From Sporosarcina sp. ANT_H38 (GTDB lineage: Bacteria; Bacillota; Bacilli; Bacillales_A; Planococcaceae): a stretch of 64,000 nucleotides of DNA. A model generated the notes under the pieces. The model was not told the origin of the DNA and searched no databases. It saw only the letters and a list, made by a program, of their open reading frames with translations. Shown piece by piece: positions 1-64,000 of the stretch. Both the position numbers and the translations under genes were made by a program. The DNA is taken from positions 248,001 through 312,000 of the forward strand of contig NZ_VOBC01000004.1 in the NCBI RefSeq assembly GCF_008369195.1, written 5' to 3'. Position 1 is the stretch's first letter. Each line of letters starts with the position of its first letter.

Positions 1-47
1 CTGAAGTTGCCTTTTAAAAGCAAAAATTAAATATTAATTCTTTAAAT

Positions 48-728
48 TTAATCATTATTAACTTGATTATTATAAATTTCTACAAGCATATTTTCTATTG
101 CAACATCGCCGACAATCCCCATAGGATTTTTATTTTTTGCTGCCATCCCCCCATCTATTTGGTCACATAAAAATGTTTCTTTCAAAGGATCGCCGATACT
201 TAAATAATGTTCCTCGTTAAAAGAAGCCACATATGGAATATCGTTTAGTTCACGTTCACTAAAAATCAAAGGTTCATAATAACCTACAGGTTTCCACAGA
301 TAATTTCTAATACTGTAATAACCTGTTGAAGCAATCATTGAAAATTCTCTTCTTGATATCCCGTCATAAATTTGTTCTAATTCCATAGAAGAGTCTGTAA
401 AATATTCTAAATAACCTATAAGGAAATAAGTAGATTTGTCTTCTAATGAGTTTCCTTTCAAAATAACACCATAAGCAAATATTTTAATTTCCTCTAAATA
501 GATTTCGAAAATTCTACCACTGTATATCTCTTTATTATACTTCGGTTGGGGTTTCGCCTTTATTTTTATGTTAGATATTTTGATACCCTCTAATTTCCTT
601 TCATCTACTGCAATAATTTTTGCTAATAAACCTTCAATTTCCTCTAGATTGGTTGTTTCCAATAAAGAAAATAGTAGTGCATTTATTGTTATTAATTGTT
701 TTTCCAAAGCCACACATCCTATATACAT
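48..728 (-). CDS. Hypothetical protein, possible immunity protein
   Basis: I do not recognise this 226-residue protein with certainty. It has no signal peptide or membrane segment. The middle (about residues 65-185) is beta-rich, beginning GRIFEIYLEE and including GYLEYFT, which in outline recalls Imm26-type immunity proteins; this is a weak impression. The ATG at 728 has no ribosome binding site. A TTG at 707 follows AGGATG at better spacing and may be the real start. It lies just downstream of an RraB-family gene, a family often found beside toxin-immunity genes in Bacilli, so an orphan immunity role is inferred, not shown. Confidence 0.6.
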   Translation of the reverse strand: MYIGCVALEKQLITINALLFSLLETTNLEEIEGLLAKIIAVDERKLEGIKISNIKIKAKPQPKYNKEIYSGRIFEIYLEEIKIFAYGVILKGNSLEDKSTYFLIGYLEYFTDSSMELEQIYDGISRREFSMIASTGYYSIRNYLWKPVGYYEPLIFSERELNDIPYVASFNEEHYLSIGDPLKETFLCDQIDGGMAAKNKNPMGIVGDVAIENMLVEIYNNQVNND

Positions 729-737
729 TTATAATTC

Positions 738-773
738 AATAAGACCGTTCAAATCAGCTTGAACGGCCTTATT
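738..773 (-). terminator. Intergenic stem-loop, likely terminator of the RraB-family gene
   Basis: CCGTTCAA and TTGAACGG pair around a 6-nt loop, extended by AATAAG/CTTATT. It lies between the RraB-family stop codon and the next gene in the same direction. Confidence 0.6.
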
Positions 774-795
774 TTACAATCCCTACTCTACCTGA

Positions 796-1113
796 TTAGT
801 CTATCATTACTCCCCAGCCATCACTGTATGCATCGAACGGTTTGACTAATTTATCTAACTTTTCCTGCATATCCATAATTGGTTGATATTCCAGCAACAT
901 ATTCACCTGAACAGTACAATCCCAATCATCGTATTCTTCATCATAAAACCCTTCTACTTGAAAATCATTGTGGTGTAGAACAGTTAAAGTTGCTTGTAAA
1001 CTGTCTTCATCTGCACAAGCAATATGAAAATCAACATCATGTCGTTGACTGAAATCAGCACCTTCTTTTTTTAACGATTTCAACACTTGCCCATCTTCAT
1101 CATTCGGAAACAT
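796..1113 (-). CDS. RraB-family protein (ribonuclease regulator B-like)
   Basis: This 105-residue acidic protein matches the RraB fold in length and order: an opening acidic segment (DEDGQVLKSLKKEGADFS), a central beta-alpha unit (DVDFHIACADE), and the family-typical C-terminal DGWGVM preceded by a conserved helix. E. coli RraB binds RNase E, but Bacilli lack RNase E. Bacillal family members are often scattered among toxin-immunity genes, so the true role here is unknown. The ATG start is supported by GAGGGG seven bases upstream. Family assignment is fairly confident; function is not. Confidence 0.75.
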   Translation of the reverse strand: MFPNDEDGQVLKSLKKEGADFSQRHDVDFHIACADEDSLQATLTVLHHNDFQVEGFYDEEYDDWDCTVQVNMLLEYQPIMDMQEKLDKLVKPFDAYSDGWGVMID

Positions 1114-1519
1114 TTAATAACCCCTCTTCTTTTTGCGCTAATAATCTATCAACTTGTTCATCTTTCATACATTGCGTTTACTTCGTTCTTTTGCCGATTT
1201 CTGTTTTCTTTTTATATTTCTCTTTCCAATATACTTATATCCATCTGAGAAGGATTCAGCCTCCAAAATTGTATCTTTGGAGGCTTCTCTCCATGTAAGA
1301 AGCACACTATTCCCTCTTCCCAAAAAGTTTTAGTACTTCGTGTACCTGTTGGAAAGCGAGGGATGAACAGCCACCATACGATTACCGAACAAGATGTCTC
1401 CAAGTCGTTCAATCTACAGCAATCCAATAGAAACAGTACAAGTAAGGCTTAGTGTTTGATCTGGTTAGTTTTAGTTAACCAATATACATATAAAAAATAG
1501 TTTAAATTATTTTCTATTT
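1114..1519. other. Gene-free stretch
   Basis: A 71-codon leftward frame at 1212-1427 has no ribosome binding site and atypical composition, rich in W, F and C. No other gene signal is visible up to the left end of the MITE-like element. Confidence 0.5.
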
Positions 1520-1782
1520 GAATCAATTTCACAATTACTTATTTCATGTATAAAGACGAACGAAATAGTTCATTTACCAATTCATTGTCCGTCAATTTTA
1601 CGGACTACTCTCGTTGATTGTAGCGGAAGATGGCGACTCCTGCGGGAACAGCGCGAGCTGAAGACCCCGCAGGAGTGAAACGACGAGGAGGCTGAAGCCG
1701 TGCCCGCGGAAAGCGTCCATCTGAAGCGGAAATTAACATTGTTCGTTTTTCCCGTTTAATAATCCTATTTTGAAATTGATTC
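1520..1782. mobile_element. MITE-like element, copy 1
   Basis: A non-coding element of 263 bp bounded by perfect 11-bp terminal inverted repeats, GAATCAATTTC (1520-1530) and GAAATTGATTC (1772-1782). It is flanked by ATTT on both sides (1516-1519 and 1783-1786), which reads as a 4-bp target duplication. The interior is much more GC-rich than the surroundings and contains a strong hairpin (CTCCTGCGGG pairing with CCCGCAGGAG). The right end overlaps the stop codon of the neighbouring permease gene. A second, inverted copy lies at 14525-14888. It carries no transposase, so it would have to be moved in trans. Confidence 0.75.
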
Positions 1783-3139
1783 ATTTAGCTTCATCTTCAT
1801 GAAAACGACCTTTATATACGTAAGTTAACGTAATAAAGATATATATGGCTAATGTAATGCCTGTTACGATAATAGATGTTGTAAAAATAATACCAATAAG
1901 GATCGCGCTTAAAGCAATAATAGCTACCCAAGTCGTATAAGGGAACCATTTTACTGCATAGCTACTTGTTTTTTGTGGCTGGATTTTTCGCGATTTCAGA
2001 TGAGCAATCGAAATGATTAACCAAATAAATAATACGGTATATCCAAGTGAACCCATTAGGAATTCAAAGGTCTTACTTCCTGCAAATAAAGAAATAATTA
2101 CACCCGTATATAAAGCTAACGTACACATCAATATGGCATAAACAGGAACGTTCTTTTTCGATAAATGTGCAAAGATTTTAGGAATACGTCCGTCCACAGC
2201 TTGTGTATATAGCACACGTGATGAACCATACAAACCTGAGTTCATAGATGAAACAATCGCGAGTATAACAACTGCATTCATAATATGGTCAGCACCTGGA
2301 ATCCCAATCATTTTAAATACCATTACAAATGGACTCTCTGATACCCCGTTTACTTCATTCCAAGGAATCAAGCTAACTATAATAAAGAAAGGCAATAAAT
2401 AGAAGGTAATAATTCGTACTAATGTACTGCGAACAGCTTTTGGCACAGCCTTTTCAGGATTTTTCGTTTCAGCTAACGTAATACCAATAATTTCAGTACC
2501 CCCGTAAGAATAGATCACAACAAGCATTGCAGCAATTAAGCCCGTTGGTCCATTTGGTAAGAATCCACCATGAACCGTCAAATTAGAAAAACCAACAGCT
2601 GTATGGTTACCAAATGTCACAAGTAATAACGCCAATCCAGCTATGATAAACACCACAATAACAGCAATTTTAATTAGCGCAAGCCAGTATTCTGTTTCTG
2701 CAAAAACTTTTACGGACAACAAGTTAACAACTGTAACTAATATGGAAACGGATAATGCTAGTATCCAAATCGGATACTCTGGCAACCAATACTGAATGAA
2801 AATAGCTGCAACTACCGATTCGGCTGCAATATTTAAAACCCACATCTTCCAATAAATCCAATCTAAAAAATATGCAGGGTACTTGCCTAGTATCGATTGT
2901 ACTAAATCTCTAAAGGTTCTTGCACCGCTATTGCGGACCGCCATTTCCGCTAGACCTTGCATAACAAATAACAGAATAATACCACCTATTAAGTACGCAA
3001 TAAGTACTGATGGACCTGCTATATCAATGGCTGCACTGCTTCCTTTAAATAATCCTGCACCAATGGCGCCACCTAATGCCATCATGGTAATATGACGGGA
3101 TGTCATTGTTCTCTGTAATCTCTGGTTGTCGTTCCCCAT
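1781..3139 (-). CDS. Amino acid permease, APC superfamily (AAT family)
   Basis: A 452-residue integral membrane protein with about 12 hydrophobic segments. TM1 carries the APC signature GGAIGAGLFKGSS; AGPSVLIAYLIGG and SYGGTEIIGITLAETKNPEK follow, the latter typical of the AAT family of proton-coupled amino acid importers. The ATG at 3139 follows GGGGG at seven bases and is preferred over an upstream TTG. Expression should be under the T-box leader immediately upstream, whose candidate specifier reads TTG (leucine), so leucine or a related hydrophobic amino acid is the best guess for substrate or signal. The stop codon lies within the terminal inverted repeat of the MITE-like element. Confidence 0.9.
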   Translation of the reverse strand: MGNDNQRLQRTMTSRHITMMALGGAIGAGLFKGSSAAIDIAGPSVLIAYLIGGIILLFVMQGLAEMAVRNSGARTFRDLVQSILGKYPAYFLDWIYWKMWVLNIAAESVVAAIFIQYWLPEYPIWILALSVSILVTVVNLLSVKVFAETEYWLALIKIAVIVVFIIAGLALLLVTFGNHTAVGFSNLTVHGGFLPNGPTGLIAAMLVVIYSYGGTEIIGITLAETKNPEKAVPKAVRSTLVRIITFYLLPFFIIVSLIPWNEVNGVSESPFVMVFKMIGIPGADHIMNAVVILAIVSSMNSGLYGSSRVLYTQAVDGRIPKIFAHLSKKNVPVYAILMCTLALYTGVIISLFAGSKTFEFLMGSLGYTVLFIWLIISIAHLKSRKIQPQKTSSYAVKWFPYTTWVAIIALSAILIGIIFTTSIIVTGITLAIYIFITLTYVYKGRFHEDEAK

Positions 3140-3173
3140 TTTTTTTCCCCCTAAAATCAATTACGCCATAGGC

Positions 3174-3209
3174 TTTATCTACATTCATCTTTAGATGAAT
3201 GTAGATAAA
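3174..3209 (-). promoter_or_regulatory. Second hairpin between T-box terminator and permease start
   Basis: A perfect inverted repeat with 16-bp arms (TTTATCTACATTCATC) and a 4-nt loop sits directly after the T-box terminator and about 35 nt ahead of the permease start codon. It has no U-tract, so it is probably not a second terminator. An effect on mRNA stability or translation is possible. Confidence 0.5.
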
Positions 3210-3508
3210 AAAGCATATCGTCTCTTCCTTCATCATCAAATGAAAGAAGAGACGATATGCTTTTTGCAAACCGCGGTACCACTCTAATTGGTTCTCCATG
3301 AACCCTACTTTAAAACCTTGTAACGAAGGTTAATCGTTAAAGTAAATAGAATAGCCGTCAGTTCTATTTGCTTTACCACTCCTAGGCAAGTTCAAAGTAT
3401 TATTGGACTGCGTTGCACCACCCCGCAGCTCTCTTAACCAAATAATGTGCTTTTACTACTCCTACTCTTTGCGTTTCAAAAAGTTATATTTAATAATCTT
3501 TAACTGAT
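3210..3508 (-). promoter_or_regulatory. T-box leader of the amino acid permease
   Basis: On the minus strand the leader ends with the T-box core AGAGTGGTACCGCGG (3272-3286). A strong terminator follows: AAGCATATCGTCTCTTC pairs with its complement, then a U-run (3205-3262). In stem I the specifier region reads GAA-C-TTG, giving TTG (3387-3389), a leucine codon, as candidate specifier. The TGGT bulge would pair with a discriminator A, as in tRNA-Leu. Uncharged tRNA should stabilise the antiterminator and switch on the permease. The specifier reading is an inference from position. Confidence 0.9.
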
Positions 3509-3515
3509 ATATTAC

Positions 3516-3544
3516 ATATTACATTTTCGATTTAGTTCTGTCAA
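3516..3544 (-). promoter_or_regulatory. SigA-type promoter of the permease T-box leader
   Basis: Minus strand: -35 TTGACA (3539-3544), 17-bp spacer, -10 TAATAT (3516-3521). It is a near-consensus vegetative promoter just upstream of the T-box leader. Confidence 0.85.
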
Positions 3545-3627
3545 TTTTTTATTCTACAATAATCTTCAAAATTGAAGCATCATACGAAGTTTGGACAAGG
3601 TTTCTCTAAACGCTAAACAAAAAAAGC

Positions 3628-3656
3628 TTGACCTTTAGATATTTTCACACTATAAT
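3628..3656 (+). promoter_or_regulatory. SigA-type promoter of the symporter T-box leader
   Basis: -35 TTGACC (3628-3633), 17-bp spacer, -10 TATAAT (3651-3656). It is divergent from the permease promoter, with about 80 bp between the two -35 elements. Confidence 0.85.
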
Positions 3657-3662
3657 TTCGTT

Positions 3663-3950
3663 TATTATCTAAATATCAAACGAGCGATGACAAGAACCCT
3701 ATTAAGCCGGTCTCCCTGTTAATAGAGAATCAGTGGTTGGTGCAAACTGATACAAAGACTAGGTGAATTTCATTCTTGGAGCTTTTTTTATACTGCATGG
3801 TTATTTTAAGTAGTATAGAACGGATTAAACCGTTATTTTAATCAAGTGGGAAACAAGTATTGTTTCCAATTAGGGTGGTACCGCGTGAAAGACAAAAAAC
3901 CACGTCCCTATCGTTAAAGATAGAGATGTGGTTTTTTGTCTTTCATTTTT
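3663..3950 (+). promoter_or_regulatory. T-box leader of the sodium symporter gene
   Basis: It contains the T-box core AGGGTGGTACCGCG (3872-3885) and a terminator in which AAAAAACCAC pairs with GTGGTTTTTT (about 3895-3938). In the 3' side of stem I the specifier region reads GAA-T-TTC-A, giving TTC (3769-3771), a phenylalanine codon. The TGGT bulge suits the discriminator A of tRNA-Phe. The downstream transporter would thus be induced on phenylalanine limitation. Specifier assignment is positional inference. Confidence 0.9.
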
Positions 3951-3986
3951 TTTATAGAGGACAGAACATAATAAAAAGAGATTGGA

Positions 3987-5357
3987 TTGATTATCATCCG
4001 AACAACAGAGCAGTGGTCATCGAAGATCGGATTTATTCTATCTGCAGCAGGATCTGCAATAGGAATAGGCGCAATATGGAAGCTTCCTTATGTAACGGGT
4101 ATAAATGGGGGAGGAGCATTCTTTCTTATATTCATCTTATTTTCTTTATTTATAGGTTTTCCATTGTTATTAGCAGAGTTCGTTATTGGTAGAAGTACAC
4201 AAAAAGAAGCAGTTAGTGCCTATCGTAGTTTAGCTCCTACTACTAATTGGCATTGGATCGGTAAGTTGGGCGTATTAACCTGTTTCCTATTATTGTCTTT
4301 TTATAGTGTAATCGGTGGTTGGATTGTTATCTATTTTGCAAAAGGTTTGTTTGGTGGAATAATTAGTGAGGGTGTAGATTATGCATTAGTCTTTAACGAA
4401 ACCATTGGAAATCCTATCTTGGTCATTGTCGCCCAATTTGCATTTTTGATTATTACAGTGTTAGTTGTATCGAAAGGGATTAAAAATGGAATTGAAAAAG
4501 TGAGTAAAATTTTGATGCCCGCTTTATTTATACTCTTTTTTATTCTAATCATTCGTTCACTTACACTCGATAACGCTATGGAAGGTGTAAAATTCTTTTT
4601 AGCACCTGATTTCTCGAGTATCACTTCCCAAACGATTCTGTATGCGATGGGTCAAGCTTTTTTCTCCTTAAGTGTCGGAGTATCCGTTATGGTTACGTAT
4701 AGTTCATATCTTTCTAAAAAAGAAAGCTTAATTCAACCAGCTATTTCAATCGTTACAATGAATTTGTTTATTGCTTTATTAGCAGGATTAGCAATCTTCC
4801 CAGCTGTTTTTGCATTAGATTTAGAACCGGCTGAAGGACCTGGTTTGTTGTTTGTTGTATTACCTGCAGTGTTTGATCAAATTATGTTTGGAGAAGTTTT
4901 CTTATTAGGATTTTTAGCATTATTTTTATTTGCCACATTAACTTCAGCTTTTTCAATGTTAGAAATTATTGTAGCATCTGTAGTGAAAGGAAATGAAGCG
5001 AAGAGAACAAAGTTTTCATTTATTATTGGTGCTTTAATTTTCGCAGTAGGAATTCCCTCTGCATTATCCTATAGTGTTTTTGCTGATATTTTAATCTTCT
5101 CGAAAAATATTTTTGATGCCGCTGATTATTTAGTTAGTAATATTCTAATGCCTCTAGGTGTGTTATTAATTTCAATTTTCGTCACACGTAAGATTAGCAA
5201 AAGCACATTACGGGAGGAAGTATTACAGCATTCTCGTTTAGGGGCTTCTGCATTTACTATATGGTTTTTTATAATGAAGTACATTATTCCTTTAGTAATT
5301 ATCGTCGTATTTCTTGATATTACTGGCATACTTGATAAAATAATTGAGTTCTTTTAA
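3987..5357 (+). CDS. Sodium:neurotransmitter symporter family amino acid transporter
   Basis: A 456-residue protein of the SNF/LeuT family. The TM1 signature [18 protein letters not shown] holds the unwound helix residues that bind sodium and substrate. GGGAFFLIF, the FSLSVG motif of TM6 and about 11-12 membrane segments follow. Family members import amino acids with sodium; MhsT and LeuT are relatives. The start is a TTG codon at 3987 with only a weak upstream AAAGAG; no in-frame ATG lies nearby. The preceding T-box points to an aromatic substrate, probably phenylalanine. It is divergent from another T-box-controlled amino acid transporter. Confidence 0.9.
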
Positions 5358-5498
5358 TAGCCTTCACATTTATCTTTCTGTCTTTTAATAAGTCATGATT
5401 AATTGGGTGTCCATTGCAAACACATGGTACCACTTGAAGTAATTATTAATAAGATTCCCGTCCCTCGATGCAGCTAAATGAGTTAGATAAAAGGCGAC

Positions 5499-5582
5499 CT
5501 ACCCATAATCCGCGCCAATACCAGAGCCTCGACCTTCTTTAATCCATTTTCCATTTTTAGATGTTCTTGCTCGTTTAGACAT
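5499..5582 (-). pseudogene. Remnant of a Tn7-like transposase subunit gene (TnsA N-terminus)
   Basis: A 27-codon frame starting MSKRARTS and containing KWIKEGRGSGIGADYG, then a stop. The KEGRGxGxGxDY pattern is what Tn7 TnsA carries near its N-terminus (RRIKEGRGQGHGKDY). The rest of the endonuclease domain is missing. Tandem 20-bp repeats lie upstream, as expected for the transposon right end next to tnsA. Identification rests on a short match plus this context. Confidence 0.55.
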
Positions 5583-5620
5583 AAAAAACGCCCCTTTAGA
5601 CAACTATAATCTAAAGGGGC
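5583..5620 (-). terminator. Rho-independent terminator, minus strand
   Basis: GCCCCTTTAGA pairs with TCTAAAGGGGC around a 9-nt loop, followed on the minus strand by a T-run. It is placed to end transcripts from the histidine kinase gene, and lies directly in front of the TnsA-like remnant. Confidence 0.8.
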
Positions 5621-5624
5621 ATTT

Positions 5625-5684
5625 CATCGCGACTTTATTTTAAACATCGTATCTTTTTTATAAACATCGCAACTTTATTTCAAA
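5625..5684. repeat. Three tandem 20-bp repeats, probable Tn7-like end
   Basis: Three adjoining 20-bp units: CATCGCGACTTTATTTTAAA, CATCGTATCTTTTTTATAAA and CATCGCAACTTTATTTCAAA. Tandem sites of about 20-22 bp beside tnsA are typical of TnsB-binding arrays at Tn7-family right ends. No terminal TGT boundary could be fixed. Confidence 0.6.
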
Positions 5685-5757
5685 GCTATACCTATTTATT
5701 TGTCATTTACTTGTTATGTCTCCCAAAAGAGAACTAGTTACACGAAAATGTGATCTC

Positions 5758-7068
5758 TTACTTTGGAAGTTTCACTATAAAAGTGGTTCCTTTATGCTGG
5801 TTCCTTGTTACATTAATCGTTCCATTGTGCATCGATACAATCCACTGGGCGATAGACAATCCTAATCCCATACCTCCAGTTTCCCTAGTTCGGGCTTTGT
5901 CTTCTCGGTAAAAGCGATCGAAAATGTAATGGATATTTTCTTCTTTGATACCGATCCCCGTATCACTCACTTCAATTGCAACTTTCTGATCCTCGACATA
6001 TGTTTTCACACGAATACGATCGTTTTCGTTCGTATATTTTAAAGCATTGTCCAATAAAATTACCAACAGTTGATGCAGCCGAGTCTCATCTGCTTCTATA
6101 GTAAAAGGGCTTTGACAATTTAGCGAAAAATGTTTATCCTGCGATTCAGCAATTTCCTTATAAGGCGTACATACGCTTCGGATGAATGTATCGATATGAA
6201 TGGATTGCTTCACAATCTGTGTTTCCGCCGAATCTGCTCTTGCCAAGGTCAATAAATCCGAAGTGAGTTTGGACAACCGCCTTGTTTCAGACAAGCTTAG
6301 GGCTATATTTTCAAACCTATCTGAAATTCTTTCTTGCGGTGCCGTTAGGAGAAGCTCCAGCTTATTTTGAATGATCGTCAAAGGCGTCCTGAGTTCATGT
6401 GAAGCATTTTCAACAAACTCCGCCTGCTTATTCCAAGAATGAATAATTGGTTTCATCATCTTTTTAGATAAGATGTAACTAGCGGAAATAGAGAGGACGA
6501 TGAAGATTACCGACCAGATAATGAACAGTTTCTCAAAGTTGGAAATGATGGTTTGTTCAGCATCCACGTTGATCATCAGCTGTGTGTAGGCAATTTCATC
6601 CTCATCATTATGGTCTTCAAAAAGAATATATCTAAAGTGATACAGATCATTGATTTTCGTCATTGTAATCTTGTCCATATTTGTTTTATCCAGCTTATAC
6701 TCTTTTAGATAGTTTTCGTAAAATAAGGTTCCGATTTCATTTTCATTACGTATATTTCCCGCGTTATCCCAATGCATGACAATTATCCTAGGATTTGACG
6801 GATTTTTCCGTCTCTCGTCATTAGGTACAGTCTCGTCTAAGTCTCCAACTTTAGGAGGCAGCCGTAACCCCTTTGGATTGTTATCTGTCATCATTTCTTT
6901 AAATAATAACAGCTCATCGTCTGTCTTTGAAAATAATGTATTTTGAACTTGGCCGAAAATGATAATACTAAAGATCGTGAAAATCACAGTAAAAGCGATT
7001 AAGTTGAAAATCATAAATTTCAGCTGCTGTTTCTTGAAAATTAGTTTATTAAACATTCCCCTCACCAT
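5758..7068 (-). CDS. Sensor histidine kinase (two-component system)
   Basis: A 436-residue membrane kinase. TM1 is about residues 18-39, an extracytoplasmic sensor region 40-180, and TM2 about 181-200. A HisKA dimerisation domain carries the phospho-accepting H224 in FVENASHELRTPL. The HATPase_c domain has N (LLDNALKYT), G1 (VSDTGIGI) and G2 (GGMGLGLSI) boxes. No HAMP domain is obvious. Overall it resembles CiaH-type kinases. The gene overlaps the end of the response regulator gene by 20 bp; an internal ATG four codons later, behind GGTGAGGGG, is an alternative start. The sensed signal is unknown. Confidence 0.92.
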   Translation of the reverse strand: MVRGMFNKLIFKKQQLKFMIFNLIAFTVIFTIFSIIIFGQVQNTLFSKTDDELLLFKEMMTDNNPKGLRLPPKVGDLDETVPNDERRKNPSNPRIIVMHWDNAGNIRNENEIGTLFYENYLKEYKLDKTNMDKITMTKINDLYHFRYILFEDHNDEDEIAYTQLMINVDAEQTIISNFEKLFIIWSVIFIVLSISASYILSKKMMKPIIHSWNKQAEFVENASHELRTPLTIIQNKLELLLTAPQERISDRFENIALSLSETRRLSKLTSDLLTLARADSAETQIVKQSIHIDTFIRSVCTPYKEIAESQDKHFSLNCQSPFTIEADETRLHQLLVILLDNALKYTNENDRIRVKTYVEDQKVAIEVSDTGIGIKEENIHYIFDRFYREDKARTRETGGMGLGLSIAQWIVSMHNGTINVTRNQHKGTTFIVKLPK

Positions 7069-7735
7069 GGTCTTCCAGCATATAACCTAACCCACGAAAG
7101 GTTTTGATATATTGATCATACTCAAACTTCTTGAGACTTTTTCGTAAATTACTGGCGTACACCTCTACAACTGTAGTAGAAGTATCAGACTCAAATCCCC
7201 ATATTCGATCAAAAATCTGTTCCTTGGTCAAAATAGCGTTTTTATTGTTTATCAAATACTCCAGTAAATCAAATTGTTTCCCATTCAACTTAAGTGCTTC
7301 CCCATTAATTTCCGCGGTTTTATTTTTGATATTCAAATGTAGTTCCTTAAAAGTTAGAACATTTTCCTTAAATAAACCTCCGGATCTCCTTACCATTGCC
7401 TCTAGCCGCACTAATAGTTCTTCTCGATGGAATGGTTTCACTAAATAGTCGTCTGCTCCCATTTTAAAACCCTTAATCTTGTCATCAATTCCATCTTTGG
7501 CTGTCAGCATGATGACAGGTGTCGTGATATTTTGCTTTCTTAAATTTTCTAATACCTCATAACCGTTCATATACGGAAGCATGATATCTAAAATAATGAC
7601 ATCGAAAATATCTTGCTGTGCAAGAAACAGTCCTTCCTCTCCATCGAAAGCCTGCTCAGTTTCGAACATTTCCTTTGTTGTTTCACATATTGATTCAGAG
7701 AGATACATGTCATCTTCAATGATGAGTAATTTCAT
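7049..7735 (-). CDS. OmpR/PhoB-family response regulator
   Basis: 228 residues. An N-terminal receiver domain has the acidic pocket IIEDD, the phospho-acceptor D50 in VIILDIMLPYMNG, the conserved T/A region MLTAKD and K in YLVKPF. A C-terminal winged-helix DNA-binding domain ends TFRGLGYMLED. The start ATG at 7735 follows GAGGGGGG at six bases; the longer frame from 7756 would include this ribosome binding site and is rejected. It is the first gene of a two-gene operon with the histidine kinase. Confidence 0.93.
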   Translation of the reverse strand: MKLLIIEDDMYLSESICETTKEMFETEQAFDGEEGLFLAQQDIFDVIILDIMLPYMNGYEVLENLRKQNITTPVIMLTAKDGIDDKIKGFKMGADDYLVKPFHREELLVRLEAMVRRSGGLFKENVLTFKELHLNIKNKTAEINGEALKLNGKQFDLLEYLINNKNAILTKEQIFDRIWGFESDTSTTVVEVYASNLRKSLKKFEYDQYIKTFRGLGYMLEDHGEGNV

Positions 7736-7802
7736 ACAGTGCCCCCCTCGTATCATTTATCAACGTATTAACTTAATTCAAAAAATGTGTTTGTACTGAA
7801 AG

Positions 7803-8165
7803 CGAAGCGTCAGCTACAGAAGTCCCCCACTTCTATAGGGAGAAATTAAGTTCCATTTCTCCTTAGTGGTGAGATGAATACTAGATATGCCTTCAAATTC
7901 AGTGGGGGTTCAAACCCCAGCTGAATAGTAGAACGCAGGCTAAGGTCGCCACGTCCTGTGGCAACGCCTGCATGACCTGCATCGTGCAGGCCTAAGCCTC
8001 CGGCGGATGTCACAGATTTTGAAGGGAGTTAAGGAAGGCAGTCTAAGTTCGCGACATCCTGTCGCAATGACTGCATAACCTACATCCTGTAGGCCTCAAG
8101 CGCAATTCAAAATCTGGACGCAATCACGCCGAGGCGTGATTGCTATCGTTACGATAGATTATAGG
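7803..8165. repeat. Composite palindromic repeat, copy A
   Basis: A series of small hairpins: CCCCCACTTC-type, GTGGGGGTTC/AACCCC, GCGACATCC-TGTCGC, CCTACATCC-TGTAGG and a final AATCACGCC/GGCGTGATT. Related sequence occurs at 27788-28020, 59998-60070 and 63242-63450. The first part resembles the end hairpins of IS200/IS605-type elements; no transposase is present. No gene lies between 7756 and 8419. Confidence 0.6.
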
Positions 8166-8311
8166 ACCAATTGTAATAAAAGCAAACTTTAATTTAAAAC
8201 GGGTTCGGTTGACGGGGAGGAAAACGCAAAAAAGAAATGGAAATAACAACTTAATTAGCATAGGTTCAGATAACGAATTTGCAAGTTAAATGACAAGTAA
8301 AAACCTTTTAA

Positions 8312-8341
8312 AAATGGAAAAGCATCGCAAAATGCGATGCT
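8312..8341 (-). terminator. Terminator of the DJ-1/PfpI gene
   Basis: AGCATCGC pairs with GCGATGCT around a 5-nt loop. On the minus strand it is followed by TTTTCCATTTTT. It lies about 80 bp beyond the DJ-1/PfpI stop codon. Confidence 0.7.
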
Positions 8342-8418
8342 AATTAATGAATATAGATAGTGAGCAAAAATAAATTCTAAACCAAACAGGTTAAAAATTG
8401 CCGGGTTGTTTTTTTAGT

Positions 8419-9051
8419 TCATCTACTTATCGAATTCATTAATTGGAAGAAGTATTCAGGTTTGTGAGTCTTATTTAGGTTATACCATGAATGCAATGTA
8501 TCTGGTGCAAATACATCTAATTTTTTCATTACTTCCATCGCAAATTCCAAAGGAGCTACTCCTGATGCAGTAACCAAATTCTCGCCAGCTACTACAGGCC
8601 CCATCTCATAAAATTTTTCTCCATTATAATTAGGACAGACCATTTTAATATACTCTAAGTCATTGCTTGTATGCTTTCTGGAATCTAGGTATCCGGTATT
8701 TGCCAGTCCCTCAGTTGCACCACAAATAGCAGCAACAATAGTGCCGAGCTCTAAAGCATCTCCAACCCTCCCCAAGATAGGTAGATGAATATCTTCCCCC
8801 CAAGTACTTCCTCCAGGTAAAATTAAGAGATCCATTCCCTCAAGAACACACTCATCAATGGAAATATCCGGTTTTATACTCAACCCTCCCATCGTAGTAA
8901 TAATTTCTTTATTAGCTCCTACTGTAATTACTTTTAAAGGTGCTAAATCCTTTTTAAAATATCTTCCTGAGTTTAGTTCAGCAATTAAATATCCATATTC
9001 CCAGTCTGACATTGTATTAAATACATAAAGAAAAGCTTTCTTTGTTTGCAT
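8419..9051 (-). CDS. DJ-1/PfpI family protein
   Basis: A 210-residue single-domain class I amidotransferase-like protein. The nucleophile elbow AAICGATEG places the conserved cysteine at about residue 110; LLILPGGSTWGE supplies the upstream acidic/oxyanion segment. Members include stress chaperone/deglycase-like proteins and repair enzymes; the exact reaction cannot be read from sequence. The ATG at 9051 sits nine bases after GGAG. The longer TTG start would overlap that site. The gene follows a WYL-domain regulator by about 75 bp in the same direction and may be its target. Confidence 0.85.
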   Translation of the reverse strand: MQTKKAFLYVFNTMSDWEYGYLIAELNSGRYFKKDLAPLKVITVGANKEIITTMGGLSIKPDISIDECVLEGMDLLILPGGSTWGEDIHLPILGRVGDALELGTIVAAICGATEGLANTGYLDSRKHTSNDLEYIKMVCPNYNGEKFYEMGPVVAGENLVTASGVAPLEFAMEVMKKLDVFAPDTLHSWYNLNKTHKPEYFFQLMNSISR

Positions 9052-9092
9052 CCAATAACACTCCAATCACAATTAATATAGCCAAATATAAC

Positions 9093-9127
9093 ATAACTTC
9101 ACTGACATCTAGCGTCAGTGAAGTTAT
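9093..9127. promoter_or_regulatory. Perfect inverted repeat between WYL regulator and DJ-1 gene
   Basis: 14-bp arms (ATAACTTCACTGAC) around a 7-nt loop start at the WYL regulator stop codon. No U-tract follows on the minus strand. It could be a weak terminator/attenuator or a regulator binding site for the downstream gene. Confidence 0.5.
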
Positions 9128-10089
9128 CAAATTTGATGAAACTTTATTAATTCCGACAAAACTTCAATCAGTCTTTTCTTAAGACTAATTGGCTCAATAA
9201 CTCGAATAGATTTACCGTACGGCAAAAGTAAATTAGGTACGTATGTATGCATCATATCTTTTTCAAGATGAAATACTGCTTGATTTGAGGTCAGCTCTTG
9301 TAAATAATGTCCCAAAAACCAATGTTGGCAAATATCACCCAATACCCTTTTATCTCCATTAATAACCAAAGAAATAATCCCTTCCTTATCTTTTATAGAA
9401 GGAAGAAGATTTCCCATAAAAAATTCACGTGCTGAAAAGTTTTCTGGTTGGCGAAACTTATCTTCGGTTAGTGTTAGGCTTTCCATTCGATCTACCCTAA
9501 AACTACGGATATCATTCCTGAGATGACAGAACCCAATCATATACCACTTATTATTCCAATAAATAATTTTATACGGATCTACCAATCTATACTTTAATTG
9601 CTCTGCGCCACTTTTATGGTATAGAATTTTTACAGAGAATCCATCGGATACCGCTTGCTCCAACTCATTCAAAAAAGGTTCCATAGTGAGCGAACTTAAT
9701 CGACATATTACTTCAAGACTGGTTAAATGTTGGTTTATCTTTGATTCTTGCTCTTGATTCGAGTATTTACCTAGCTTCGAAATAGCCCTATCTAGTGCTT
9801 CACCTCCATAATACCCTGCTTCTTCTGCAAAAATAGCAGCGTGAAATAGTGAGGTTTGCTCTTCAAAATCAAAAAAAAGAGGGGCTTCGATAAAATTGTT
9901 CAATAAAGTGTATCCACCATTATGTCCCGCGTCTGAAATTATAGGTACACCACTTATTGAAAGTGAATCAATATAACGATATACAGTTCTAATATTCACC
10001 TCCAACTTTTCCGAAATTTGTTTTGCAGTAACTTTTTCACCTGAACTAAGCATCCATAGAATTGCAAGTGAATTGTCAACTTTAGCCAT
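9127..10089 (-). CDS. YafY-type transcriptional regulator (HTH + WYL domain)
   Basis: A 320-residue regulator. The N-terminal DeoR/HTH_11 helix-turn-helix reads VTAKQISEKLEVNIRTVYRYIDSL (residues about 18-42). The WYL domain follows at about residues 140-220, with the family motif modified in NNKWYMIGFCHLR, then a WCX-like C-terminal extension. WYL proteins sense nucleic-acid or small-molecule ligands. It probably autoregulates and controls the adjacent DJ-1/PfpI gene; this is inferred from tandem arrangement. A clear upstream GAGG site precedes the ATG. Confidence 0.88.
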   Translation of the reverse strand: MAKVDNSLAILWMLSSGEKVTAKQISEKLEVNIRTVYRYIDSLSISGVPIISDAGHNGGYTLLNNFIEAPLFFDFEEQTSLFHAAIFAEEAGYYGGEALDRAISKLGKYSNQEQESKINQHLTSLEVICRLSSLTMEPFLNELEQAVSDGFSVKILYHKSGAEQLKYRLVDPYKIIYWNNKWYMIGFCHLRNDIRSFRVDRMESLTLTEDKFRQPENFSAREFFMGNLLPSIKDKEGIISLVINGDKRVLGDICQHWFLGHYLQELTSNQAVFHLEKDMMHTYVPNLLLPYGKSIRVIEPISLKKRLIEVLSELIKFHQI

Positions 10090-10733
10090 AGAAATCCACC
10101 TCTTTATGGAGTTTATTTTCTATTATACAAGTTTATATTTTTTAATTAGCCATAAGGAAATTTCATTGTATCTGTCATTTAATTTCAACTTCTTTTGTTG
10201 AATTAGGCTTTATAACTTGTTAGTTTAAGCATTATTTTTCACAATCAATTTCCTGTTTTTTAGTTTAACTCATCAACTGCTTTATTCTACAATTTGGCCC
10301 GTTTGTTGAATAAAGAATAATTCCAATTCTTTAACAATCTATAGTTAGATTAACATAAAAACTTCAATATCATTCAAGAAATTAGTGTTACGAATTACTT
10401 TTAGCATATCAATTCGCAACCATTTTAGCACTGGTTTTACTAACACCGCATAAATTTATGCGGTTGTTTCAATTCGTTTGTTAATTGTCGTGCCAATTCA
10501 TTTATTAAACCCCTTAAAGCATTGATATGAGAACAAAAAAGGAGACACCAATTCATATGTGAATTATGTCCCCAATTAGACTGCTATTTACTGTTTTCTC
10601 CCCATCAACCGAATCCGTTATTTAATCTAAAATGCCTTTTTTAAGCTTCGTTTAAGGTTCGTACTGAATAATAAGCTTCATAGCAAAACATCATCTAAAA
10701 AATGGATGAAATTTCATTTGCAAGAAGGAGCTT
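10090..10733. other. Gene-free stretch with two hairpins
   Basis: No credible coding frame is seen. CCGCATAAATTTATGCGG (10446-10463) is a perfect palindrome followed by TTGTTT. A second hairpin lies at 10535-10573. The motif TTGGCCCGTTTGTTGAATAA near 10293 recurs elsewhere in the window (19775, 42573). Confidence 0.5.
10535..10573 (-). terminator. Orphan terminator-like hairpin
   Basis: GGGGACATAATTCA pairs with a TGAATT..TGTCTCC arm and is followed on the minus strand by a T-run. No intact gene lies upstream of it on that strand, so it may be left from a lost gene. Confidence 0.5.
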
Positions 10734-10736
10734 ATG

Positions 10737-12776
10737 ATGAAAAAACAAAATTCTAAATTTATAAAGGTAGCCGCCACTCTTATGTGCACCGCATCTTTGT
10801 TTGCTTGCAGCAATGATTCAGAAAAGGTAAGTATCACTAATGACACTACTGCAAAAAACGAGAGCTTAATTACGATTGGCAATCAAGAAATAGCTAGTGT
10901 TATTAGCGAGCATGTAACCTATTCCGATGAAGACTTTTACGGTGATTGGGAAAACGAAACGTCTATTCAGTTGAATGGAAGTGGTGCCAGCTTTGAAGGT
11001 GATGGCGGAGTCGTCATCGACAAGAGCATCATCACGATAAAATCTTCAGGCGTGTATACAATCCAAGGACAGCTGGATGACGGACAAATCATTGTGGACA
11101 CAGAAGACAAAGACATCGTTCGGCTCGTTTTGAATGGTGCAGAAATTCATTCTTCCTCTACTTCAGCAATCTACGTGCAACAAGCAGAAAAAACCATTGT
11201 TTCATTAGAAGAAGGAACTGAAAATGTTTTATCCGATGGAGCAAAATATGTTTATGAGAATTCAGAGGAAGATGAGCCGAATGCAGCGTTATTCAGCAAA
11301 GACGATCTCACCATAAACGGCAGTGGTAAACTAGTCGTGCAAGGCAATTACAACGACGGAATCGCCAGTAAAGACCAATTGAAAATTACAGGAGGAACAA
11401 TCCAAATTAATTCAGTTGATGATGGATTAAAGGGAAAAGATCTCCTTGCTGTTAAAGGTGGCACTATCAGTATCGAAGCGAGTGGCGACGGTATGAAGTC
11501 CACGAATGACACAGATGCTGCAAAAGGGATCATTGCCATTGAAGGAGGAAGTTTTGATATCAAGGCAGCTGATGATGGCATTCAGGCTGAGACTTCACTT
11601 CTGATCGCAGACGGAAATTTCAACATTTCATCTGGAGGCGGCAGTCCTGAAAAAATAGCGAATGCTGAAATGGGTCGGCCTACCCCAGGAGAAACGAAAA
11701 CAAGCACAACTGACGCTAGCTCTGAGACATCAAGTGGCAAAGGGCTTAAGGCAAATGTAGAAGTGGCAATTGGCGGAGGAAGCTTTGAACTGGATTCATT
11801 AGATGATGCGATACACAGCAACAACTCCGTCAACATAATTGGCGGCGATTTGAAAGTGGCTTCCGGCGATGATGGAATTCATGCTGATAAATCCATTCTT
11901 ATCGAAGGCGGAAGTATCGACATCACAAAGAGTAATGAAGGGATAGAAGCTAATTCCATCACAATCTTAGACGGGAAAATTCATGTTAAAGCAACTGATG
12001 ATGGCATAAACATTAGCGAAGCCGACGAAAATTCTAACACGACTACTGAACAAGCAGAAGATCCACTGCTTTCAATAAATGGTGGCTATGTTTATGTCGA
12101 TGCAGCCGGCGATGGACTCGATTCAAATGGTTCCATATCCATGACAGGCGGTACCGTGATCGTTAATGGACCTACAAATAATGGCAATGGTGCTTTGGAT
12201 TATGACGAAGACTTTGAAATAAGTGGCGGAGTTCTCATCGCTGCCGGAAGTTCTGGTATGGCGATGGCCACTTCAGAAGACTCATCTCAACATACGATCT
12301 TGATGACTTATCCGAAGACACAATCTGCAGGAACCACACTGCTTCTAGAAGATAGCGAAGGAAATGAAATTGTGACATTTGCGCCCGAAAAAGACTATCA
12401 ATCGGTCGTCATTAGTTCGCCAAAACTAACGAAAGATGCATCCTATACCCTTTACTCAGGAGGGACAACGTCTGGTAAAGCAAGTGATGGTCTTTTTGAA
12501 GTTGGTGACTATCAAGACGGCACGAAAGTAGTCGAATTCACAATTTCCGACACCATTACATGGCTTGATGAAACTGGAATCACCACTGCAAAAACTTCTG
12601 GTCCTGATGGTATGGGAGGTCCAGGTGGAATGGGAGCACCCGAAGGTATGGAGCGACCAGAAGGGATGAAAGCTCCCCAAGGTATGGAACCACCAGAAGG
12701 GATGGAAGTTCCCGAGGGTATGGAGCCACCAGAAGGAATGGAAGCTCCCGAAGCTACAGAGCCAGAAGGAAAATGA
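10737..12776 (+). CDS. Carbohydrate-binding lipoprotein (Cthe_2159/DUF4353 type beta-helix)
   Basis: A 679-residue secreted lipoprotein. The signal peptide ends at the lipobox SLFAC (Cys about residue 24). The body is built of repeated turns such as DDGIQAE, DDGIHAD, GDGLDSN and GGSFDIKA, the pattern of a right-handed parallel beta-helix with Asp/Gly-rich calcium-binding turns. This is the family in which Cthe_2159 binds acidic polysaccharide. The last about 50 residues are a low-complexity tail of tandem PEGM(E/K)xP units. Two adjacent ATGs follow GAAGGAG; the second (10737) has better spacing. Single-gene unit with its own terminator. It may bind cell-surface or plant polysaccharide. Confidence 0.85.
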   Translation: MKKQNSKFIKVAATLMCTASLFACSNDSEKVSITNDTTAKNESLITIGNQEIASVISEHVTYSDEDFYGDWENETSIQLNGSGASFEGDGGVVIDKSIITIKSSGVYTIQGQLDDGQIIVDTEDKDIVRLVLNGAEIHSSSTSAIYVQQAEKTIVSLEEGTENVLSDGAKYVYENSEEDEPNAALFSKDDLTINGSGKLVVQGNYNDGIASKDQLKITGGTIQINSVDDGLKGKDLLAVKGGTISIEASGDGMKSTNDTDAAKGIIAIEGGSFDIKAADDGIQAETSLLIADGNFNISSGGGSPEKIANAEMGRPTPGETKTSTTDASSETSSGKGLKANVEVAIGGGSFELDSLDDAIHSNNSVNIIGGDLKVASGDDGIHADKSILIEGGSIDITKSNEGIEANSITILDGKIHVKATDDGINISEADENSNTTTEQAEDPLLSINGGYVYVDAAGDGLDSNGSISMTGGTVIVNGPTNNGNGALDYDEDFEISGGVLIAAGSSGMAMATSEDSSQHTILMTYPKTQSAGTTLLLEDSEGNEIVTFAPEKDYQSVVISSPKLTKDASYTLYSGGTTSGKASDGLFEVGDYQDGTKVVEFTISDTITWLDETGITTAKTSGPDGMGGPGGMGAPEGMERPEGMKAPQGMEPPEGMEVPEGMEPPEGMEAPEATEPEGK

Positions 12777-12847
12777 AATATAAAAAGGTCTATGTATTAA
12801 TTTAACTGGTTCTCTACAGAGGTGCAAACCATTTAAAAACAATAGAA

Positions 12848-12886
12848 AAGGGACTAAAACCGTCAGGGTTTTAGTCCCTTCTTTTT
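12848..12886 (+). terminator. Rho-independent terminator
   Basis: AAGGGACTAAAACC pairs perfectly with GGTTTTAGTCCCTT around a 5-nt loop and is followed by CTTTTTATTG. It ends the carbohydrate-binding lipoprotein gene; the symmetrical stem may also serve the convergent acetyltransferase gene. Confidence 0.85.
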
Positions 12887-13035
12887 ATTGTTATATCAAT
12901 GTTTGTAGTTATTTCCTGCTTAATACATTGGAAAATTCATTCTTGGAGACAACTGCTGTCTCTTTACTTTACTCTGCTGATCTGCCACAATCTAGTTGCT
13001 TACTCTGGAAATACGCCCTATAGTTGAAATAAAAA

Positions 13036-13866
13036 TCACTCAAACTTAAAGTCATATCCTATATAGTTAAATACATTTCTGAATCCTATATTCTCCGCAA
13101 CCGCAATTGAAGGCTTGTTAGACTCCATACAATCCCAATACGGCACAAGATTATTTTCCAAACAATATTCCACAAAAGTTATGGCTACTTTTTGTGCTAA
13201 CTTTTTACCTTGATGCTCTTCCAAGGTTTCAATATCAATACAATGTACATTATCAACTACAAAACCTGAAAAACAGACACTTACAATTTTATTTTTACAA
13301 ACTACAACGTAACCAACGCCTTCATTAAAGAACCTCTCCGGCGAAGACCAGAACTCTACTATTTTGGAATGTAAAAACTCAATATTTCCAATTGATTTAT
13401 CACTGTTTATAAATAGTATTTCACTAATTTTGACAATATTATATCCTTCTTCAATAGTAAGTTCGAAGTTGCCTTTATAATCGTTTTTTTGTAATGTATA
13501 AACCCTCTGATTCCAACTTCCTAAATTGCGGTTTTCAAACACCTTTTTAATAGTCTTATCCCACTTATTATGATTACCAATACCCTCAAACCAAGTTAAC
13601 CCTACCTTCCTTGCTTCTGGAATGATTACTGTATCAATAAAATGATTTAATTCCGAATTGAACCCTTCGTTTCTTTCGTCTCCAATAAAGAGAAAACCGT
13701 CGTTATTACCTAACCAAATAAATCCCGAAACAGGAGATTCAATATCATCTACAAAAATACGTCCAGGATTTACTCCTTCGACTACCGCTTTAGCTTCTAT
13801 TTGACCTTGCTCATATAGCAAATCTCTACACTTGTAGAATTCAGACTTTTTTAATTCTAAAATCAT
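13036..13866 (-). CDS. GNAT family N-acetyltransferase
   Basis: A 276-residue protein of the two-part Bacillal GNAT_acetyltran type. An N-terminal segment contains GFIWLGNNDGFLFIGD. The C-terminal acetyl-CoA fold contains VGYVVVCKNKIVSVCFSGF, the pyrophosphate-binding motif EEHQGKKLAQKVA (Q/RxxGxG/A-like), and the terminal YWDCMESNKPSIAVAENIGF. The substrate is unknown. Monocistronic, convergent with the upstream lipoprotein gene. Start ATG with GGAGGTAA-type site just upstream. Confidence 0.85.
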   Translation of the reverse strand: MILELKKSEFYKCRDLLYEQGQIEAKAVVEGVNPGRIFVDDIESPVSGFIWLGNNDGFLFIGDERNEGFNSELNHFIDTVIIPEARKVGLTWFEGIGNHNKWDKTIKKVFENRNLGSWNQRVYTLQKNDYKGNFELTIEEGYNIVKISEILFINSDKSIGNIEFLHSKIVEFWSSPERFFNEGVGYVVVCKNKIVSVCFSGFVVDNVHCIDIETLEEHQGKKLAQKVAITFVEYCLENNLVPYWDCMESNKPSIAVAENIGFRNVFNYIGYDFKFE

Positions 13867-14046
13867 TAGTTACCTCCTTATCCGTCCCAAATTAACTAAT
13901 TCAGGAATCTTTTCTTTTTTAAAATCCTGCTTTTTTAGTTTAAGTACTTCTCTTCACTAAACAAACAAACCTGAGCTTCGACAATATGGCCCATTTTTAG
14001 CACAGCCACTTATTTAAGGATTACAACCATTTGCGGAAAATGTTAT

Positions 14047-14475
14047 CTAATCATAAAATTCCATATGTGGTTTTTCCTTTTTGTAATAATCTATTCTGTC
14101 CAGCAAAGTACCAGTATGAAATTCAAACTTATGTCCATCAGGATCAGTGAAATAAATAGATTTCTTATCCTTTTCATCTCTTGGGCGCCCAGTTAAAATA
14201 TTTACACCCAATTTCTCTAACTTGTTATATATACTATCTAATTCTGCCTCTTCAACTGAAAAAGCTACGTGAGTGTATGATTTACTTATTTCATTGCGGG
14301 GAATCTCCTTTTCCAAATTTAGAGCCAGCCATATACCATTTAAATCAAAATAGGCAGTACTTGTCCCTTTAACCAGTAACTTAGCTTCAAATACATCTTG
14401 GTAGAACTTTATGGATTTATCCAAATCAGACACGGACATTAAAAAATGGTTTACCCCTTTTAAAAACAACAACAT
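14047..14475 (-). CDS. fosB: FosB-type metallothiol transferase (fosfomycin resistance)
   Basis: A 142-residue glyoxalase/VOC-fold protein very close in sequence pattern to Bacillus FosB. It has GVNHFLMSVSDLDKSI with the first metal His, YFDLNGIWLALN, PRNEI, SYTHVAFSV with the second His, SIYFTDPDGHKFEFHTGTL with the Glu ligand, and the ending RIDYYKKEKPHMEFYD. FosB opens the epoxide of fosfomycin with bacillithiol or cysteine using a divalent metal. The start is uncertain: ATG 14475 overlaps the GAGGTG site, while a TTG at 14469 has ideal spacing and matches FosB length. The MITE copy lies 37 bp upstream. Confidence 0.9.
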   Translation of the reverse strand: MLLFLKGVNHFLMSVSDLDKSIKFYQDVFEAKLLVKGTSTAYFDLNGIWLALNLEKEIPRNEISKSYTHVAFSVEEAELDSIYNKLEKLGVNILTGRPRDEKDKKSIYFTDPDGHKFEFHTGTLLDRIDYYKKEKPHMEFYD

Positions 14476-14524
14476 CACCTCGAAATTATTAAAGTAACTT
14501 ATTCAATTAAATTTCCCTATTAGT

Positions 14525-14888
14525 GATTAATTTCATAATAGGGTTATGAAGCGGGGAAAACGAACAATGTTGATTTTCGCTTCATGTGGACGCTTTCCGC
14601 GGGCACGGCTTCAGCCAATCGAACAGCGCAGGGTTCGATTTGTAATAATTTCTGCGCCTTTCGCAGAAATTTTACATCCACTGCTCCCAACGCTTCGCTT
14701 TTGGTCGCAAAAGCCGTCCTACGTGACGTCTCTTCCTGTGGGGTCTTCAGCTCGCGCTGTTCCCGCAGGAGTCGCCACCTTCCGCTACAATCAACGAGAG
14801 TAGTCCGAAATATTGACGGACAATGAATTGATAGATGAATTATATTGTTCGTCTTTACACAAGAAATAAGTAATTGTGAAATTGATTC
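14525..14888. mobile_element. MITE-like element, copy 2 (inverted, with internal insertion)
   Basis: Same family as 1520-1782 but in reverse orientation. Ends are GATTAATTTC (14525-14534) and GAAATTGATTC (14878-14888), flanked by TAGT on both sides (14521-14524 and 14889-14892), a second independent 4-bp target duplication. The core shared with copy 1 is interrupted by roughly 100 bp (about 14617-14730) that has its own stem-loops and looks like a nested insertion. No coding capacity; short frames in it are spurious. Confidence 0.75.
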
Positions 14889-14892
14889 TAGT

Positions 14893-15263
14893 AAATAACT
14901 CTTTTTTACATGCATCTAATCATTCAGTTATCGTATCTGAATTGTTTTTAAATCTTCTACTATTCTCACACGTTCAATATTGGGATCTGAACCTAAAACT
15001 GAAGAATTTCCAGTTGTCCACCTTATTTATGGAGATAGTAAAGCTACACCATTTCCTACATAGTCTATTAATAAATGACCTATAAAGACTGTAATGGAAA
15101 ATATTATCCATCCCATTTCAAAAGTGCGAAAAAGGATTGAAAAAGATGAAAAAAGTATGAATGATGCATCCATTTTTCCCCTCTACAAACTATAAAAGTT
15201 ATAATATTCTAACTTATTTTATCATAGGTTTACAAAATACAAAATCAAATGTTTATTCCATTT
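14893..15263. other. Gene-free stretch with possible decayed coding fragment
   Basis: On the minus strand at about 15015-15090 a short hydrophobic frame (IGHLLIDYVGNGVALLSP) resembles the end of a membrane protein, but no start or upstream part is visible. Nothing else is supported. Confidence 0.3.
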
Positions 15264-15380
15264 TAGTTTCCCATATTGCAGCGTCTTACAGAGACCCACC
15301 TGGAATTCCCCAACCTCTCTTAGGACCTTTAATTAGCGGAATTCCCTTTTTGTCGTTGAGTACATTAGTTGTAGCTGACA
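15264..15380 (-). pseudogene. Fragment duplicated from the Nudix hydrolase gene
   Basis: This stretch is nearly identical to part of the intact Nudix gene at 20336-20773 (region about 20587-20715). It has point changes and a deletion of about 19 bp that removes part of the Nudix box. No start, no ribosome binding site, no open frame. It is a decayed displaced copy of the same gene. Confidence 0.75.
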
Positions 15381-15684
15381 CCTTAATTTAACAGCAAAAT
15401 ATAATAGATCTCCCCGATTTTATAGAGCAACTACGTAGGGTGAATAAAAAGTAATTTAAAGAATCGGATGCATTGTGACGTGCATCCAAAGATTTTGTCG
15501 GAGTAATTCACCGCTACCAGTAATGGCAGAGTTTGCAATGAAAGAGCTAAAAAAGCAACTTTCCGGGAACTGCAAAATAGGGAGTCGAATTCTAAAAAAA
15601 TAAAGCTTGAAGGTGAAATATGTCTAGAAAAACAAAAAAACGGGTAAAGAATACTTAGTTGAAGCAAACAGGAGGTATTTTTTA
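15381..15684. other. Gene-free stretch with two minute ORFs
   Basis: Two very short frames occur: at about 15522, beginning MAEFAMKELKKQLSGNC (26 codons), and at 15620, MSRKTKKRVKNT (12 codons, after GAAGGTG). Neither can be assigned; both may be remnants. Confidence 0.3.
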
Positions 15685-16122
15685 ATGAAGAATCATATTA
15701 TTGGTGTATACGATAATGAACAACAAGCGGCTGAAGTTGTTGAAGATTTAAAAGAGAAAGGCTATAAAATTGAGGAAATTTCAGTTATTGCTAAAAATAT
15801 AAATAAACTATCTGCAATCACACAGGAAGTAAAACCCTCCACCAAGGATGGAGCCATTGCTGGAGCTGTAACTGGAGGAGCGATTGGCATAGCTGGCGTG
15901 ATAGCAGGATTATCCACTATATTGATTCCCGGATTTGGTTTTGCGTTGGCTGCAGGTCCTATTATTGCAACAATTGGAGGTGCAGTCGTAGGGGCCAACT
16001 CTGGTGCTGGCGGACTAAAGCATGCTCTTATGGAAATTGGAGTACCTAATGATGAAGCTGAACGCTACTATAATGACGCTCAGAATGGGAAATTCTTAGT
16101 ATTTCTTCATCCCAAAGAGTAA
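15685..16122 (+). CDS. General stress protein, YflT/GspM type
   Basis: 145 residues. The N-terminal half (about 1-45) is the heat-induced stress protein YflT domain: IIGVYDNEQQAAEVVEDLKEKGYKIEEISVIAKN. The middle is a glycine/alanine-rich hydrophobic hairpin (AGAVTGGAIGIAGVIAGL ... GGAVVGANSG), and a short tail reads VPNDEAERYYNDAQNGKFLV. Relatives in B. subtilis are SigB-dependent general stress proteins of unclear biochemical role. Strong AGGAGG site before ATG. Monocistronic. Confidence 0.85.
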   Translation: MKNHIIGVYDNEQQAAEVVEDLKEKGYKIEEISVIAKNINKLSAITQEVKPSTKDGAIAGAVTGGAIGIAGVIAGLSTILIPGFGFALAAGPIIATIGGAVVGANSGAGGLKHALMEIGVPNDEAERYYNDAQNGKFLVFLHPKE

Positions 16123-16231
16123 GTGCAGATTGAATGGTCCCATGTTTGCATAAATAACACGCGGTGATGTTAGCTAAAAGTCGCTAAACCACTTGATGTA
16201 CTAATTTCCCTCTGGAATTGACTCATGGTGA

Positions 16232-16305
16232 ACTACAATCGATAGCACATGAAATTCTGTTTCTTAAGATGTGGGTTCGATTCCTACCGATGGCGTACAA
16301 AAACT
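16232..16305 (+). pseudogene. Possible tRNA remnant (T-arm and 3' acceptor half)
   Basis: GTGGGTTCGATTCCTAC at about 16263-16279 forms a good T-stem and TTCGATT loop of the kind seen in Bacillal tRNA-Trp. It is followed by an acceptor-like CGATGGC. The upstream D-arm, anticodon arm and 5' acceptor strand do not fold convincingly. If real, it is a decayed tRNA. Confidence 0.25.
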
Positions 16306-16319
16306 AGTAGTTCCTATAT

Positions 16320-16374
16320 AAGCCTAAAATAGCGCGCACCTGTCAAAATGACAAGTGCGCGCTATTTTAGGCTT
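16320..16374. repeat. Long near-perfect palindrome
   Basis: Arms of about 26 bp with one mismatch and a 3-nt loop; the outer arm begins AAGCCTAAAATAGCGCGCAC. There is no T-run directly after either arm, so it is not a standard terminator, though it could stop convergent transcripts. Confidence 0.7.
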
Positions 16375-16702
16375 ACCTTTCTACTTGTTCAATTAGAAAA
16401 CGAGTTGACACATTAATCAATACGCTCACAAATTGAAGAAGCGATCCATCTTCTATCATAAAATAGTTATAAGCTATTAGCAGGAAGAGCGATGATATAG
16501 AACTAAAAAAATCTAAAATACATCCTATTGATTAGTTCTTTAGAAACTATATATGCCTCAATAATTAATTTAGATAAAAATTCGACAACAGGTTCGTTAC
16601 GAGCGTTTTCCGACTTGCTAATTAAAGTGGACATATTAGTTTTTATTTATTACTTTTTTATATCATTTATCAGAGTTCTCTTAAAGATGTATATCAAGCA
16701 TT

Positions 16703-17143
16703 TTAATTTATATTATTTGAAATAGTGAAATTTTGTAGATACTCGGATTTAATACTAAAAGATTCAACTTTTTTCTTCCACTGCTTGACTACATCAACGT
16801 GGTCATCGTAAATATAAATAAAGAAATCCATTTCTTTTTTCATTTTTTTTACCTTGATGACAAATGGAATAACAGTAGTCTCTGGATGTAGAAACAAGTT
16901 TTCATTCCCCGGGAATATATGGTTTCTTTCTAAAAATTGGGCTTCATTGAAATAATTATTAAATCTAATTTTTTCTTCCTCTTCTAAGTGCGTTCCGTTA
17001 TATAGTACACTAATATCTTTTGAATCAAGTTTTGGATGAATTGTAAATTTACTTAAACCCCATTCTACTAGTGCACTTGGGGGACTTGTCATGAATATTA
17101 AAATTATCCCGATTACTATAATAACAAAAGTCATCCATGTCAT
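16703..17143 (-). CDS. YfmQ family protein
   Basis: 146 residues. One N-terminal membrane anchor (TFVIIVIGIILIFMTSPPSALVEWGLSKF) is followed by a soluble domain with the family-typical EEEEKIRFNNYFNEAQFLE and YIYDDHVDVVKQWKKKVESFSI. The order and spacing match B. subtilis YfmQ, a protein of unknown function. Start ATG with AAGGAG upstream. Monocistronic. Confidence 0.75.
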   Translation of the reverse strand: MTWMTFVIIVIGIILIFMTSPPSALVEWGLSKFTIHPKLDSKDISVLYNGTHLEEEEKIRFNNYFNEAQFLERNHIFPGNENLFLHPETTVIPFVIKVKKMKKEMDFFIYIYDDHVDVVKQWKKKVESFSIKSEYLQNFTISNNIN

Positions 17144-17734
17144 TTCATAACAACTCCTTAATTAATAATATCTGGTTAACTAATTTACCAGTACATTTAT
17201 AAATTAAGATTATCACAAAATATTGATTTCATGTTTGACAAATATCCAACTTTTTTACTAACCACTAAATTTATAGAAATGCTTTTTGTCCCTCTAGACT
17301 ATTGACCTCTTTGGAATCATACAAATCCTCATACTTAACTAGTAGAAAAAATAAAAGGATTAAACTTTCGGGAACCTAATAGAAATTAAAACATCCCCTT
17401 CAACTATCTATTCGATGACCTACATAATTTGATGGAAATTAGGAGTAGTTTGTTAAATAATGTACGTAAACTAACGGGTGAGCGTTTTTTACTTGGCATT
17501 TATATTGCCAATTTGCTGTTGAAATAAATGCTGGTTAATGTGAAATTTACTTTGTTATTGGCATTTTTTCTCCCCACCAACCGTACCCATTAGTTATTAA
17601 TTGAAGCTCTTATATATTCATTTTTCTACTTGCCATCCATTTAATCATGGCTGGATCAGCATGGATCTACGTCAATAACTTGGACGCAAAAAAATTATTG
17701 ACGTTTGTTCGTAAGACATATTGTTTAGCTCAAA

Positions 17735-17850
17735 CATATTACAAGTAGGAAGGATGCAGTTCAATCCTTCCCTGCTTGAAGGCATCCTCATTGCCTTTAC
17801 CAACAAGACTGAAGCGACTCGAGGGGCTAGGCGCTGGAGTCTAGAAGACA
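17735..17850. repeat. Palindromic repeat related to 63360-63450
   Basis: It contains a hairpin with arms GGAAGGAT/ATCCTTCC and the same 8-nt loop as at 63375-63398 (24 identical bases), then a GGCGC-TGGAGTCTAGA tail shared with that copy. Confidence 0.6.
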
Positions 17851-17906
17851 AATCACTATGTACCAACTTATCCATAGTACGATATTTTATAGTTTCCTAA
17901 GCAAAA

Positions 17907-17950
17907 AAAGCCTAACCCCTCCGTATCTTGAACGAGGAATTAGACTTATG
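17907..17950 (-). terminator. Orphan minus-strand terminator
   Basis: AGTCTAATTCCTC pairs (with G-U pairs) with GGAGGGGTTAGGCT and is followed by TTTTTTT. No confident gene lies upstream on this strand. Confidence 0.6.
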
Positions 17951-18261
17951 ATTTTCAGCAATCGTACCCTATTCTTGATTTTTTTTAAGCTATTTTTCAG
18001 TGAATGGAAATTATGATTTACTTGTTTTCTGTACGTACAAAGTAAAAATCCCCGAATCATTTCCCCGGTGTTAACATTTTCACCTCCAATACCTTCATGT
18101 CTCTGTCCTATTTAAAATGAGTAAACCGTACGGATTCTAGTTGAGCCTTTTCCTCAAAGGTTGAAGAATTAGTATCATCAGCAGAATAGTACAAGAAGGC
18201 TATGCTACAATAATAGCTAGAAAATGTTTATTTTGGAAATAACATTAGGGAGTGAAATTAT

Positions 18262-19023
18262 ATGCCGTTGACTTTTGCTCATCCAGCAGCAGTTTTACCT
18301 TTCTCAAGGAATAGTAAATATGTAAATTTTTTAGCATTGGTATTAGGTAGTATGTCGCCTGATTTCGAGTATTTTCTACGAGGAATGCCGTATGGCGAGA
18401 TTGGTCATACATTCTTTGGTTTTATAGCTTTTAATCTTCCTATTGTTGTAATGGTTTATTTGATTTATAAGGCATATATACATAGAACATTATTTAGACA
18501 TCTACCATCTTTTTTGCAAGATACCTATTCTCAAAAAACAAGTTCTTCTAGATCCTTAAAGGTTTTTGTATTCTTATATTCCGCCTTATTTGGAATGCTA
18601 ACCCATGTAGTTTGGGATTCTTTCACTCATTCAGTAGGATTTATGGTGAAGAACTTATCAATACTTTCTACTACTGTTCATATTTATGGTTTTAATATCC
18701 CTGTCTTTAAATTCCTACAGCACGGAGGCACACTAGTTGGCATCATTGCGATTATAGGCTATATGTACTTTCGAACAGCGAAGAATAGGCTTATTGGTGA
18801 CAGGAGTACAGGACCAAAACAAAAATTGATGTATTGGGGTCAAATAGCATTGTTAACAACACTTTTGTTTTGTTTATGGTATCTCATTGATAGCGTTTCG
18901 ATTGAATCCTATGGCATTATTGTTGTACGAATAATAGATTCCGCTTTGATCAGTTTGTTAATTGTTTCAATAAGTTTTCACCACTTATATAGAGCAAAGA
19001 TAGAACATTCTATAGTAAAGTAA
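18262..19023 (+). CDS. DUF4184 family membrane protein
   Basis: A 253-residue membrane protein starting MPLTFAHPAAVLPF, followed by LGSMSPDFEYFLRGMPYGEIGHTFFG, the hallmark of DUF4184. Conserved His/Asp residues (AHP, SPDFEYF, GH, THVVWDSFTHS) resemble a metal-dependent phosphatase/hydrolase site within five or six membrane helices. The function is unknown. Good GGGAGTG site before ATG; terminated by its own hairpin. Monocistronic. Confidence 0.85.
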   Translation: MPLTFAHPAAVLPFSRNSKYVNFLALVLGSMSPDFEYFLRGMPYGEIGHTFFGFIAFNLPIVVMVYLIYKAYIHRTLFRHLPSFLQDTYSQKTSSSRSLKVFVFLYSALFGMLTHVVWDSFTHSVGFMVKNLSILSTTVHIYGFNIPVFKFLQHGGTLVGIIAIIGYMYFRTAKNRLIGDRSTGPKQKLMYWGQIALLTTLLFCLWYLIDSVSIESYGIIVVRIIDSALISLLIVSISFHHLYRAKIEHSIVK

Positions 19024-19060
19024 TAGGGCGCCAGCTCAGATAAATTGAAAAATAGTACCC

Positions 19061-19094
19061 AAAAAACGCTCAGAAAAAGATCTGAGTGTTTTTA
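19061..19094 (+). terminator. Terminator of the DUF4184 gene
   Basis: AAAAACGCTCAGA pairs with TCTGAGTGTTTTT around a 6-nt loop; the U-tract is part of the 3' arm. Confidence 0.8.
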
Positions 19095-19149
19095 ACAAAC
19101 TACACTATTAAGACAACTCTAAACTTATATAGAGTCTTATCGTATTGAA

Positions 19150-19170
19150 TCGCGCCCCATTGTGGAGTGT
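19150..19170. repeat. TCGCGCCC-type intergenic motif
   Basis: ATCGCGCCCCATTGTGGAG lies just beyond the 3' end of the GNAT gene. The same core (ATCGCGCCC-ATT-TGG) recurs at 19819-19834 and 20239-20256, and in part at 20845-20855. Confidence 0.5.
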
Positions 19171-19172
19171 AA

Positions 19173-19727
19173 TTATTCGTTGTCTGAATGCCACGACAAA
19201 AACATTTCTCTCTCTATTACATTCAAAATGCAGGGCGAATTCACTTGCGATTCTAATTTACTATGTTCCTCCGGAAACTCTGACTGTACACCGATTCTAA
19301 TATAAGTAAGATTTTCCTGAGCCTTTTGAGATCGGATATTTGATAATTTTGCTCCTGCAAATACATATTCTAAATCCAATACTGTAAAGGCGATATATAG
19401 CATTTCTGATTTGGCTAATGCATTATAACCTTTCCCCCAATATTGATGTCCTATCCAAGTACCAATATGACAAGTTTTATTGCCGTCATCAATGTCTTTT
19501 AGTGTTATTACCCCAATTAATTTTTTAGTTTCATCAAGGATGACTCTTGAATATTGCTTTCCTAGTCTTTCTTGTTCCTCAATAAACTCTATAAAATCAA
19601 TAGTTCCTTCAAGTGAAGTTTGGTCATCGGTAAGTCCCAATGCATTTTTCACTTGGGGTGCTGACGAAAGTGATGACATTGGTTTTGCATAAATTTTATT
19701 GTGTGGAACTAATGAAAACTTTAACAA
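19173..19727 (-). CDS. GNAT family N-acetyltransferase (RimJ-like)
   Basis: 184 residues with the Acetyltransf_3 layout: RVILDETKKLIGVITLKDID (beta4), GTWIGHQYWGKGYNALAKSEM with the acetyl-CoA pyrophosphate loop (QYWGKGYN), and LEYVFAGAKLSNIRSQKAQENLTYIRIG with the family-typical N-x-RS. The substrate cannot be predicted; relatives modify proteins or small amines. Flanked on both sides by the TCGCGCCC-type intergenic motif. Monocistronic, GGGGGGAT-type site before ATG. Confidence 0.85.
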   Translation of the reverse strand: MLKFSLVPHNKIYAKPMSSLSSAPQVKNALGLTDDQTSLEGTIDFIEFIEEQERLGKQYSRVILDETKKLIGVITLKDIDDGNKTCHIGTWIGHQYWGKGYNALAKSEMLYIAFTVLDLEYVFAGAKLSNIRSQKAQENLTYIRIGVQSEFPEEHSKLESQVNSPCILNVIEREMFLSWHSDNE

Positions 19728-19774
19728 TCATATCCCCCCAAAAACATATTGATATTTGAAACTCTATCAAACAA

Positions 19775-19836
19775 AATGGCCCGATTGTGCAATATGGGCG
19801 CAATCGCTGATACAGTAATCGCGCCCGATTCTGGAA
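19775..19836. repeat. Paired ATGGCCCG / TCGCGCCC intergenic motif
   Basis: ATGGCCCGATTGTGCAATA is followed by GGGCGC, a short spacer and GCGCCCGATTCTGGAA. GGGCGC and GCGCCC are complementary, so the site can fold. It lies immediately upstream of the GNAT gene. Confidence 0.5.
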
Positions 19837-19887
19837 AAGCAAGATAATGACAACCACTAATAGATACACAAACCAGATAGGTAGATG

Positions 19888-20196
19888 TCATAGATTATAA
19901 AATACATAAAATGTGTAAACACCCCATAAAAGTAACGCTACAAATAATATTAATAATAGTATATCTTTGTTTTTTTTCTTTTCATTATAAAAATAAATTT
20001 TACTAATTAAATAAATGATACCAACAATAATAACTGAAAATGTCAAGCTAAATCCGAGAACTTCATTTTGTTTAACCTGAGAATAGAATAGTAATACCAA
20101 GTAAAATATAGTTAATGCTTTTTTAGTTTTCGAGTATTTTTTCTCATTAAATATGATTTCTTTTAACCGTACATTCCTCTCGGTATCTCCATCCAT
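19888..20196 (-). CDS. Small membrane protein, unknown function
   Basis: 102 residues. A basic, soluble N-terminus (about 1-27) is followed by three hydrophobic segments (ALTIFYLVLLFYS, LGFSLTFSVIIVGIIYLISKIYF, ILLLILFVALLLWGVYTFYVF) separated by a lysine-rich loop (NEKKKNKD). No family recognised. The start lies close to the direct repeat that precedes the Nudix gene region. Start ATG behind a weak GGAGTGGG. Function not inferable. Confidence 0.6.
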   Translation of the reverse strand: MDGDTERNVRLKEIIFNEKKYSKTKKALTIFYLVLLFYSQVKQNEVLGFSLTFSVIIVGIIYLISKIYFYNEKKKNKDILLLILFVALLLWGVYTFYVFYNL

Positions 20197-20209
20197 TTAT
20201 CCCACTCCT

Positions 20210-20249
20210 ATTCTGGAGGACGCAGTTTTTAACCAGTTATCGCGCCCAA
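20210..20249. repeat. Direct repeat, left copy, flanking the Nudix gene
   Basis: A 40-bp sequence, ending CAGTTATCGCGCCCAA, matches 20816-20855 at 35 of 40 positions by eye, in the same orientation. Together the two copies bracket the Nudix hydrolase gene. Confidence 0.7.
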
Positions 20250-20335
20250 TTGCGGATATCATAGCACTCGTCTTTTCAGCTAACACCCATAGGTTGATTG
20301 AATAAAAATATCGTTATTACTAATTTAAACAGGAC

Positions 20336-20773
20336 TCAAAATTCCACATAAAATGGTTGTTTGCTGCTATCAAGACAATACTCAATTCTTTGTCTAAAAT
20401 TATCAATAGTTATCATTTTCAAAGCCAGCTCAATAGGGAAAAAACCCACTTCTAAACTTTCTGGGGAAGTTGTTAATTTACCACCAATTGGCTTAGCTAA
20501 AAAGAGCGTATTACAAATTGACTTATTCACATTTTGAAATATCCCGCAGAATTTAAGATCTTCAATATCAATGCCTGACTCCTCTTTAGTTTCCCTTATT
20601 GCAGCGTCTTTCAGAGACTCACCCTCCTCAACTATTCCACCTGGCATTTCCCAACCTCTCATAGGACCTTTAATTAGCAGAATTTCCTTTTGGTCGTTGA
20701 GTACAATAGTTGCAGCTGAAACAAAGTGTTTAGAAGGTGTGTAAATATGTGATGTGTTTTGTCCCAAAGTCAT
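20336..20773 (-). CDS. Nudix hydrolase
   Basis: 145 residues with a canonical Nudix box, GGIVEEGESLKDAAIRETKEESGI (positions about 45-68), carrying the REUxEExGU metal-binding core. Such enzymes hydrolyse nucleoside diphosphates linked to another moiety; the substrate is not predictable. The gene is bracketed by 40-bp direct repeats and has a decayed partial copy at 15264-15380, so it seems to have been mobile. GGGGG-type site before ATG. Monocistronic. Confidence 0.88.
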   Translation of the reverse strand: MTLGQNTSHIYTPSKHFVSAATIVLNDQKEILLIKGPMRGWEMPGGIVEEGESLKDAAIRETKEESGIDIEDLKFCGIFQNVNKSICNTLFLAKPIGGKLTTSPESLEVGFFPIELALKMITIDNFRQRIEYCLDSSKQPFYVEF

Positions 20774-20815
20774 TACCCCCTTTTTTTGTGTAAAGCTTTC
20801 TCCATTAAATGGCCG

Positions 20816-20855
20816 ATTCTGTAGGTTGCAGTTTTTATCCAGTTATCGCGCCCTA
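20816..20855. repeat. Direct repeat, right copy, flanking the Nudix gene
   Basis: Second copy of the 40-bp repeat at 20210-20249, ending CAGTTATCGCGCCCTA. It is preceded by ATGGCCGATTCTG, a variant of the ATGGCCCG motif. Confidence 0.7.
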
Positions 20856-21340
20856 ATAAAAGGTACCAGGTAACTGAAACAGTTCATAATTCAATAATTT
20901 ACACATGATATCTATTGCATCCCCAGTGAATTGACACTTCCTCTTTACAAATAATTATATCATAGTTAATTTTTGGTTTTTCGCACAATGAAATCCTCCT
21001 CTGCGCACAGTTTTTCCACTAACATATCCGGCACACTGTACCACCATTTGAAATATCTCAAGTAAACTATGCCGCGCAAATAATCACTTCTCTTTTAGAT
21101 TCAAATTTGGCAATCGTTTCGCCCGCTTTTAATTGCATATTCACAATAGTACAACGGAACCCTACCTTTAATGTTTTTCTTCTTCAAAATTTTTTCTATA
21201 GTGTAAAATTGCTTTCGGAGACGAATATTTGGGAAGTGTATCAGTGCATCCAACTACAAGAAATGATAATATGTATGATGAGCAAAGGATTATGCAATAG
21301 ATAACTATCGTTTTTATTTGTTGCAACAGGAGGATACAGA
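20856..21340. other. Gene-free stretch upstream of dus
   Basis: No coding frame, strong hairpin or recognisable riboswitch. It ends in the AGGAGG-type site of the dihydrouridine synthase gene. Confidence 0.5.
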
Positions 21341-22318
21341 ATGAGTAACGAGGATAATTTTTGGCTTGATTTACCGAAGCCGTTTTTTATATTAGCACCA
21401 ATGGAAGATGTCACAGACGTTGTGTTTCGCCACGTCATTAGTGAAGCTGGAAAACCCGACGTATTTTTCACGGAATTCACAAATACAGAAAGTTATTGTC
21501 ACCCTCAAGGTAGAGACAGTGTACGTGGTCGTTTAACGTTCACAGAAGATGAGCAACCGATTGTCGCTCATATTTGGGGCAATAAACCAGCATTTTTTGA
21601 ACAGATGAGTATAGATATGAAAAAACTCGGGTTTAAAGGTATTGATTTAAACATGGGATGCCCAGTACAAAACGTCGCAGCCAATGGAAAAGGTTCTGGA
21701 TTAATACGACATCCTGAAGTTGCAGCAGAAATTATTCAAGCAGCTAAAGCAGGTGGCTTACCAGTTAGTGTTAAAACAAGACTGGGTTACTCAAATGTCG
21801 ACGAGTGGCGCGAATGGTTAGGACATGTATTGAGACAAGATATTGCGAATCTTTCCATTCACCTTCGTACAAAAAAAGAGATGAGTAAAGTAGATGCACA
21901 CTGGGAACTAATCCCTGAAATCAAAAAATTACGCGATGAAATTGCTCCAAATACGTTATTAACCATTAATGGAGATATTCCTGACCGCGCAACAGGTTTA
22001 AAATTAGTAGAACAATACGGCATAGATGGAGTCATGATTGGCCGCGGCGTTTTCACGAATCCATTTGCTTTTGAAAAAGAACCTAAAGAGCATAGCGTGA
22101 AGGATTTTCTCAATTTACTACTTTTACAATTGGAACTTCACGATAAATATTCAACAGAAACTGAACCACGACCATTTAAGCAACTTCATCGCTTTTTCAA
22201 AATCTATGTTCGGGGATTTAGTGGAGCAGGCGAACTAAGAAACCAATTAATGAATACAAACTCAACGGATGAAGTCCGTCGTATGGTACAACAGGTTTTA
22301 GATAACGAAATAGATTGA
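21341..22318 (+). CDS. tRNA-dihydrouridine synthase
   Basis: A 325-residue FMN-dependent TIM-barrel enzyme that reduces uridines in tRNA D-loops. Motifs in order: [14 protein letters not shown] at the barrel start (flavin contact), [22 protein letters not shown] with the catalytic Cys, [47 protein letters not shown] (phosphate-binding), and a helical C-terminal tRNA-binding domain. Length and composition match the B. subtilis YfjN class rather than the DusB gene next to lysS. AGGAGG site seven bases before ATG. Monocistronic with its own terminator. Confidence 0.93.
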
Positions 22319-22338
22319 GGCATACCTTCCTGTACATG

Positions 22339-22378
22339 AAAAAAAGACTTGTTTTAACAGCAAGTCTTTTTTTGCTTT
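22339..22378 (+). terminator. Terminator of dus
   Basis: AAAAAGACTTG pairs with CAAGTCTTTTT around a 9-nt loop, followed by a T-rich run. Confidence 0.88.
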
Positions 22379-22952
22379 TATTATAAATAGAACTCTCAAA
22401 TATTCATTACAATCAACAGCAATTACTATCCATTTCGAAGCCTTTGCCTGTTGAGTACTAGGATACTGTAAAAGTTCGTTTAGGCACCTTCAAAATGGAT
22501 CCCATCCACGTATTTACACGGTCATCAGTTTCGCTTAGTTCGCGCAGATGACTTCCCCATTGCTGAACAAACAAAAATCCGTAAAAAAACGATACTAGTT
22601 GCTTCTGGAAAGACATTGGTTATACGCCAACAGAAAAGACTCATATAGCTGTTTTATATGAACACCAGCAGATAGTAAGTATTATACTAGAAAACTGCAA
22701 TTTAATTACTTAAAGAATATTAGGTATATTCGATTACAAACAGGAAATAATTATGGATAGTGAATGCTAATTTTCTGAAAGATGTATTTCACATTAATAC
22801 GCTAAAAAAATAGTTAGACATCAAACTATATGTTTGATTTAACTTGAATTTAGGCGTATATTACTCAATGTTAAGCATAATGGAGGAAAATCTCCACTAT
22901 GTGTTCCATTGTAACTAATAGGTGGATTTATATAAAAAAAGGAGTGTTTTTA
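22379..22952. other. Gap with decayed coding fragment
   Basis: At about 22590-22712 (+) a frame reads WKDIGYTPTEKTHIAVLYEHQQIVSIILENC and ends with a stop. Upstream, other frames give HQFRLVRADDFPIAEQTKIRKKT. This looks like one frameshifted gene end, family not recognised. The ribosome binding site GGAG of the SDR gene is at 22941-22944. Confidence 0.35.
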
Positions 22953-23726
22953 ATGGTAGGAATTATGGATGGAAAAGCAGGATTAGTCACAGCATCGGGG
23001 TCAGGAATCGGTAGAGCAGCTGCAATTGCATTAGCAAAAGCAGGCGCAAAGGTAATGATTTCTGACGTAAACGAACAAGCGGGACAAGAAACTGTACAAA
23101 TGATCAAAGATAACGGCGGCGAAGCAGCCTTTTTCAAATGTGATGTAAGTGATGAGGAGCAAGTAATCGCACTTGTAAATAAAACAGTTGAAACATTTGG
23201 CAAGCTTGACTTTGCGCATAACAATGCGGGTATTAACAAAGGTCTTAAACCAATTGGAGAAATGGATTCTAAAGATTGGGATATTACACTAAAAGTAAAT
23301 CTGTATGGTACTTTTTACAGCATCAAGCACGAAATCAACGCAATGCTGAAAACTGGCGGCGGCGCAATTGTCAATACGGCATCAGGTGCTGGTATTGAAG
23401 GTTCACCAAACATGGCTCCATATACGGCATCTAAACATGCAATCGCTGGTTTGACTAAATCAGTTGCATTGGAATATGGTCAAAAAGGCATCACGATTAA
23501 TTCAATTGCACCAGGTGCTACCATTACACCTGCAATTGAAGGCTGGGCAAAATCAAACCCAGAACAATACCAAGGAGTACTCTCATCACTTCCAGCTGGA
23601 AAAATGGCTACAGCAGAAGATCAAGCAAACGCTGTTGTATTCCTATGCTCAGACCTTGCAAAATCAATTAGCGGTGTAACACTTGCAGTTGATGGCGGTT
23701 ATACTGCAGGTAAAATGCAACAATAA
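22953..23726 (+). CDS. Short-chain dehydrogenase/reductase (SDR)
   Basis: 257 residues, classical SDR size. The Rossmann nucleotide motif reads VTASGSGIGRA; the usual TGxxxGxG has Ala in place of the first Gly, a mild departure. It also has CDVSDE, the NNAG motif (HNNAGIN), catalytic Ser in NTASGAG, YTASKHA supplying the YxxxK pair, and IAPGATITPA. Glucose 1-dehydrogenase/3-oxoacyl reductase-like; the substrate is unknown. The ATG at 22953 follows GGAG at eight bases; an upstream in-frame start at 22899 has no good site. Monocistronic. Confidence 0.92.
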   Translation: MVGIMDGKAGLVTASGSGIGRAAAIALAKAGAKVMISDVNEQAGQETVQMIKDNGGEAAFFKCDVSDEEQVIALVNKTVETFGKLDFAHNNAGINKGLKPIGEMDSKDWDITLKVNLYGTFYSIKHEINAMLKTGGGAIVNTASGAGIEGSPNMAPYTASKHAIAGLTKSVALEYGQKGITINSIAPGATITPAIEGWAKSNPEQYQGVLSSLPAGKMATAEDQANAVVFLCSDLAKSISGVTLAVDGGYTAGKMQQ

Positions 23727-23757
23727 TTTTCGCAGATTTTAATCGTTTTATATAAAG

Positions 23758-23791
23758 AGTGGATCAGGCATAACGCTTGATCCATTTTTTT
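23758..23791 (+). terminator. Terminator of the SDR gene
   Basis: TGGATCAGGC pairs with GCTTGATCCA around a short loop and is followed by TTTTTTTA. Confidence 0.88.
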
Positions 23792-24053
23792 ATTGCCCAA
23801 AGGGAAGGTGCCTTTGTGTCGCTCAATCAGGAAACTAAAAAATTCTGTGTTTATGTCTTATGGGATTCCAATCGATGTCACATAGTCTGGACTGTTCTTC
23901 TCTCTAACGTAGAACCTAAAGGTCTCAATTTCATAGGCGGTCGGCATATTAATTTCAAGTACCTGTGCGTGGTAATAAGTGATTGTACACATCCACAATT
24001 TTCCATTCCCTTAATTGTTTTAATGACACCATTAACAAACTGTTACTAAATAA

Positions 24054-24088
24054 AATAAAAAAATCACGAAACTTATGTCTCGTGATTC
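24054..24088 (-). terminator. Terminator of the LacI-type regulator gene
   Basis: AATCACGA pairs with TCGTGATT; on the minus strand it is followed by TTTTTTATTTTATTT. It lies seven bases past the regulator stop codon. Confidence 0.85.
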
Positions 24089-24094
24089 TCTGGA

Positions 24095-25096
<1,002 letters not shown>

Positions 25097-25207
25097 TTAT
25101 ACCTACTTTGTTTTTTACTTCTATATGTAAATTAACACCAATTTTCATCAGCTTGCTTGTAACACTTCGCCTTGGTTCGCAAAAGCCGTTCTTCGTGAAG
25201 ACTTTTG

Positions 25208-26089
25208 CTACACTGCTTCTTTACGGAATTTTTTTTTGAGGAATTTCAGCTTTGTTTCTGAAATAATAATAGCTACAAGGATTAGTATCGCTCCGATAGC
25301 CATTTTGGCAGTTAAAACCTCGCTTAAAATAATGACGGAGAAAACCATTCCCCAGAATGCCTCTGTCGATAAAATGATTGCCGCCTTTGTTTCGCTTGTG
25401 AACTTTTGAGCGACTGTCTGCAGTAAAAAAGCAATCGTGGTGGAGAATACACCCAAATATAAAACAGCTGATACTCCTTCAATATTTGCCGCAAAATTCG
25501 TTTCTCCTTTGAATAGGACTACAATAAATCCTAACACTGTTGCAGCTGCCATTTGAACCACCGTTAACAGTACGGGGTCTTCGCTCTTTACAAACTGCGC
25601 TGTGTAAAAAATATGGAATGCAAACGCTACTGCACATAATAATGTAAGTAAATCCCCAAAATTGATGCCACTCGAAAGCTTTAGTGATAACACACCGATG
25701 CCAATAATCGCAAGTAATGCACCAAACAACTCAAACTTGTCCATTTTTCGTTTGAAAATGAAAAACGCAATAAATGGTACAATGACTACATTGACAGCGG
25801 TTAAAAAAGCATTTTTCGAAGGCGTCGTATATACCAGTCCAACCGTTTGTAAAGCAAATGCCAAGTATAAAAAGATTCCAATGATGGAACCTTTTATAAT
25901 TGTACTCTTTTTAATATTCTTTAGTTTCTTAAAAAAGACAAGGCTTAACAAAATAATACCAATAAGGAAACGGATTGCAAGTATTTGATATGGTGTAAAG
26001 TGCTCAAGTGACACTGCACTTGCAACAAATCCACTTCCCCAAATTATTGCAACAACCGCAAGTCCTAGTTCTCCAATATATTTACGCAT
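25208..26089 (-). CDS. EamA/DMT family transporter
   Basis: 293 residues with ten hydrophobic segments in two EamA repeats. The first repeat carries AIIWGSGFVAS and RFLIGIILL; the second carries AVAFAFHIFYTAQF and STEAFWGMVFSVIILSE. The C-terminus is basic. EamA proteins move metabolites, often by efflux; the substrate here is unknown. The ATG at 26089 follows GTGGAGG, just past the stop of the GH63-like gene. This close spacing suggests co-transcription with the sugar genes, which is unusual and could mean export of a sugar-derived product. Confidence 0.88.
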   Translation of the reverse strand: MRKYIGELGLAVVAIIWGSGFVASAVSLEHFTPYQILAIRFLIGIILLSLVFFKKLKNIKKSTIIKGSIIGIFLYLAFALQTVGLVYTTPSKNAFLTAVNVVIVPFIAFFIFKRKMDKFELFGALLAIIGIGVLSLKLSSGINFGDLLTLLCAVAFAFHIFYTAQFVKSEDPVLLTVVQMAAATVLGFIVVLFKGETNFAANIEGVSAVLYLGVFSTTIAFLLQTVAQKFTSETKAAIILSTEAFWGMVFSVIILSEVLTAKMAIGAILILVAIIISETKLKFLKKKFRKEAV

Positions 26090-26101
26090 AGTATCCTCCA
26101 C

Positions 26102-27766
26102 CTACTTACTTCCGATTAACGATAGGAACACACTTGAGGTCCACGTAAAGGAAGTATCAACGAGCCCTTTTCCACTATGCGGATCGAAGTTTTCTGCCAT
26201 ACCACCGACAAGCGTAAGATTTAAATATTTTTCTTTAATTCTTTCTCCAACCTCGCCGTAGCCAAAACTCTTTAATGAATCAATGAAAAGATAGGTAACA
26301 GGGGCCCAAATCGGTCCAAGCCAGTAACCATTTTCCTTATACAATGGACTTGATGGCATTTCCGTTGCAAATCCATATTTCGTTTCAAAGTTTTCCACCA
26401 GGTCCTCTACAAGTTGGTCCATGATTTGTTTGTCTAAGCGATATCCTATTAAAACTGGTAATCGTAAAATTAGACTGGAGCGGATGTCAATTTTCTTAGC
26501 ATCCTTACCAACACGACCAAAGAAACCATCCTCATCATGAAGTCGCTCCATTAATAAGGCGAAAAGTGTGTCTGCTTTTTTGGTAAATTGCTTTGCTTCT
26601 TCCTCTTCGCCAAGAAGACCAGCAAATTTCGTTAAAATATCATACGTTCTAATTATAAAGCTAGCAAGATCTGGTGCCTCGACCGGCATTCCGCTATGGA
26701 ACAAAGAGGAATTATCCCAACCTGAGTCATTACCGTGCTTATAATGTGGAAGTCGACCTTCATACGTTCGATATAAATCAAAGTAAAGCATTACTTTTTT
26801 AGTGGACTCGTAAACTTCTCTTAGGCGACTCTCTTCCTTAAAGTAGTCATTTACTTCCATCAGTTTTTCGTATGCGTATGCGAAGACCGGTGGTTTAATG
26901 CAGTTATAAGACACATACTTATCATTCACAAAGTCTGGATATGCGCCTGATTCGTCCTGCGTGTCCATAAAGATCTTCAGCTGAGAATAGGATAGCTCCG
27001 GATATTTCTCACCTATATGTAATGCATTAAAGCAATTATCCCAAGACCAGATGTTATACATCCAAAGCTTTGACATATACATGGCATAATTTTTTAATAA
27101 TCCGTCCGGGTGAACGATACTTGACCAAGTAATATATGCCGCACGATCAATTGAAGCTTGGTATACTTCATTTTTCTCGGTATTATTTTTCACCCACTCC
27201 TGATAGAGTCGCTCAACCTTTTCTTTTCCGGCTTGAAAGCTTGCATACTCTTTCGGTTTAAACACAGTGCGATAGCTTTCAATGACAAAGTGGCCATTAC
27301 TCATACGAATGTCGATATAGTCATTGCCAATCACATTCCACGGTGCGTCAACAGACATCTCGCCTGAAAGCTTGCTAATCATCAGCTTTAATTCCTTCGG
27401 ATAGATATGATATTCATACATATCATCCTCATATTCGTGTAGGGTATCGTACTTCACTTTACTAGCTTGTAATCGAACTTCAACCCCCTTTGACTCAATA
27501 TGTAATTCATCTTCTTCTGGAATTATAATTTCTGCATATTTCTCCCTATCTTTTACTAAATAAAAGCGCAAGGCCGTTTCTGTAGCATCGATAGCAAATT
27601 CTTGTTCAACGCCGTCCTGTAACAAATCCAATTTAAATAACTTTGATGGCGCATCATCTCCGCCATGAACATCACGTATATAAACTTCTTTTGTATCCAA
27701 TTCCTTTGATACACAAAAATAAGAACCAAATCGAGAAAAAGGGATTTCTTTTATATTTAAATTCAT
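26102..27766 (-). CDS. GH63/MGH1-like glycoside hydrolase
   Basis: A 554-residue cytoplasmic protein. The N-terminal beta-rich domain spans about 1-190. The C-terminal (alpha/alpha)6 barrel has the GH63-like blocks MYNIWSWDNCFNALH, DESGAYPDFVND, HGNDSGWDNSS (candidate general acid Asp), NGYWLGPIWAPVTYLFIDSL and MAENFDPHSGKG (candidate base Glu). Related enzymes include YgjK and mannosylglycerate hydrolase. The ATG at 27766 follows GGAG at nine bases; the longer frame is rejected. It lies downstream of LacZ, separated by a repeat element, so it may hydrolyse a related oligosaccharide. Substrate unproven. Confidence 0.85.
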   Translation of the reverse strand: MNLNIKEIPFSRFGSYFCVSKELDTKEVYIRDVHGGDDAPSKLFKLDLLQDGVEQEFAIDATETALRFYLVKDREKYAEIIIPEEDELHIESKGVEVRLQASKVKYDTLHEYEDDMYEYHIYPKELKLMISKLSGEMSVDAPWNVIGNDYIDIRMSNGHFVIESYRTVFKPKEYASFQAGKEKVERLYQEWVKNNTEKNEVYQASIDRAAYITWSSIVHPDGLLKNYAMYMSKLWMYNIWSWDNCFNALHIGEKYPELSYSQLKIFMDTQDESGAYPDFVNDKYVSYNCIKPPVFAYAYEKLMEVNDYFKEESRLREVYESTKKVMLYFDLYRTYEGRLPHYKHGNDSGWDNSSLFHSGMPVEAPDLASFIIRTYDILTKFAGLLGEEEEAKQFTKKADTLFALLMERLHDEDGFFGRVGKDAKKIDIRSSLILRLPVLIGYRLDKQIMDQLVEDLVENFETKYGFATEMPSSPLYKENGYWLGPIWAPVTYLFIDSLKSFGYGEVGERIKEKYLNLTLVGGMAENFDPHSGKGLVDTSFTWTSSVFLSLIGSK

Positions 27767-27787
27767 GTAATTTCGCTCCTTTTGTTT

Positions 27788-28020
27788 AACTTGAATCAGC
27801 AGATGTCCGTCACTTCTATAAGTGGCGGGATGAATGCCGAATTGCACTATGAATCAGAGGGGGTTCCCCCCCTGCTGAACAGTAGAACGCAGGCTAACGC
27901 GACGTCCTGTCACAACAAAGAGGGATTGAACTACATCCCTCTCCACTGCATGACCTACTTCCTGTTGGCCTCGAGCTCGAAAAATCTGGACGCAATTACA
28001 CCGAGGCGTAATTAATTGAA
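27788..28020. repeat. Composite palindromic repeat, copy B
   Basis: It shares with copy A (7803-8165) the successive blocks CACTTCTATAAGTGG, GAACGCAGGCTAA, GCGACGTCCTGTC, TGCATGACCTAC-TCCTGT-GGCC and AATCTGGACGCAAT. It is inserted between lacZ and the GH63-like gene and could interrupt or attenuate the operon. Confidence 0.65.
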
Positions 28021-28049
28021 ATAAGAAGCAGGGTTTCCCTGCACACTTC

Positions 28050-31127
<3,078 letters not shown>

Positions 31128-31142
31128 CTATTTTGGTATTTC

Positions 31143-31964
31143 TTACTTAACAGAACCACTGATTCCTTCAACAATGTACTTTTGCGCAAATAGGAATATC
31201 ACAACTGGTGGAACGATCATGACTAAAGTAATCGACATAATCGGTAGAATTTGGAGATCATGAACTCCTTTAAATGCTGCTAATCCTAGTGCTAATGTAT
31301 ATTTCGATTGATCTTGCAGATAGATTAATGGACCCAGGTAGTCATTCCATACTGATAACATATTGAGCACCGCGATTAAGATCAGTGGAGCTTTCATAAT
31401 CGGTACGAATATTTTATAGAAGATTTGGAATTCATTTGCCCCATCCATTCTTGCTGCATTTTCAAGATCCTTCGGTATACTCATAAGGAATTGTCTTAAC
31501 AAAAAGATATAGTATGCCGATCCAAAAAATGATGGGACAATCAATGGCTTTAATGTGTTAATCCAACCAAACATTTTGAATTCCATATATAACGGAATCA
31601 TTGTGACGTCCCAAGGAATCATCATTGTCGCAAGCATCAAGACGAAAAGAGTGTTTTTAAATTTAAAATCAAATCTAGCAAATCCATAGGCAATTAATGA
31701 ACAGGATAGTAGCTGACCTATCGTTGTCATCACTGTAACGATGACGGAGTTCTTTAAATAGACGCCGAATGGTTGACTAGCCCAAGCATCAACAAAGTTT
31801 TTCCACTGAAGTACTTCTGGAAAAATCTTTGGAGGATAGCTAAACACTTCGGTTTCTGTTTTTAATGCAGAAAGGATTACCCACACAAATGGTAATACGA
31901 AGTAAAGTGAAAATAGTCCTAGAAGGCTGTACATGATGATTTTATATCCTTTTGATATTTTCAT
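31143..31964 (-). CDS. Carbohydrate ABC transporter permease (MalG-like)
   Basis: 273 residues, six membrane segments. The binding-protein-dependent transport signature EAA loop is ENAARMDGANEFQIFYKIFVPIMKAPL, with the conserved D-G. The C-terminus (FLFAQKYIVEGISGSVK) is typical of the MalG class. It pairs with the upstream MalF-like permease, with which it overlaps by 4 bp (ATGA), so translation is coupled. No ATPase gene is in the cluster; a shared MsmX-type ATPase encoded elsewhere is assumed. Confidence 0.93.
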   Translation of the reverse strand: MKISKGYKIIMYSLLGLFSLYFVLPFVWVILSALKTETEVFSYPPKIFPEVLQWKNFVDAWASQPFGVYLKNSVIVTVMTTIGQLLSCSLIAYGFARFDFKFKNTLFVLMLATMMIPWDVTMIPLYMEFKMFGWINTLKPLIVPSFFGSAYYIFLLRQFLMSIPKDLENAARMDGANEFQIFYKIFVPIMKAPLILIAVLNMLSVWNDYLGPLIYLQDQSKYTLALGLAAFKGVHDLQILPIMSITLVMIVPPVVIFLFAQKYIVEGISGSVK

Positions 31965-32905
31965 TTTTTTCTCCTCCCTTTCTTCCCTTCTTTTTTCACT
32001 TCATTTTCGTAGAACACCCATGTAGATGATGTCTTAAAGATTAACATTGTTAAGACTAATATCACGATGAACATAAACCATGCGTTTGCACTTGCATATC
32101 CCAGTTGATGGTGTTTGAAAGCGTTGTTATACACGTACAAACCATAGAAATAGGTGGACTTTAAGGGGCCACCGCCGGTTAACAGTAAGACCAAGGTCAG
32201 CTGCTGCAGTGCTCCGATGACTGATGTAATGACGTTAAACAGAATGGTCGGCGTAATACTAGGAATCGTAATACTGAAAAACTGACGGAACGGACCAGCA
32301 CCGTCAATCGCTGCCGCCTCATATAATTCAGCTGGGATCCCTTTTATATTGGTATAAAAGATCAGCATCATAACTCCGACGCCCCAAGCACTCGCAATGA
32401 CAATTGTGAGAAGTGCCCACTTCGGATCTACAAGCCATCTTGGACCTTCAATGCCAAGAAACGATAGTAAGTAATTTAAAATTCCGTACTCTGAGTTGAA
32501 AATCCAACCCCAAATAATCGAAATGGCAACACCTGAAACAACCGCAGGTAAGTAGAAAATCGTACGGAAAAACTTCATTCCTTTTAATGGTTGAGTAATG
32601 AGAAGTGCTAAAATTAATGCAATAGCTAAGTTTAAGGGTACAAATATTGCAGCAAATTTAAGGGTAATAATAATAGATTTATAAAACTGCGGATCTGCAG
32701 TGAACATTGTTTTGTAGTTATCGATCCCCACAAATGTTGGTTCACTTGTAATTGGCCAATTATAAAAGCTCATAATTAATGAGAAAATCAGTGGTCCCAG
32801 GGTGAATACCAAAAAACCAATGATCCACGGTAAAATAAATAAATAGGGCACTTTTCTATTTACTAACTGATAGCTTTTCGTTTTCTTCGTTGTTATATTT
32901 CGCAT
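31961..32905 (-). CDS. Carbohydrate ABC transporter permease (MalF-like)
   Basis: 314 residues, six membrane segments after a basic N-terminus (TTKKTKSYQLVNRK). The EAA loop reads ELYEAAAIDGAGPFRQFFSITIPSITPTILF. LTGGGPLKSTYFYGLYVYNNAFK is characteristic of MalF/LacF-type subunits. The C-terminal stretch KKEGKKGRRKK is unusually basic. Start ATG after GGGGG. A hairpin precedes it in the gap behind the solute-binding-protein gene. Confidence 0.93.
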   Translation of the reverse strand: MRNITTKKTKSYQLVNRKVPYLFILPWIIGFLVFTLGPLIFSLIMSFYNWPITSEPTFVGIDNYKTMFTADPQFYKSIIITLKFAAIFVPLNLAIALILALLITQPLKGMKFFRTIFYLPAVVSGVAISIIWGWIFNSEYGILNYLLSFLGIEGPRWLVDPKWALLTIVIASAWGVGVMMLIFYTNIKGIPAELYEAAAIDGAGPFRQFFSITIPSITPTILFNVITSVIGALQQLTLVLLLTGGGPLKSTYFYGLYVYNNAFKHHQLGYASANAWFMFIVILVLTMLIFKTSSTWVFYENEVKKEGKKGRRKK

Positions 32906-32936
32906 AAAATGCCCCCATCATCAGATTAGAAAATAG

Positions 32937-32963
32937 GGTAAAGCACATAAAAAGTGCTTTACC
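32937..32963 (-). promoter_or_regulatory. Intercistronic hairpin after the solute-binding-protein gene
   Basis: GGTAAAGCAC and GTGCTTTACC pair perfectly around a 7-nt loop, with no long U-run. Such hairpins between binding protein and permease genes usually stabilise the upstream mRNA and reduce downstream expression. Confidence 0.65.
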
Positions 32964-32982
32964 GCATTAAAGATTAATATTT

Positions 32983-34221
32983 TTACTCGACAGCACTGTT
33001 TAATGCTTCTTTCGGGTTCATTAATGTACTTGGATTTAACATCGATTCAAACGTATATTGCAAATTCTCGGATACTTGACTCCAGTCTTCAACGATGAAA
33101 GATGCTGGCGTATAGCCATCACTCTGTTCAAGCATAGAATAGAACACACTTTTCACTTCATCTTGTTCAAGTTGTTCGCTTTCTACGACTGATTTCAAAA
33201 CAGGTAGTTCGAAACCAATTCGCTCCTTATTCGCATCTTCATTTGTCCAGAATTTGATAAATTCAAATGCTTCATCTTTATGTTTTGAGTTTTTAGAGAT
33301 TGAGATACCAGAAGAGCTTAAGATACTGACGCTTTTTCCGTTTTTAAATGTCGGTAATTCTACGACTCCGTAGTCAATACCTGCTTCTTTTAACGGAGTT
33401 AATCCCCATGCACCATATACAAACATCGCAACTTTACCAGACTTCATTTCTGTTGTGCCAGAACCTTCTGTCGTGATAGCATAGCCGTCTTTCGCCATGT
33501 TCTGGAACATTTCAAATACTTCTACTGATTGATCTGAATTCAAGTTACCTTTTAGATTTCCTTCTTTATCAACATAAGATGTGTTATTACCCCACAGGAA
33601 CATTTCAAAATCATATGGATCCGGTTTCCCTGAGAATGCGAAACCGCTTACATTTGAATCTTTATTTGCTAATTTCTTAGCTGTGTCTTGAAGATCCTCC
33701 CATGACCAACCCGATTTTGGATATTCAACACCCGCTTCATCAAATAACGCTTTGTTGTAGTACATAACATGTGTCGTGTAGCCAACTGGTAATCCCAGAA
33801 TTTCTCCATTTGCTGAATTGTAGTTCCACAGTGTTTCATAGAAATTGTCTTTGTACTCAGTACCTTCTTTTTCTAGATAGGGGTCGAGTGGTTCTAGCGC
33901 ATCCTTATATTGCGGGTAGTTCCACATATACATAATGTCTGGAGCATCCTTTGCACCCATACCAGCTGTGATTTTTGTATCGTATTCACTTCCATAAGAC
34001 TCTAAAACAACTTTGATATCGTCTTGTGACTCATTGAATTTGTCAATCATATCTTGCTGAAGGGTAACATCATCGCCAACGTCCCAAGTGGCGAAGCGGA
34101 GTTTTACTTTACCATCTTTCGTGGTATCGCTTTTCTCTCCAGCCGATGAACTACAACCCACTAAAAGCAACATAACTGCAATAAGTAAAAAGAAAACAGA
34201 TTTAAACTTTACAAACTTCAT
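32983..34221 (-). CDS. Sugar ABC transporter solute-binding lipoprotein
   Basis: 412 residues. The signal peptide has lipobox LVGC (Cys about 23). A family 1 extracellular binding protein follows: LRFATWDVGDDVTLQQDMIDKFNESQDDIKV, PDIMYMWNYPQYKD, LEPLDPYLEK, LPVGYTTHVMYYNKALFDEAG, AMFVYGAWG and FEFIKFWTNED. It delivers a carbohydrate, by context a beta-galactoside or galacto-oligosaccharide, to the adjacent permeases. First gene of the operon. ATG start preceded by a G-rich AAGGGGGG site. Confidence 0.93.
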   Translation of the reverse strand: MKFVKFKSVFFLLIAVMLLLVGCSSSAGEKSDTTKDGKVKLRFATWDVGDDVTLQQDMIDKFNESQDDIKVVLESYGSEYDTKITAGMGAKDAPDIMYMWNYPQYKDALEPLDPYLEKEGTEYKDNFYETLWNYNSANGEILGLPVGYTTHVMYYNKALFDEAGVEYPKSGWSWEDLQDTAKKLANKDSNVSGFAFSGKPDPYDFEMFLWGNNTSYVDKEGNLKGNLNSDQSVEVFEMFQNMAKDGYAITTEGSGTTEMKSGKVAMFVYGAWGLTPLKEAGIDYGVVELPTFKNGKSVSILSSSGISISKNSKHKDEAFEFIKFWTNEDANKERIGFELPVLKSVVESEQLEQDEVKSVFYSMLEQSDGYTPASFIVEDWSQVSENLQYTFESMLNPSTLMNPKEALNSAVE

Positions 34222-34253
34222 ACTATACCCCCCTTTTTTTTTTGAACAATTTC

Positions 34254-34282
34254 ATTATATTCTGTGTTTTACTAAAAGTAAA
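34254..34282 (-). promoter_or_regulatory. Promoter of the beta-galactoside operon
   Basis: Minus strand: -35 TTTACT (34277-34282), 17-bp spacer, -10 TATAAT (34254-34259). The -35 lies inside the palindrome described next. Confidence 0.8.
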
Positions 34283-34310
34283 CTGTTTTTTCGTCATTTT
34301 TAGTAAAATA
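34268..34310. promoter_or_regulatory. Probable operator region for the LacI-type regulator
   Basis: TTTACTAAAAGTAAA (34268-34282) is an inverted repeat overlapping the -35 element. TTTTTAGTAAAAT (34298-34310) repeats the half-site upstream. Binding here would block RNA polymerase. That the LacI-type regulator at 24095 binds it is inferred. Confidence 0.6.
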
Positions 34311-34344
34311 CGAGATTCTAAAGACAGGTTCCAGTGTCCGATAG

Positions 34345-34391
34345 TACATAAAGAAACAGTATCCGTATAATGGATACTGTTTCTTTATGTA
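34345..34391. repeat. Perfect 20-bp-arm hairpin upstream of the sugar operon
   Basis: Arms TACATAAAGAAACAGTATCC and its complement surround a 7-nt loop, about 60 bp upstream of the operator region. Not followed by a clear U-run; no gene reads into it on the plus strand. Confidence 0.65.
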
Positions 34392-34570
34392 TAATCACTA
34401 GCGATACTATCCCCCCGGAAGTCAACCACCCCTTTGAAGTATGGGTTTTTCTACTTCGGCAACAGAAAAAGCGTTACACTCAGTGTTTCAAAATCTCCAC
34501 TGATATTCAAATTTACTAAAATAGCCAGTCCATCCGTTATTTACCGCAAAAAACCTTTGAAAGGTCAATA
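34392..34570. other. Gene-free stretch
   Basis: No coding frame or notable structure seen between the hairpin and the following terminator. Confidence 0.4.
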
Positions 34571-34600
34571 AAAAAAGCACGGCAGAGTAGCCCGTGCTTA
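34571..34600 (-). terminator. Terminator of the YczE-like remnant
   Basis: AAGCACGG pairs with CCGTGCTT; a T-run follows on the minus strand. It immediately follows the stop codon of the remnant. Confidence 0.75.
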
Positions 34601-34819
34601 GAAAAAATACTTAAGCAAAACATTTATATCTTGAACATCAATGATTTTCAGCAAAGTTCTTCTGCATTGCGATAAGGTGTAATGAATCATTTGCCCCAAG
34701 AACAATGCTATCAATATCGTGCCAATACCAATAGGGCCGCCAAATAGAATTTCAGATACTCCAAAATTATATGAAACAAAATGCCGGAATTGTACAGGGT
34801 CTGGTGGGGCTTCTGCCAT
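34598..34819 (-). pseudogene. C-terminal remnant of a YczE/YitT-type membrane protein
   Basis: The frame contains FGVSEILFGGPIGIGTILIALFLGQMIHYTL, which matches the last helix-loop-helix of YczE-type membrane proteins (GGPxGxGTxxxAxxxG). The roughly 150 preceding residues are missing, and the sequence upstream is unrelated. Its terminator survives. Confidence 0.55.
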
Positions 34820-35202
34820 AATACCGCCAACGCAATTGTTTGGCTGATGGGGAAAGATCGTAGCGCTATTAGTGGAATCGCCGTACTTGATTTACCAAGG
34901 CGCAAAAGAAAAAGCACATTACTTCAGCTATTTCACTGGATTAGAGTGAAAATGAGTCGCTGGAATAATGTGCTTGATTACAGTAGTTTGATGCCTGATT
35001 TTTTCTCCATGGTATTGGCTAAACCGTGCCTGGTATTGACACAATTTACGCCCTTCGAATCGTGATAGTGCCTGCGCACCACTCACTTCAACTTCTCCTG
35101 CAATAGCTCTTTAATATAAAAGCACAGGCACTCCAACAAACATGTCTGTTCAAACTTTCACTATTGCATGAATGCCCGTCACCTCAATAAGCAAAACCAT
35201 CT
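34820..35202. other. Unassigned stretch
   Basis: A plus-strand frame (34781-35065) contains GKDRSAISGIAVLDLPRRKRKS, but lacks a ribosome binding site and is not recognised. The region from 35066 has small inverted repeats (GTGCCTG/CAGGCAC). It may be insertion-sequence debris. Confidence 0.3.
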
Positions 35203-35655
35203 TTACCGAACTGGCATCTTTTCCTGCTTAACTTGGCGTGCAATTTTCTCTGTTAAGCGTGTTGTCACTTTCGGCAACACCATTTTAATAACAGGTGTCA
35301 ACACAGCGCCTGTTAAGCCACCTGCATTTACTTCAATTGTCCCTGTCATCGTTGTTTCCCCTGCCGTCTCTTCAGCAGTAAACTTGCCACTACCTGTAAA
35401 GTTTTCCGTTAACCCTTTTAACTCGAACCGAATCAACGATGGCTCATGAAATTCAGTGATGTTTAACTCCATTTTCACAGCCTTTTTAAATCCTTTAATA
35501 TTCCCTTCGAATGTCCAAACTGACTTTTGTTCATCAATTTGTTCATGCTCCTTATAGGCAGGAACCATTATTGCCCAGTTCTCAATTTGACTAACGTATT
35601 CCCATACGTTCTCTACAGGTGCTGAAATGATTACAGAATGCGATGCAATTGCCAT
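35203..35655 (-). CDS. SRPBCC (CoxG-like) family protein
   Basis: 150 residues with a START/Bet v 1-like helix-grip fold: SHSVIISAPVENVWEYVSQIENWAIMVPAYKEHEQID at the N-terminus, then alternating beta strands (SVWTFEGNIKGFKKAVKMELNITEF, IRFELKGLTENFTGSGKFTAEE, TTMTGTIEVNAGG), and a long C-terminal helix. The family is CoxG/polyketide-cyclase-like, binding a hydrophobic ligand; the ligand is unknown. Start chosen at ATG 35655 behind AAGGAAG. Monocistronic. Confidence 0.85.
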   Translation of the reverse strand: MAIASHSVIISAPVENVWEYVSQIENWAIMVPAYKEHEQIDEQKSVWTFEGNIKGFKKAVKMELNITEFHEPSLIRFELKGLTENFTGSGKFTAEETAGETTMTGTIEVNAGGLTGAVLTPVIKMVLPKVTTRLTEKIARQVKQEKMPVR

Positions 35656-35997
35656 ACGTTTCACTACTTCCTTCTTTATGTATTTATAATGTGAATCTAC
35701 CACTAACATATAATATTTTACCAGTACAGATTCACATTTAACACCTTTTAGAAAGAAATTAAATAAGTTGAAAAATGAGTACCAGTTTCTATATTAATTC
35801 AGAATTCAAAAAGAATATGGCACCATTCACTTTTGAAAAGATATTGAAAAAGTGAAAGCTATTATCAAATCTTCACCACTAACCCCTTAAATTGTTGCAT
35901 TAAGTAATCATCTTTAGTGATACATGTTCAAAACCGTTAATTCTTCTACCATTAAAACTACCCGTTACTCTATCGGCTATATATTTTGTGAGATAAA
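35656..35997. other. Gene-free stretch
   Basis: Apart from upstream sequence of the SRPBCC gene, no supported feature is visible. Confidence 0.4.
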
Positions 35998-36363
35998 TTA
36001 TTCAACGGAAAGATCGTCAATCGCTTGAACAGCTAGTTCCAATGACTTAATTCTCCTTTCTAAAAGCGTTCTTTGAGGACTACCTGCCTTTGACTTAACA
36101 TAACTGTTCTCAATTGATGGGAATAAACTAATAAGAACATTGCGGGCTTCTGCTAAATCTTCCTGGGTGTATTGATGGGGTCTTTGATTCCAAACGTTTT
36201 CCAGCATGACTAAGCCGATGTAAAGAGCTTTGAGTCGTTTGCTTATTAGGGTAGTATTTGCGTCTTTCTGAGTCATCGTAGCCAAGGCCTTTTCAGATTT
36301 ACTAATTGTCGATTGAAAGGATTTTAGTGATTCCAATTTATCTACATTTGATACGTTTTCCAT
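35998..36363 (-). CDS. Hypothetical helical protein
   Basis: 121 residues, almost wholly alpha-helical by composition, with heptad-like spacing (DKLESLKSFQSTISKSEKALATM; ERRIKSLELAVQAIDDLSVE). No signal peptide, no membrane segment, no family recognised. ATG start with GAGGAC upstream. Isolated between a gap and the GH3 remnant; no function can be inferred. Confidence 0.6.
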   Translation of the reverse strand: MENVSNVDKLESLKSFQSTISKSEKALATMTQKDANTTLISKRLKALYIGLVMLENVWNQRPHQYTQEDLAEARNVLISLFPSIENSYVKSKAGSPQRTLLERRIKSLELAVQAIDDLSVE

Positions 36364-36572
36364 GTTAATACCGTCCTCTCTTCGTCTCTGAATTAGTTTG
36401 ATTGATACTTGATAAAATCGTTAAGAATCTGATTTCACTCGCTCGCTTGGGTCATTAAGATGTGAAAAGGCCGTTAGATGTATATACTTATGTTACAAAA
36501 AAGCAAAGGTTAGTACAATTAAAAATTTGATAATTATTTATCCGTTCATTGAAACTCAATGAACTTTAACTA

Positions 36573-36616
36573 TGGAGATGACGGGAGTCGAACCAAACGT
36601 CCCTAGAAAGGCTATA
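36573..36616 (-). pseudogene. Degenerate copy of the ssrA (tmRNA) 3' end
   Basis: Minus-strand GGTTCGACTCCCG followed by TCTCCAT matches the 3' end of the ssrA gene at 59073-59430 with two substitutions between these blocks. Weaker similarity continues about 15 bases further upstream (GTCC, AGA, GGCT, AA-AC blocks). Orientation is the same as true ssrA. A 3'-end duplication of ssrA is the usual mark of site-specific island integration. Confidence 0.5.
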
Positions 36617-36928
36617 ATACAGCTGAACTAAAGTTATCCCTTAAAATGAAGTGTCTTAAATTTCTTTTCTCAATCGTATGTGTTGTTCCATATACTTTTG
36701 ACGTTGCAAATGTATTTTCTCTTTTTTCTACAATCGCTTCGTCTAATGTACCGTCATGGCTTGTCTTTTCCTTATCTATTTGAGAAAGTCCCATCTTACG
36801 TGTATTAATAAGCCATACCGGCCTTTTCGTCCATGTTCATCAATGTAACCAGATTCTCCGCAAGTTCTTCTAGACTCAAAGACCAATCTTTATATGGCTC
36901 TAACTCCCCACTGTTGTTTGAATGTTTA
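36612..36928 (-). pseudogene. Remnant of a GH3 beta-glucosidase gene (N-terminal part)
   Basis: Translated leftward it gives GELEPYKDWSLSLEELAENLVTLMNMDEKAGMA and, after a one-base frameshift, INTRKMGLSQIDKEKTSHDG and TSKVYGTTHTIEKRNLRHFILRDNFSS. This is the N-terminal pattern of bacterial GH3 enzymes (G-x-L-x-PY-DW ... DL/V--M---EKAG; HFILRDN). The remaining about 600 residues are gone; the fragment ends at the ssrA-like sequence. Confidence 0.7.
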
Positions 36929-37107
36929 AATTATAATCCAGTAATTTCAATGATGTTCTTAACTCTAGTTTCTAAAATGGGTTGTTTATGATTAATCACC
37001 ATTTAAGTTCCGTTTAAATTGGATTTTCTCTATTATAACAATGGGATGAATATATCTCTTTACAAGAAGTTCTAGTATTTAACCTGTTTCGCTTCAGGAC
37101 AACACTA
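36929..37107. other. Upstream region of the GntR operon
   Basis: AT-rich, no gene seen; promoter elements begin at 37108. Confidence 0.4.
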
Positions 37108-37156
37108 TTGACTTAAAAAAAACAGCCTGTTACAGTTATACACATCAGTATATAAC
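37108..37156 (+). promoter_or_regulatory. Promoter and probable GntR operator
   Basis: -35 TTGACT (37108-37113), 17-bp spacer, TACAGT as a weak -10. An imperfect inverted repeat GTTATAC ... GTATATAAC (about 37135-37156) directly follows, where a YtrA-type repressor would bind to control its own operon. Confidence 0.55.
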
Positions 37157-37182
37157 CATATAACCTTATAAGGAGGATATAA

Positions 37183-37212
37183 ATGAAAAAGCAAGGTGGT
37201 GAATCAAAATGA
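37183..37212 (+). CDS. Nine-codon leader ORF coupled to the GntR gene
   Basis: ATG at 37183 follows a consensus AAGGAGG at seven bases and encodes MKKQGGESK. Its stop TGA overlaps the GntR start as ATGA. The GntR gene itself has the weaker site GGTGG inside this ORF, so the minigene may couple translation. Confidence 0.5.
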   Translation: MKKQGGESK

Positions 37213-37592
37213 GTAAGTCATTTGATGCGAACAAACCTATATTTATGCAAGTACGCGAACAGATTGAAGATCAAATTGTAAACAACCAATTGAAAGAAGG
37301 AGAGCAAGCCCCTTCTACAACCCAATTGGTTCATTTTTATAAAATTAATCATGCCACTGTATCAAAAGGTGTAAATCAACTGGTTGATGATGGAATCCTT
37401 TATAAAAAAAGAGGTATTGGGATGTTTGTCGCAGATGGTGCAAAGCAAAAACTCATTCAAAAGAGAAAAGAAGCTTTTGTTGATGATTATATTGTGCGTT
37501 TAGTTCAAGAAGCGAATAAATTGGAAATATCAGAACGTGAAATAGTCGACTTAATTAGAAAAGAGAAAGGAAGTGATCGTTATGACGTTTGA
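37209..37592 (+). CDS. GntR-family regulator, YtrA subfamily
   Basis: 127 residues. The winged helix spans about 10-75: PIFMQVREQIEDQIVNNQLKEGEQAPSTTQLVHFYKINHATVSKGVNQLVDDGILYKKRGIGMFV. A short C-terminal helical dimerisation tail follows, as in YtrA. YtrA proteins repress ABC transporter operons and respond to cell-envelope antibiotics in several Bacilli. First main gene of an operon with an ABC ATPase (overlap 11 bp) and a permease. Confidence 0.9.
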   Translation: MSKSFDANKPIFMQVREQIEDQIVNNQLKEGEQAPSTTQLVHFYKINHATVSKGVNQLVDDGILYKKRGIGMFVADGAKQKLIQKRKEAFVDDYIVRLVQEANKLEISEREIVDLIRKEKGSDRYDV

Positions 37593-38454
37593 TATAGAAA
37601 TAACAAAAGTTGGTTTAAAATACAAGGGCTTTGAAGCACTTAAAGATATCTCATGTACATTTGAGCACGGTAAAATTTATGGACTTCTTGGTAGAAATGG
37701 TGCGGGGAAAACTTCTCTATTATCACTATTAGCAGCTTTTCGTAAGCAAACAGAAGGTTCGATAAAAATTGCTGGTAAAGTTCCATTTGAAAATGCAGAA
37801 ATTATGCAAAACGTTTCATTCCACTATGAAGCAGATTATAAGGACGAAACAGAAAAAGTTAAAGATATGCTTGAAAATGTCAAAAGATATCGTCCTAATT
37901 TTGATGAAAAATACGCAGAGAATCTCATCAAACAGTTTAAGCTTCCATTAAACAAGCCATTCAATCAGCTTTCCCGAGGGATGCAATCTGCACTCAATGT
38001 AACAATAGGGTTAGCAAGTCGCTCAAGTATAACCATTTTTGATGAAGTTTATCTTGGCATGGATGCCCCAACAAGACAAATTTTTTATAAAGAATTATTA
38101 GAGAATCAAGCACGCAATCCTCGTACTTTTATTTTATCAACACATCTTGTTTCGGAAATGGATTATTTATTTGATGAAGTAATCATCATTGATAAAGGTG
38201 AATTTGTGTTACAGGAAGAATACGAAACCCTTGTTTCTAAAGGTGCTTCAATTACGGGGTCTGCAGAGGAAGTAGATGATTTTGTAAGTGATATGAAGAA
38301 ATTAAACGAACAACGGTTAGGAAATACAAAATCTGTTATGGTCTATGGGCATTTTAATGAAGAAAAAAGACATGAAGCACAGCGTAGAGGACTTGAAATT
38401 GGACCTATATCACTACAAGACTTATTCATTCATCTAACAAGCGAGGAGGTTTAA
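37582..38454 (+). CDS. ABC transporter ATP-binding protein (YtrB-like)
   Basis: 290 residues. Walker A GRNGAGKTS, signature LSRGMQSALN, Walker B SITIFDEVYLGMD, switch His in STHLV. About 90 residues of C-terminal extension follow, as in YtrB/YhcH-type ATPases. It powers export or antibiotic response with the following permease. The ATG at 37582 follows AGGAAGTG and overlaps the GntR gene end. Confidence 0.92.
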   Translation: MTFDIEITKVGLKYKGFEALKDISCTFEHGKIYGLLGRNGAGKTSLLSLLAAFRKQTEGSIKIAGKVPFENAEIMQNVSFHYEADYKDETEKVKDMLENVKRYRPNFDEKYAENLIKQFKLPLNKPFNQLSRGMQSALNVTIGLASRSSITIFDEVYLGMDAPTRQIFYKELLENQARNPRTFILSTHLVSEMDYLFDEVIIIDKGEFVLQEEYETLVSKGASITGSAEEVDDFVSDMKKLNEQRLGNTKSVMVYGHFNEEKRHEAQRRGLEIGPISLQDLFIHLTSEEV

Positions 38455-38455
38455 T

Positions 38456-39253
38456 ATGAAACAAAAATCCATCTATTCTAAAGTTGCGCAAGACATGTTT
38501 TTTATAAAACTAAAATGGTCACTTTGGTTTCTTAGTTTTATTTTATTAGCATATATTGTATTAATTGTTATTTCTGTTAATTTAGGTAATACATTCGGAG
38601 ACTTTTCGGCATTTTCCTATGGCTCTTCAAGAATATATATGCTCGTCATAGGAACTCTTTCAGCCTATTATTTTCTACCTTTCTATATACACCAAGGGTT
38701 AACAAGAAAAGATTATTTTATAGGGACAGCACTATCTTCATTTGGTATTTCCATTGCAATTGCTGTTTTTGCATCAATATTAACTGGGATAGAGTATGTT
38801 ACTTTAAAACTTTTCAGTCTATCCCATGTGCTCAATAGCTCAATGGAAAACAGCCTTATTGAGAATGCGAATAAGAATATCTCTATTGATTTAACAGGAA
38901 TGATGTTCGGAGGTTCCAAATTCATAGATGTTGGTAGCAATTTAGCAGTAACACTACTTACTTATAGTATTAGTATCTTTATCTTTTATCTAATCGGTTG
39001 GTTAATCGGTGTTGGATATTACCGATTTGGATGGATTGTCGGGTTTGGATTCATCCTAATCTCTCTACTATTTATCGCTTGCACAGAATTTCTTTTGGGC
39101 AGCGAACTTGGTGAACCCCTAACAACCTTATTGCCATTTGCACCAACAACAATTCCAGTCTTCGCCACTATAGTAGGAATGTTTGTACTAATCGTGTTTA
39201 TTTTATGGATCATTCGACTGATAACCAGAAGTATTACAATTAAGATGTTTTAG
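38456..39253 (+). CDS. ABC transporter permease (YtrC/D-like)
   Basis: 265 residues with six hydrophobic segments in the ABC-2 style: WSLWFLSFILLAYIVLIVISV; YMLVIGTLSAYYFLPFYIHQGLTRKDYFIGTALSSFGISIAIAVFASI, where the GLTRKDYF cytoplasmic loop is typical of the class; LLTYSISIFIFYLIGWLIGVGYYRFGW; and further. One base separates it from the ATPase gene. It forms the membrane part of the GntR-regulated transporter. Confidence 0.88.
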   Translation: MKQKSIYSKVAQDMFFIKLKWSLWFLSFILLAYIVLIVISVNLGNTFGDFSAFSYGSSRIYMLVIGTLSAYYFLPFYIHQGLTRKDYFIGTALSSFGISIAIAVFASILTGIEYVTLKLFSLSHVLNSSMENSLIENANKNISIDLTGMMFGGSKFIDVGSNLAVTLLTYSISIFIFYLIGWLIGVGYYRFGWIVGFGFILISLLFIACTEFLLGSELGEPLTTLLPFAPTTIPVFATIVGMFVLIVFILWIIRLITRSITIKMF

Positions 39254-39466
39254 TTAGCAATAGTAAACACTATCTACGTAAATACAGTCTTACGCTTTAT
39301 GTTCAATGAATTCACGGTATAATAAATGCGTTTGTGGCAGTTCTCGATGGGTTCCGGTTCTCAAAATCCCCCGCCTTGGTTTGTTGAGCCTGCTACGATA
39401 AGTAATTAACTTCCAATTAATCCTTAAAAAGGAAAGAATCACAAAACTCAAAAGAATAACTGAAGT

Positions 39467-39516
39467 AAAAGAGTACTGGATTGTGACGATGTCATAATCC
39501 AGTACTCTTTTTTGTA
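39467..39516. terminator. Bidirectional terminator
   Basis: AAAAGAGTACTGGATT pairs with AATCCAGTACTCTTTT around a 13-nt loop, with T-rich flanks on both strands. It ends the GntR-ABC operon and the convergent DUF4386 remnant. Confidence 0.88.
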
Positions 39517-40045
39517 TTAATTCAGTCGATCTGCTTTAGCTAATCTTTTGTCGTTTGCTATTCTTGACAAGGAAAAAATTGCAGACTCATTGAAAACCTT
39601 AACAAGGAGCCATACAGCTAATATCATTTCAAATGCTGCTATTGGAAGCGCCAAAATACCCCAAGTAGAAAATTGTTCAACTACATCAAATAGTACTAAT
39701 AGAGCATTAATAAATACCATCACTGCTCCTGACCTCCCTAAGATAAATATAGGTCTGGGTACAAGCTTGGATTTATAAAATATATAACTATACATAATCG
39801 TATTGATACCTAACATAAAAAAAGGTCCAAGTATAAACGTCCAGTCATGTATAGCTATTAATAGTATTCCTGCAACTTGATAAGAAGCAGGATTCGCAGC
39901 TCCATTTGCTAAAAAATTCTGGGTTAAGGTCAATAAAGATAATACACTAATTATAACAGCTTCAAGAAACCTGAAGTAAACCTGCCAAAGAGCTAACTTG
40001 AGATTAATATAAAATGGAAGTTTTATCCTCCTTAAAGCATAAAAA
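39517..40045 (-). pseudogene. DUF4386-type membrane protein, N-terminally truncated
   Basis: The open frame encodes the last four helices of a DUF4386 protein (YFRFLEAVIISVLSLL; FILGPFFMLGINTIMYSYIFYKSKLVPRPIFILG; PIAAFEMILAVWLLVKVF). Full-length relatives are about 230 residues with an N-terminal half that is absent here. The frame is closed by a stop just upstream of about 40045 and no start signal is present. The only late initiator (TTG 39933) would give 138 residues without context. Probably dead. Confidence 0.6.
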
Positions 40046-40199
40046 ATGTCGTTCAGAGGAATTTCTCAAACCCAATCACGTACCCAAAAACCAGAAAATA
40101 TATTAAAAATCGAGAGAATATCGACAGAGCGTTATATAATCAATATCCGCTGTTTATTTTATGAAATAGTGATGAATCATCTCCCACAGGCTCATTCCC

Positions 40200-41165
40200 C
40201 TATCGACTTCTTTTTGCAAAAAGTTTTTTCTTAATGGTTAAGTAGTTTTTCATTTCAAAAATCAAATAAAATAGATTCGCCCGTACTTCAAATTCTTCTC
40301 TTGTCTTCGGCAACTCCATCTTGCGGATCAAGGCACTTAATTCCTCTAACTCATTTAATGAAATGTCCGTTGTATCTCCCGAATGAACGTTCCGACTTAA
40401 ATTCTCCAAGAACTCTGCAAACATTTCTTTCTGCTTGATGTCTAGGCTGGATGAAGAGAAAATAGCAACGATTTTCATCATATGTTTTAGGAGTTCCAGT
40501 TGATCCTCTCGCATTTCCAGATAATAATAATCTTTATTTTGTTTTCGCAGCAGATGATTTTCTATATCTTGAATGGCAATGCTTTTGGATTGATTAATCA
40601 AATCTTCTACCTCAAGTATCTCTTTCCCATCCCAGTTTCGCATACTATCCCTTAAGTTGGCGGAAAATTCAAAGAGAATAATTTTGAACTTTTGTTCAAT
40701 CTCCTTCTTAAAGATTTCAATATCTCGCTTGAAATTTGGCATGAAACTATTGACGAGAAGAGCAATTCCCATACCAATGAAAATAATATAGAGCTCGTTC
40801 AAAAACATAGCCCAGGTAGCATCCTTTACCGTATAAACATGTAATACGACAACCATACTTGTGACAAAACCACCCTGGATGTGAGCTCTGACAAGGATTG
40901 GAACAAATAATAAAATAAATAAGGAAAAAACAATGGGATAATACCCTAATACTTCAAACAACAAAGCACCAAGAATCAAAGAAGAAAGAGAGGCAAAGAA
41001 TTTATCCTTCATTGTAATTAATGTCTTTTTCTTCGTTTTCTCGATACACATAATAACAATAATTCCTGCAAATGTTGCAAATTCCAATTCCAATAAACTC
41101 GCAATCCAAATTGCCAGCCCTGCTCCTACAGCAGTCTTTATCGTTCGATAGCCCATACCAATCAT
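40200..41165 (-). CDS. Aromatic acid exporter family protein (FUSC/ArAE type, YqjA-like)
   Basis: 321 residues. An N-terminal membrane domain of about six helices (residues 1-145) starts MIGMGYRTIKTAVGAGLAIWIASLLELEFATFAGIIVIMCIEKTKKKT, the DUF939/ArAE signature. The C-terminal cytoplasmic half is helical (about 150-320). Relatives are presumed exporters of aromatic or other carboxylic acids; direct evidence is sparse. Start ATG after GGTG. Monocistronic. Confidence 0.85.
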   Translation of the reverse strand: MIGMGYRTIKTAVGAGLAIWIASLLELEFATFAGIIVIMCIEKTKKKTLITMKDKFFASLSSLILGALLFEVLGYYPIVFSLFILLFVPILVRAHIQGGFVTSMVVVLHVYTVKDATWAMFLNELYIIFIGMGIALLVNSFMPNFKRDIEIFKKEIEQKFKIILFEFSANLRDSMRNWDGKEILEVEDLINQSKSIAIQDIENHLLRKQNKDYYYLEMREDQLELLKHMMKIVAIFSSSSLDIKQKEMFAEFLENLSRNVHSGDTTDISLNELEELSALIRKMELPKTREEFEVRANLFYLIFEMKNYLTIKKKLFAKRSR

Positions 41166-41911
41166 GGAAGCACCATCCTATTATTTTCTATATTGCAGGT
41201 TATCTGTTTTACACACATTCGTGTTGATTTAAATATATGTACAATTTTAGACACGATAACCGGATGAAATCAGCTTTGATGAGTCTCAATCCATTTGTAG
41301 TGTATTCTAAGAATCGTTTTCGGGGTATTCCTCGAAATTCATCTGCCTATAGTTTAACACGTAGATAATGAATCGTGATATATATCTAACGCATTAAGAT
41401 GGAAACACGTACCTTGTGTCGTCTCGATGTAGATGTCTTTATCGAGAATGTCCGAGCGCAAGACTTTCCAAATTTATAAAGGACCTGGTTCTGAAAAAAT
41501 CTGAAATGTCTTAGAAACTGTGGTCGCCCCTATTAAACATAGCCAATTGAAAAAGCGAATACCCTTATAGGGTGGAGTGTCCGGCGTTTGTACCTTTAGT
41601 TGACTTCCCTTGCTTCCATGAAACCATCAGCTAATGGATTTTTAATTTCAGGCACCTGTGCACGACACTATTCCAGCAATTCACTAGAATTACATATTTA
41701 TAAGGAATCTCTTTTTTGAAGAATAAGAAACTAGTTAGTCGATAGTCCTTATTTCACAGTAAGAGCCCCTTTTTTATTTTTTTAATTTCTAATCGTCGTA
41801 TAATGGAAAAAATATACTATTCCGCTCCTTTGCAGCTAGTGGGTACCCTTATTAAATTTTCTGGTTAAAACAATTGGGCTTTGGGAATGGAATAAAAAGG
41901 AGTTGGATTAA
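41166..41911. other. Gene-free stretch with dispersed repeat
   Basis: The only recognisable item is the repeat at 41644-41702. The segment before it shows no coding frame or known RNA. Confidence 0.45.
41644..41702. repeat. Dispersed repeat (TGTGCACGAC type), copy 1
   Basis: It shares the blocks AATTTCA, TGTGCACGAC, CTATTCC, TCACTA, AATTACAT and TTTATAAG, in order and spacing, with 52997-53057. It could be an end or relic of an insertion sequence. Confidence 0.6.
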
Positions 41912-42589
41912 ATGGACACGTTTTTATATTTTCTTTATGCTGCTTTATATGCGACATTATTGATCTGGGGATTATACTGCATTAGAAAACAAGATTTAGC
42001 AAGATGGACTAGTGTTATTTATATAGTAATATTGCCGCTTATTTATGATAACTTGCTATTGGCAACAGGTAAGTGGATTGGTGAAGGAGAGTTACTTGAA
42101 AGCTTAAACTTCTCTCGTTTTTGCTTACATGCTTTAATAACACCCTTGCTTGTAATGTATTCGATTGGTACGTTACGGGAAAGTGGAATTGAATGGGCAA
42201 AGAAAAAGTGGCTAGTACTATTAGGTATTCTTTATACATTTGGCTTAATAGTATTAGAATTTTCGATAGAAGTTATGGGGTTGGAACTTGAAGTAGTAAA
42301 AGAATACGGAGTCATCAGCTATTCAAATGTCGAAGAAGCGACAGGTCCTCCTATTATGGTGTTATTAGTTACACTTATTCTCATTGTGGCAAGTGCGATC
42401 TTATGGAAAAAAACGAAATGGCCAGTTTTCTTTATAGGTGCCGTTGTTATGACGATTGGAAGTGCTGTACCTATAAATGTAGATAGTGGAGCAGTGACGA
42501 ACGCATTTGAGCTATTTTTGATATTTACATTGATTTGGACCAAAAGAAGATTGATAACAAAACATTCTTCAAAATGGCCCGTTTGGTGA
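41912..42589 (+). CDS. Integral membrane protein, unknown family
   Basis: 225 residues with about seven hydrophobic segments (YFLYAALYATLLIWGLYC; VIYIVILPLIYDNLLLA; LHALITPLLVMYSIG; WLVLLGILYTFGLIVLEF; IMVLLVTLILIVASAILW; PVFFIGAVVMTIGSAVPI; FELFLIFTLIW). No family recognised. Good AAAGGAG site before ATG. The last codons (SSKWPVW) and stop lie in an ATGGCCCGTTTGGTGAA motif that resembles the intergenic motif at 19775, so the C-terminus may have been replaced. Confidence 0.75.
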   Translation: MDTFLYFLYAALYATLLIWGLYCIRKQDLARWTSVIYIVILPLIYDNLLLATGKWIGEGELLESLNFSRFCLHALITPLLVMYSIGTLRESGIEWAKKKWLVLLGILYTFGLIVLEFSIEVMGLELEVVKEYGVISYSNVEEATGPPIMVLLVTLILIVASAILWKKTKWPVFFIGAVVMTIGSAVPINVDSGAVTNAFELFLIFTLIWTKRRLITKHSSKWPVW

Positions 42590-42696
42590 AGAGCTACCTA
42601 TATAACGATACCACATTTTTCCATTTATAAGGCGTTGGAAAAATGCTACGTATCAGATGTTTCTACTACACTTTATGGTCCCGATACGACATAAAA

Positions 42697-42717
42697 GAGA
42701 TCGTCGATGACGATCTC
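42697..42717 (-). terminator. Hairpin, likely terminator
   Basis: GAGATCGTC and GACGATCTC pair around a 3-nt loop; TTTTAT follows on the minus strand. It may serve the esterase gene or the membrane protein gene from the other side. Confidence 0.55.
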
Positions 42718-42785
42718 CTATTGTTCAATTAATATAGTTTACATAATGTTGCACATTGTATAAAGGATGCTAATATATCAAGCAT

Positions 42786-42860
42786 GCCTGCTTTTTTAGT
42801 ATTCCTCATTCAATCACATATGCGTGTCGATCGAATCATATATAGTTAGGATGAACTTCA
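42786..42860 (-). pseudogene. Duplicated 3' end of an SLH-protein gene
   Basis: This sequence repeats 44150-44222, including the last codons of the SLH gene (here IYDSIDTHM and stop, versus IYESIDMHM) and the adjoining downstream bases. It places copies of the same gene end on both sides of the esterase gene. Confidence 0.7.
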
Positions 42861-42893
42861 ATTTCATGGATTCGTTCTAGTATCCATGTCCTG

Positions 42894-44003
42894 TTACTTT
42901 GTGTGTTCTAAAATAAACTTACCCACTTCAATTGCACAATCCTCACTTTGAGGATAGACTCCTACATTATCAGCATATGCGTGTCCAAAGCCTTTATATA
43001 ACACCGTTTTCGTTTCTACTCCTGCCTTGGCTAACTTTACTGCATAGGCTAGGCTTTCTACTTTGAGAAAATCATGCTCGCCTACTGTAATAAAGGTTGG
43101 TGGTAAACCCTTAGGATTCTTCTTATATGGTGTTAAATAGTCATTATCTATTTCTGTAGTCCCTAATATATCCCCTAATGATGCTAGTGAACCAAACATG
43201 TCTAACATCATTTTTATACCCGATCTATGTTTAGGAGACATCTCATATTCATCAATGCTCCATTTATAATACTCATCTTCAATTCCAGCCATATTTACTG
43301 TCGGGTAAAGTAATAGTTGACCCTTAACCATTCCTAATCCATCTTCCATATCCCTAGTTGTACAATATTGCGTTAAATTTCCTCCTGCACTATCCCCCGC
43401 AACAAAAATATTACTCCTATCTCCACCTAAACTTTCGGCATGATCATAAATCCATTTTAAAGTAGAATAACAATCTTTATGACCTGCCGGGTATGGATTC
43501 TCTGGTGCAAGCCTATAATCGACAGACACTGCAAGTATATCTGTATTCTCTACTATTAACTTCACAAACTCCTCAACAACATCAGGGGAACCTCCAAAGA
43601 ATCCCCCACCATGGATGAAATATAAAACCTGGGCATTTTTTCTGATTGTTTCTGATGTGTAAATTCTTATCGGAATCTGATTCCCGTCTTCTCCTGTCAC
43701 TTGTCTATGTTCTATTTCAATATTCTTTTTAACGATAGGATTACTTTTTACCCCATTAAACATTTTCCGGAGCTTTTTAATTCCTTTTGGCGAAATGTCC
43801 ATCTTCATTAAAAATTTCGGCATATATTTCATTAATAAAAGCTGATTTTTCATATCTTTATACAGACGTGGATCCATTGCACCTTTTTCATCACTGTCTG
43901 GCAAGTTTTTAACAAGAACCTCTACGCCCTTTAGCATAATGGTTTCTTCACGTTCAACAAGCTTATCTAATAATTCTTTTGAATATTTTCTTTCCATGAC
44001 CAT
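42894..44003 (-). CDS. Alpha/beta hydrolase, HSL-type esterase
   Basis: 369 residues. The hormone-sensitive-lipase oxyanion motif HGGGFFGGS is followed by the nucleophile elbow GDSAGGN (Ser), an acid in TVGEHDFLKVE (Asp) and His in KGFGHAYAD. The N-terminal about 100 residues form a helical cap. It hydrolyses short-chain esters; the natural substrate is unknown. ATG at 44003 follows GAGGTG at seven bases. It is flanked by repeated 3' ends of the S-layer-homology gene, indicating insertion next to that gene. Confidence 0.92.
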   Translation of the reverse strand: MVMERKYSKELLDKLVEREETIMLKGVEVLVKNLPDSDEKGAMDPRLYKDMKNQLLLMKYMPKFLMKMDISPKGIKKLRKMFNGVKSNPIVKKNIEIEHRQVTGEDGNQIPIRIYTSETIRKNAQVLYFIHGGGFFGGSPDVVEEFVKLIVENTDILAVSVDYRLAPENPYPAGHKDCYSTLKWIYDHAESLGGDRSNIFVAGDSAGGNLTQYCTTRDMEDGLGMVKGQLLLYPTVNMAGIEDEYYKWSIDEYEMSPKHRSGIKMMLDMFGSLASLGDILGTTEIDNDYLTPYKKNPKGLPPTFITVGEHDFLKVESLAYAVKLAKAGVETKTVLYKGFGHAYADNVGVYPQSEDCAIEVGKFILEHTK

Positions 44004-44128
44004 AAATACACACCTCTTTTTTTCAGATTATCTTATATATGTCTTTACACGTTCATCCGTAATAACCCTATTGTAGTCCATACCGGCAGTAGCAGTGAAC
44101 TTTCAGCCGGACGGATTTCATGCATTAC

Positions 44129-44160
44129 AAAAAGCAGACATGTTCGGCATGCCTACTTTT
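44129..44160 (-). terminator. Terminator of the SLH-protein gene
   Basis: On the minus strand AGTAGGCATG pairs with CATGTCTGCT (with two G-U pairs) and is followed by TTTTTG. A similar sequence accompanies the duplicated gene end at 42786. Confidence 0.65.
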
Positions 44161-44178
44161 TTAGTATTCCTCATTCAA

Positions 44179-45663
44179 TCACATATGCATGTCAATCGAT
44201 TCATATATCTCAACATGAATAATTGGGCCCAATTCATGAACACGTACACCGATATTTATAAGATCAGTCTTGTTATGGTCTGGTAGCCTAATATCGAAGG
44301 AGCCTCTTTTCTTTCCTGCAGCATGGAACATGTTGCTTCCCGCATCTCTTGTGATTACGGCAATCTGCTCAGCATCTTTTGGAATTACGTGCTTTCCTAT
44401 GTTGTAGTCTGCTCCCAGATCCACTGATGCAGTCGGCTTTTCCTCAAGTGTACGGATGCCATAATAAAAAGACGGAGCGGAACTTACCGCTTCGATCCCG
44501 TACCGTACTTCTTCTCCACCGACGAAACGGACAGTGGCAATATATTGACCCGGCTTATCGATCGCGATACGGATATTATTATAGTTACCTTCAGCATCGG
44601 TCTGGTCGGCATCGCGGCAATCAGAGCGACTGAACGAGAGACATTTTCTGAACTCCGCATTGTCAGACAGCTTCTTTCCGTCCATTGTGGAGAGCGAAAC
44701 GTTCAGGACCTGTTCTTTATCCCTTACATCGAGAACTGCTGGTGTAGTGAGAAAATCGTCTGTCTCCTCTAGCGTCAACTTTAGGTTGCCATCCACTTCT
44801 TTGATATGCACATAATACTTTCGGTAGTATTTTTTATCAGGATTTCCTGAATACACTAAAGCGACACTGAATGTACCCGTCCCTTCTTGGAGCGGGACTA
44901 AGTGGATCTTATCCGAAGTACTGCTATTTGGTTTATTGCTTCCGACAACCGCATTGAACAAACCAGAATCTTCATGATTTGAATCGTACATTTTAAACTG
45001 TTCCCATTTGTAGTCGCTTGCCCGCACCGTAACAATCGGTAACTTCGCTTCTTCCGTCGTTCTCAACATTTTGGCCGCTTGTCCTCTTGTGACGGACTGG
45101 TTCGGGCTGAATCTGTCAGGAGACGTTCCTGTCGTGATGCCAAGTCTATAGATGATCAGAATGCTCCGATCATGACCTGTCCCTCGTTTAACATCTTCGA
45201 ATGGACTTTTATACGAGTTGAAATCATAACGCGGCAGATCGAACGCTTTAACAAGTATCGAAGCCATCTGTCCACGCGTGATAGTATCGTTCGGACCGTA
45301 ACGTCCATCTCCGTATCCACTTATAATGCCTTTTTCCACCAATGCGGCAATCGCTTTATAGTAGCCGTTTGCTTTCGGGACATCTTTAAACCCCGGATCC
45401 TTCACTTTAGAAGTGTCCAATTTGATCATCTTTGCGATGATCGCAGCCGCCTGTCCTCTCGTGATAGTATTACTGGGTCTAAATGTGCCGTCCGGATAGC
45501 CTCCGATAATATTGCGTTCTGCCAGATCATAAACAGATTCTGCAAAATGCTTTGATAACGGTACGTCTGAAAATCGCTCTGTGCTTGCGGCAGACGTGCT
45601 GGATAAAGTCAGGCTGCATGTCAGCAATAGCACGCCGACTACTGTAAGAAGTTTCTTTATCAT
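44179..45663 (-). CDS. Cell-surface protein with three SLH domains
   Basis: 494 residues. Signal peptide (KKLLTVVGVLLLTCSLTLSSTSAA). Three S-layer-homology domains follow: ERFSDVPLSKHFAESVYDLAERNIIGGYPDGTF, FKDVPKANGYYKAIAALVEKGIISGYGDGRYGP and FEDVKRGTGHDRSILIIYRLGITTGTSPDRFSP, each ending in an ITRGQ/VTRGQ segment. They bind pyruvylated cell-wall polymer. The C-terminal about 290 residues are beta-rich, without a recognised catalytic domain. Base composition is richer in GC than the neighbours. ATG start preceded by AGAGGAAG. Confidence 0.9.
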   Translation of the reverse strand: MIKKLLTVVGVLLLTCSLTLSSTSAASTERFSDVPLSKHFAESVYDLAERNIIGGYPDGTFRPSNTITRGQAAAIIAKMIKLDTSKVKDPGFKDVPKANGYYKAIAALVEKGIISGYGDGRYGPNDTITRGQMASILVKAFDLPRYDFNSYKSPFEDVKRGTGHDRSILIIYRLGITTGTSPDRFSPNQSVTRGQAAKMLRTTEEAKLPIVTVRASDYKWEQFKMYDSNHEDSGLFNAVVGSNKPNSSTSDKIHLVPLQEGTGTFSVALVYSGNPDKKYYRKYYVHIKEVDGNLKLTLEETDDFLTTPAVLDVRDKEQVLNVSLSTMDGKKLSDNAEFRKCLSFSRSDCRDADQTDAEGNYNNIRIAIDKPGQYIATVRFVGGEEVRYGIEAVSSAPSFYYGIRTLEEKPTASVDLGADYNIGKHVIPKDAEQIAVITRDAGSNMFHAAGKKRGSFDIRLPDHNKTDLINIGVRVHELGPIIHVEIYESIDMHM

Positions 45664-45925
45664 CCGCTATCTTCCTCTCTTTTCTGTTAATAGGTTCCAT
45701 TATATAGGAAGCTACCTCCTAAAACTACCGTCTTTCCGATTATGCTGTGTTTGCTTGCACTCATTCACCCTATTAAAATTGAGGTGCCAGTCACTCAAAC
45801 TTTCCAGCTATATATCTTTTCTGTATTGGTGTTCCTTGAATGAATAACAGCTTATTCTTGGTTAACTAATAGATAAGTAGTTATAACCGCAAACACCCAC
45901 ATTTCTGTAAATTTTTGTGAATAAA

Positions 45926-45961
45926 AAATCCTCTTAAGTCATGTAGACCTCAAGAGGATTT
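45926..45961 (-). terminator. Terminator of the SLH-transglycosylase gene
   Basis: AAATCCTCTT and AAGAGGATTT form the stem, with an inner GGTC/GACT-like extension, followed by TTTATTC on the minus strand. It is eight bases past the stop codon. Confidence 0.85.
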
Positions 45962-45969
45962 CCCTATTG

Positions 45970-47424
45970 TTAACTTTGGCGAATATATGGTGAAGCAATA
46001 TAGCCTGATATGGTCTTGCCTTTCTGAACTGCACGAACCGGATACCAAACAAACAGGTTGGTCGAATTTTTTTGTTTATCGTATACAGGAGCCCCGATAA
46101 TTGTCATTATATCCACCAAAGTCGTTGGAATAAGTGTAGCTTTGGTATTTGGGTTTGCGCGCATGCCCGACGCAGTATAGGTAACTACATCGCCAGCTTT
46201 CAATAACTCCTTAGACACTGTTGCTTTTTTAGATAAGCTCAGTGATTTCTTTTTGAATTTTATTGTATTATTCATATCATAATAGAAGTCGTCTTTCGTC
46301 ATTGCAATCGATTTAATATTTGTCGCAACTAATCCATTTTCACTTAACTCTTGATACACTTTTTCCTGGTAAGCTGTGCCGTTTCTTTTACCCGTTGCTT
46401 GATAAAACGGGCTATTCACTGCCTTTGTCCCGTTATAAGCCATGATCGCAAAATACCAGCTTTCGAGATTTTGAGGATTGTGATTGGCGACTTTAGGTAA
46501 ATCACTTCGCTTGAAATTTTTCACTAAAAAATCAATGCCTGCTTTAATATTATAAGGTAAATCATATTTCAAACGTTCCTCATCATATCCCTCTGTATTT
46601 GTTATTTGCATCAAGCCAATCCCACCATCGGCCGTAATAATAGGTTCTCCACTAGCATCGAAATGCTTCCAGTTATTACTTTCTACAGATGCAACTGCTT
46701 TGACAATTTCCGGCGGAATTACCGAAGCTGATTGCTGAGCAGCTTTCGTGATTAAACAGTTCATCGTCTGACGATCAGGATTCGTACGACTCTCCGGATT
46801 ATATCCACATACATTAACAGCTAAGCGAAATTCATCATTCTTTGCCCTTGCTAAAAACCCTGAGAAATCCGCTCGTGACACTAGTTTGTCTGGTCGGAAG
46901 GTTCCATCAGAATGACCTTGTGCTACACCCGCTGCAATCACTTTTCGAATCGATGAAAAGGCTTTTGAACTCACCGTTATATCGTTAAAAGGGATCAACT
47001 CTTCATCAACCATCGAGAATGCACTCGCAAGTAAAATGGCCATATCAGAACGTTTGACAGGATCATTCGGATAGAACTTTCCTTCTTTATTACTCGGAAC
47101 AATGCCTTTTTCATAAGCAGATTGAATGGCACCCGAAGCTATGCTTGAACTAGCTACATCCGAAAAAACAGTTTTGCGTTTCGTCGTATTTAAACCTTGC
47201 GTTCTGGCAATCATTAAGATAGCTTCTCCACGCGTAACATTTTTATCGGGCACAAAACGGTTATTGTCATCGCCTTGTATAATACCCTCATCATATAAAT
47301 ACATCATGTGTTGATAAAAGGGATGAGTAGTTTTAACATCAGAAAACCCTTCAGCTTTAGCTACTTCCCCACTCCCTATAAATACCAACATCATAGACAA
47401 TAATAAAACTATCGTTTTTTTCAA
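45970..47424 (-). CDS. SLH-domain lytic transglycosylase-like protein
   Basis: 484 residues. Signal peptide, then three SLH domains (GFSDVKTTHPFYQHMMYLYDEGIIQGDDNNRFVP; FSDVASSSIASGAIQSAYEKGIVPSNKEGKFYP; FNDITVSSKAFSSIRKVIAAGVAQGHSDGTFRP). Next is an SLT/goose-lysozyme-like domain with the catalytic Glu in VKAVASVESNNWKHF and GGIGLMQI, then a C-terminal SH3-like region. It should bind the wall and cleave peptidoglycan. The likely start is TTG 47424 behind GGGGAG. It lies between the other SLH gene and the toxin array. Confidence 0.9.
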   Translation of the reverse strand: MKKTIVLLLSMMLVFIGSGEVAKAEGFSDVKTTHPFYQHMMYLYDEGIIQGDDNNRFVPDKNVTRGEAILMIARTQGLNTTKRKTVFSDVASSSIASGAIQSAYEKGIVPSNKEGKFYPNDPVKRSDMAILLASAFSMVDEELIPFNDITVSSKAFSSIRKVIAAGVAQGHSDGTFRPDKLVSRADFSGFLARAKNDEFRLAVNVCGYNPESRTNPDRQTMNCLITKAAQQSASVIPPEIVKAVASVESNNWKHFDASGEPIITADGGIGLMQITNTEGYDEERLKYDLPYNIKAGIDFLVKNFKRSDLPKVANHNPQNLESWYFAIMAYNGTKAVNSPFYQATGKRNGTAYQEKVYQELSENGLVATNIKSIAMTKDDFYYDMNNTIKFKKKSLSLSKKATVSKELLKAGDVVTYTASGMRANPNTKATLIPTTLVDIMTIIGAPVYDKQKNSTNLFVWYPVRAVQKGKTISGYIASPYIRQS

Positions 47425-47611
47425 AGTAATCTCCCCTTTCAACTAGACTACTATAATTTACAAATAATTGAAAGTCGAGGTAGTTTGATAGCTTTTGTGG
47501 TTGAACACTTTACGCGAAAGACTCCTGCGCATGGTTTAGTTATGACAATTCAATGGTTTGGACAGAGCAGAGAGAAGCATGTCATATAAGGACGTAAGAG
47601 AGGGACTGAAT

Positions 47612-47827
47612 CTAAGAAAACGAGGTACCCAATTGGTAATGAGTGTTAGATAAGCTTTCTAGTTGATTTTGAGTTCTTCCCAGTGAACTGCTAACGACAT
47701 CCTGGTAAATTGGGGAATAGATGGACACCATCTTCTCTGTACTTACCACTTTACTTACTTGATTTATATCATTTCCTTTTACAGCGAATTTCCCACCGGT
47801 ACTTACCCAGCCAGCGATTGGAATCAT
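47612..47827 (-). pseudogene. Displaced LXG toxin fragment without a tip (module E)
   Basis: It starts in the pre-toxin domain (IPIAGWVSTGGKFAVKGND) four bases after the SUKH immunity gene. It continues through VSTEKMVSIYSPIYQDVV and LSNTHYQLGT, then diverges and stops. The segment normally following, and any toxin tip, are lost. It shares the GWVSTGGKFAVKGND variant with module C. Confidence 0.8.
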
Positions 47828-47830
47828 CCA

Positions 47831-48259
47831 TTAACAATTAAAATACGCCTTCAAGAAATCAAAAAACGATGACCAAGTTTCCTTTAGCTCTCCTTTTAAA
47901 AGCAGTTCATCTCCACCCTCAAAATTAACTATATAAACTTTATCTGTTACAGTATCCAGCACTAATACAGCATTTGCAGACATTTCACTTAAAACCAGAT
48001 ACTGCTTCGGAAAACCATGTTCTTTTCTAGAAATGAGTGTGTATGTTTCAATATTAATTTCTTCATTTGCTATATCTAATAATTCAAAGGGTACATGCTC
48101 TTCCCAAAAAGGTCCTGCATACTGGATATAAAATTCTTGGAAAGTATCTGATACGTTTACACCTAGCCTTATTAAAGCATCCTGTACTAGATTGCTATCT
48201 TCACGTTTATATATTTCTTCTCCTAGAACTTCATCTAGTCTCACAGGCAAAATACTCAT
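47831..48259 (-). CDS. SMI1/KNR4 (SUKH) family immunity protein
   Basis: 142 residues. SUKH-1 core: FQEFYIQYAGPFWEEHVPFELLDI followed by beta strands QYLVLSEMSANAVLVLDTVTDKVYIVNFEGGDELL and a final helix TWSSFFDFLKAYF. SUKH proteins neutralise polymorphic nuclease toxins. It directly follows the HNH/EndoVII-like tip of module D, so it is its likely antidote. Intact, with GGAGGAAAA site, so it may still be expressed as an orphan immunity gene. Confidence 0.85.
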   Translation of the reverse strand: MSILPVRLDEVLGEEIYKREDSNLVQDALIRLGVNVSDTFQEFYIQYAGPFWEEHVPFELLDIANEEINIETYTLISRKEHGFPKQYLVLSEMSANAVLVLDTVTDKVYIVNFEGGDELLLKGELKETWSSFFDFLKAYFNC

Positions 48260-48313
48260 GTTATTTTCCTCCTATAGTTTCTTCTCCTCTTATTTTCTAA
48301 TAATTAATAGAAT

Positions 48314-49500
48314 CTACTTTTTGAAATGCACCTCTAATTTCTCATCCATTGGATAAAATGGGTTTAACTTTCCTTTATAAGGATGTAGTGGAGCTCTTTT
48401 AGCATTACTTATATTATGGTACCTAGTTGAAGCTTCATATAATGGCCCAACACCTTTTTGTTGTGAATGATGCAACGTTGCATCACTACTTGCATCATCA
48501 AGAATAGGAGCAAGTCCGTATTTCGCAGATGCTTCAGCATTTGTTAACCCGCGACCTTTTTTAGCACCTTTTGTTCGGACCATAGCCCAATTAATATCTC
48601 CACTTTTGATACTCATAGGAATATCCATTTTTGCGGATGGCATATTGAATGTAAGGATATTTGGCGCACCCAATTGATAATGAGTGTTAGATAAAATATC
48701 TAGTTGATTTTGAATTTTGCCTTGTGGACTGTTAACGACATCCTGGTAAATTAGGGAATAGATGGACACCATCTGCTGCTTCACCAAAAACAGGTACAAG
48801 CCCTGCAATATCTAATCCAACCTGTAAATAATCTAGTAATTTGTTTTCTTTGGGTTTGTCGACTTGAACGAACTCTTCTGTTTTATATTCAACTTTGGAA
48901 ACAACTTCATAGAAAACTGTTTTGCCTACAAGATACTCTTTAATGAGTAAACCATTTTATACTCATGATATTTTATATTTCCCTCTACGTTTTCTTCAAT
49001 AGTAGTTACTTTCTTTCCTTCAAGGGTTTGAAAAGTCGCTGCAGTAATCACCGTACCGATTAACTGTTCTTGTTCCTTCAACCATGGATTTAAGTACACT
49101 TTTTGGAAAAGTTCCGTTCTAATTTCACTTCTAAATGAAAGGACATCCCATTGGCTCGGGATGAAGTTTATGTCCTTTACCCCTGCCCGAAACAGTCCCT
49201 CCATATCCGTAAGCCACGTGTTCATCGTCTGCAAATCTTGTTCAATGGGATTCAGTGCGGAAGTCTGTGTTACATCAAATTCATAAAGTTTTAAGATGGT
49301 ATCATCTAAGTGGGCCAGTCCGACAATATCACTTACCTAATCCATGATACTGTTTGCCTCATCCGTCAAACTAGCGGTGAGATGACCAATAAGCGTAAGT
49401 CCCTGTTCTAGCTCGCCCTCTAGGATTTGTTCTACTATGTAACCGGTTGAATCAGATTCGAGTGAATGAAGCGCCGCCTCCATCTGGTGAAGCACTTAGT
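48314..49500 (-). pseudogene. Displaced LXG toxin gene with HNH/EndoVII-like tip (module D)
   Basis: Homology to the complete toxin begins at its residue about 79 (VLHQMEAALHSL) and proceeds through DLQTMNTWLTDMEGLF and LIGTVITAATFQTLEGKK. An in-frame stop (MD*VSD), a small deletion and a frameshift near 48955 break it. A larger deletion removes most of the pre-toxin domain, with AGATGGTGT and AGATGGCGTC at the breakpoints. The last frame (48808-48314) ends in a tip with DATLHHSQQKGVGPLYEASTRYH and APLHPYKGKLNPFYPMD, an HNH/Endonuclease VII-like pattern. The tip itself looks intact. Confidence 0.8.
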
Positions 49501-49559
49501 ACTACCGATTTCATCGGTAGTTTGGTCGCATATTTTAAAGCAGTTGCTTGAAGGGATAA

Positions 49560-49620
49560 TGAAAAGTACCAAGTTATAAACGACTCGGAATCGTTTATAA
49601 CTTGGTACTTTTTTTGTCAT
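49560..49620 (-). terminator. Strong hairpin after the Imm47-like gene
   Basis: 22-bp perfect arms (AAAGTACCAAGTTATAAACG core) around a 7-nt loop at 49562-49612, T-rich on both sides. It lies between module D and the immunity gene of module C. Confidence 0.8.
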
Positions 49621-49651
49621 TGCAGAATGGCAGCAATAAACCTTACTTAGA

Positions 49652-50446
49652 TTAACTATTTAATAAATGTCCGTAAAAGTATTTCCCACCAGATTTCCAA
49701 TCCATTTCTGAAAGATCTTCTACGTAATTAAGCAATTGCTTAAACTTCTCATCATTAATGACTGTATTATACTCAACAGGGCATTTTACCCCACTCCAAA
49801 TTGATAATAGTGTTGGTATTAAATCCCTCCCTAAAGGTCTACTTTGATTCATTGATGCTACAGATGCTTGAATCAGTTCTTTTGCTAAAGCGCCTGGGAA
49901 GGAAGGCTCGCTAAAATAATAATATAAACTATCATCAATACTTTTTAGTAAATTATTATATAACTGACCAATTTCTTCAACCGAGGCATTTTCACCAATA
50001 TCCTTCGTATAATTCAAATATATTTCCAAAGTATTTCTAATCTCTACTTCTATATTTGTATCCTCCCAATCTTCAAGTAGTACTAAAAGAAGAGGTATTA
50101 CATTATAGGACATAGTGTCTATTGCACACGATGCAAAAGTTGAGATAGTGTCTTCAGAGGCATTTGATAAGAACTCAAAATTACCGGTCTCTAACAAATC
50201 TTCATGTGTTAAAATAGAGCAAAATAGCCTCACACCTAGATTCAATACATTTTCTTCTTCGGATGAGTTTAATAATTGAATTAATAAACCTTTTGCAGAA
50301 AAGTCTCCTACCTTTAATAATTCATTTATTACAAGAATACAGTCTTTCTCTGTAGAAATTTTTAGAAGTAATTGTTTTAATTCTTCAATTTCTTCTTTAC
50401 TACTTTTTGAGCCATACCATATACTGTTCCTCAAATTATCAGGCAT
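49652..50446 (-). CDS. Imm47-like immunity protein
   Basis: 264 residues, helical and acidic. It begins RNSIWYGSKSSKEEIEELKQLL and has KGLLIQLLNSSEEENVLNLGVRLFCSILTHEDLL, LLLVLLEDWEDTNIEVEIRNTL and an ending SGGKYFYGHLL. This pattern is what I associate with Imm47-type immunity proteins of polymorphic toxin loci. It follows the toxin-tip fragment of module C by 165 bp. Start ATG after GAAAGGATAT. Confidence 0.7.
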   Translation of the reverse strand: MPDNLRNSIWYGSKSSKEEIEELKQLLLKISTEKDCILVINELLKVGDFSAKGLLIQLLNSSEEENVLNLGVRLFCSILTHEDLLETGNFEFLSNASEDTISTFASCAIDTMSYNVIPLLLVLLEDWEDTNIEVEIRNTLEIYLNYTKDIGENASVEEIGQLYNNLLKSIDDSLYYYFSEPSFPGALAKELIQASVASMNQSRPLGRDLIPTLLSIWSGVKCPVEYNTVINDEKFKQLLNYVEDLSEMDWKSGGKYFYGHLLNS

Positions 50447-50611
50447 ATCCTTTCATTCTCCATTCCACCCAATTCTCTCATTCCTTTACCTTTCTGTGAT
50501 GGTATCACTTTATTCTGGAAAACGATAGCGGCAGTATGTTCAGTATTATTACCAAATACAAAAAAATTTTTCATTTTGATGTATTTTTAGTACTTTTGCA
50601 TTTTCTTTACC

Positions 50612-50902
50612 TTATCCATTTTGATGATAAAATCCAAATTTCTCTCTCTTTATTGTAGATTCACCAGTAAATTTAATATTGAAATTAATATTAACACCAT
50701 CAGACCAAAGACATTGAATATGATGACCTTTTTCTAACTCGTCTTTCCTATTCAAGGCATTATACTCTGCTCTAGCTTTAACTAAATCATCACCTTGCAC
50801 AATAGTAGATTCTGCTGGATATAAATCGTTTCCTTTTACAGCGAATTTCCCACCGGTACTTACCCAGCCAGCAATGGAAATCATTGCTCCATGCGCTTTC
50901 AA
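50612..50902 (-). pseudogene. Displaced LXG toxin tip (module C)
   Basis: A 96-codon frame beginning in the pre-toxin segment (GAMISIAGWVSTGGKFAVKGND). It then switches to a tip, STIVQGDDLVKARAEYNALNRKDELEKGHHIQCLWSDG, ending KREKFGFYHQNG. The tip is not recognised; GHHI recalls His-based nucleases. The LXG domain is absent, so secretion would not be expected. The Imm47-like gene downstream is the presumed partner. Confidence 0.65.
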
Positions 50903-51063
50903 TAATTGCTGGGATTTGCCATTCTTGAAACCATATTCTTTCTACTTGTATTGACTGACGGAACAATACCAATCCGTATCATAATGGAAAATGACAAGAG
51001 TAAAAGTGGATTTTATAGTTTTGAATAGAGGAACCTTACGCTGAAAAGAAGGACATTTTTAAA

Positions 51064-51101
51064 TGCCCATGCATCAAACTTTCATGTTTGATGCATGGGC
51101 A
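51064..51101 (-). terminator. Terminator of the MscS gene
   Basis: TGCCCATGCATCAAAC and its complement form a 16-bp perfect stem around a 6-nt loop, followed by TTTAAAAATG on the minus strand. Confidence 0.8.
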
Positions 51102-51123
51102 ACTGGTTTTTGATATTATATTT

Positions 51124-52380
51124 TTATTCGTCGATGCTGGGTTGATCCTTCATCCAATTAAGATCATTACCCGACGGATTTTGAAATAAGCGAAGTCCAA
51201 ATTGATCCACAACTGCAATTAGATGATCAAACGTATTTGCCTGTACATTTTCATGGACAGCCCATTGCACACTCTTGGTAAAAGCATAAATTTCTAATGG
51301 CAATCCGTGCTCTCCAGGAGCTAGCTGACGAACCATCAACGTCATCTCTTTATGAATGCCCGGATGCTGTTTTAGATATTCAATGATGTATGCTCGGAAG
51401 ACGCCAATATTTGTTAGCGCTCTTCCATTCACCCGATTGTTGCGGTCGACATTATTTTTGCTATTCGATTCCTCTATCTCACGTTCACGCTGAACAATAT
51501 AATCCTTCAAATAATGGATGTGTTTAAATTCCTCAATCATTTCCTTCGTGCAAAATGTAATACTTGTCGTGTCAATATACAAGGCGCGCTTAATACGTCT
51601 ACCGCCAGATTCCTGCATCCCTCTCCAGTTAATAAAAGAATCGGAGATCAACGCATAACTTGGGATCATCGTAATCGTGCGATCAAAGTTCTGCACCATT
51701 ACCGTATTCAAGGAAATATCAATGACATCCCCATCTGCTCCGTACTTCGGCATTTCAATCCAATCGCCAACGCGGACCATATCATTGGCGGATAACTGGA
51801 TCCCCGCAACTAGTCCTAGAATCGAATCTTTAAACACCAACATAAACACTGCCGAAAGAGCACCTATTCCACTAAGTAGAATGACCGGGCTTTCTCCAAT
51901 CAGTGTAGCAATCACCAAAATGGTCCCTACGATAAAGACTACAATTTTGGCAACTTGGATATAGCCTTTTATCGGCTTCGTTTTTGACACTTCGTACGTT
52001 TGATAAATGTCATTACAAACGCTTAATAACCGATTAATTACATTTAATGCGACAATCATAATATACGCGAGCGCTAACGTTTCGATTGCCTTTTGATAAG
52101 TCGGGAAAGACGATGCAAAAGAGTAAATAATAATCGCAGGAACAAAATGAGACATTTGACGGAAAACGTTTCTTCTCGATAAAATACTATCCCACTTGAA
52201 CTTGTGCTTGCTTAAAATATGTGTGATAAAACGGATAATCACCTGTTTAGTAATGAAGTTTGCAATGATACAAAGTACTACGATAAAACTAATCAAAATG
52301 ACAAAGGAAATACTGTCAACCCATGTCGAATCCACGCCGTATCCTAAAAGACGATTTCGGATAAAGATCATTTGTTCCAC
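51124..52380 (-). CDS. Small-conductance mechanosensitive channel (MscS family, YbdG-like)
   Basis: 418 residues. Several N-terminal membrane helices are followed by the pore helix LLSGIGALSAVFMLVFKDSILGLVAGIQLSANDMVRVGDWIEMPKYGADGDVIDISLNTVMVQNFDRTITMIPSYALI, the MscS TM3/beta-domain signature with YbdG-type insert. A long C-terminal cytoplasmic vestibule region follows (IKRALYIDTTSITFCT ... LPLEIYAFTKSVQWAVHE). It releases solutes on osmotic downshock. It lies inside the toxin array between modules B and C, but is otherwise ordinary. Confidence 0.92.
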   Translation of the reverse strand: MEQMIFIRNRLLGYGVDSTWVDSISFVILISFIVVLCIIANFITKQVIIRFITHILSKHKFKWDSILSRRNVFRQMSHFVPAIIIYSFASSFPTYQKAIETLALAYIMIVALNVINRLLSVCNDIYQTYEVSKTKPIKGYIQVAKIVVFIVGTILVIATLIGESPVILLSGIGALSAVFMLVFKDSILGLVAGIQLSANDMVRVGDWIEMPKYGADGDVIDISLNTVMVQNFDRTITMIPSYALISDSFINWRGMQESGGRRIKRALYIDTTSITFCTKEMIEEFKHIHYLKDYIVQREREIEESNSKNNVDRNNRVNGRALTNIGVFRAYIIEYLKQHPGIHKEMTLMVRQLAPGEHGLPLEIYAFTKSVQWAVHENVQANTFDHLIAVVDQFGLRLFQNPSGNDLNWMKDQPSIDE

Positions 52381-52944
52381 TCCTAATCTGTCGTGAATTT
52401 TGTTTATAACGTATTAATATGTAACGCTTTTGTATTGTAATTAAGTATATAAGTATAACAGAATCCATTAACTTTTACCTTCATTCTGTTTTATGATGAC
52501 AGTATTCAATGCATTTCCGCAGTACTCATTTATAAAGTCTTGTTCATCAACAATATTGTTTTAATCATACTATACTTGCCATCATTCTATCTGTTTATGA
52601 GGAAATAGAATAAAGAAGTTCCATGCTAGCACCAAGGTTTTTGTAAAAATGAAGGCATTAGTAGTTTACCCAAATAGCAAAGCTAACATTGAGATCGTGA
52701 AAAAAACTTGTGGTCCTTACAATCCATTGAACCATTAGTAGGTATTGAATAGTGCGACGTGTGCAAGGCTGCTAAAAAAGTGCTCTCTCCATCAAATTGT
52801 GACTGAAAGTTTCCATTGAAACCGCTTCGGCGCTTGCTTATGGCTTCGGCTACCCGGTGTCCAGTTACTGGACACTTGTAAGGCACCTTCGCTGGATCTA
52901 CTTACGTATTTTACTAAGTCACTAAAAAAGTAATGAGGACAACG

Positions 52945-52990
52945 AAAATGAGCCATTCCACGATAAAATCGGGGAATGGCTCATTTTATT
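52945..52990. terminator. Strong hairpin, terminator-like
   Basis: AAAATGAGCCATTCC and GGAATGGCTCATTTT (15 bp, plus inner CG/CG) around a short loop, followed by ATTATTG on the plus strand. No plus-strand gene precedes it. Confidence 0.65.
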
Positions 52991-52996
52991 ATTGTG

Positions 52997-53057
52997 AATT
53001 TCAAGTAACTGTGCACGACGCTATTCCGTCAAATCACTACAATTACATTTTTATAAG
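52997..53057. repeat. Dispersed repeat (TGTGCACGAC type), copy 2
   Basis: Same ordered blocks as 41644-41702, same orientation; similarity may extend weakly to a shared CCCTTTTTTATTTT about 40 bp further on. Confidence 0.6.
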
Positions 53058-53214
53058 AAGTGGATTAGGTATTTACTTCAACATCTATCCCTTTTTTATT
53101 TTCATACAATTGTGCTAATTGTTTGTTATTGTTTGTTGCACATGTACCTTAAAATTAAGTTTATGAATTAATCATTGTTCACTCGACTCGTCTTATCTAA
53201 AACTGAGTTTCTTG

Positions 53215-53760
53215 TTATTCAATAGGACCCATGAATTCAGTGGCAATTAATATATGCTCTATTAGTTTCACTGTTTTTAGATTTTCAGCTTTTTCTGTTC
53301 CACCTAATCCTAATAAAGGGGTGTATCCAAAACACTCGTCATAGTTAGGGGCACTATATTTACTAGTCGCTTCAGGATAAGGCTGCCACATTAATTCATC
53401 GTTCATAAAGTCATTATCTTTTAAATCATCAAAAAAGAATTCAAATCCGGATGAAACAACATTAACATATCCTTTCCTAAAGTTTAACAAATTTACATAC
53501 TTATCTTTCTCCCATACTATAATATCACCCATTGCGGTTGTAAAAATAGGAATCGCTTGCTCATACCTTAGGTAACTTCTCTCTAAAATATCTAAATAAT
53601 CGTCTGGATTAATAACTTTTAAATAGTCATTTACGAAACTACCAAAACCATATTTTCCCCATATTTCTATTAGCTCTTCAGGAAGTTTATCCTTATACTT
53701 CAAAATAACATCTTCATCAACAGTTTCATGTTTAATAAAATCGCTAAATATAGTTTCCAC
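53215..53760 (-). CDS. Tdi1-type immunity protein (GAD-like/DUF1851)
   Basis: 181 residues. The N-terminal GAD-like segment is KYKDKLPEELIEIWGKYGFGSFVNDYLKVINPDDYLDIL; the middle has IPIFTTAMGDIIVWEKDKYVNLLNFRKG; the C-terminal DUF1851 part contains YDECFGYTPLLGLGGTEKAENLKTVKLIEHI. This architecture is that of the Tdi immunity proteins that neutralise Ntox15 (Tde-type) DNases. It lies 18 bp downstream of a toxin with exactly that tip, an independent consistency check. Intact and with GGGGGA site; probably functional as an orphan immunity gene. Confidence 0.88.
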   Translation of the reverse strand: METIFSDFIKHETVDEDVILKYKDKLPEELIEIWGKYGFGSFVNDYLKVINPDDYLDILERSYLRYEQAIPIFTTAMGDIIVWEKDKYVNLLNFRKGYVNVVSSGFEFFFDDLKDNDFMNDELMWQPYPEATSKYSAPNYDECFGYTPLLGLGGTEKAENLKTVKLIEHILIATEFMGPIE

Positions 53761-53778
53761 TTAAAAATCCCCCTTTGA

Positions 53779-55344
53779 TTATTCAGTTAATTTCACATTT
53801 AAATAATTATTCTTTAGCTGCTCAGGTGTCATATTCTTAGCAATTCCCCTTATTTGATCATCAACAACATCAATCCTATATTTCCATTGAGTACCAATGG
53901 AGGAATTTACTCTTTTATCCCCCAAACCTCCAATAATGTTTGCTCTTCCTCCAGCTATTTGATCTGGAATATGGAGTGCTGCTTTTGTTCCCATCCATTC
54001 TGAAGCTTGCTTTGTCGCATCCGCTCTGGAAAGTCCTTGTTTTCGCAGTTCAGTAATTTTGTCTTTAAGCGCTTCTTGTCTAGCCATTTTTTGAGCTGCA
54101 TTTCCTTCTATTGCTCTACCTTCGGCAATATATCTTTCTCTATTTATTAGATATTCGTCAACCGTTAACTCATTCATACCTTTTTCTTGGTCTTTTAATT
54201 GTCTTGTAAACTCTTCTGAATCATGTTTAACATTTCTATTAAAGTTCACTTCAATTTCTTTTATTCTAGGTAAATTATCTAAAATCTTAACATTACCCGT
54301 ACCCTTAGCCCCAACATCCACATTCTTTATTTCAACCTTAACATCGACATCTCCACTTTTTATACTCGTAGGAATATCCGTTTTTGCAAATGGCATATTC
54401 AATGTAAGGGCATTTGGCCTACCCAATTGGTAATGAGTGTTAGATAAGCTATCTAGTTGATTTTGAGTTCTTCCTAGTGGACTGTTGACGACATCTTGGT
54501 AAATTGGGGAATAGATGGACGCCATCTTCTCTGTACTTACCACTTTACTTACTTGATTTAAATCATTTCCTTTTAAGGCTAATTTCCCACCCGTACTTGC
54601 CCAACCAGCAACCGGAATCATCGCTCCAAAAGAGAGGGCCGCATTCAATGTATCCCCTCTCGCCGTATAAATAACACCATTTACGCCATCTGCTGCTTCA
54701 CCAATAACAGGTACCAGCCCTGCAATATCTAATCCAACCTGTAAATAATCTAGTAATTTGTTATCTTTGGGTTTGTCGACTTGAACGATCTCTTCTGTTT
54801 TATATTCAACTTTGGAAACAACTTCATAGAAAACTGTTTGGCCAACAACATACTCTTTAATGAGTAAACCATTTTCATACTCATGATATTTTATATTTCC
54901 CTCTACGTTTTCTTCAATAGTAGTTACTTTTTTTCTTTCAAAGTTTTGGAAAGTGGCCGCAGTAATCATCGTGCCGATCAGCTGTTCTTGTTCCTTTATC
55001 CATAAGTCACTAGGATTTAAGTACACTTTTGGGAACAGTTCCGTTCTAATTTCACTTCTAAACGTCAGAACATTCCATTGGCTCGGGACGAAATTTATGT
55101 CCTTGACCCCTGCTAGGAACAGCCCCTCCATATCCGTAAGCCACGTGTTCATCGTCTGTAAATCTTGTTCAATGGGATTCAGTGCAGAAGTCTGTGTTGC
55201 ATCAAATTCATAAAGTTGCGAGATGGTATCATCACGTTTTCTTTTAGAACGAATGACTCCCTCCTGCACTCCGCTCTCATCTAAGTGGGGTAAGCTGATA
55301 ATATCACTCACCTGATCCATGATACTGTTTGCCTCATCCGTCAA
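53779..55344 (-). pseudogene. N-truncated LXG toxin with Ntox15 DNase tip (module B)
   Basis: A 521-codon frame colinear with the complete toxin from its residue 121 onward: DLQTMNTWLTDMEGLF, LLDYLQVGLDIAGLVPVIGEAADGVNG pre-toxin, VEIKNVDVGAKGTGNV. It then switches to a different tip, KILDNLPRIKEIEVNF ... ALHIPDQIAGGRANIIGG, with H458xxD461, the Ntox15 metal-site motif. The first 120 residues, most of the LXG helix bundle, are missing. The frame begins with TTG without a ribosome binding site where unrelated DNA joins. It is therefore probably silent, though the reading frame is otherwise intact. Confidence 0.8.
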
Positions 55345-55367
55345 ACTTCTATATTAGTCTTGTTTTA

Positions 55368-55406
55368 AATAAAAAACCTTGAAAGGCATTAAGCCAATCA
55401 AGGTTA
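55368..55406 (-). terminator. Terminator at the foreign junction
   Basis: AACCTTG and CAAGGTT flank a long loop, followed by TTTTATTT on the minus strand. It belongs to the short foreign fragment upstream of module B. Confidence 0.6.
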
Positions 55407-55423
55407 AGTAACTATTCTGCAGT

Positions 55424-55508
55424 TACGGTAACGAATGCAGTTTCAACACTTGGAAAGTCATCTAGGAATGCACTGCTTACTAATTCTTTGGTTATAATTT
55501 AATTTTCT
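55424..55508 (-). pseudogene. Orphan C-terminal coding fragment
   Basis: A short minus-strand frame reading TKELVSSAFLDDFPSVETAF and VTVTAE then stop, followed by a terminator. It is not related to the toxins and looks like the end of another gene brought in by recombination between modules A and B. Family not recognised. Confidence 0.4.
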
Positions 55509-55521
55509 TTTATTAAATTTA

Positions 55522-55974
55522 TTATAATAATGAATCTGACAATATCTTTTCAAGCATTTCATCAAATTTTTTGAACTCAACCATTTCTCGCCCTGATGGA
55601 TTATCTAATTCAATATATTGCTCTTTATTTGTATCATATACATACCAACTGATATTACTTTCTCCTAAAAACAAATATTTTTTCTGGTCTTCATTTTCAT
55701 ACCATATCTGATTAAAAGAAATTAATCCATTAATATGTTGGTTCGGTTTTTTTTCTAATAATACTTCATCTATTCCATATAGAATAAACCCATTAAACTC
55801 TAAACCATTTATTGCCTTCAAAACATTATTATATTCACTTGGTAAGTCTTTTTGTAACTCTTCCTTAACATTTTTCATAAATTTAGCTAACTCTACTTCA
55901 CTAGCGCCTGTATTTACTTGCTCGCCGTATAAATTTTTCTCCTCTATTATTTCTTCTAATTTGATATTCCACAT
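55522..55974 (-). CDS. SMI1/KNR4-type immunity protein (YobK-like)
   Basis: 150 residues with a SUKH-like pattern: LPSEYNNVLKAINGLEFNGFILYGIDEVLL, then GLISFNQIWYENEDQKKYLFLGESNISWYVYDTNKEQYIELDNPSG and a final helix FKKFDEMLEKIL. B. subtilis pairs YobK-type SUKH proteins with LXG toxins carrying C-terminal nuclease tips. It lies 12 bp downstream of the complete LXG toxin and is clearly its cognate immunity gene. ATG preceded by GGGGGG. Confidence 0.88.
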   Translation of the reverse strand: MWNIKLEEIIEEKNLYGEQVNTGASEVELAKFMKNVKEELQKDLPSEYNNVLKAINGLEFNGFILYGIDEVLLEKKPNQHINGLISFNQIWYENEDQKKYLFLGESNISWYVYDTNKEQYIELDNPSGREMVEFKKFDEMLEKILSDSLL

Positions 55975-55986
55975 ATTTTAACCCCC

Positions 55987-57855
55987 CTAACGTTTTTCAG
56001 GATACAATTTCCCTTCAGGAAATGGCCAATCAACTATTTGTTTTTCACCTGGAGCTAGTTGCTTTGCAAAGCTATTTTGAAAATTTGTTATAACTTTATG
56101 ATAAGGTTCATTCTGGATTAATATTAGGTTATTAAAACTATTTGTTCCGCTATCATCTATTGGTACTTTATGATGAACTTGCCAACCATCAGGAACTCTA
56201 CCTTTTTGTAATTTTAATAAATCAACATCAGAGAAACCTGCATCTTTTAAAATATTTGTATTTTTTGATAAGTCGCTCAAAAATTGTTTTCTTATCGAAT
56301 TATCAAACTCTTTTCTTAAGCTTTCTAATTCTGTTCTATCTCGTTTTACATATACTATTTCTTTTGTTTTTATTCCTTCTAGAGTAACATTTAACCCTCG
56401 AAGTTTTCCTGCAAAATCGACCTTTGTCCCTCCTTCAATAACATTACCCGTACCCTTAGCCCCAACATCCACATTCTTTATTTCAACCTTAACATCGACA
56501 TCTCCACTTTTGATACTCGTAGGAATATCCGTTTTTGCAAATGGCATATTGAATGCAAGGGCATTTGGCGTACCCAATTGGTAATGTGTGTTAGTTAAGA
56601 AATCTAGTTGATTTTGAGTTTTTCCCAGTGGACTGTTGACGACATCCTGGTAAATTGGGGAATAGATGGACGCCATCTTCTCTGTACTTACCACTTTACT
56701 TACTTGATTTAAATCATTTCCTTTTAAGGCTAATTTCCCACCCGTACTTGCCCAACCAGCAACTGGAATCATCGCTCCAAAAGAAAGGGCCGCATTTAAT
56801 TCATCCCCCCTCGCCGCATAGATAACACCATTTACGCCATCTGCTGCTTCACCAAAAACGGGTACAAGCCCTGCAATATCTAATCCAACCTGAAAATAAT
56901 CTAGTAATTTGTTTTCTTTCGGTTTGTCGACTTTAACGATTTCTTCTACTTTATATTCAACTTTGGAAACAACTTCATAGAAAACTGTTTTGCCTACAAT
57001 ATACTCTTTAATAAGTAAACCATTTTCATACTCATGATATTTTATATTTTCCTCTAGATTTTCTTCAATAGTAGTTACTTTTTTCCCTTCAAGGGTTTGA
57101 AAAGTGGCCGCAGTAATCATCGTGCCGATCAGCTGTTCTTGTTCCTTTATCCATAAGTCGCTAGGATTTAAGTACACTTTTGGGAATAGTTCCGTTCTAA
57201 TTTCACTTCTAAACGTCAGAACATTCCATTGGCTCTGGACGAAGGTTATGTCCTTGACCCCTGCTTGGAACAGTCCCTCCATATCCGTAAGCCACGTGTT
57301 CATCGTCTGCAAATCTTGTTCAAAGGGATTCAGTGCGGAAGTCTGGGTTGCGTCAAATTCATAAAGTTGTGAGATGGTTTCATCACGTTTTCTCTTTGAA
57401 CGAATGACTCCCTCCTGCACTCCGCTATCATCTAAGTGAGGCAGTCCGACAATATCACTCACCTGATCCATGATACTGTTTGCCTCATCCGTCAAACTAG
57501 TGGTGAGATGACCAATTAGCGTAAGTCCCTGTTCCAGTTCTCCTTCTAGGAATTGTTCTAGTATGAAGCCTGCCGAATCTGGTTCGAGTGAATGAAGTGC
57601 TGCCTCCATCTGTTGAAGCACTTGTTTGAATTGTTCTGAAAACAACTGAAAATAATGAAGAAATGGTAAATGACATTCCTGGTAAAAGGAACGAATGGCA
57701 TTACCTCCCGCTCCTTTAAATTGTTCCTCCATCTGAACTAGACCCTCCACTGTATGGTGGATCGCTTCCATCTCACCGCTTAGCCTGTCCAACATAGTAA
57801 TGTTGCGCTGCAGCCCATCCTGAAATAAATCTACATCTACTATTTTCATAGGCAT
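55987..57855 (-). CDS. Complete LXG-domain polymorphic toxin with HNH tip (module A)
   Basis: 622 residues, no signal peptide, as for type VIIb-secreted effectors. LXG helical domain about residues 1-205 (FKGAGGNAIRSFYQE). Pre-toxin TG domain about 318-380 (GLVPVFGEAADGVNGVIY; GAMIPVAGWASTGGKLALKGND). Conserved linker to about 472 (VEIKNVDVGAKGTGNV). Nuclease tip 473-622 with WQVHHKVPIDDSGTNSFNNLILIQNEPYHK, an HNH motif with H561/H562, N575-576 and H586. It should be delivered to competing Gram-positive cells and degrade nucleic acid. Start is ATG 57855 or, with better spacing from GAGG, ATG 57849. No small LXG partner genes or secretion genes lie in the window. Confidence 0.92.
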   Translation of the reverse strand: MPMKIVDVDLFQDGLQRNITMLDRLSGEMEAIHHTVEGLVQMEEQFKGAGGNAIRSFYQECHLPFLHYFQLFSEQFKQVLQQMEAALHSLEPDSAGFILEQFLEGELEQGLTLIGHLTTSLTDEANSIMDQVSDIVGLPHLDDSGVQEGVIRSKRKRDETISQLYEFDATQTSALNPFEQDLQTMNTWLTDMEGLFQAGVKDITFVQSQWNVLTFRSEIRTELFPKVYLNPSDLWIKEQEQLIGTMITAATFQTLEGKKVTTIEENLEENIKYHEYENGLLIKEYIVGKTVFYEVVSKVEYKVEEIVKVDKPKENKLLDYFQVGLDIAGLVPVFGEAADGVNGVIYAARGDELNAALSFGAMIPVAGWASTGGKLALKGNDLNQVSKVVSTEKMASIYSPIYQDVVNSPLGKTQNQLDFLTNTHYQLGTPNALAFNMPFAKTDIPTSIKSGDVDVKVEIKNVDVGAKGTGNVIEGGTKVDFAGKLRGLNVTLEGIKTKEIVYVKRDRTELESLRKEFDNSIRKQFLSDLSKNTNILKDAGFSDVDLLKLQKGRVPDGWQVHHKVPIDDSGTNSFNNLILIQNEPYHKVITNFQNSFAKQLAPGEKQIVDWPFPEGKLYPEKR

Positions 57856-57929
57856 TGCCTCATCAATCGTTTAAAAATAGCCACTTCACAATATTCTTTA
57901 GTATACAATGATACCCTACAGGTGAACAT
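57846..57929 (-). CDS. 27-codon leader ORF overlapping the LXG toxin start
   Basis: ATG at 57929 follows AGGAGGAG and encodes MFTCRVSLYTKEY... to a stop that overlaps the toxin's second ATG as ATGA. The toxin start itself has a less ideal site, so coupling is plausible. Not similar to known LXG partner proteins. May be chance. Confidence 0.4.
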   Translation of the reverse strand: MFTCRVSLYTKEYCEVAIFKRLMRQCL

Positions 57930-58473
57930 TCTTCTCCTCCTCTACTACACTATCAATAGTTATAATATTTCATTTATCCACTAGAATGTAAAGGCAGAAG
58001 TTAGAATATTCCTGAAAATAACGAATTAATATATATAAAATAGCACATGTCTCGTGCTAATGAGGTTCTGTTTTAAGTTTTGATACAGCTTCAAATACAG
58101 GAGGTAAGGTGTACTTCATAACAGCCTAAATTAGTTTTTCTTCCATCACATAGTCATTTTAAAATAGATGATGTCCATCCATTCTTCCGGATATGATTAA
58201 TTAATGTTGACAAAGTGAAACAGCATTACCTTCTGATCAGTAAACTTGCTACATTGAGTTCGTTAACGAAAGCACTATTTCAGCTTCGTCTATATCTGAG
58301 AAGTTAATTTCGCAGAACAAAGAGTACCATTAACTGGTTTGGATAAAAGGGAAGATGGATGATTGATTGACTGGCACCTCCCCCCCACACTTATTTCGAC
58401 AACATAATATGAAGTTCTGTGCAAGAAACAACAATGAAGGCTTCTTTTCATACTATAGATTTGAGGTGAAAAT
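57930..58473. other. Divergent intergenic region between toxin operon and cwlJ
   Basis: On the minus strand TTTACA with an AT-rich TATTAT about 19 bp further is a weak promoter candidate for the toxin. On the plus strand CATACTAT (58449-58456) resembles a SigE -10, but it is too close to the cwlJ ribosome binding site to be convincing. No gene seen. Confidence 0.35.
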
Positions 58474-58914
58474 ATGCCAAGAGTTAAATACCGGGATGCA
58501 GACATTGATTTAATGGCAAGGATGATGAGAGCAGAAGCCGAGGGTGAAGGAAAGCAAGGGATGTTATATGTTGGCAATGTAATTGTTAATCGTGCTGTAG
58601 CAGATTGTTTAGATTTTAACGATGTAAGAACAATTGAAGACGTCATTTTTCAGATACAAGGAGGAAATTATTCTTTTGAAGCTGTTCAAAAAGGGAATTT
58701 ATTTTACCAAAGAGCAAGATCTTCTGAAAAAAGATTAGCAAAACAAACTTTAGATAATTGGAGACAACATCCAGCGAAATTCGCCCTTTGGTATTTTAAT
58801 CCATACGCCCCTTGCCCTCCAACATGGTACGGTCAACCTTTTACTGGTCAATTTAAAGATCATTGTTTTTATGAACCAGCAGCCGGGACATGTGAAAGTG
58901 TTTATAACGGTTAG
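58474..58914 (+). CDS. cwlJ: Spore cortex-lytic cell wall hydrolase CwlJ
   Basis: 146 residues, the size of CwlJ, with a single SleB/CwlJ hydrolase-2 domain: DIDLMARMMRAEAEGEGKQGMLYVGNVIVNRAVADC (catalytic Glu region), TIEDVIFQIQGGNYSFEAVQKG, then WYFNPYAPCPPTWYGQPFTGQFKDHCFYEP. CwlJ degrades spore cortex during germination and usually acts with GerQ, not seen here. Good GAGGTG site. Monocistronic with a strong terminator. Confidence 0.92.
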   Translation: MPRVKYRDADIDLMARMMRAEAEGEGKQGMLYVGNVIVNRAVADCLDFNDVRTIEDVIFQIQGGNYSFEAVQKGNLFYQRARSSEKRLAKQTLDNWRQHPAKFALWYFNPYAPCPPTWYGQPFTGQFKDHCFYEPAAGTCESVYNG

Positions 58915-58963
58915 GTTCTTAAGGAGCTATTATTTATTGTAGTAAATCACTAGAATGTCGACA

Positions 58964-59013
58964 ATAAAAGAAGACGAATTCATCTATAAGTAGATGAATT
59001 CGTCTTCTTTTTT
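58964..59013. terminator. Strong bidirectional terminator
   Basis: AGAAGACGAATTCATCTA and its complement (18 bp or more) around a 4-nt loop, T-rich on both strands. It ends cwlJ and the convergent ssrA transcript. Confidence 0.92.
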
Positions 59014-59072
59014 TATATCTTGTTACCATAATGTAATCACACATCGCTTAAAGGGTGATGTGATAACATAAA

Positions 59073-59430
59073 TGGAGACGGCGGGAGTCGAACCCGCGTC
59101 CAGAGGCTCTAACACTTAAGCATCTACGCGTGTAGATTGTCTATTAGGATTCGCGTGGCATTATGCCGGCAATCAGGGCGTCATGTACGCTATCTTGGAA
59201 GTCTCTTCCGACTGCCTCAAGAGGCAACAGTCGTCGTATCCCACTAAAGGTTGAGCCTTACAAATGCCACATGGGCGATGGAAATGCAAGGCAGATTCAA
59301 CAGCTTACGCTGCGAATGCTAGGTTGTTGTTAGTTTTGCCTGTTATTATAAGGTGTCGTTTCTGACGGAGCCGAACCCTCCGACGCGCAACTCAAGCTCA
59401 GTCTACCCCTGTCGAATCCGTAACGTCCCC
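59073..59430 (-). ncRNA. ssrA: tmRNA
   Basis: 5' end GGGGACGTTACGGATTCGAC and 3' end GGTTCGACTCCCGCCGTCTCCA form the tRNA-like acceptor and T-arm (GGGGACG with CGTCTCC). The CCA is not encoded. The tag reading frame follows GGC AAA ACT AAC and encodes GKTNNNLAFAA before TAA, i.e. tag (A)GKTNNNLAFAA. It rescues stalled ribosomes with SmpB, encoded immediately upstream. Confidence 0.96.
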
Positions 59431-59508
59431 AAGGGGATGTCAGGAGAACCTATTGAAAGGCTTCTGAACTACTTACTATACTTATTATAACTTAAATGAA
59501 CGCAAACT

Positions 59509-59976
59509 TCAATATTTCTGCCTATCTCTAAGCGCACGATCGATTTCACGTTTCGCATCTTTCTTCTTGAGATCTTGGCGTTTATCATAATCTTTCTTCC
59601 CTTTACCAACACCAATTAACACTTTTGCAAAGCCGTCTTTTAAATACATCTTGATTGGCACTATAGCAGATCCTTGTTCTTTCGTTTGCCCGATTAGTTT
59701 GCTAATCTGCTTTTTGTGGAGCAACAGTTTCCTAGAACGCAGTGGATCATGATTGAACTGGTTTCCATGGTCATATGGACTAATGTGCATATTGGTAATC
59801 CATGCTTCGTTATTACGGATTCTTATAAACGCATCCTTCAGCTGGACTTTACTAGTACGAATTGATTTGATTTCAGTACCTTGTAGAACAATACCCGCCT
59901 CGATCGTTTCTTCTATTGCAAAATCATGATTCGCCTTTTTATTGACTGCGACTACTTTCCCCTGGCCTTTCGCCAT
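59509..59976 (-). CDS. smpB: SsrA-binding protein SmpB
   Basis: 155 residues, the normal length. [40 protein letters not shown] opens the OB-fold; [32 protein letters not shown] and [39 protein letters not shown] complete it. It binds tmRNA and delivers it to stalled ribosomes. The ATG at 59976 follows AAGGGGTG; the three-codon-longer frame is not needed. It lies between rnr and ssrA as in other Bacilli. Confidence 0.97.
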
Positions 59977-59997
59977 TTCTTTCACCCCTTAATCCGC

Positions 59998-60070
59998 CGG
60001 AGGCTTAACTCGAGTCAGCCGGTAGTCTGCACCACTACTTATTGAAGTGGGGGACTTCTGCTGCTTAAAG
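59998..60070. repeat. Palindromic repeat fragment
   Basis: It contains CACTACTTATTGAAGTGGGGGACTTCTG-type sequence related (on the opposite strand) to the start of copy A at 7818-7850, and CCGCCGGAGGCTTAA shared with the interior of copy A. Confidence 0.5.
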
Positions 60071-60104
60071 TTAAAACTCGGGAGCGGCCTAGACCGCTCC
60101 GGCT
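60071..60104 (-). terminator. Terminator of rnr
   Basis: GGAGCGG pairs with CCGCTCC around a 6-nt loop, followed on the minus strand by GAGTTTTAAC. It immediately follows the rnr stop codon. Confidence 0.7.
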
Positions 60105-62438
60105 TTACTTTTTCTTTTTAGGCTTAGGTTTATTACTCGCTTTTTTCGCTGCACCTTCATAGAACTTTTTCTTTTTATTGAAAGTACCAGTTTTCTTCTT
60201 ATCTTTCGACTTTTCTATAGTCTTATTGCCAACTTCTTTTTTCTTAGCATGGATGACTTTCGGCGTTTCTTTACGTGTACGACGGAAGACTTGTTTCATC
60301 CCTACTATTTCGAAATCGATTGTCGATTCTTCAGGTTTCACACCAATAACTTTCACGGTTACTTCGTCGCCAAGCCTGAATTGCTTGCCAGAACGTTCTC
60401 CAATCATCATCATTTGTCTGTCGTCAAAACGATAATAATCATCAGTCATAAGACTGACATGGACAAGTCCTTCGATTGTATTTTCCAATTCGATGAACAT
60501 ACCGAAATTCGTAACGGACGAAATAACGCCTTCGAATTCTTCCCCGATTTTGTCGAGCATGAACTGTGCCTTTTTCAGTGACTCCGTATCGCGTTCCGCT
60601 TCAACCGCACGACGTTCACGTTCAGAAGTATGCGTTGCAATTTCGGACAATCTAGCACTCCAATGTGCCACTGTCTGTCCCGATACGTCTTTTTCAATCA
60701 AATAAGTTCGAATCAATCGATGGACGATTAAGTCAGGGTAACGGCGAATTGGCGATGTGAAATGCGTATAAAAATCTGTTGATAGTCCAAAATGACCCAG
60801 ACTTTCTTCGAAGTACTTAGCCTGTTGCATCGAGCGAAGAAGCATTGTAGAAATGACTGTCTCTTCAGGTAAACCTGCAATCGATTCAACAATTTCCTGT
60901 AACGCACGTGGATGGACTCTGTTACCCGTTCCTTTCACAACAATTCCAAAATTGGTTAAAAACTCAAAGAATCGTTGCAATTTCTCTTCTTTTGGATCTT
61001 CATGAATTCGATAGATGAACGGCAGTTTGAGCCAATGAAAATGTTCCGCAATCGTTTCATTCGCTGCAAGCATGAACTCCTCAATCAGTTTTTCCGCAAC
61101 GGTACGTTCCCTGATGACAACGTCTGTAGGCCAACCTTTTTCATCGACAAGAACTTTAGATTCCTTGAAATCGAAATCAATCGCTCCTCGGTCTATCCTT
61201 TTCTGCTTCAAAATAGCCGCCAGTTCTGCCATCTCGTTAATCATCGGAACAATGTGCTCATATTTCGCAGACAGTTCCACATCTTTTTCTTCAATGATTT
61301 TATAGACGTCCGTATACGTCATCCGTTCCTTCGAGCGTATGACACTTTCAAAAATTTCGTGATTAATCACTCGCCCATTGCGGTCAATCGTCATTGCACA
61401 TGACAATGTAAGCCTATCCACACCAGGGTTCAATGAACAAATACCATTCGATAATTTATGTGGTAGCATTGGAATAACGCGGTCCGTTAAGTAGACACTT
61501 GTTCCACGGTCAAAAGCATCTTCATCCATCGGTGTATTTTCTTTCACATAATAGCTGACATCCGAAATATGGACAGACAACAGATAGCTACCATCACCAT
61601 TTTTCACTACAGAAATAGCATCATCCAGGTCTTTGGCATCTGCACCGTCTATTGTAATCGTAACTTCTTCCCGTAGATCACGACGATTGAACAAATCCTT
61701 CTCCTGAACTACATCCGAGATATTGTTCGTTTGTTCTAATACTTCTTGAGGAAAATCTACGTCAATACCATGTTTGTGGATAATGGATAAGATATCCACT
61801 CCAGGATCATTTCTATGGCCAAGGATTTGTGTCACCTTACCTGTTGCTGACTTCCCGTCAATTGGCCAGTCTGTTATTTCAACAACGACTTTGTGACCGT
61901 CAACCGCATCAAGTGAATCTCCTTTACCGATGAAAACGTCCATAGGTAATTTTTTATCATCAGGAACAACGAAACCGAAGCCTTTATTGTTCTGGTACAT
62001 GCCAACTACTTTTGTCGTTTTGCGCTCCACGACACGTGTAATTGCCCCTTCACGTCTACCGGCTGATGTAGCGTTAACGACACGTATGAGGACAGTATCC
62101 CCGTTCATAGCACCATTCACTTCATGTGGTGGGATGAATACATCATCCATTCCTTCTACATCTGGAGCTACAAAACCGAAGCCCTTTGCATGCCCGATGA
62201 ATTTACCACGCAGGAGATTCATGCCTTCCGGTACACCATAACGGTTTGCTTTCGAGCGAATAATATGCCCTTTTTGTTCAAGGTCTACAAGCATTTTCAC
62301 TAGTTCCTTGAACTCCGCCGCCTGTTCAAATCCCATTACTTCTTGGATTTCTTGTACAGTTAGTGGCTTATACGATTCTTCCTTCATTAGAGACAGCAAT
62401 TTTTGCTGAATGTCTTGCTCTAAGCTATCCAATTGCAT
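60105..62438 (-). CDS. rnr: Ribonuclease R
   Basis: 777 residues. N-terminal winged helix ([15 protein letters not shown]). Cold-shock domains ([36 protein letters not shown]). RNB catalytic domain with the metal-binding motif [17 protein letters not shown]1 domain ([38 protein letters not shown]) and a lysine-rich tail. A 3'-to-5' exonuclease that degrades structured RNA and works with the trans-translation system. The start is ambiguous: ATG 62438 is only two bases from GGAG, while TTG 62432 has ideal spacing. Confidence 0.96.
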
Positions 62439-62479
62439 CACTCCTTATAAGTATATAGTATGGTCATTGGTCTCATCTT

Positions 62480-63226
62480 TCACTCATTCCAGTCCAATGA
62501 TTCCAAGAATTTCAAAATATCTTCATGAAGCTTCACTTTTTCTGGTCCAAGTGTAATGACATGACCTGATTGTTCATACCATTTAATTTGTTTTTTTTCT
62601 GATTCAGTATTGTCAAAAATGACGTTTGCAGAATCAGTATCGATAACAGTATCGAGCGTGGCTTGCACGACAAGTAGCGGTGCATAAATATGATCGATAT
62701 GATCGCGCACATCATAGACTAGCGAGCGAAGATCATCGAGAGATGGCATGTTTTGCGTATGTAATGCTTCTATATCTCTATCTATTTCTTCGTCGCTTTT
62801 CCCTTCAAACTTCTTATACTCCCGTGCATATTTAAGGACACCTTCATACATAAGTTCAGTCGTTCTCATCGACATCGGCGCGCACATCGTAACAATGCCC
62901 TTCACCGGTTTGTTATACCCCAATTTGAGAGAAAATACGCCTCCGAGAGATAATCCAGCAACCGCAATCTCATCGTAGCCCGCATCCTTCAATTTATTAT
63001 AACCTGCAAGTACATCTTCCCACCACTCATCGGGACCGGTGTGGATCAATTCCTCAGGAGGAACGCCATGGCCTTTGTAATGTGGTGCAAGCGATGTGTA
63101 GCCTTCCTTTTCAAGAAAACGTCCTAACATCCGAACATCCGCAGACGTACCAGTAAATCCGTGGAGCAGTAAAACTGCACGCTTCCCTCTTTCGAAAAAG
63201 AACGGTTTCGGTTGTGCAATTCTCAT
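62480..63226 (-). CDS. est: Carboxylesterase (Est30/YvaK type)
   Basis: 248 residues, matching Bacillal Est30. [19 protein letters not shown] (oxyanion region), nucleophile Ser in [15 protein letters not shown], Asp in [11 protein letters not shown], His in [13 protein letters not shown] small cap lies around residues 115-165. It hydrolyses short-chain esters. The ATG at 63226 follows AGGAAGG; the longer frame to 63301 runs into repeat DNA. It lies between secG and rnr, the standard location in Bacillus. Confidence 0.95.
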
Positions 63227-63241
63227 TTTAATCATCCTTCC

Positions 63242-63450
63242 TAAGAAAAGCGCAAGGCGCCTAAAAGGATAGCAGCTTAAGTGCGCCACTTCCTGTGTCA
63301 TCAGCTGCTTGACCTACATCCTGTAGGCCCGCGGCAGGCATAAGTCGATCCAGAGACGTGGCGCCATTTGCCCGGGAAGGATGCAGTTCAATCCTTCCTA
63401 GTTGGATTGCTTATGACCCGAGCGGCTGGCGCCTGGAGTCTAGACACCGA
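63242..63450. repeat. Composite palindromic repeat, copy D
   Basis: It contains GCGCCACTTCCTGTG, CTTGACCTACATCCTGTAGGCC (blocks shared with copies A and B), a GGAAGGAT/ATCCTTCC hairpin shared with 17748-17771, and outer arms GTGGCGCCA and GGCTGGCGCC. It occupies the est-secG intergenic gap. Confidence 0.65.
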
Positions 63451-63487
63451 CCCCAGTAGAAAAAACTTATACTTTTTTCTTTTTCAT

Positions 63488-63520
63488 AAAAAACGCCCGA
63501 CCAGTTGGACGGTCAGGCGA
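63488..63520 (-). terminator. Terminator of secG
   Basis: CGCCTGACC pairs with GGTCGGGCG, followed on the minus strand by TTTTTTATG. It lies about 20 bp past the secG stop. Confidence 0.85.
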
Positions 63521-63537
63521 TAGTAGTCTATTTAAGT

Positions 63538-63765
63538 TTATACTTTCATAATGACGATAGCCAATACGACAAACGAAACGGCAAGTACAACTGTGACCCG
63601 TTGAAGTACAAGATCAAGCCCACGTGCTTTTTGTTTTCCGAAAAGTTGTTCTGCTCCACCAGAGATGGCTCCTGATAGACCTGCGCTTTTCCCAGATTGC
63701 AATAATACGACTACGATCAATGATAGTGCTACGATTACGAGCAGTGTCATCAGCAAAGCATGCAT
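63538..63765 (-). CDS. secG: Protein translocase subunit SecG
   Basis: 75 residues, two membrane helices: [34 protein letters not shown], including the SecG signature QSGK-GLSGAI, and [22 protein letters not shown]. The linking segment is [14 protein letters not shown]. It assists SecYEG-mediated export. AGGAGGT site before ATG. Confidence 0.95.
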
Positions 63766-63906
63766 TTTGTTCCACCTCCTGATTCGAACTTCACAACAGT
63801 TTTATTTTACCAAAGACAGACTGTCGTTACAACCTATTGTTCTAATTTTAAGATAGAAGTCTTCTGAATCTCTCCTGCGAGTTTCCATACAATCTCTCAA
63901 AAATCA

Positions 63907-63932
63907 AATAAAAACCCGCCGAAGCGGGTCTT
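63907..63932 (-). terminator. Terminator of eno
   Basis: ACCCGC/GCGGGT around a 4-nt loop, followed on the minus strand by TTTTTATTTG. Confidence 0.85.
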
Positions 63933-63941
63933 TATCTACAC

Positions 63942-64000
63942 TTATTTCTTCAAGTTATAAAACGTCTTAACACCAAGATACTCAGCAGTATCATCTAGCT
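63942..64000 (-). CDS. eno: Enolase, C-terminal end (gene runs off the window)
   Basis: Translated leftward the last codons give LDDTAEYLGVKTFYNLKK and stop, the characteristic C-terminus of Bacillal enolase. Only about 19 residues are inside the window. Its position upstream of secG-est-rnr-smpB-ssrA agrees with the conserved Bacillus order. Confidence 0.85.
   Translation of the reverse strand, partial: LDDTAEYLGVKTFYNLKK

Follow-up and report, generated by a model that had tools for sequence, protein, structure and literature searches.

An LXG toxin gene of Sporosarcina sp. ANT_H38 with a trail of orphan toxin/immunity modules, and a 15-bp junction sequence as their possible exchange boundary

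The window analysed here is a stretch of 64,000 nucleotides from the genome of Sporosarcina sp. ANT_H38, a soil-type bacterium, and contains a complete LXG gene (module A) followed by modules B to E, all on the minus strand, as are the immunity genes, junctions and other features located below. Module A (55987..57855) codes for a 622 aa toxin with PF04740 and HNH domains, in which an LXG part (57247-57855) is connected by a linker (56459-57246) to an HNH tip (55990-56443). The N-terminus matched LXG profile PF04740 over positions 1-200 (E=8.3e-61), and the tip scored 20.9 bits, slightly below the HNH cut-off of 21.4. As expected of an LXG toxin, the variable C-terminal tip is followed by an immunity gene, here of the SUKH / YrhA family (immunity A, 55522..55974). 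A complete LXG toxin with HNH tip and SUKH immunity, followed by modules in the same direction, had been part of the original prediction, and these genes were found about where it had placed them. The repetition of A's linker in the modules, also predicted, was recovered as four copies of 300 nt in the window, far above chance; the copies diverge from A by 6-17% and are joined to different tips. YukC/EssB, the component of the T7SSb machinery that was searched for, is present in the genome (E=4e-106). No minus-strand open reading frame of 60 aa or more, as a candidate small helical partner gene, was found at 57856-58289, adjoining module A; at the C1 locus of the same genome, a DUF5344 gene lies upstream of the LXG gene. 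Promoter-like sites were at chance level (41 seen, 40.2 expected). Judging from what is known of the family, the products of the locus would be secreted, kill and protect.

Module B (53779..55347, open frame 53779-55344) starts at LXG residue 119/120 and continues through the linker into an Ntox15 tip (53782-54288, E=1.5e-41); it is homologous to A from 55347, with 94.0% DNA identity across 1060 bp. The gene downstream, immunity B (53215..53760), has a GAD-like / Tdi1 C-terminal domain, in agreement with the Ntox15/Tdi1 pair that had been proposed. Between B and C lies an MscS-type channel gene (51124..52380), which probably does not belong to the toxin system; its neighbours vary among the 7 relatives examined, so that no empty island site could be defined. 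Module C (50476..50902, open frame 50612-50902) is left with 25 residues of the linker plus a broken tip, and an Imm47 gene follows (immunity C, 49652..50446, E=7.5e-68). This tip had been called unrecognised; relatives of it occur on complete LXG genes. In module D (about 48264..49497) a broken LXG/linker remnant, with stops, one frameshift and one deletion in the linker, precedes a broken LHH-type tip (17.6 bits against a cut-off of 23.3; open part of the tip 48317-48592); its immunity gene is of the SUKH family (immunity D, 47831..48259). Module E (47625..47828) begins right after the stop codon of immunity D and is a linker remnant without a tip, as had been predicted. Compared with intact relatives, the tips of C and D miss their N-terminal parts and carry stop or frame lesions. 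Since these tips are broken and the linker of D is damaged as well, B is the only intact toxin without export domain, and its tip the only unbroken orphan tip. The claim that the truncated toxins lack the LXG export domain stands, to which the breakage of tips C and D has to be added. Module B lacks an export domain, has a stretch in common with the full gene and possesses its own immunity gene; the same applies to C and D, with broken tips, and E has neither a tip nor an immunity gene of its own. Judged by sequence, the locus is an array of orphan toxin/immunity modules.

The open reading frames of all four immunity genes (A-D) are kept, and most dN/dS comparisons indicated purifying change, with the caveat that close pairs contain few changes and that dS of immunity C is near saturation. 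Counting against our main reading, immunity D gave dN/dS values of 0.62 and 0.73 in comparison with two close relatives. The immunity genes look intact, as had been claimed, and the pseudogenisation that would have spoken against the claim was not found. The original prediction also proposed that the trail lets the strain swap tips and keep immunity. The second half agrees with the open immunity genes; the first fares worse, because C, D and E can no longer act as toxins, which makes the trail a poor store of tips. It would mainly be an immunity archive, plus one usable tip (B).

The genome is a draft of 19 contigs, and a repeated gene in such a draft could have been misassembled. Because the copies diverge by 6-17%, the tips are different and unique, and comparable trails are present in the one-contig genomes G251, G231 and G254, we regard an assembly artefact as extremely improbable. 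Within the genus, a comparable trail is present in 9 of 68 genomes by our reading of the loci. The tips were also searched for on LXG genes elsewhere, and all four were found. Tip A occurs in G202, Bacillus marasmi and P0123/P0124, there on complete LXG genes, and on the same backbone in P0122, a protein without the first 76 residues. Tip B is located on the same backbone in P0063 (87%; LXG match starting at profile position 19), and on other LXG backbones, e.g., in P0002. A complete same-backbone gene in G100 carries tip C (75-79%), as do P0158, P0159 and P0165, and tip D was found on a complete LXG gene in G160. The same backbone also carries other tips, e.g., in Filibacter tadaridae, where identity is 89-90% up to residue 468. 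If one gene had been duplicated in tandem and the copies had then decayed where they stood, this would account for the paralogous linkers and for the decay of most modules. Yet modules A-D carry unrelated tip/immunity pairs, each present on other genes elsewhere, and such duplication without exchange is very unlikely.

In A, the linker segment ends in the 15 bp TAAGGGTACGGGTAA (56444..56458), which, translated in frame, gives (x)KGTGN at the boundary of backbone and tip. The same sequence is present in B (54293..54307). With up to 2 mismatches allowed, the window has no match beyond these two (0.12 expected); in C and D this part has been lost. The sequence, referred to here as the seam, recurs in frame at junctions of unrelated backbones and tips. 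In the own family, the exact seam 14-mer gave 72 matches in 39 of 261 genomes, compared to 15 for the backwards pattern. Full junction geometry was present in 53 of 70 contexts examined and 10 more were stand-alone tips; about 7 were untidy (one RNase R-like, two in a 6-codon frame, and four cut or broken). In a class-wide search, 24 of 398 genomes contained the seam, with 31 matches, and 7 of these matches were in the own family. The 24 matches outside the family give only a weak signal: 9 or 10 are toxin-like junctions, six represent one rho-like gene, and eight fall in a different frame or a short one, as judged by eye. A viral origin of the seam was considered and rejected, as there was no enrichment in viral contigs, based on stretch counts (46 versus 87 for the backwards control). 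For tip B, 55 of 120 proteins, representing 21 of 54 backbone clusters, have KGTG upstream at a distance of no more than 12 residues, whereas each of 11 permuted peptides gave 12 or fewer. For tip A it was found upstream in 2 of 27 backbone representatives, thus the seam is not universal. As a further control, AAA-coded KGTG[NK] matched in 261 of 261 genomes; of 30 loci examined among the matches listed, 8 passed the geometry test and none was toxin-like by eye. Since most of these loci came from first-listed genera lacking seam matches, less weight is given to this control than to the comparison with KGT codons within the same loci, described below.

The seam could also be a protein hinge, KGTGN, which the tip requires to fold or to be released, with its codons resulting from chance or codon bias; exchange would then take place by ordinary homologous recombination at any point of the linker. 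Indeed, the 1060 bp that A and B share at 94% would suffice for such recombination, and the MafB proteins have junction peptides with no DNA role given in the cited part of that study (PMC4287609). However, 86 of 88 junctions have T directly before the Lys codon (-1), at the wobble position of a varying residue, where about 40 are expected, and so do 28 of 29 junctions picked by peptide only. Moreover, residue 4 of the seam peptide varies (G, D, V) while the wobble bases remain constant, KGT codons at other places of these loci do not display the codon bias of the seam, and same-tip pairs on unrelated backbones have nothing in common left of it. Consequently, we consider a mere hinge unlikely. 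Identity profiles break at the seam from both sides, and in 10 same-tip pairs the alignment begins exactly at -1 in six and at -2 in two. Thus, as in a site-specific cassette, a short conserved DNA site lies at the exact breakpoint. The linker segment had been proposed as the zone of exchange; homology within the same backbone does end there, but only its last 15 bp are common beyond the backbone. In our reading, these 15 bp would be the exchange boundary of tip/immunity cassettes.

A terminator-like hairpin after immunity A (55370..55405) is common to the ends of other toxin modules, and occurs at 44 distinct places (both strands collapsed) in 193 toxin loci versus none in 50 other bacterial loci, although it follows only 25 of 83 seams. 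As tips join and some orphan modules begin at the seam, and part of them end in the hairpin, a complete cassette has the order seam-tip-immunity-hairpin. Sharp left breakpoints, stand-alone cassettes beginning at the seam, the recurring hairpin, and use of the seam by both LXG and non-LXG toxins could point to a dedicated recombinase or nuclease that inserts such cassettes. Against this, no recombinase gene recurred in the trails examined, with a single integrase near G002 and a single resolvase near G160, and the 15 bp has no clear flanking inverted arms; we consider a dedicated enzyme possible but not probable. In its widest form, TAAGGGTACGGGTAA would be a true recombination site, behind which a putative enzyme inserts cassettes from a family-wide pool into any backbone bearing the site, with the trail as the footprint of that exchange, and the exchange would span delivery systems (LXG toxins as well as a PT-TG toxin that has DUF4280 genes next to it). 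We put this forward as a speculative possibility.

The explanation that we consider probable is repeated replacement of tip and immunity gene, leaving a displaced trail, with the fixed seam as exchange boundary. The tip and immunity gene of an LXG polymorphic-toxin gene (type VIIb secretion) would be replaced repeatedly, each event pushing the older pair downstream, B being recent and intact and C-E older and decayed. Crossover may occur in or beside the seam, or in the longer linker homology when the partners share a backbone, as with A and B; in unrelated toxins, LXG and non-LXG, tips join unrelated backbones at the seam. The breakpoints also suggest that orphan modules can recombine with the full gene. 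Old tips decay while the immunity genes that belonged to them remain open, and the trail may therefore mainly protect against kin in which those tips are still in use. In this trail, a strain is seen to shed toxin tips and to keep the antidotes. The seam bears on the question of how polymorphic-toxin tips move between sequence-unrelated delivery proteins, and, shared by unrelated toxins, hints at a route of weapon exchange among bacteria. Conserved even at a coding-unconstrained base, it is a concrete and testable object. It also provides a handle for finding toxins, as most matches of the 14-mer in the family were tip junctions, and many of these have no known domain.

CdiA (VENN) and Rhs toxins of Gram-negative bacteria have orphan tip/immunity modules that are able to recombine with the full gene. 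At the module level, the locus described here is alike. Such an architecture in an LXG family was therefore rightly predicted, but it is not new for LXG: the consulted parts of earlier studies describe orphan LXG modules in Enterococcus faecalis OG1RF (PMC7790226) and, for several species, LXG toxins that are truncated as well as fragments (PMC10434224). In OG1RF, too, truncated LXG toxins have 5' homology to the full gene, are accompanied by immunity genes of their own, and have counterparts of full length in other bacteria; the differences are the four further modules with graded decay found here, and that no common junction sequence is named in that part of the study (PMC7790226). According to the sections used of Zhang 2012 (PMC3482391), a single 3'-end recombination swaps tip and immunity together, including in LXG toxins, and strings of immunity genes are leftovers of earlier replacements. 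Joint replacement and immunity remnants are thus shared with our locus, whereas those sections describe no nucleotide seam across unrelated toxins. In the excerpts cited for Vibrio cholerae T6SS modules (PMC5361080), new pairs displace effectors and the old immunity stays, perhaps for kin protection; the secretion system is another one, and a section title there speaks of recombination without specific integration sites, unlike the fixed seam. The T7SS esaG/tsaI immunity arrays of Staphylococcus aureus, as covered in the cited part of PMC9484751, are likewise shaped by homology-block recombination, and a 3' toxin fragment of tspA lies downstream, but those arrays are paralogues of one immunity family and not unrelated pairs. 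The literature searched contained no report of the seam, with KGTGN and pieces of the seam present only in unrelated papers. As far as this literature reaches, the junction sequence is the new part, and the displaced trail is of a known kind. Neisseria MafB, in the portion of PMC4287609 drawn upon, also has silent C-terminal cassettes with immunity genes downstream and a conserved peptide at the transition from constant to variable sequence; the MafB motifs are class-specific and belong to one genus, whereas here one DNA sequence is found across unrelated backbones and delivery systems.

The locus comprises five modules on the minus strand, as the original prediction described, and this arrangement was borne out by the open reading frames, repeat alignment and profile matches. 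Module A (window 55987-57855) encodes a complete LXG protein of 622 amino acids with an HNH tip, i.e., the C-terminal toxin part, and is trailed by the truncated modules B to E. Module B starts at LXG residue 119/120 of A and has 1060 bp in common with it at 94.0% DNA identity, module C 77 bp (83.1%), module D 790 bp (84.3%) plus a second piece of 182 bp (88.5%), and module E, which begins directly past the stop codon of immunity gene D, 204 bp (90.7%). The immunity proteins are of the SUKH (A and D), GAD-like/Tdi1 (B) and Imm47 (C) types. An MscS-type gene sits between modules B and C, and a tmRNA gene (59073-59430) lies near the locus, separated from it by a single gene, for a cell wall hydrolase. 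No integrase was recognised among the ORFs listed at 58474-59430.

To judge decay, intact tips of relatives were aligned to the window DNA. Tips C and D have lost their N-terminal parts and contain stops and frame changes, the module D linker carries stops, a frameshift and a deletion, and E is a remnant, whereas the frame of module B is open right to its end. The proposed set of truncated toxins lacking an export domain therefore reduces, besides A, to one intact export-less toxin (B) and three dead remnants. The immunity genes were said to look intact, and the frames for B, C and D are indeed open in the trail. Their dN/dS values against relatives were 0.11-0.31, except for immunity D against two close relatives (0.62 and 0.73, pairs with few changes). 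These sequence comparisons show that the immunity genes are under constraint, which is not datable to the orphan period.

In 200 genomes of the family, the window's own included, tips A, B, C and D were found in 7, 9, 3 and 11 genomes, respectively. Complete LXG genes ending in these tips had been predicted to occur in Planococcaceae, and were found for A, C and D: tip C with Imm47 on a backbone 75-79% identical to A (G100), tip D with immunity D (88 and 90%) in G160, and tip A in G202 and, on a more distant gene, G110. An A-type backbone (LXG domain and linker) carries tip C in P0158, P0159 and P0165, Ntox15 in P0063 (Sporosarcina sp. FSL K6-6792; backbone 87%, LXG match from profile position 19), and tip A in P0122 (Psychrobacillus; backbone and tip 81%), but the latter protein begins at residue 77. 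It also occurs in Sporosarcina sp. E16_8, a Sporosarcina psychrophila MAG and Filibacter tadaridae, where identity is 89-90% up to residue 468, followed by a WHH/Colicin-DNase tip. Bacillus marasmi has tip A (88%) and immunity A (83%) on an LXG gene of ~20% identity. The F. tadaridae copy lies at another site, behind groEL; a related LXG gene was seen behind groES-groEL instead of beside the tmRNA gene in F. tadaridae, G011 and G246 (L080/L143, L034, L141), which suggests that the backbone changes site.

The linker could be aligned in 47 of the 146 proteins compared with A; in 24 the alignment ended at residues 454-481, and the remainder extended through a common tip or a weak extension. At the end point stood KGTGN or KGTGK, repeated with unrelated backbones and tips, and the underlying DNA was mostly AAGGGTACGGGTAA. 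This 14-mer was matched 72 times, in 39 of 261 genomes belonging to the order (each listed under the same family), compared to 15 matches for the backwards pattern. We read 70 distinct contexts of this seam, a 15-bp sequence read in frame as (x)KGTGN. Tip-junction geometry was present in 53, and 10 more were tips whose open frame starts at most 20 codons ahead of the seam; the remaining seven were RNase R-like (L264), a 6-codon frame (L155, L248), or cut or broken frames (L141, L153, L258, L262). Pfam was applied to 29 of the first 30 seam open frames, the last one being too short: eight gave PT-TG and three LXG, and the tip types recognised (colicin-type DNase, RNase A, EndoU, AHH, WHH, deaminase) came up once or twice each.

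Conservation was assessed on 97 distinct junctions, thinned below 80% identity to 88, with 36 left and 59 right flank clusters in 79 combinations. Base -1, which precedes the Lys codon and lay outside every search pattern, was T in 86 of 88 junctions, against 39.9 expected from the residues present (p=2.7e-32, binomial versus the overall third-base T rate; a guide only, since the sequences are partly related). When junctions were picked by peptide alone, 28 of 29 had T there, and the one that did not is located inside a tip. With each flank cluster represented once, information was at most 0.62 bits left of -1 and at most 0.56 bits right of base 13, except for base +17 (1.18 bits). T occupies this wobble position in 50 of 59 right-flank representatives; conservation may thus reach further than 15 bp. 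The bias is lacking at other KGT codons of these loci; AAGGGTACG occurred at 20 of 38 KGT sites 85-180 codons ahead of a stop and at 3 of 37 other KGT sites.

Pairwise comparison of 78 junctions gave 67 pairs alike on the left only, 14 on the right only and 18 on both sides. Identity dropped to ~0.3 just past the seam in left-only pairs, while right-only pairs showed ~0.3 up to base -2, 0.93 at -1 and ~0.86 rightward. Of 10 same-tip pairs that we selected, alignment started at -1 in six, at -2 in two and at -16/-13 in one; the other, with related backbones, aligned from ~-200. Some pairs were near-identical right of the seam (L034 and L168 over all 60 bases compared), so some exchanges look recent.

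Past the immunity genes a terminator-like hairpin recurs, close to AACCTTGATTGGCTNNNTGCCTTTCAAGGTTTTT, which in the window follows immunity A. Counting both strands as one, 193 toxin loci (1043.5 kb, overlaps included) contain it at 44 distinct places; none was found in 174.6 kb from 20 MscS loci and 30 further bacterial ones, in 1165 kb of viral DNA or in the 52 kb of the window beyond the locus. Four were present among 22 loci fetched from the class via the seam (L178-L199). Of 83 seams, 25 have the hairpin behind them within 1450 nt (624-1436 nt away), and it precedes 13 of 82; among the 10 same-tip pairs, three lose homology in or just past it. Long terminator-like hairpins also lie between immunity C and module D (49564-49610) and after the MscS gene (51064-51101).

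The linker was matched in 15 of 68 genomes of the genus, and nine, judged by reading, had at least two pieces of it clustered at a single site (G000, G011, G026, G027, G231, G246, G251, G252, G254); all nine trails were read at least in part. One module of G251 carries an open tip D, and in G231 eight linker matches spread over 23 kb. G006 and G014 were left out, their weak matches being mostly inside much longer or unrelated frames. The window's own genome has a YukC/EssB gene and eight PF04740 matches, three of them full-length domains, and contains a second trail on contig C1. At this second LXG locus (C1:1975195-1981263), which includes a DUF5344 partner gene, one LXG gene is complete and one LXG module truncated; both have an HHH tip, but not the same one. 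In G157 (contig C1, L146, L147), tips B and D stand in a trail of short non-LXG PT-TG-domain toxins, with a DUF4280 gene beside it as well as one whose phage GPD match is sub-threshold; tip/immunity pairs thus cross delivery systems.

Taken together, we consider it probable that tip/immunity replacement leaves a displaced trail, with the seam as exchange boundary. The module order, the long A/B linker and the LXG remnant opening B indicate that exchange within a backbone can use linker homology. On the left, unrelated backbones have nothing but the seam in common; exchange between them must therefore use it, conceivably through joining at short homology, possibly together with longer homology at the opposite side. 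A recombinase might act at the seam instead; a dedicated enzyme seems unlikely, as no recombinase was common to the trails read. In G002 a fragment of a phage integrase lies downstream of a broken LXG gene (L033 7526-7999), and in G160 part of a resolvase lies within a trail (L145 13134-13478); the two enzymes differ, and neither was seen again.

In the literature searched, we found no report of a DNA-level seam that unrelated toxins have in common. VENN is a junction peptide of another toxin family. PT-VENN is named in Zhang 2012 (PMC3482391), and a junction peptide is known in MafB from PMC4287609. Published work already covers orphan modules of LXG toxins, the replacement of cassettes and the retention of immunity strings (PMC7790226, PMC10434224, PMC3482391, PMC9484751 and PMC5361080).
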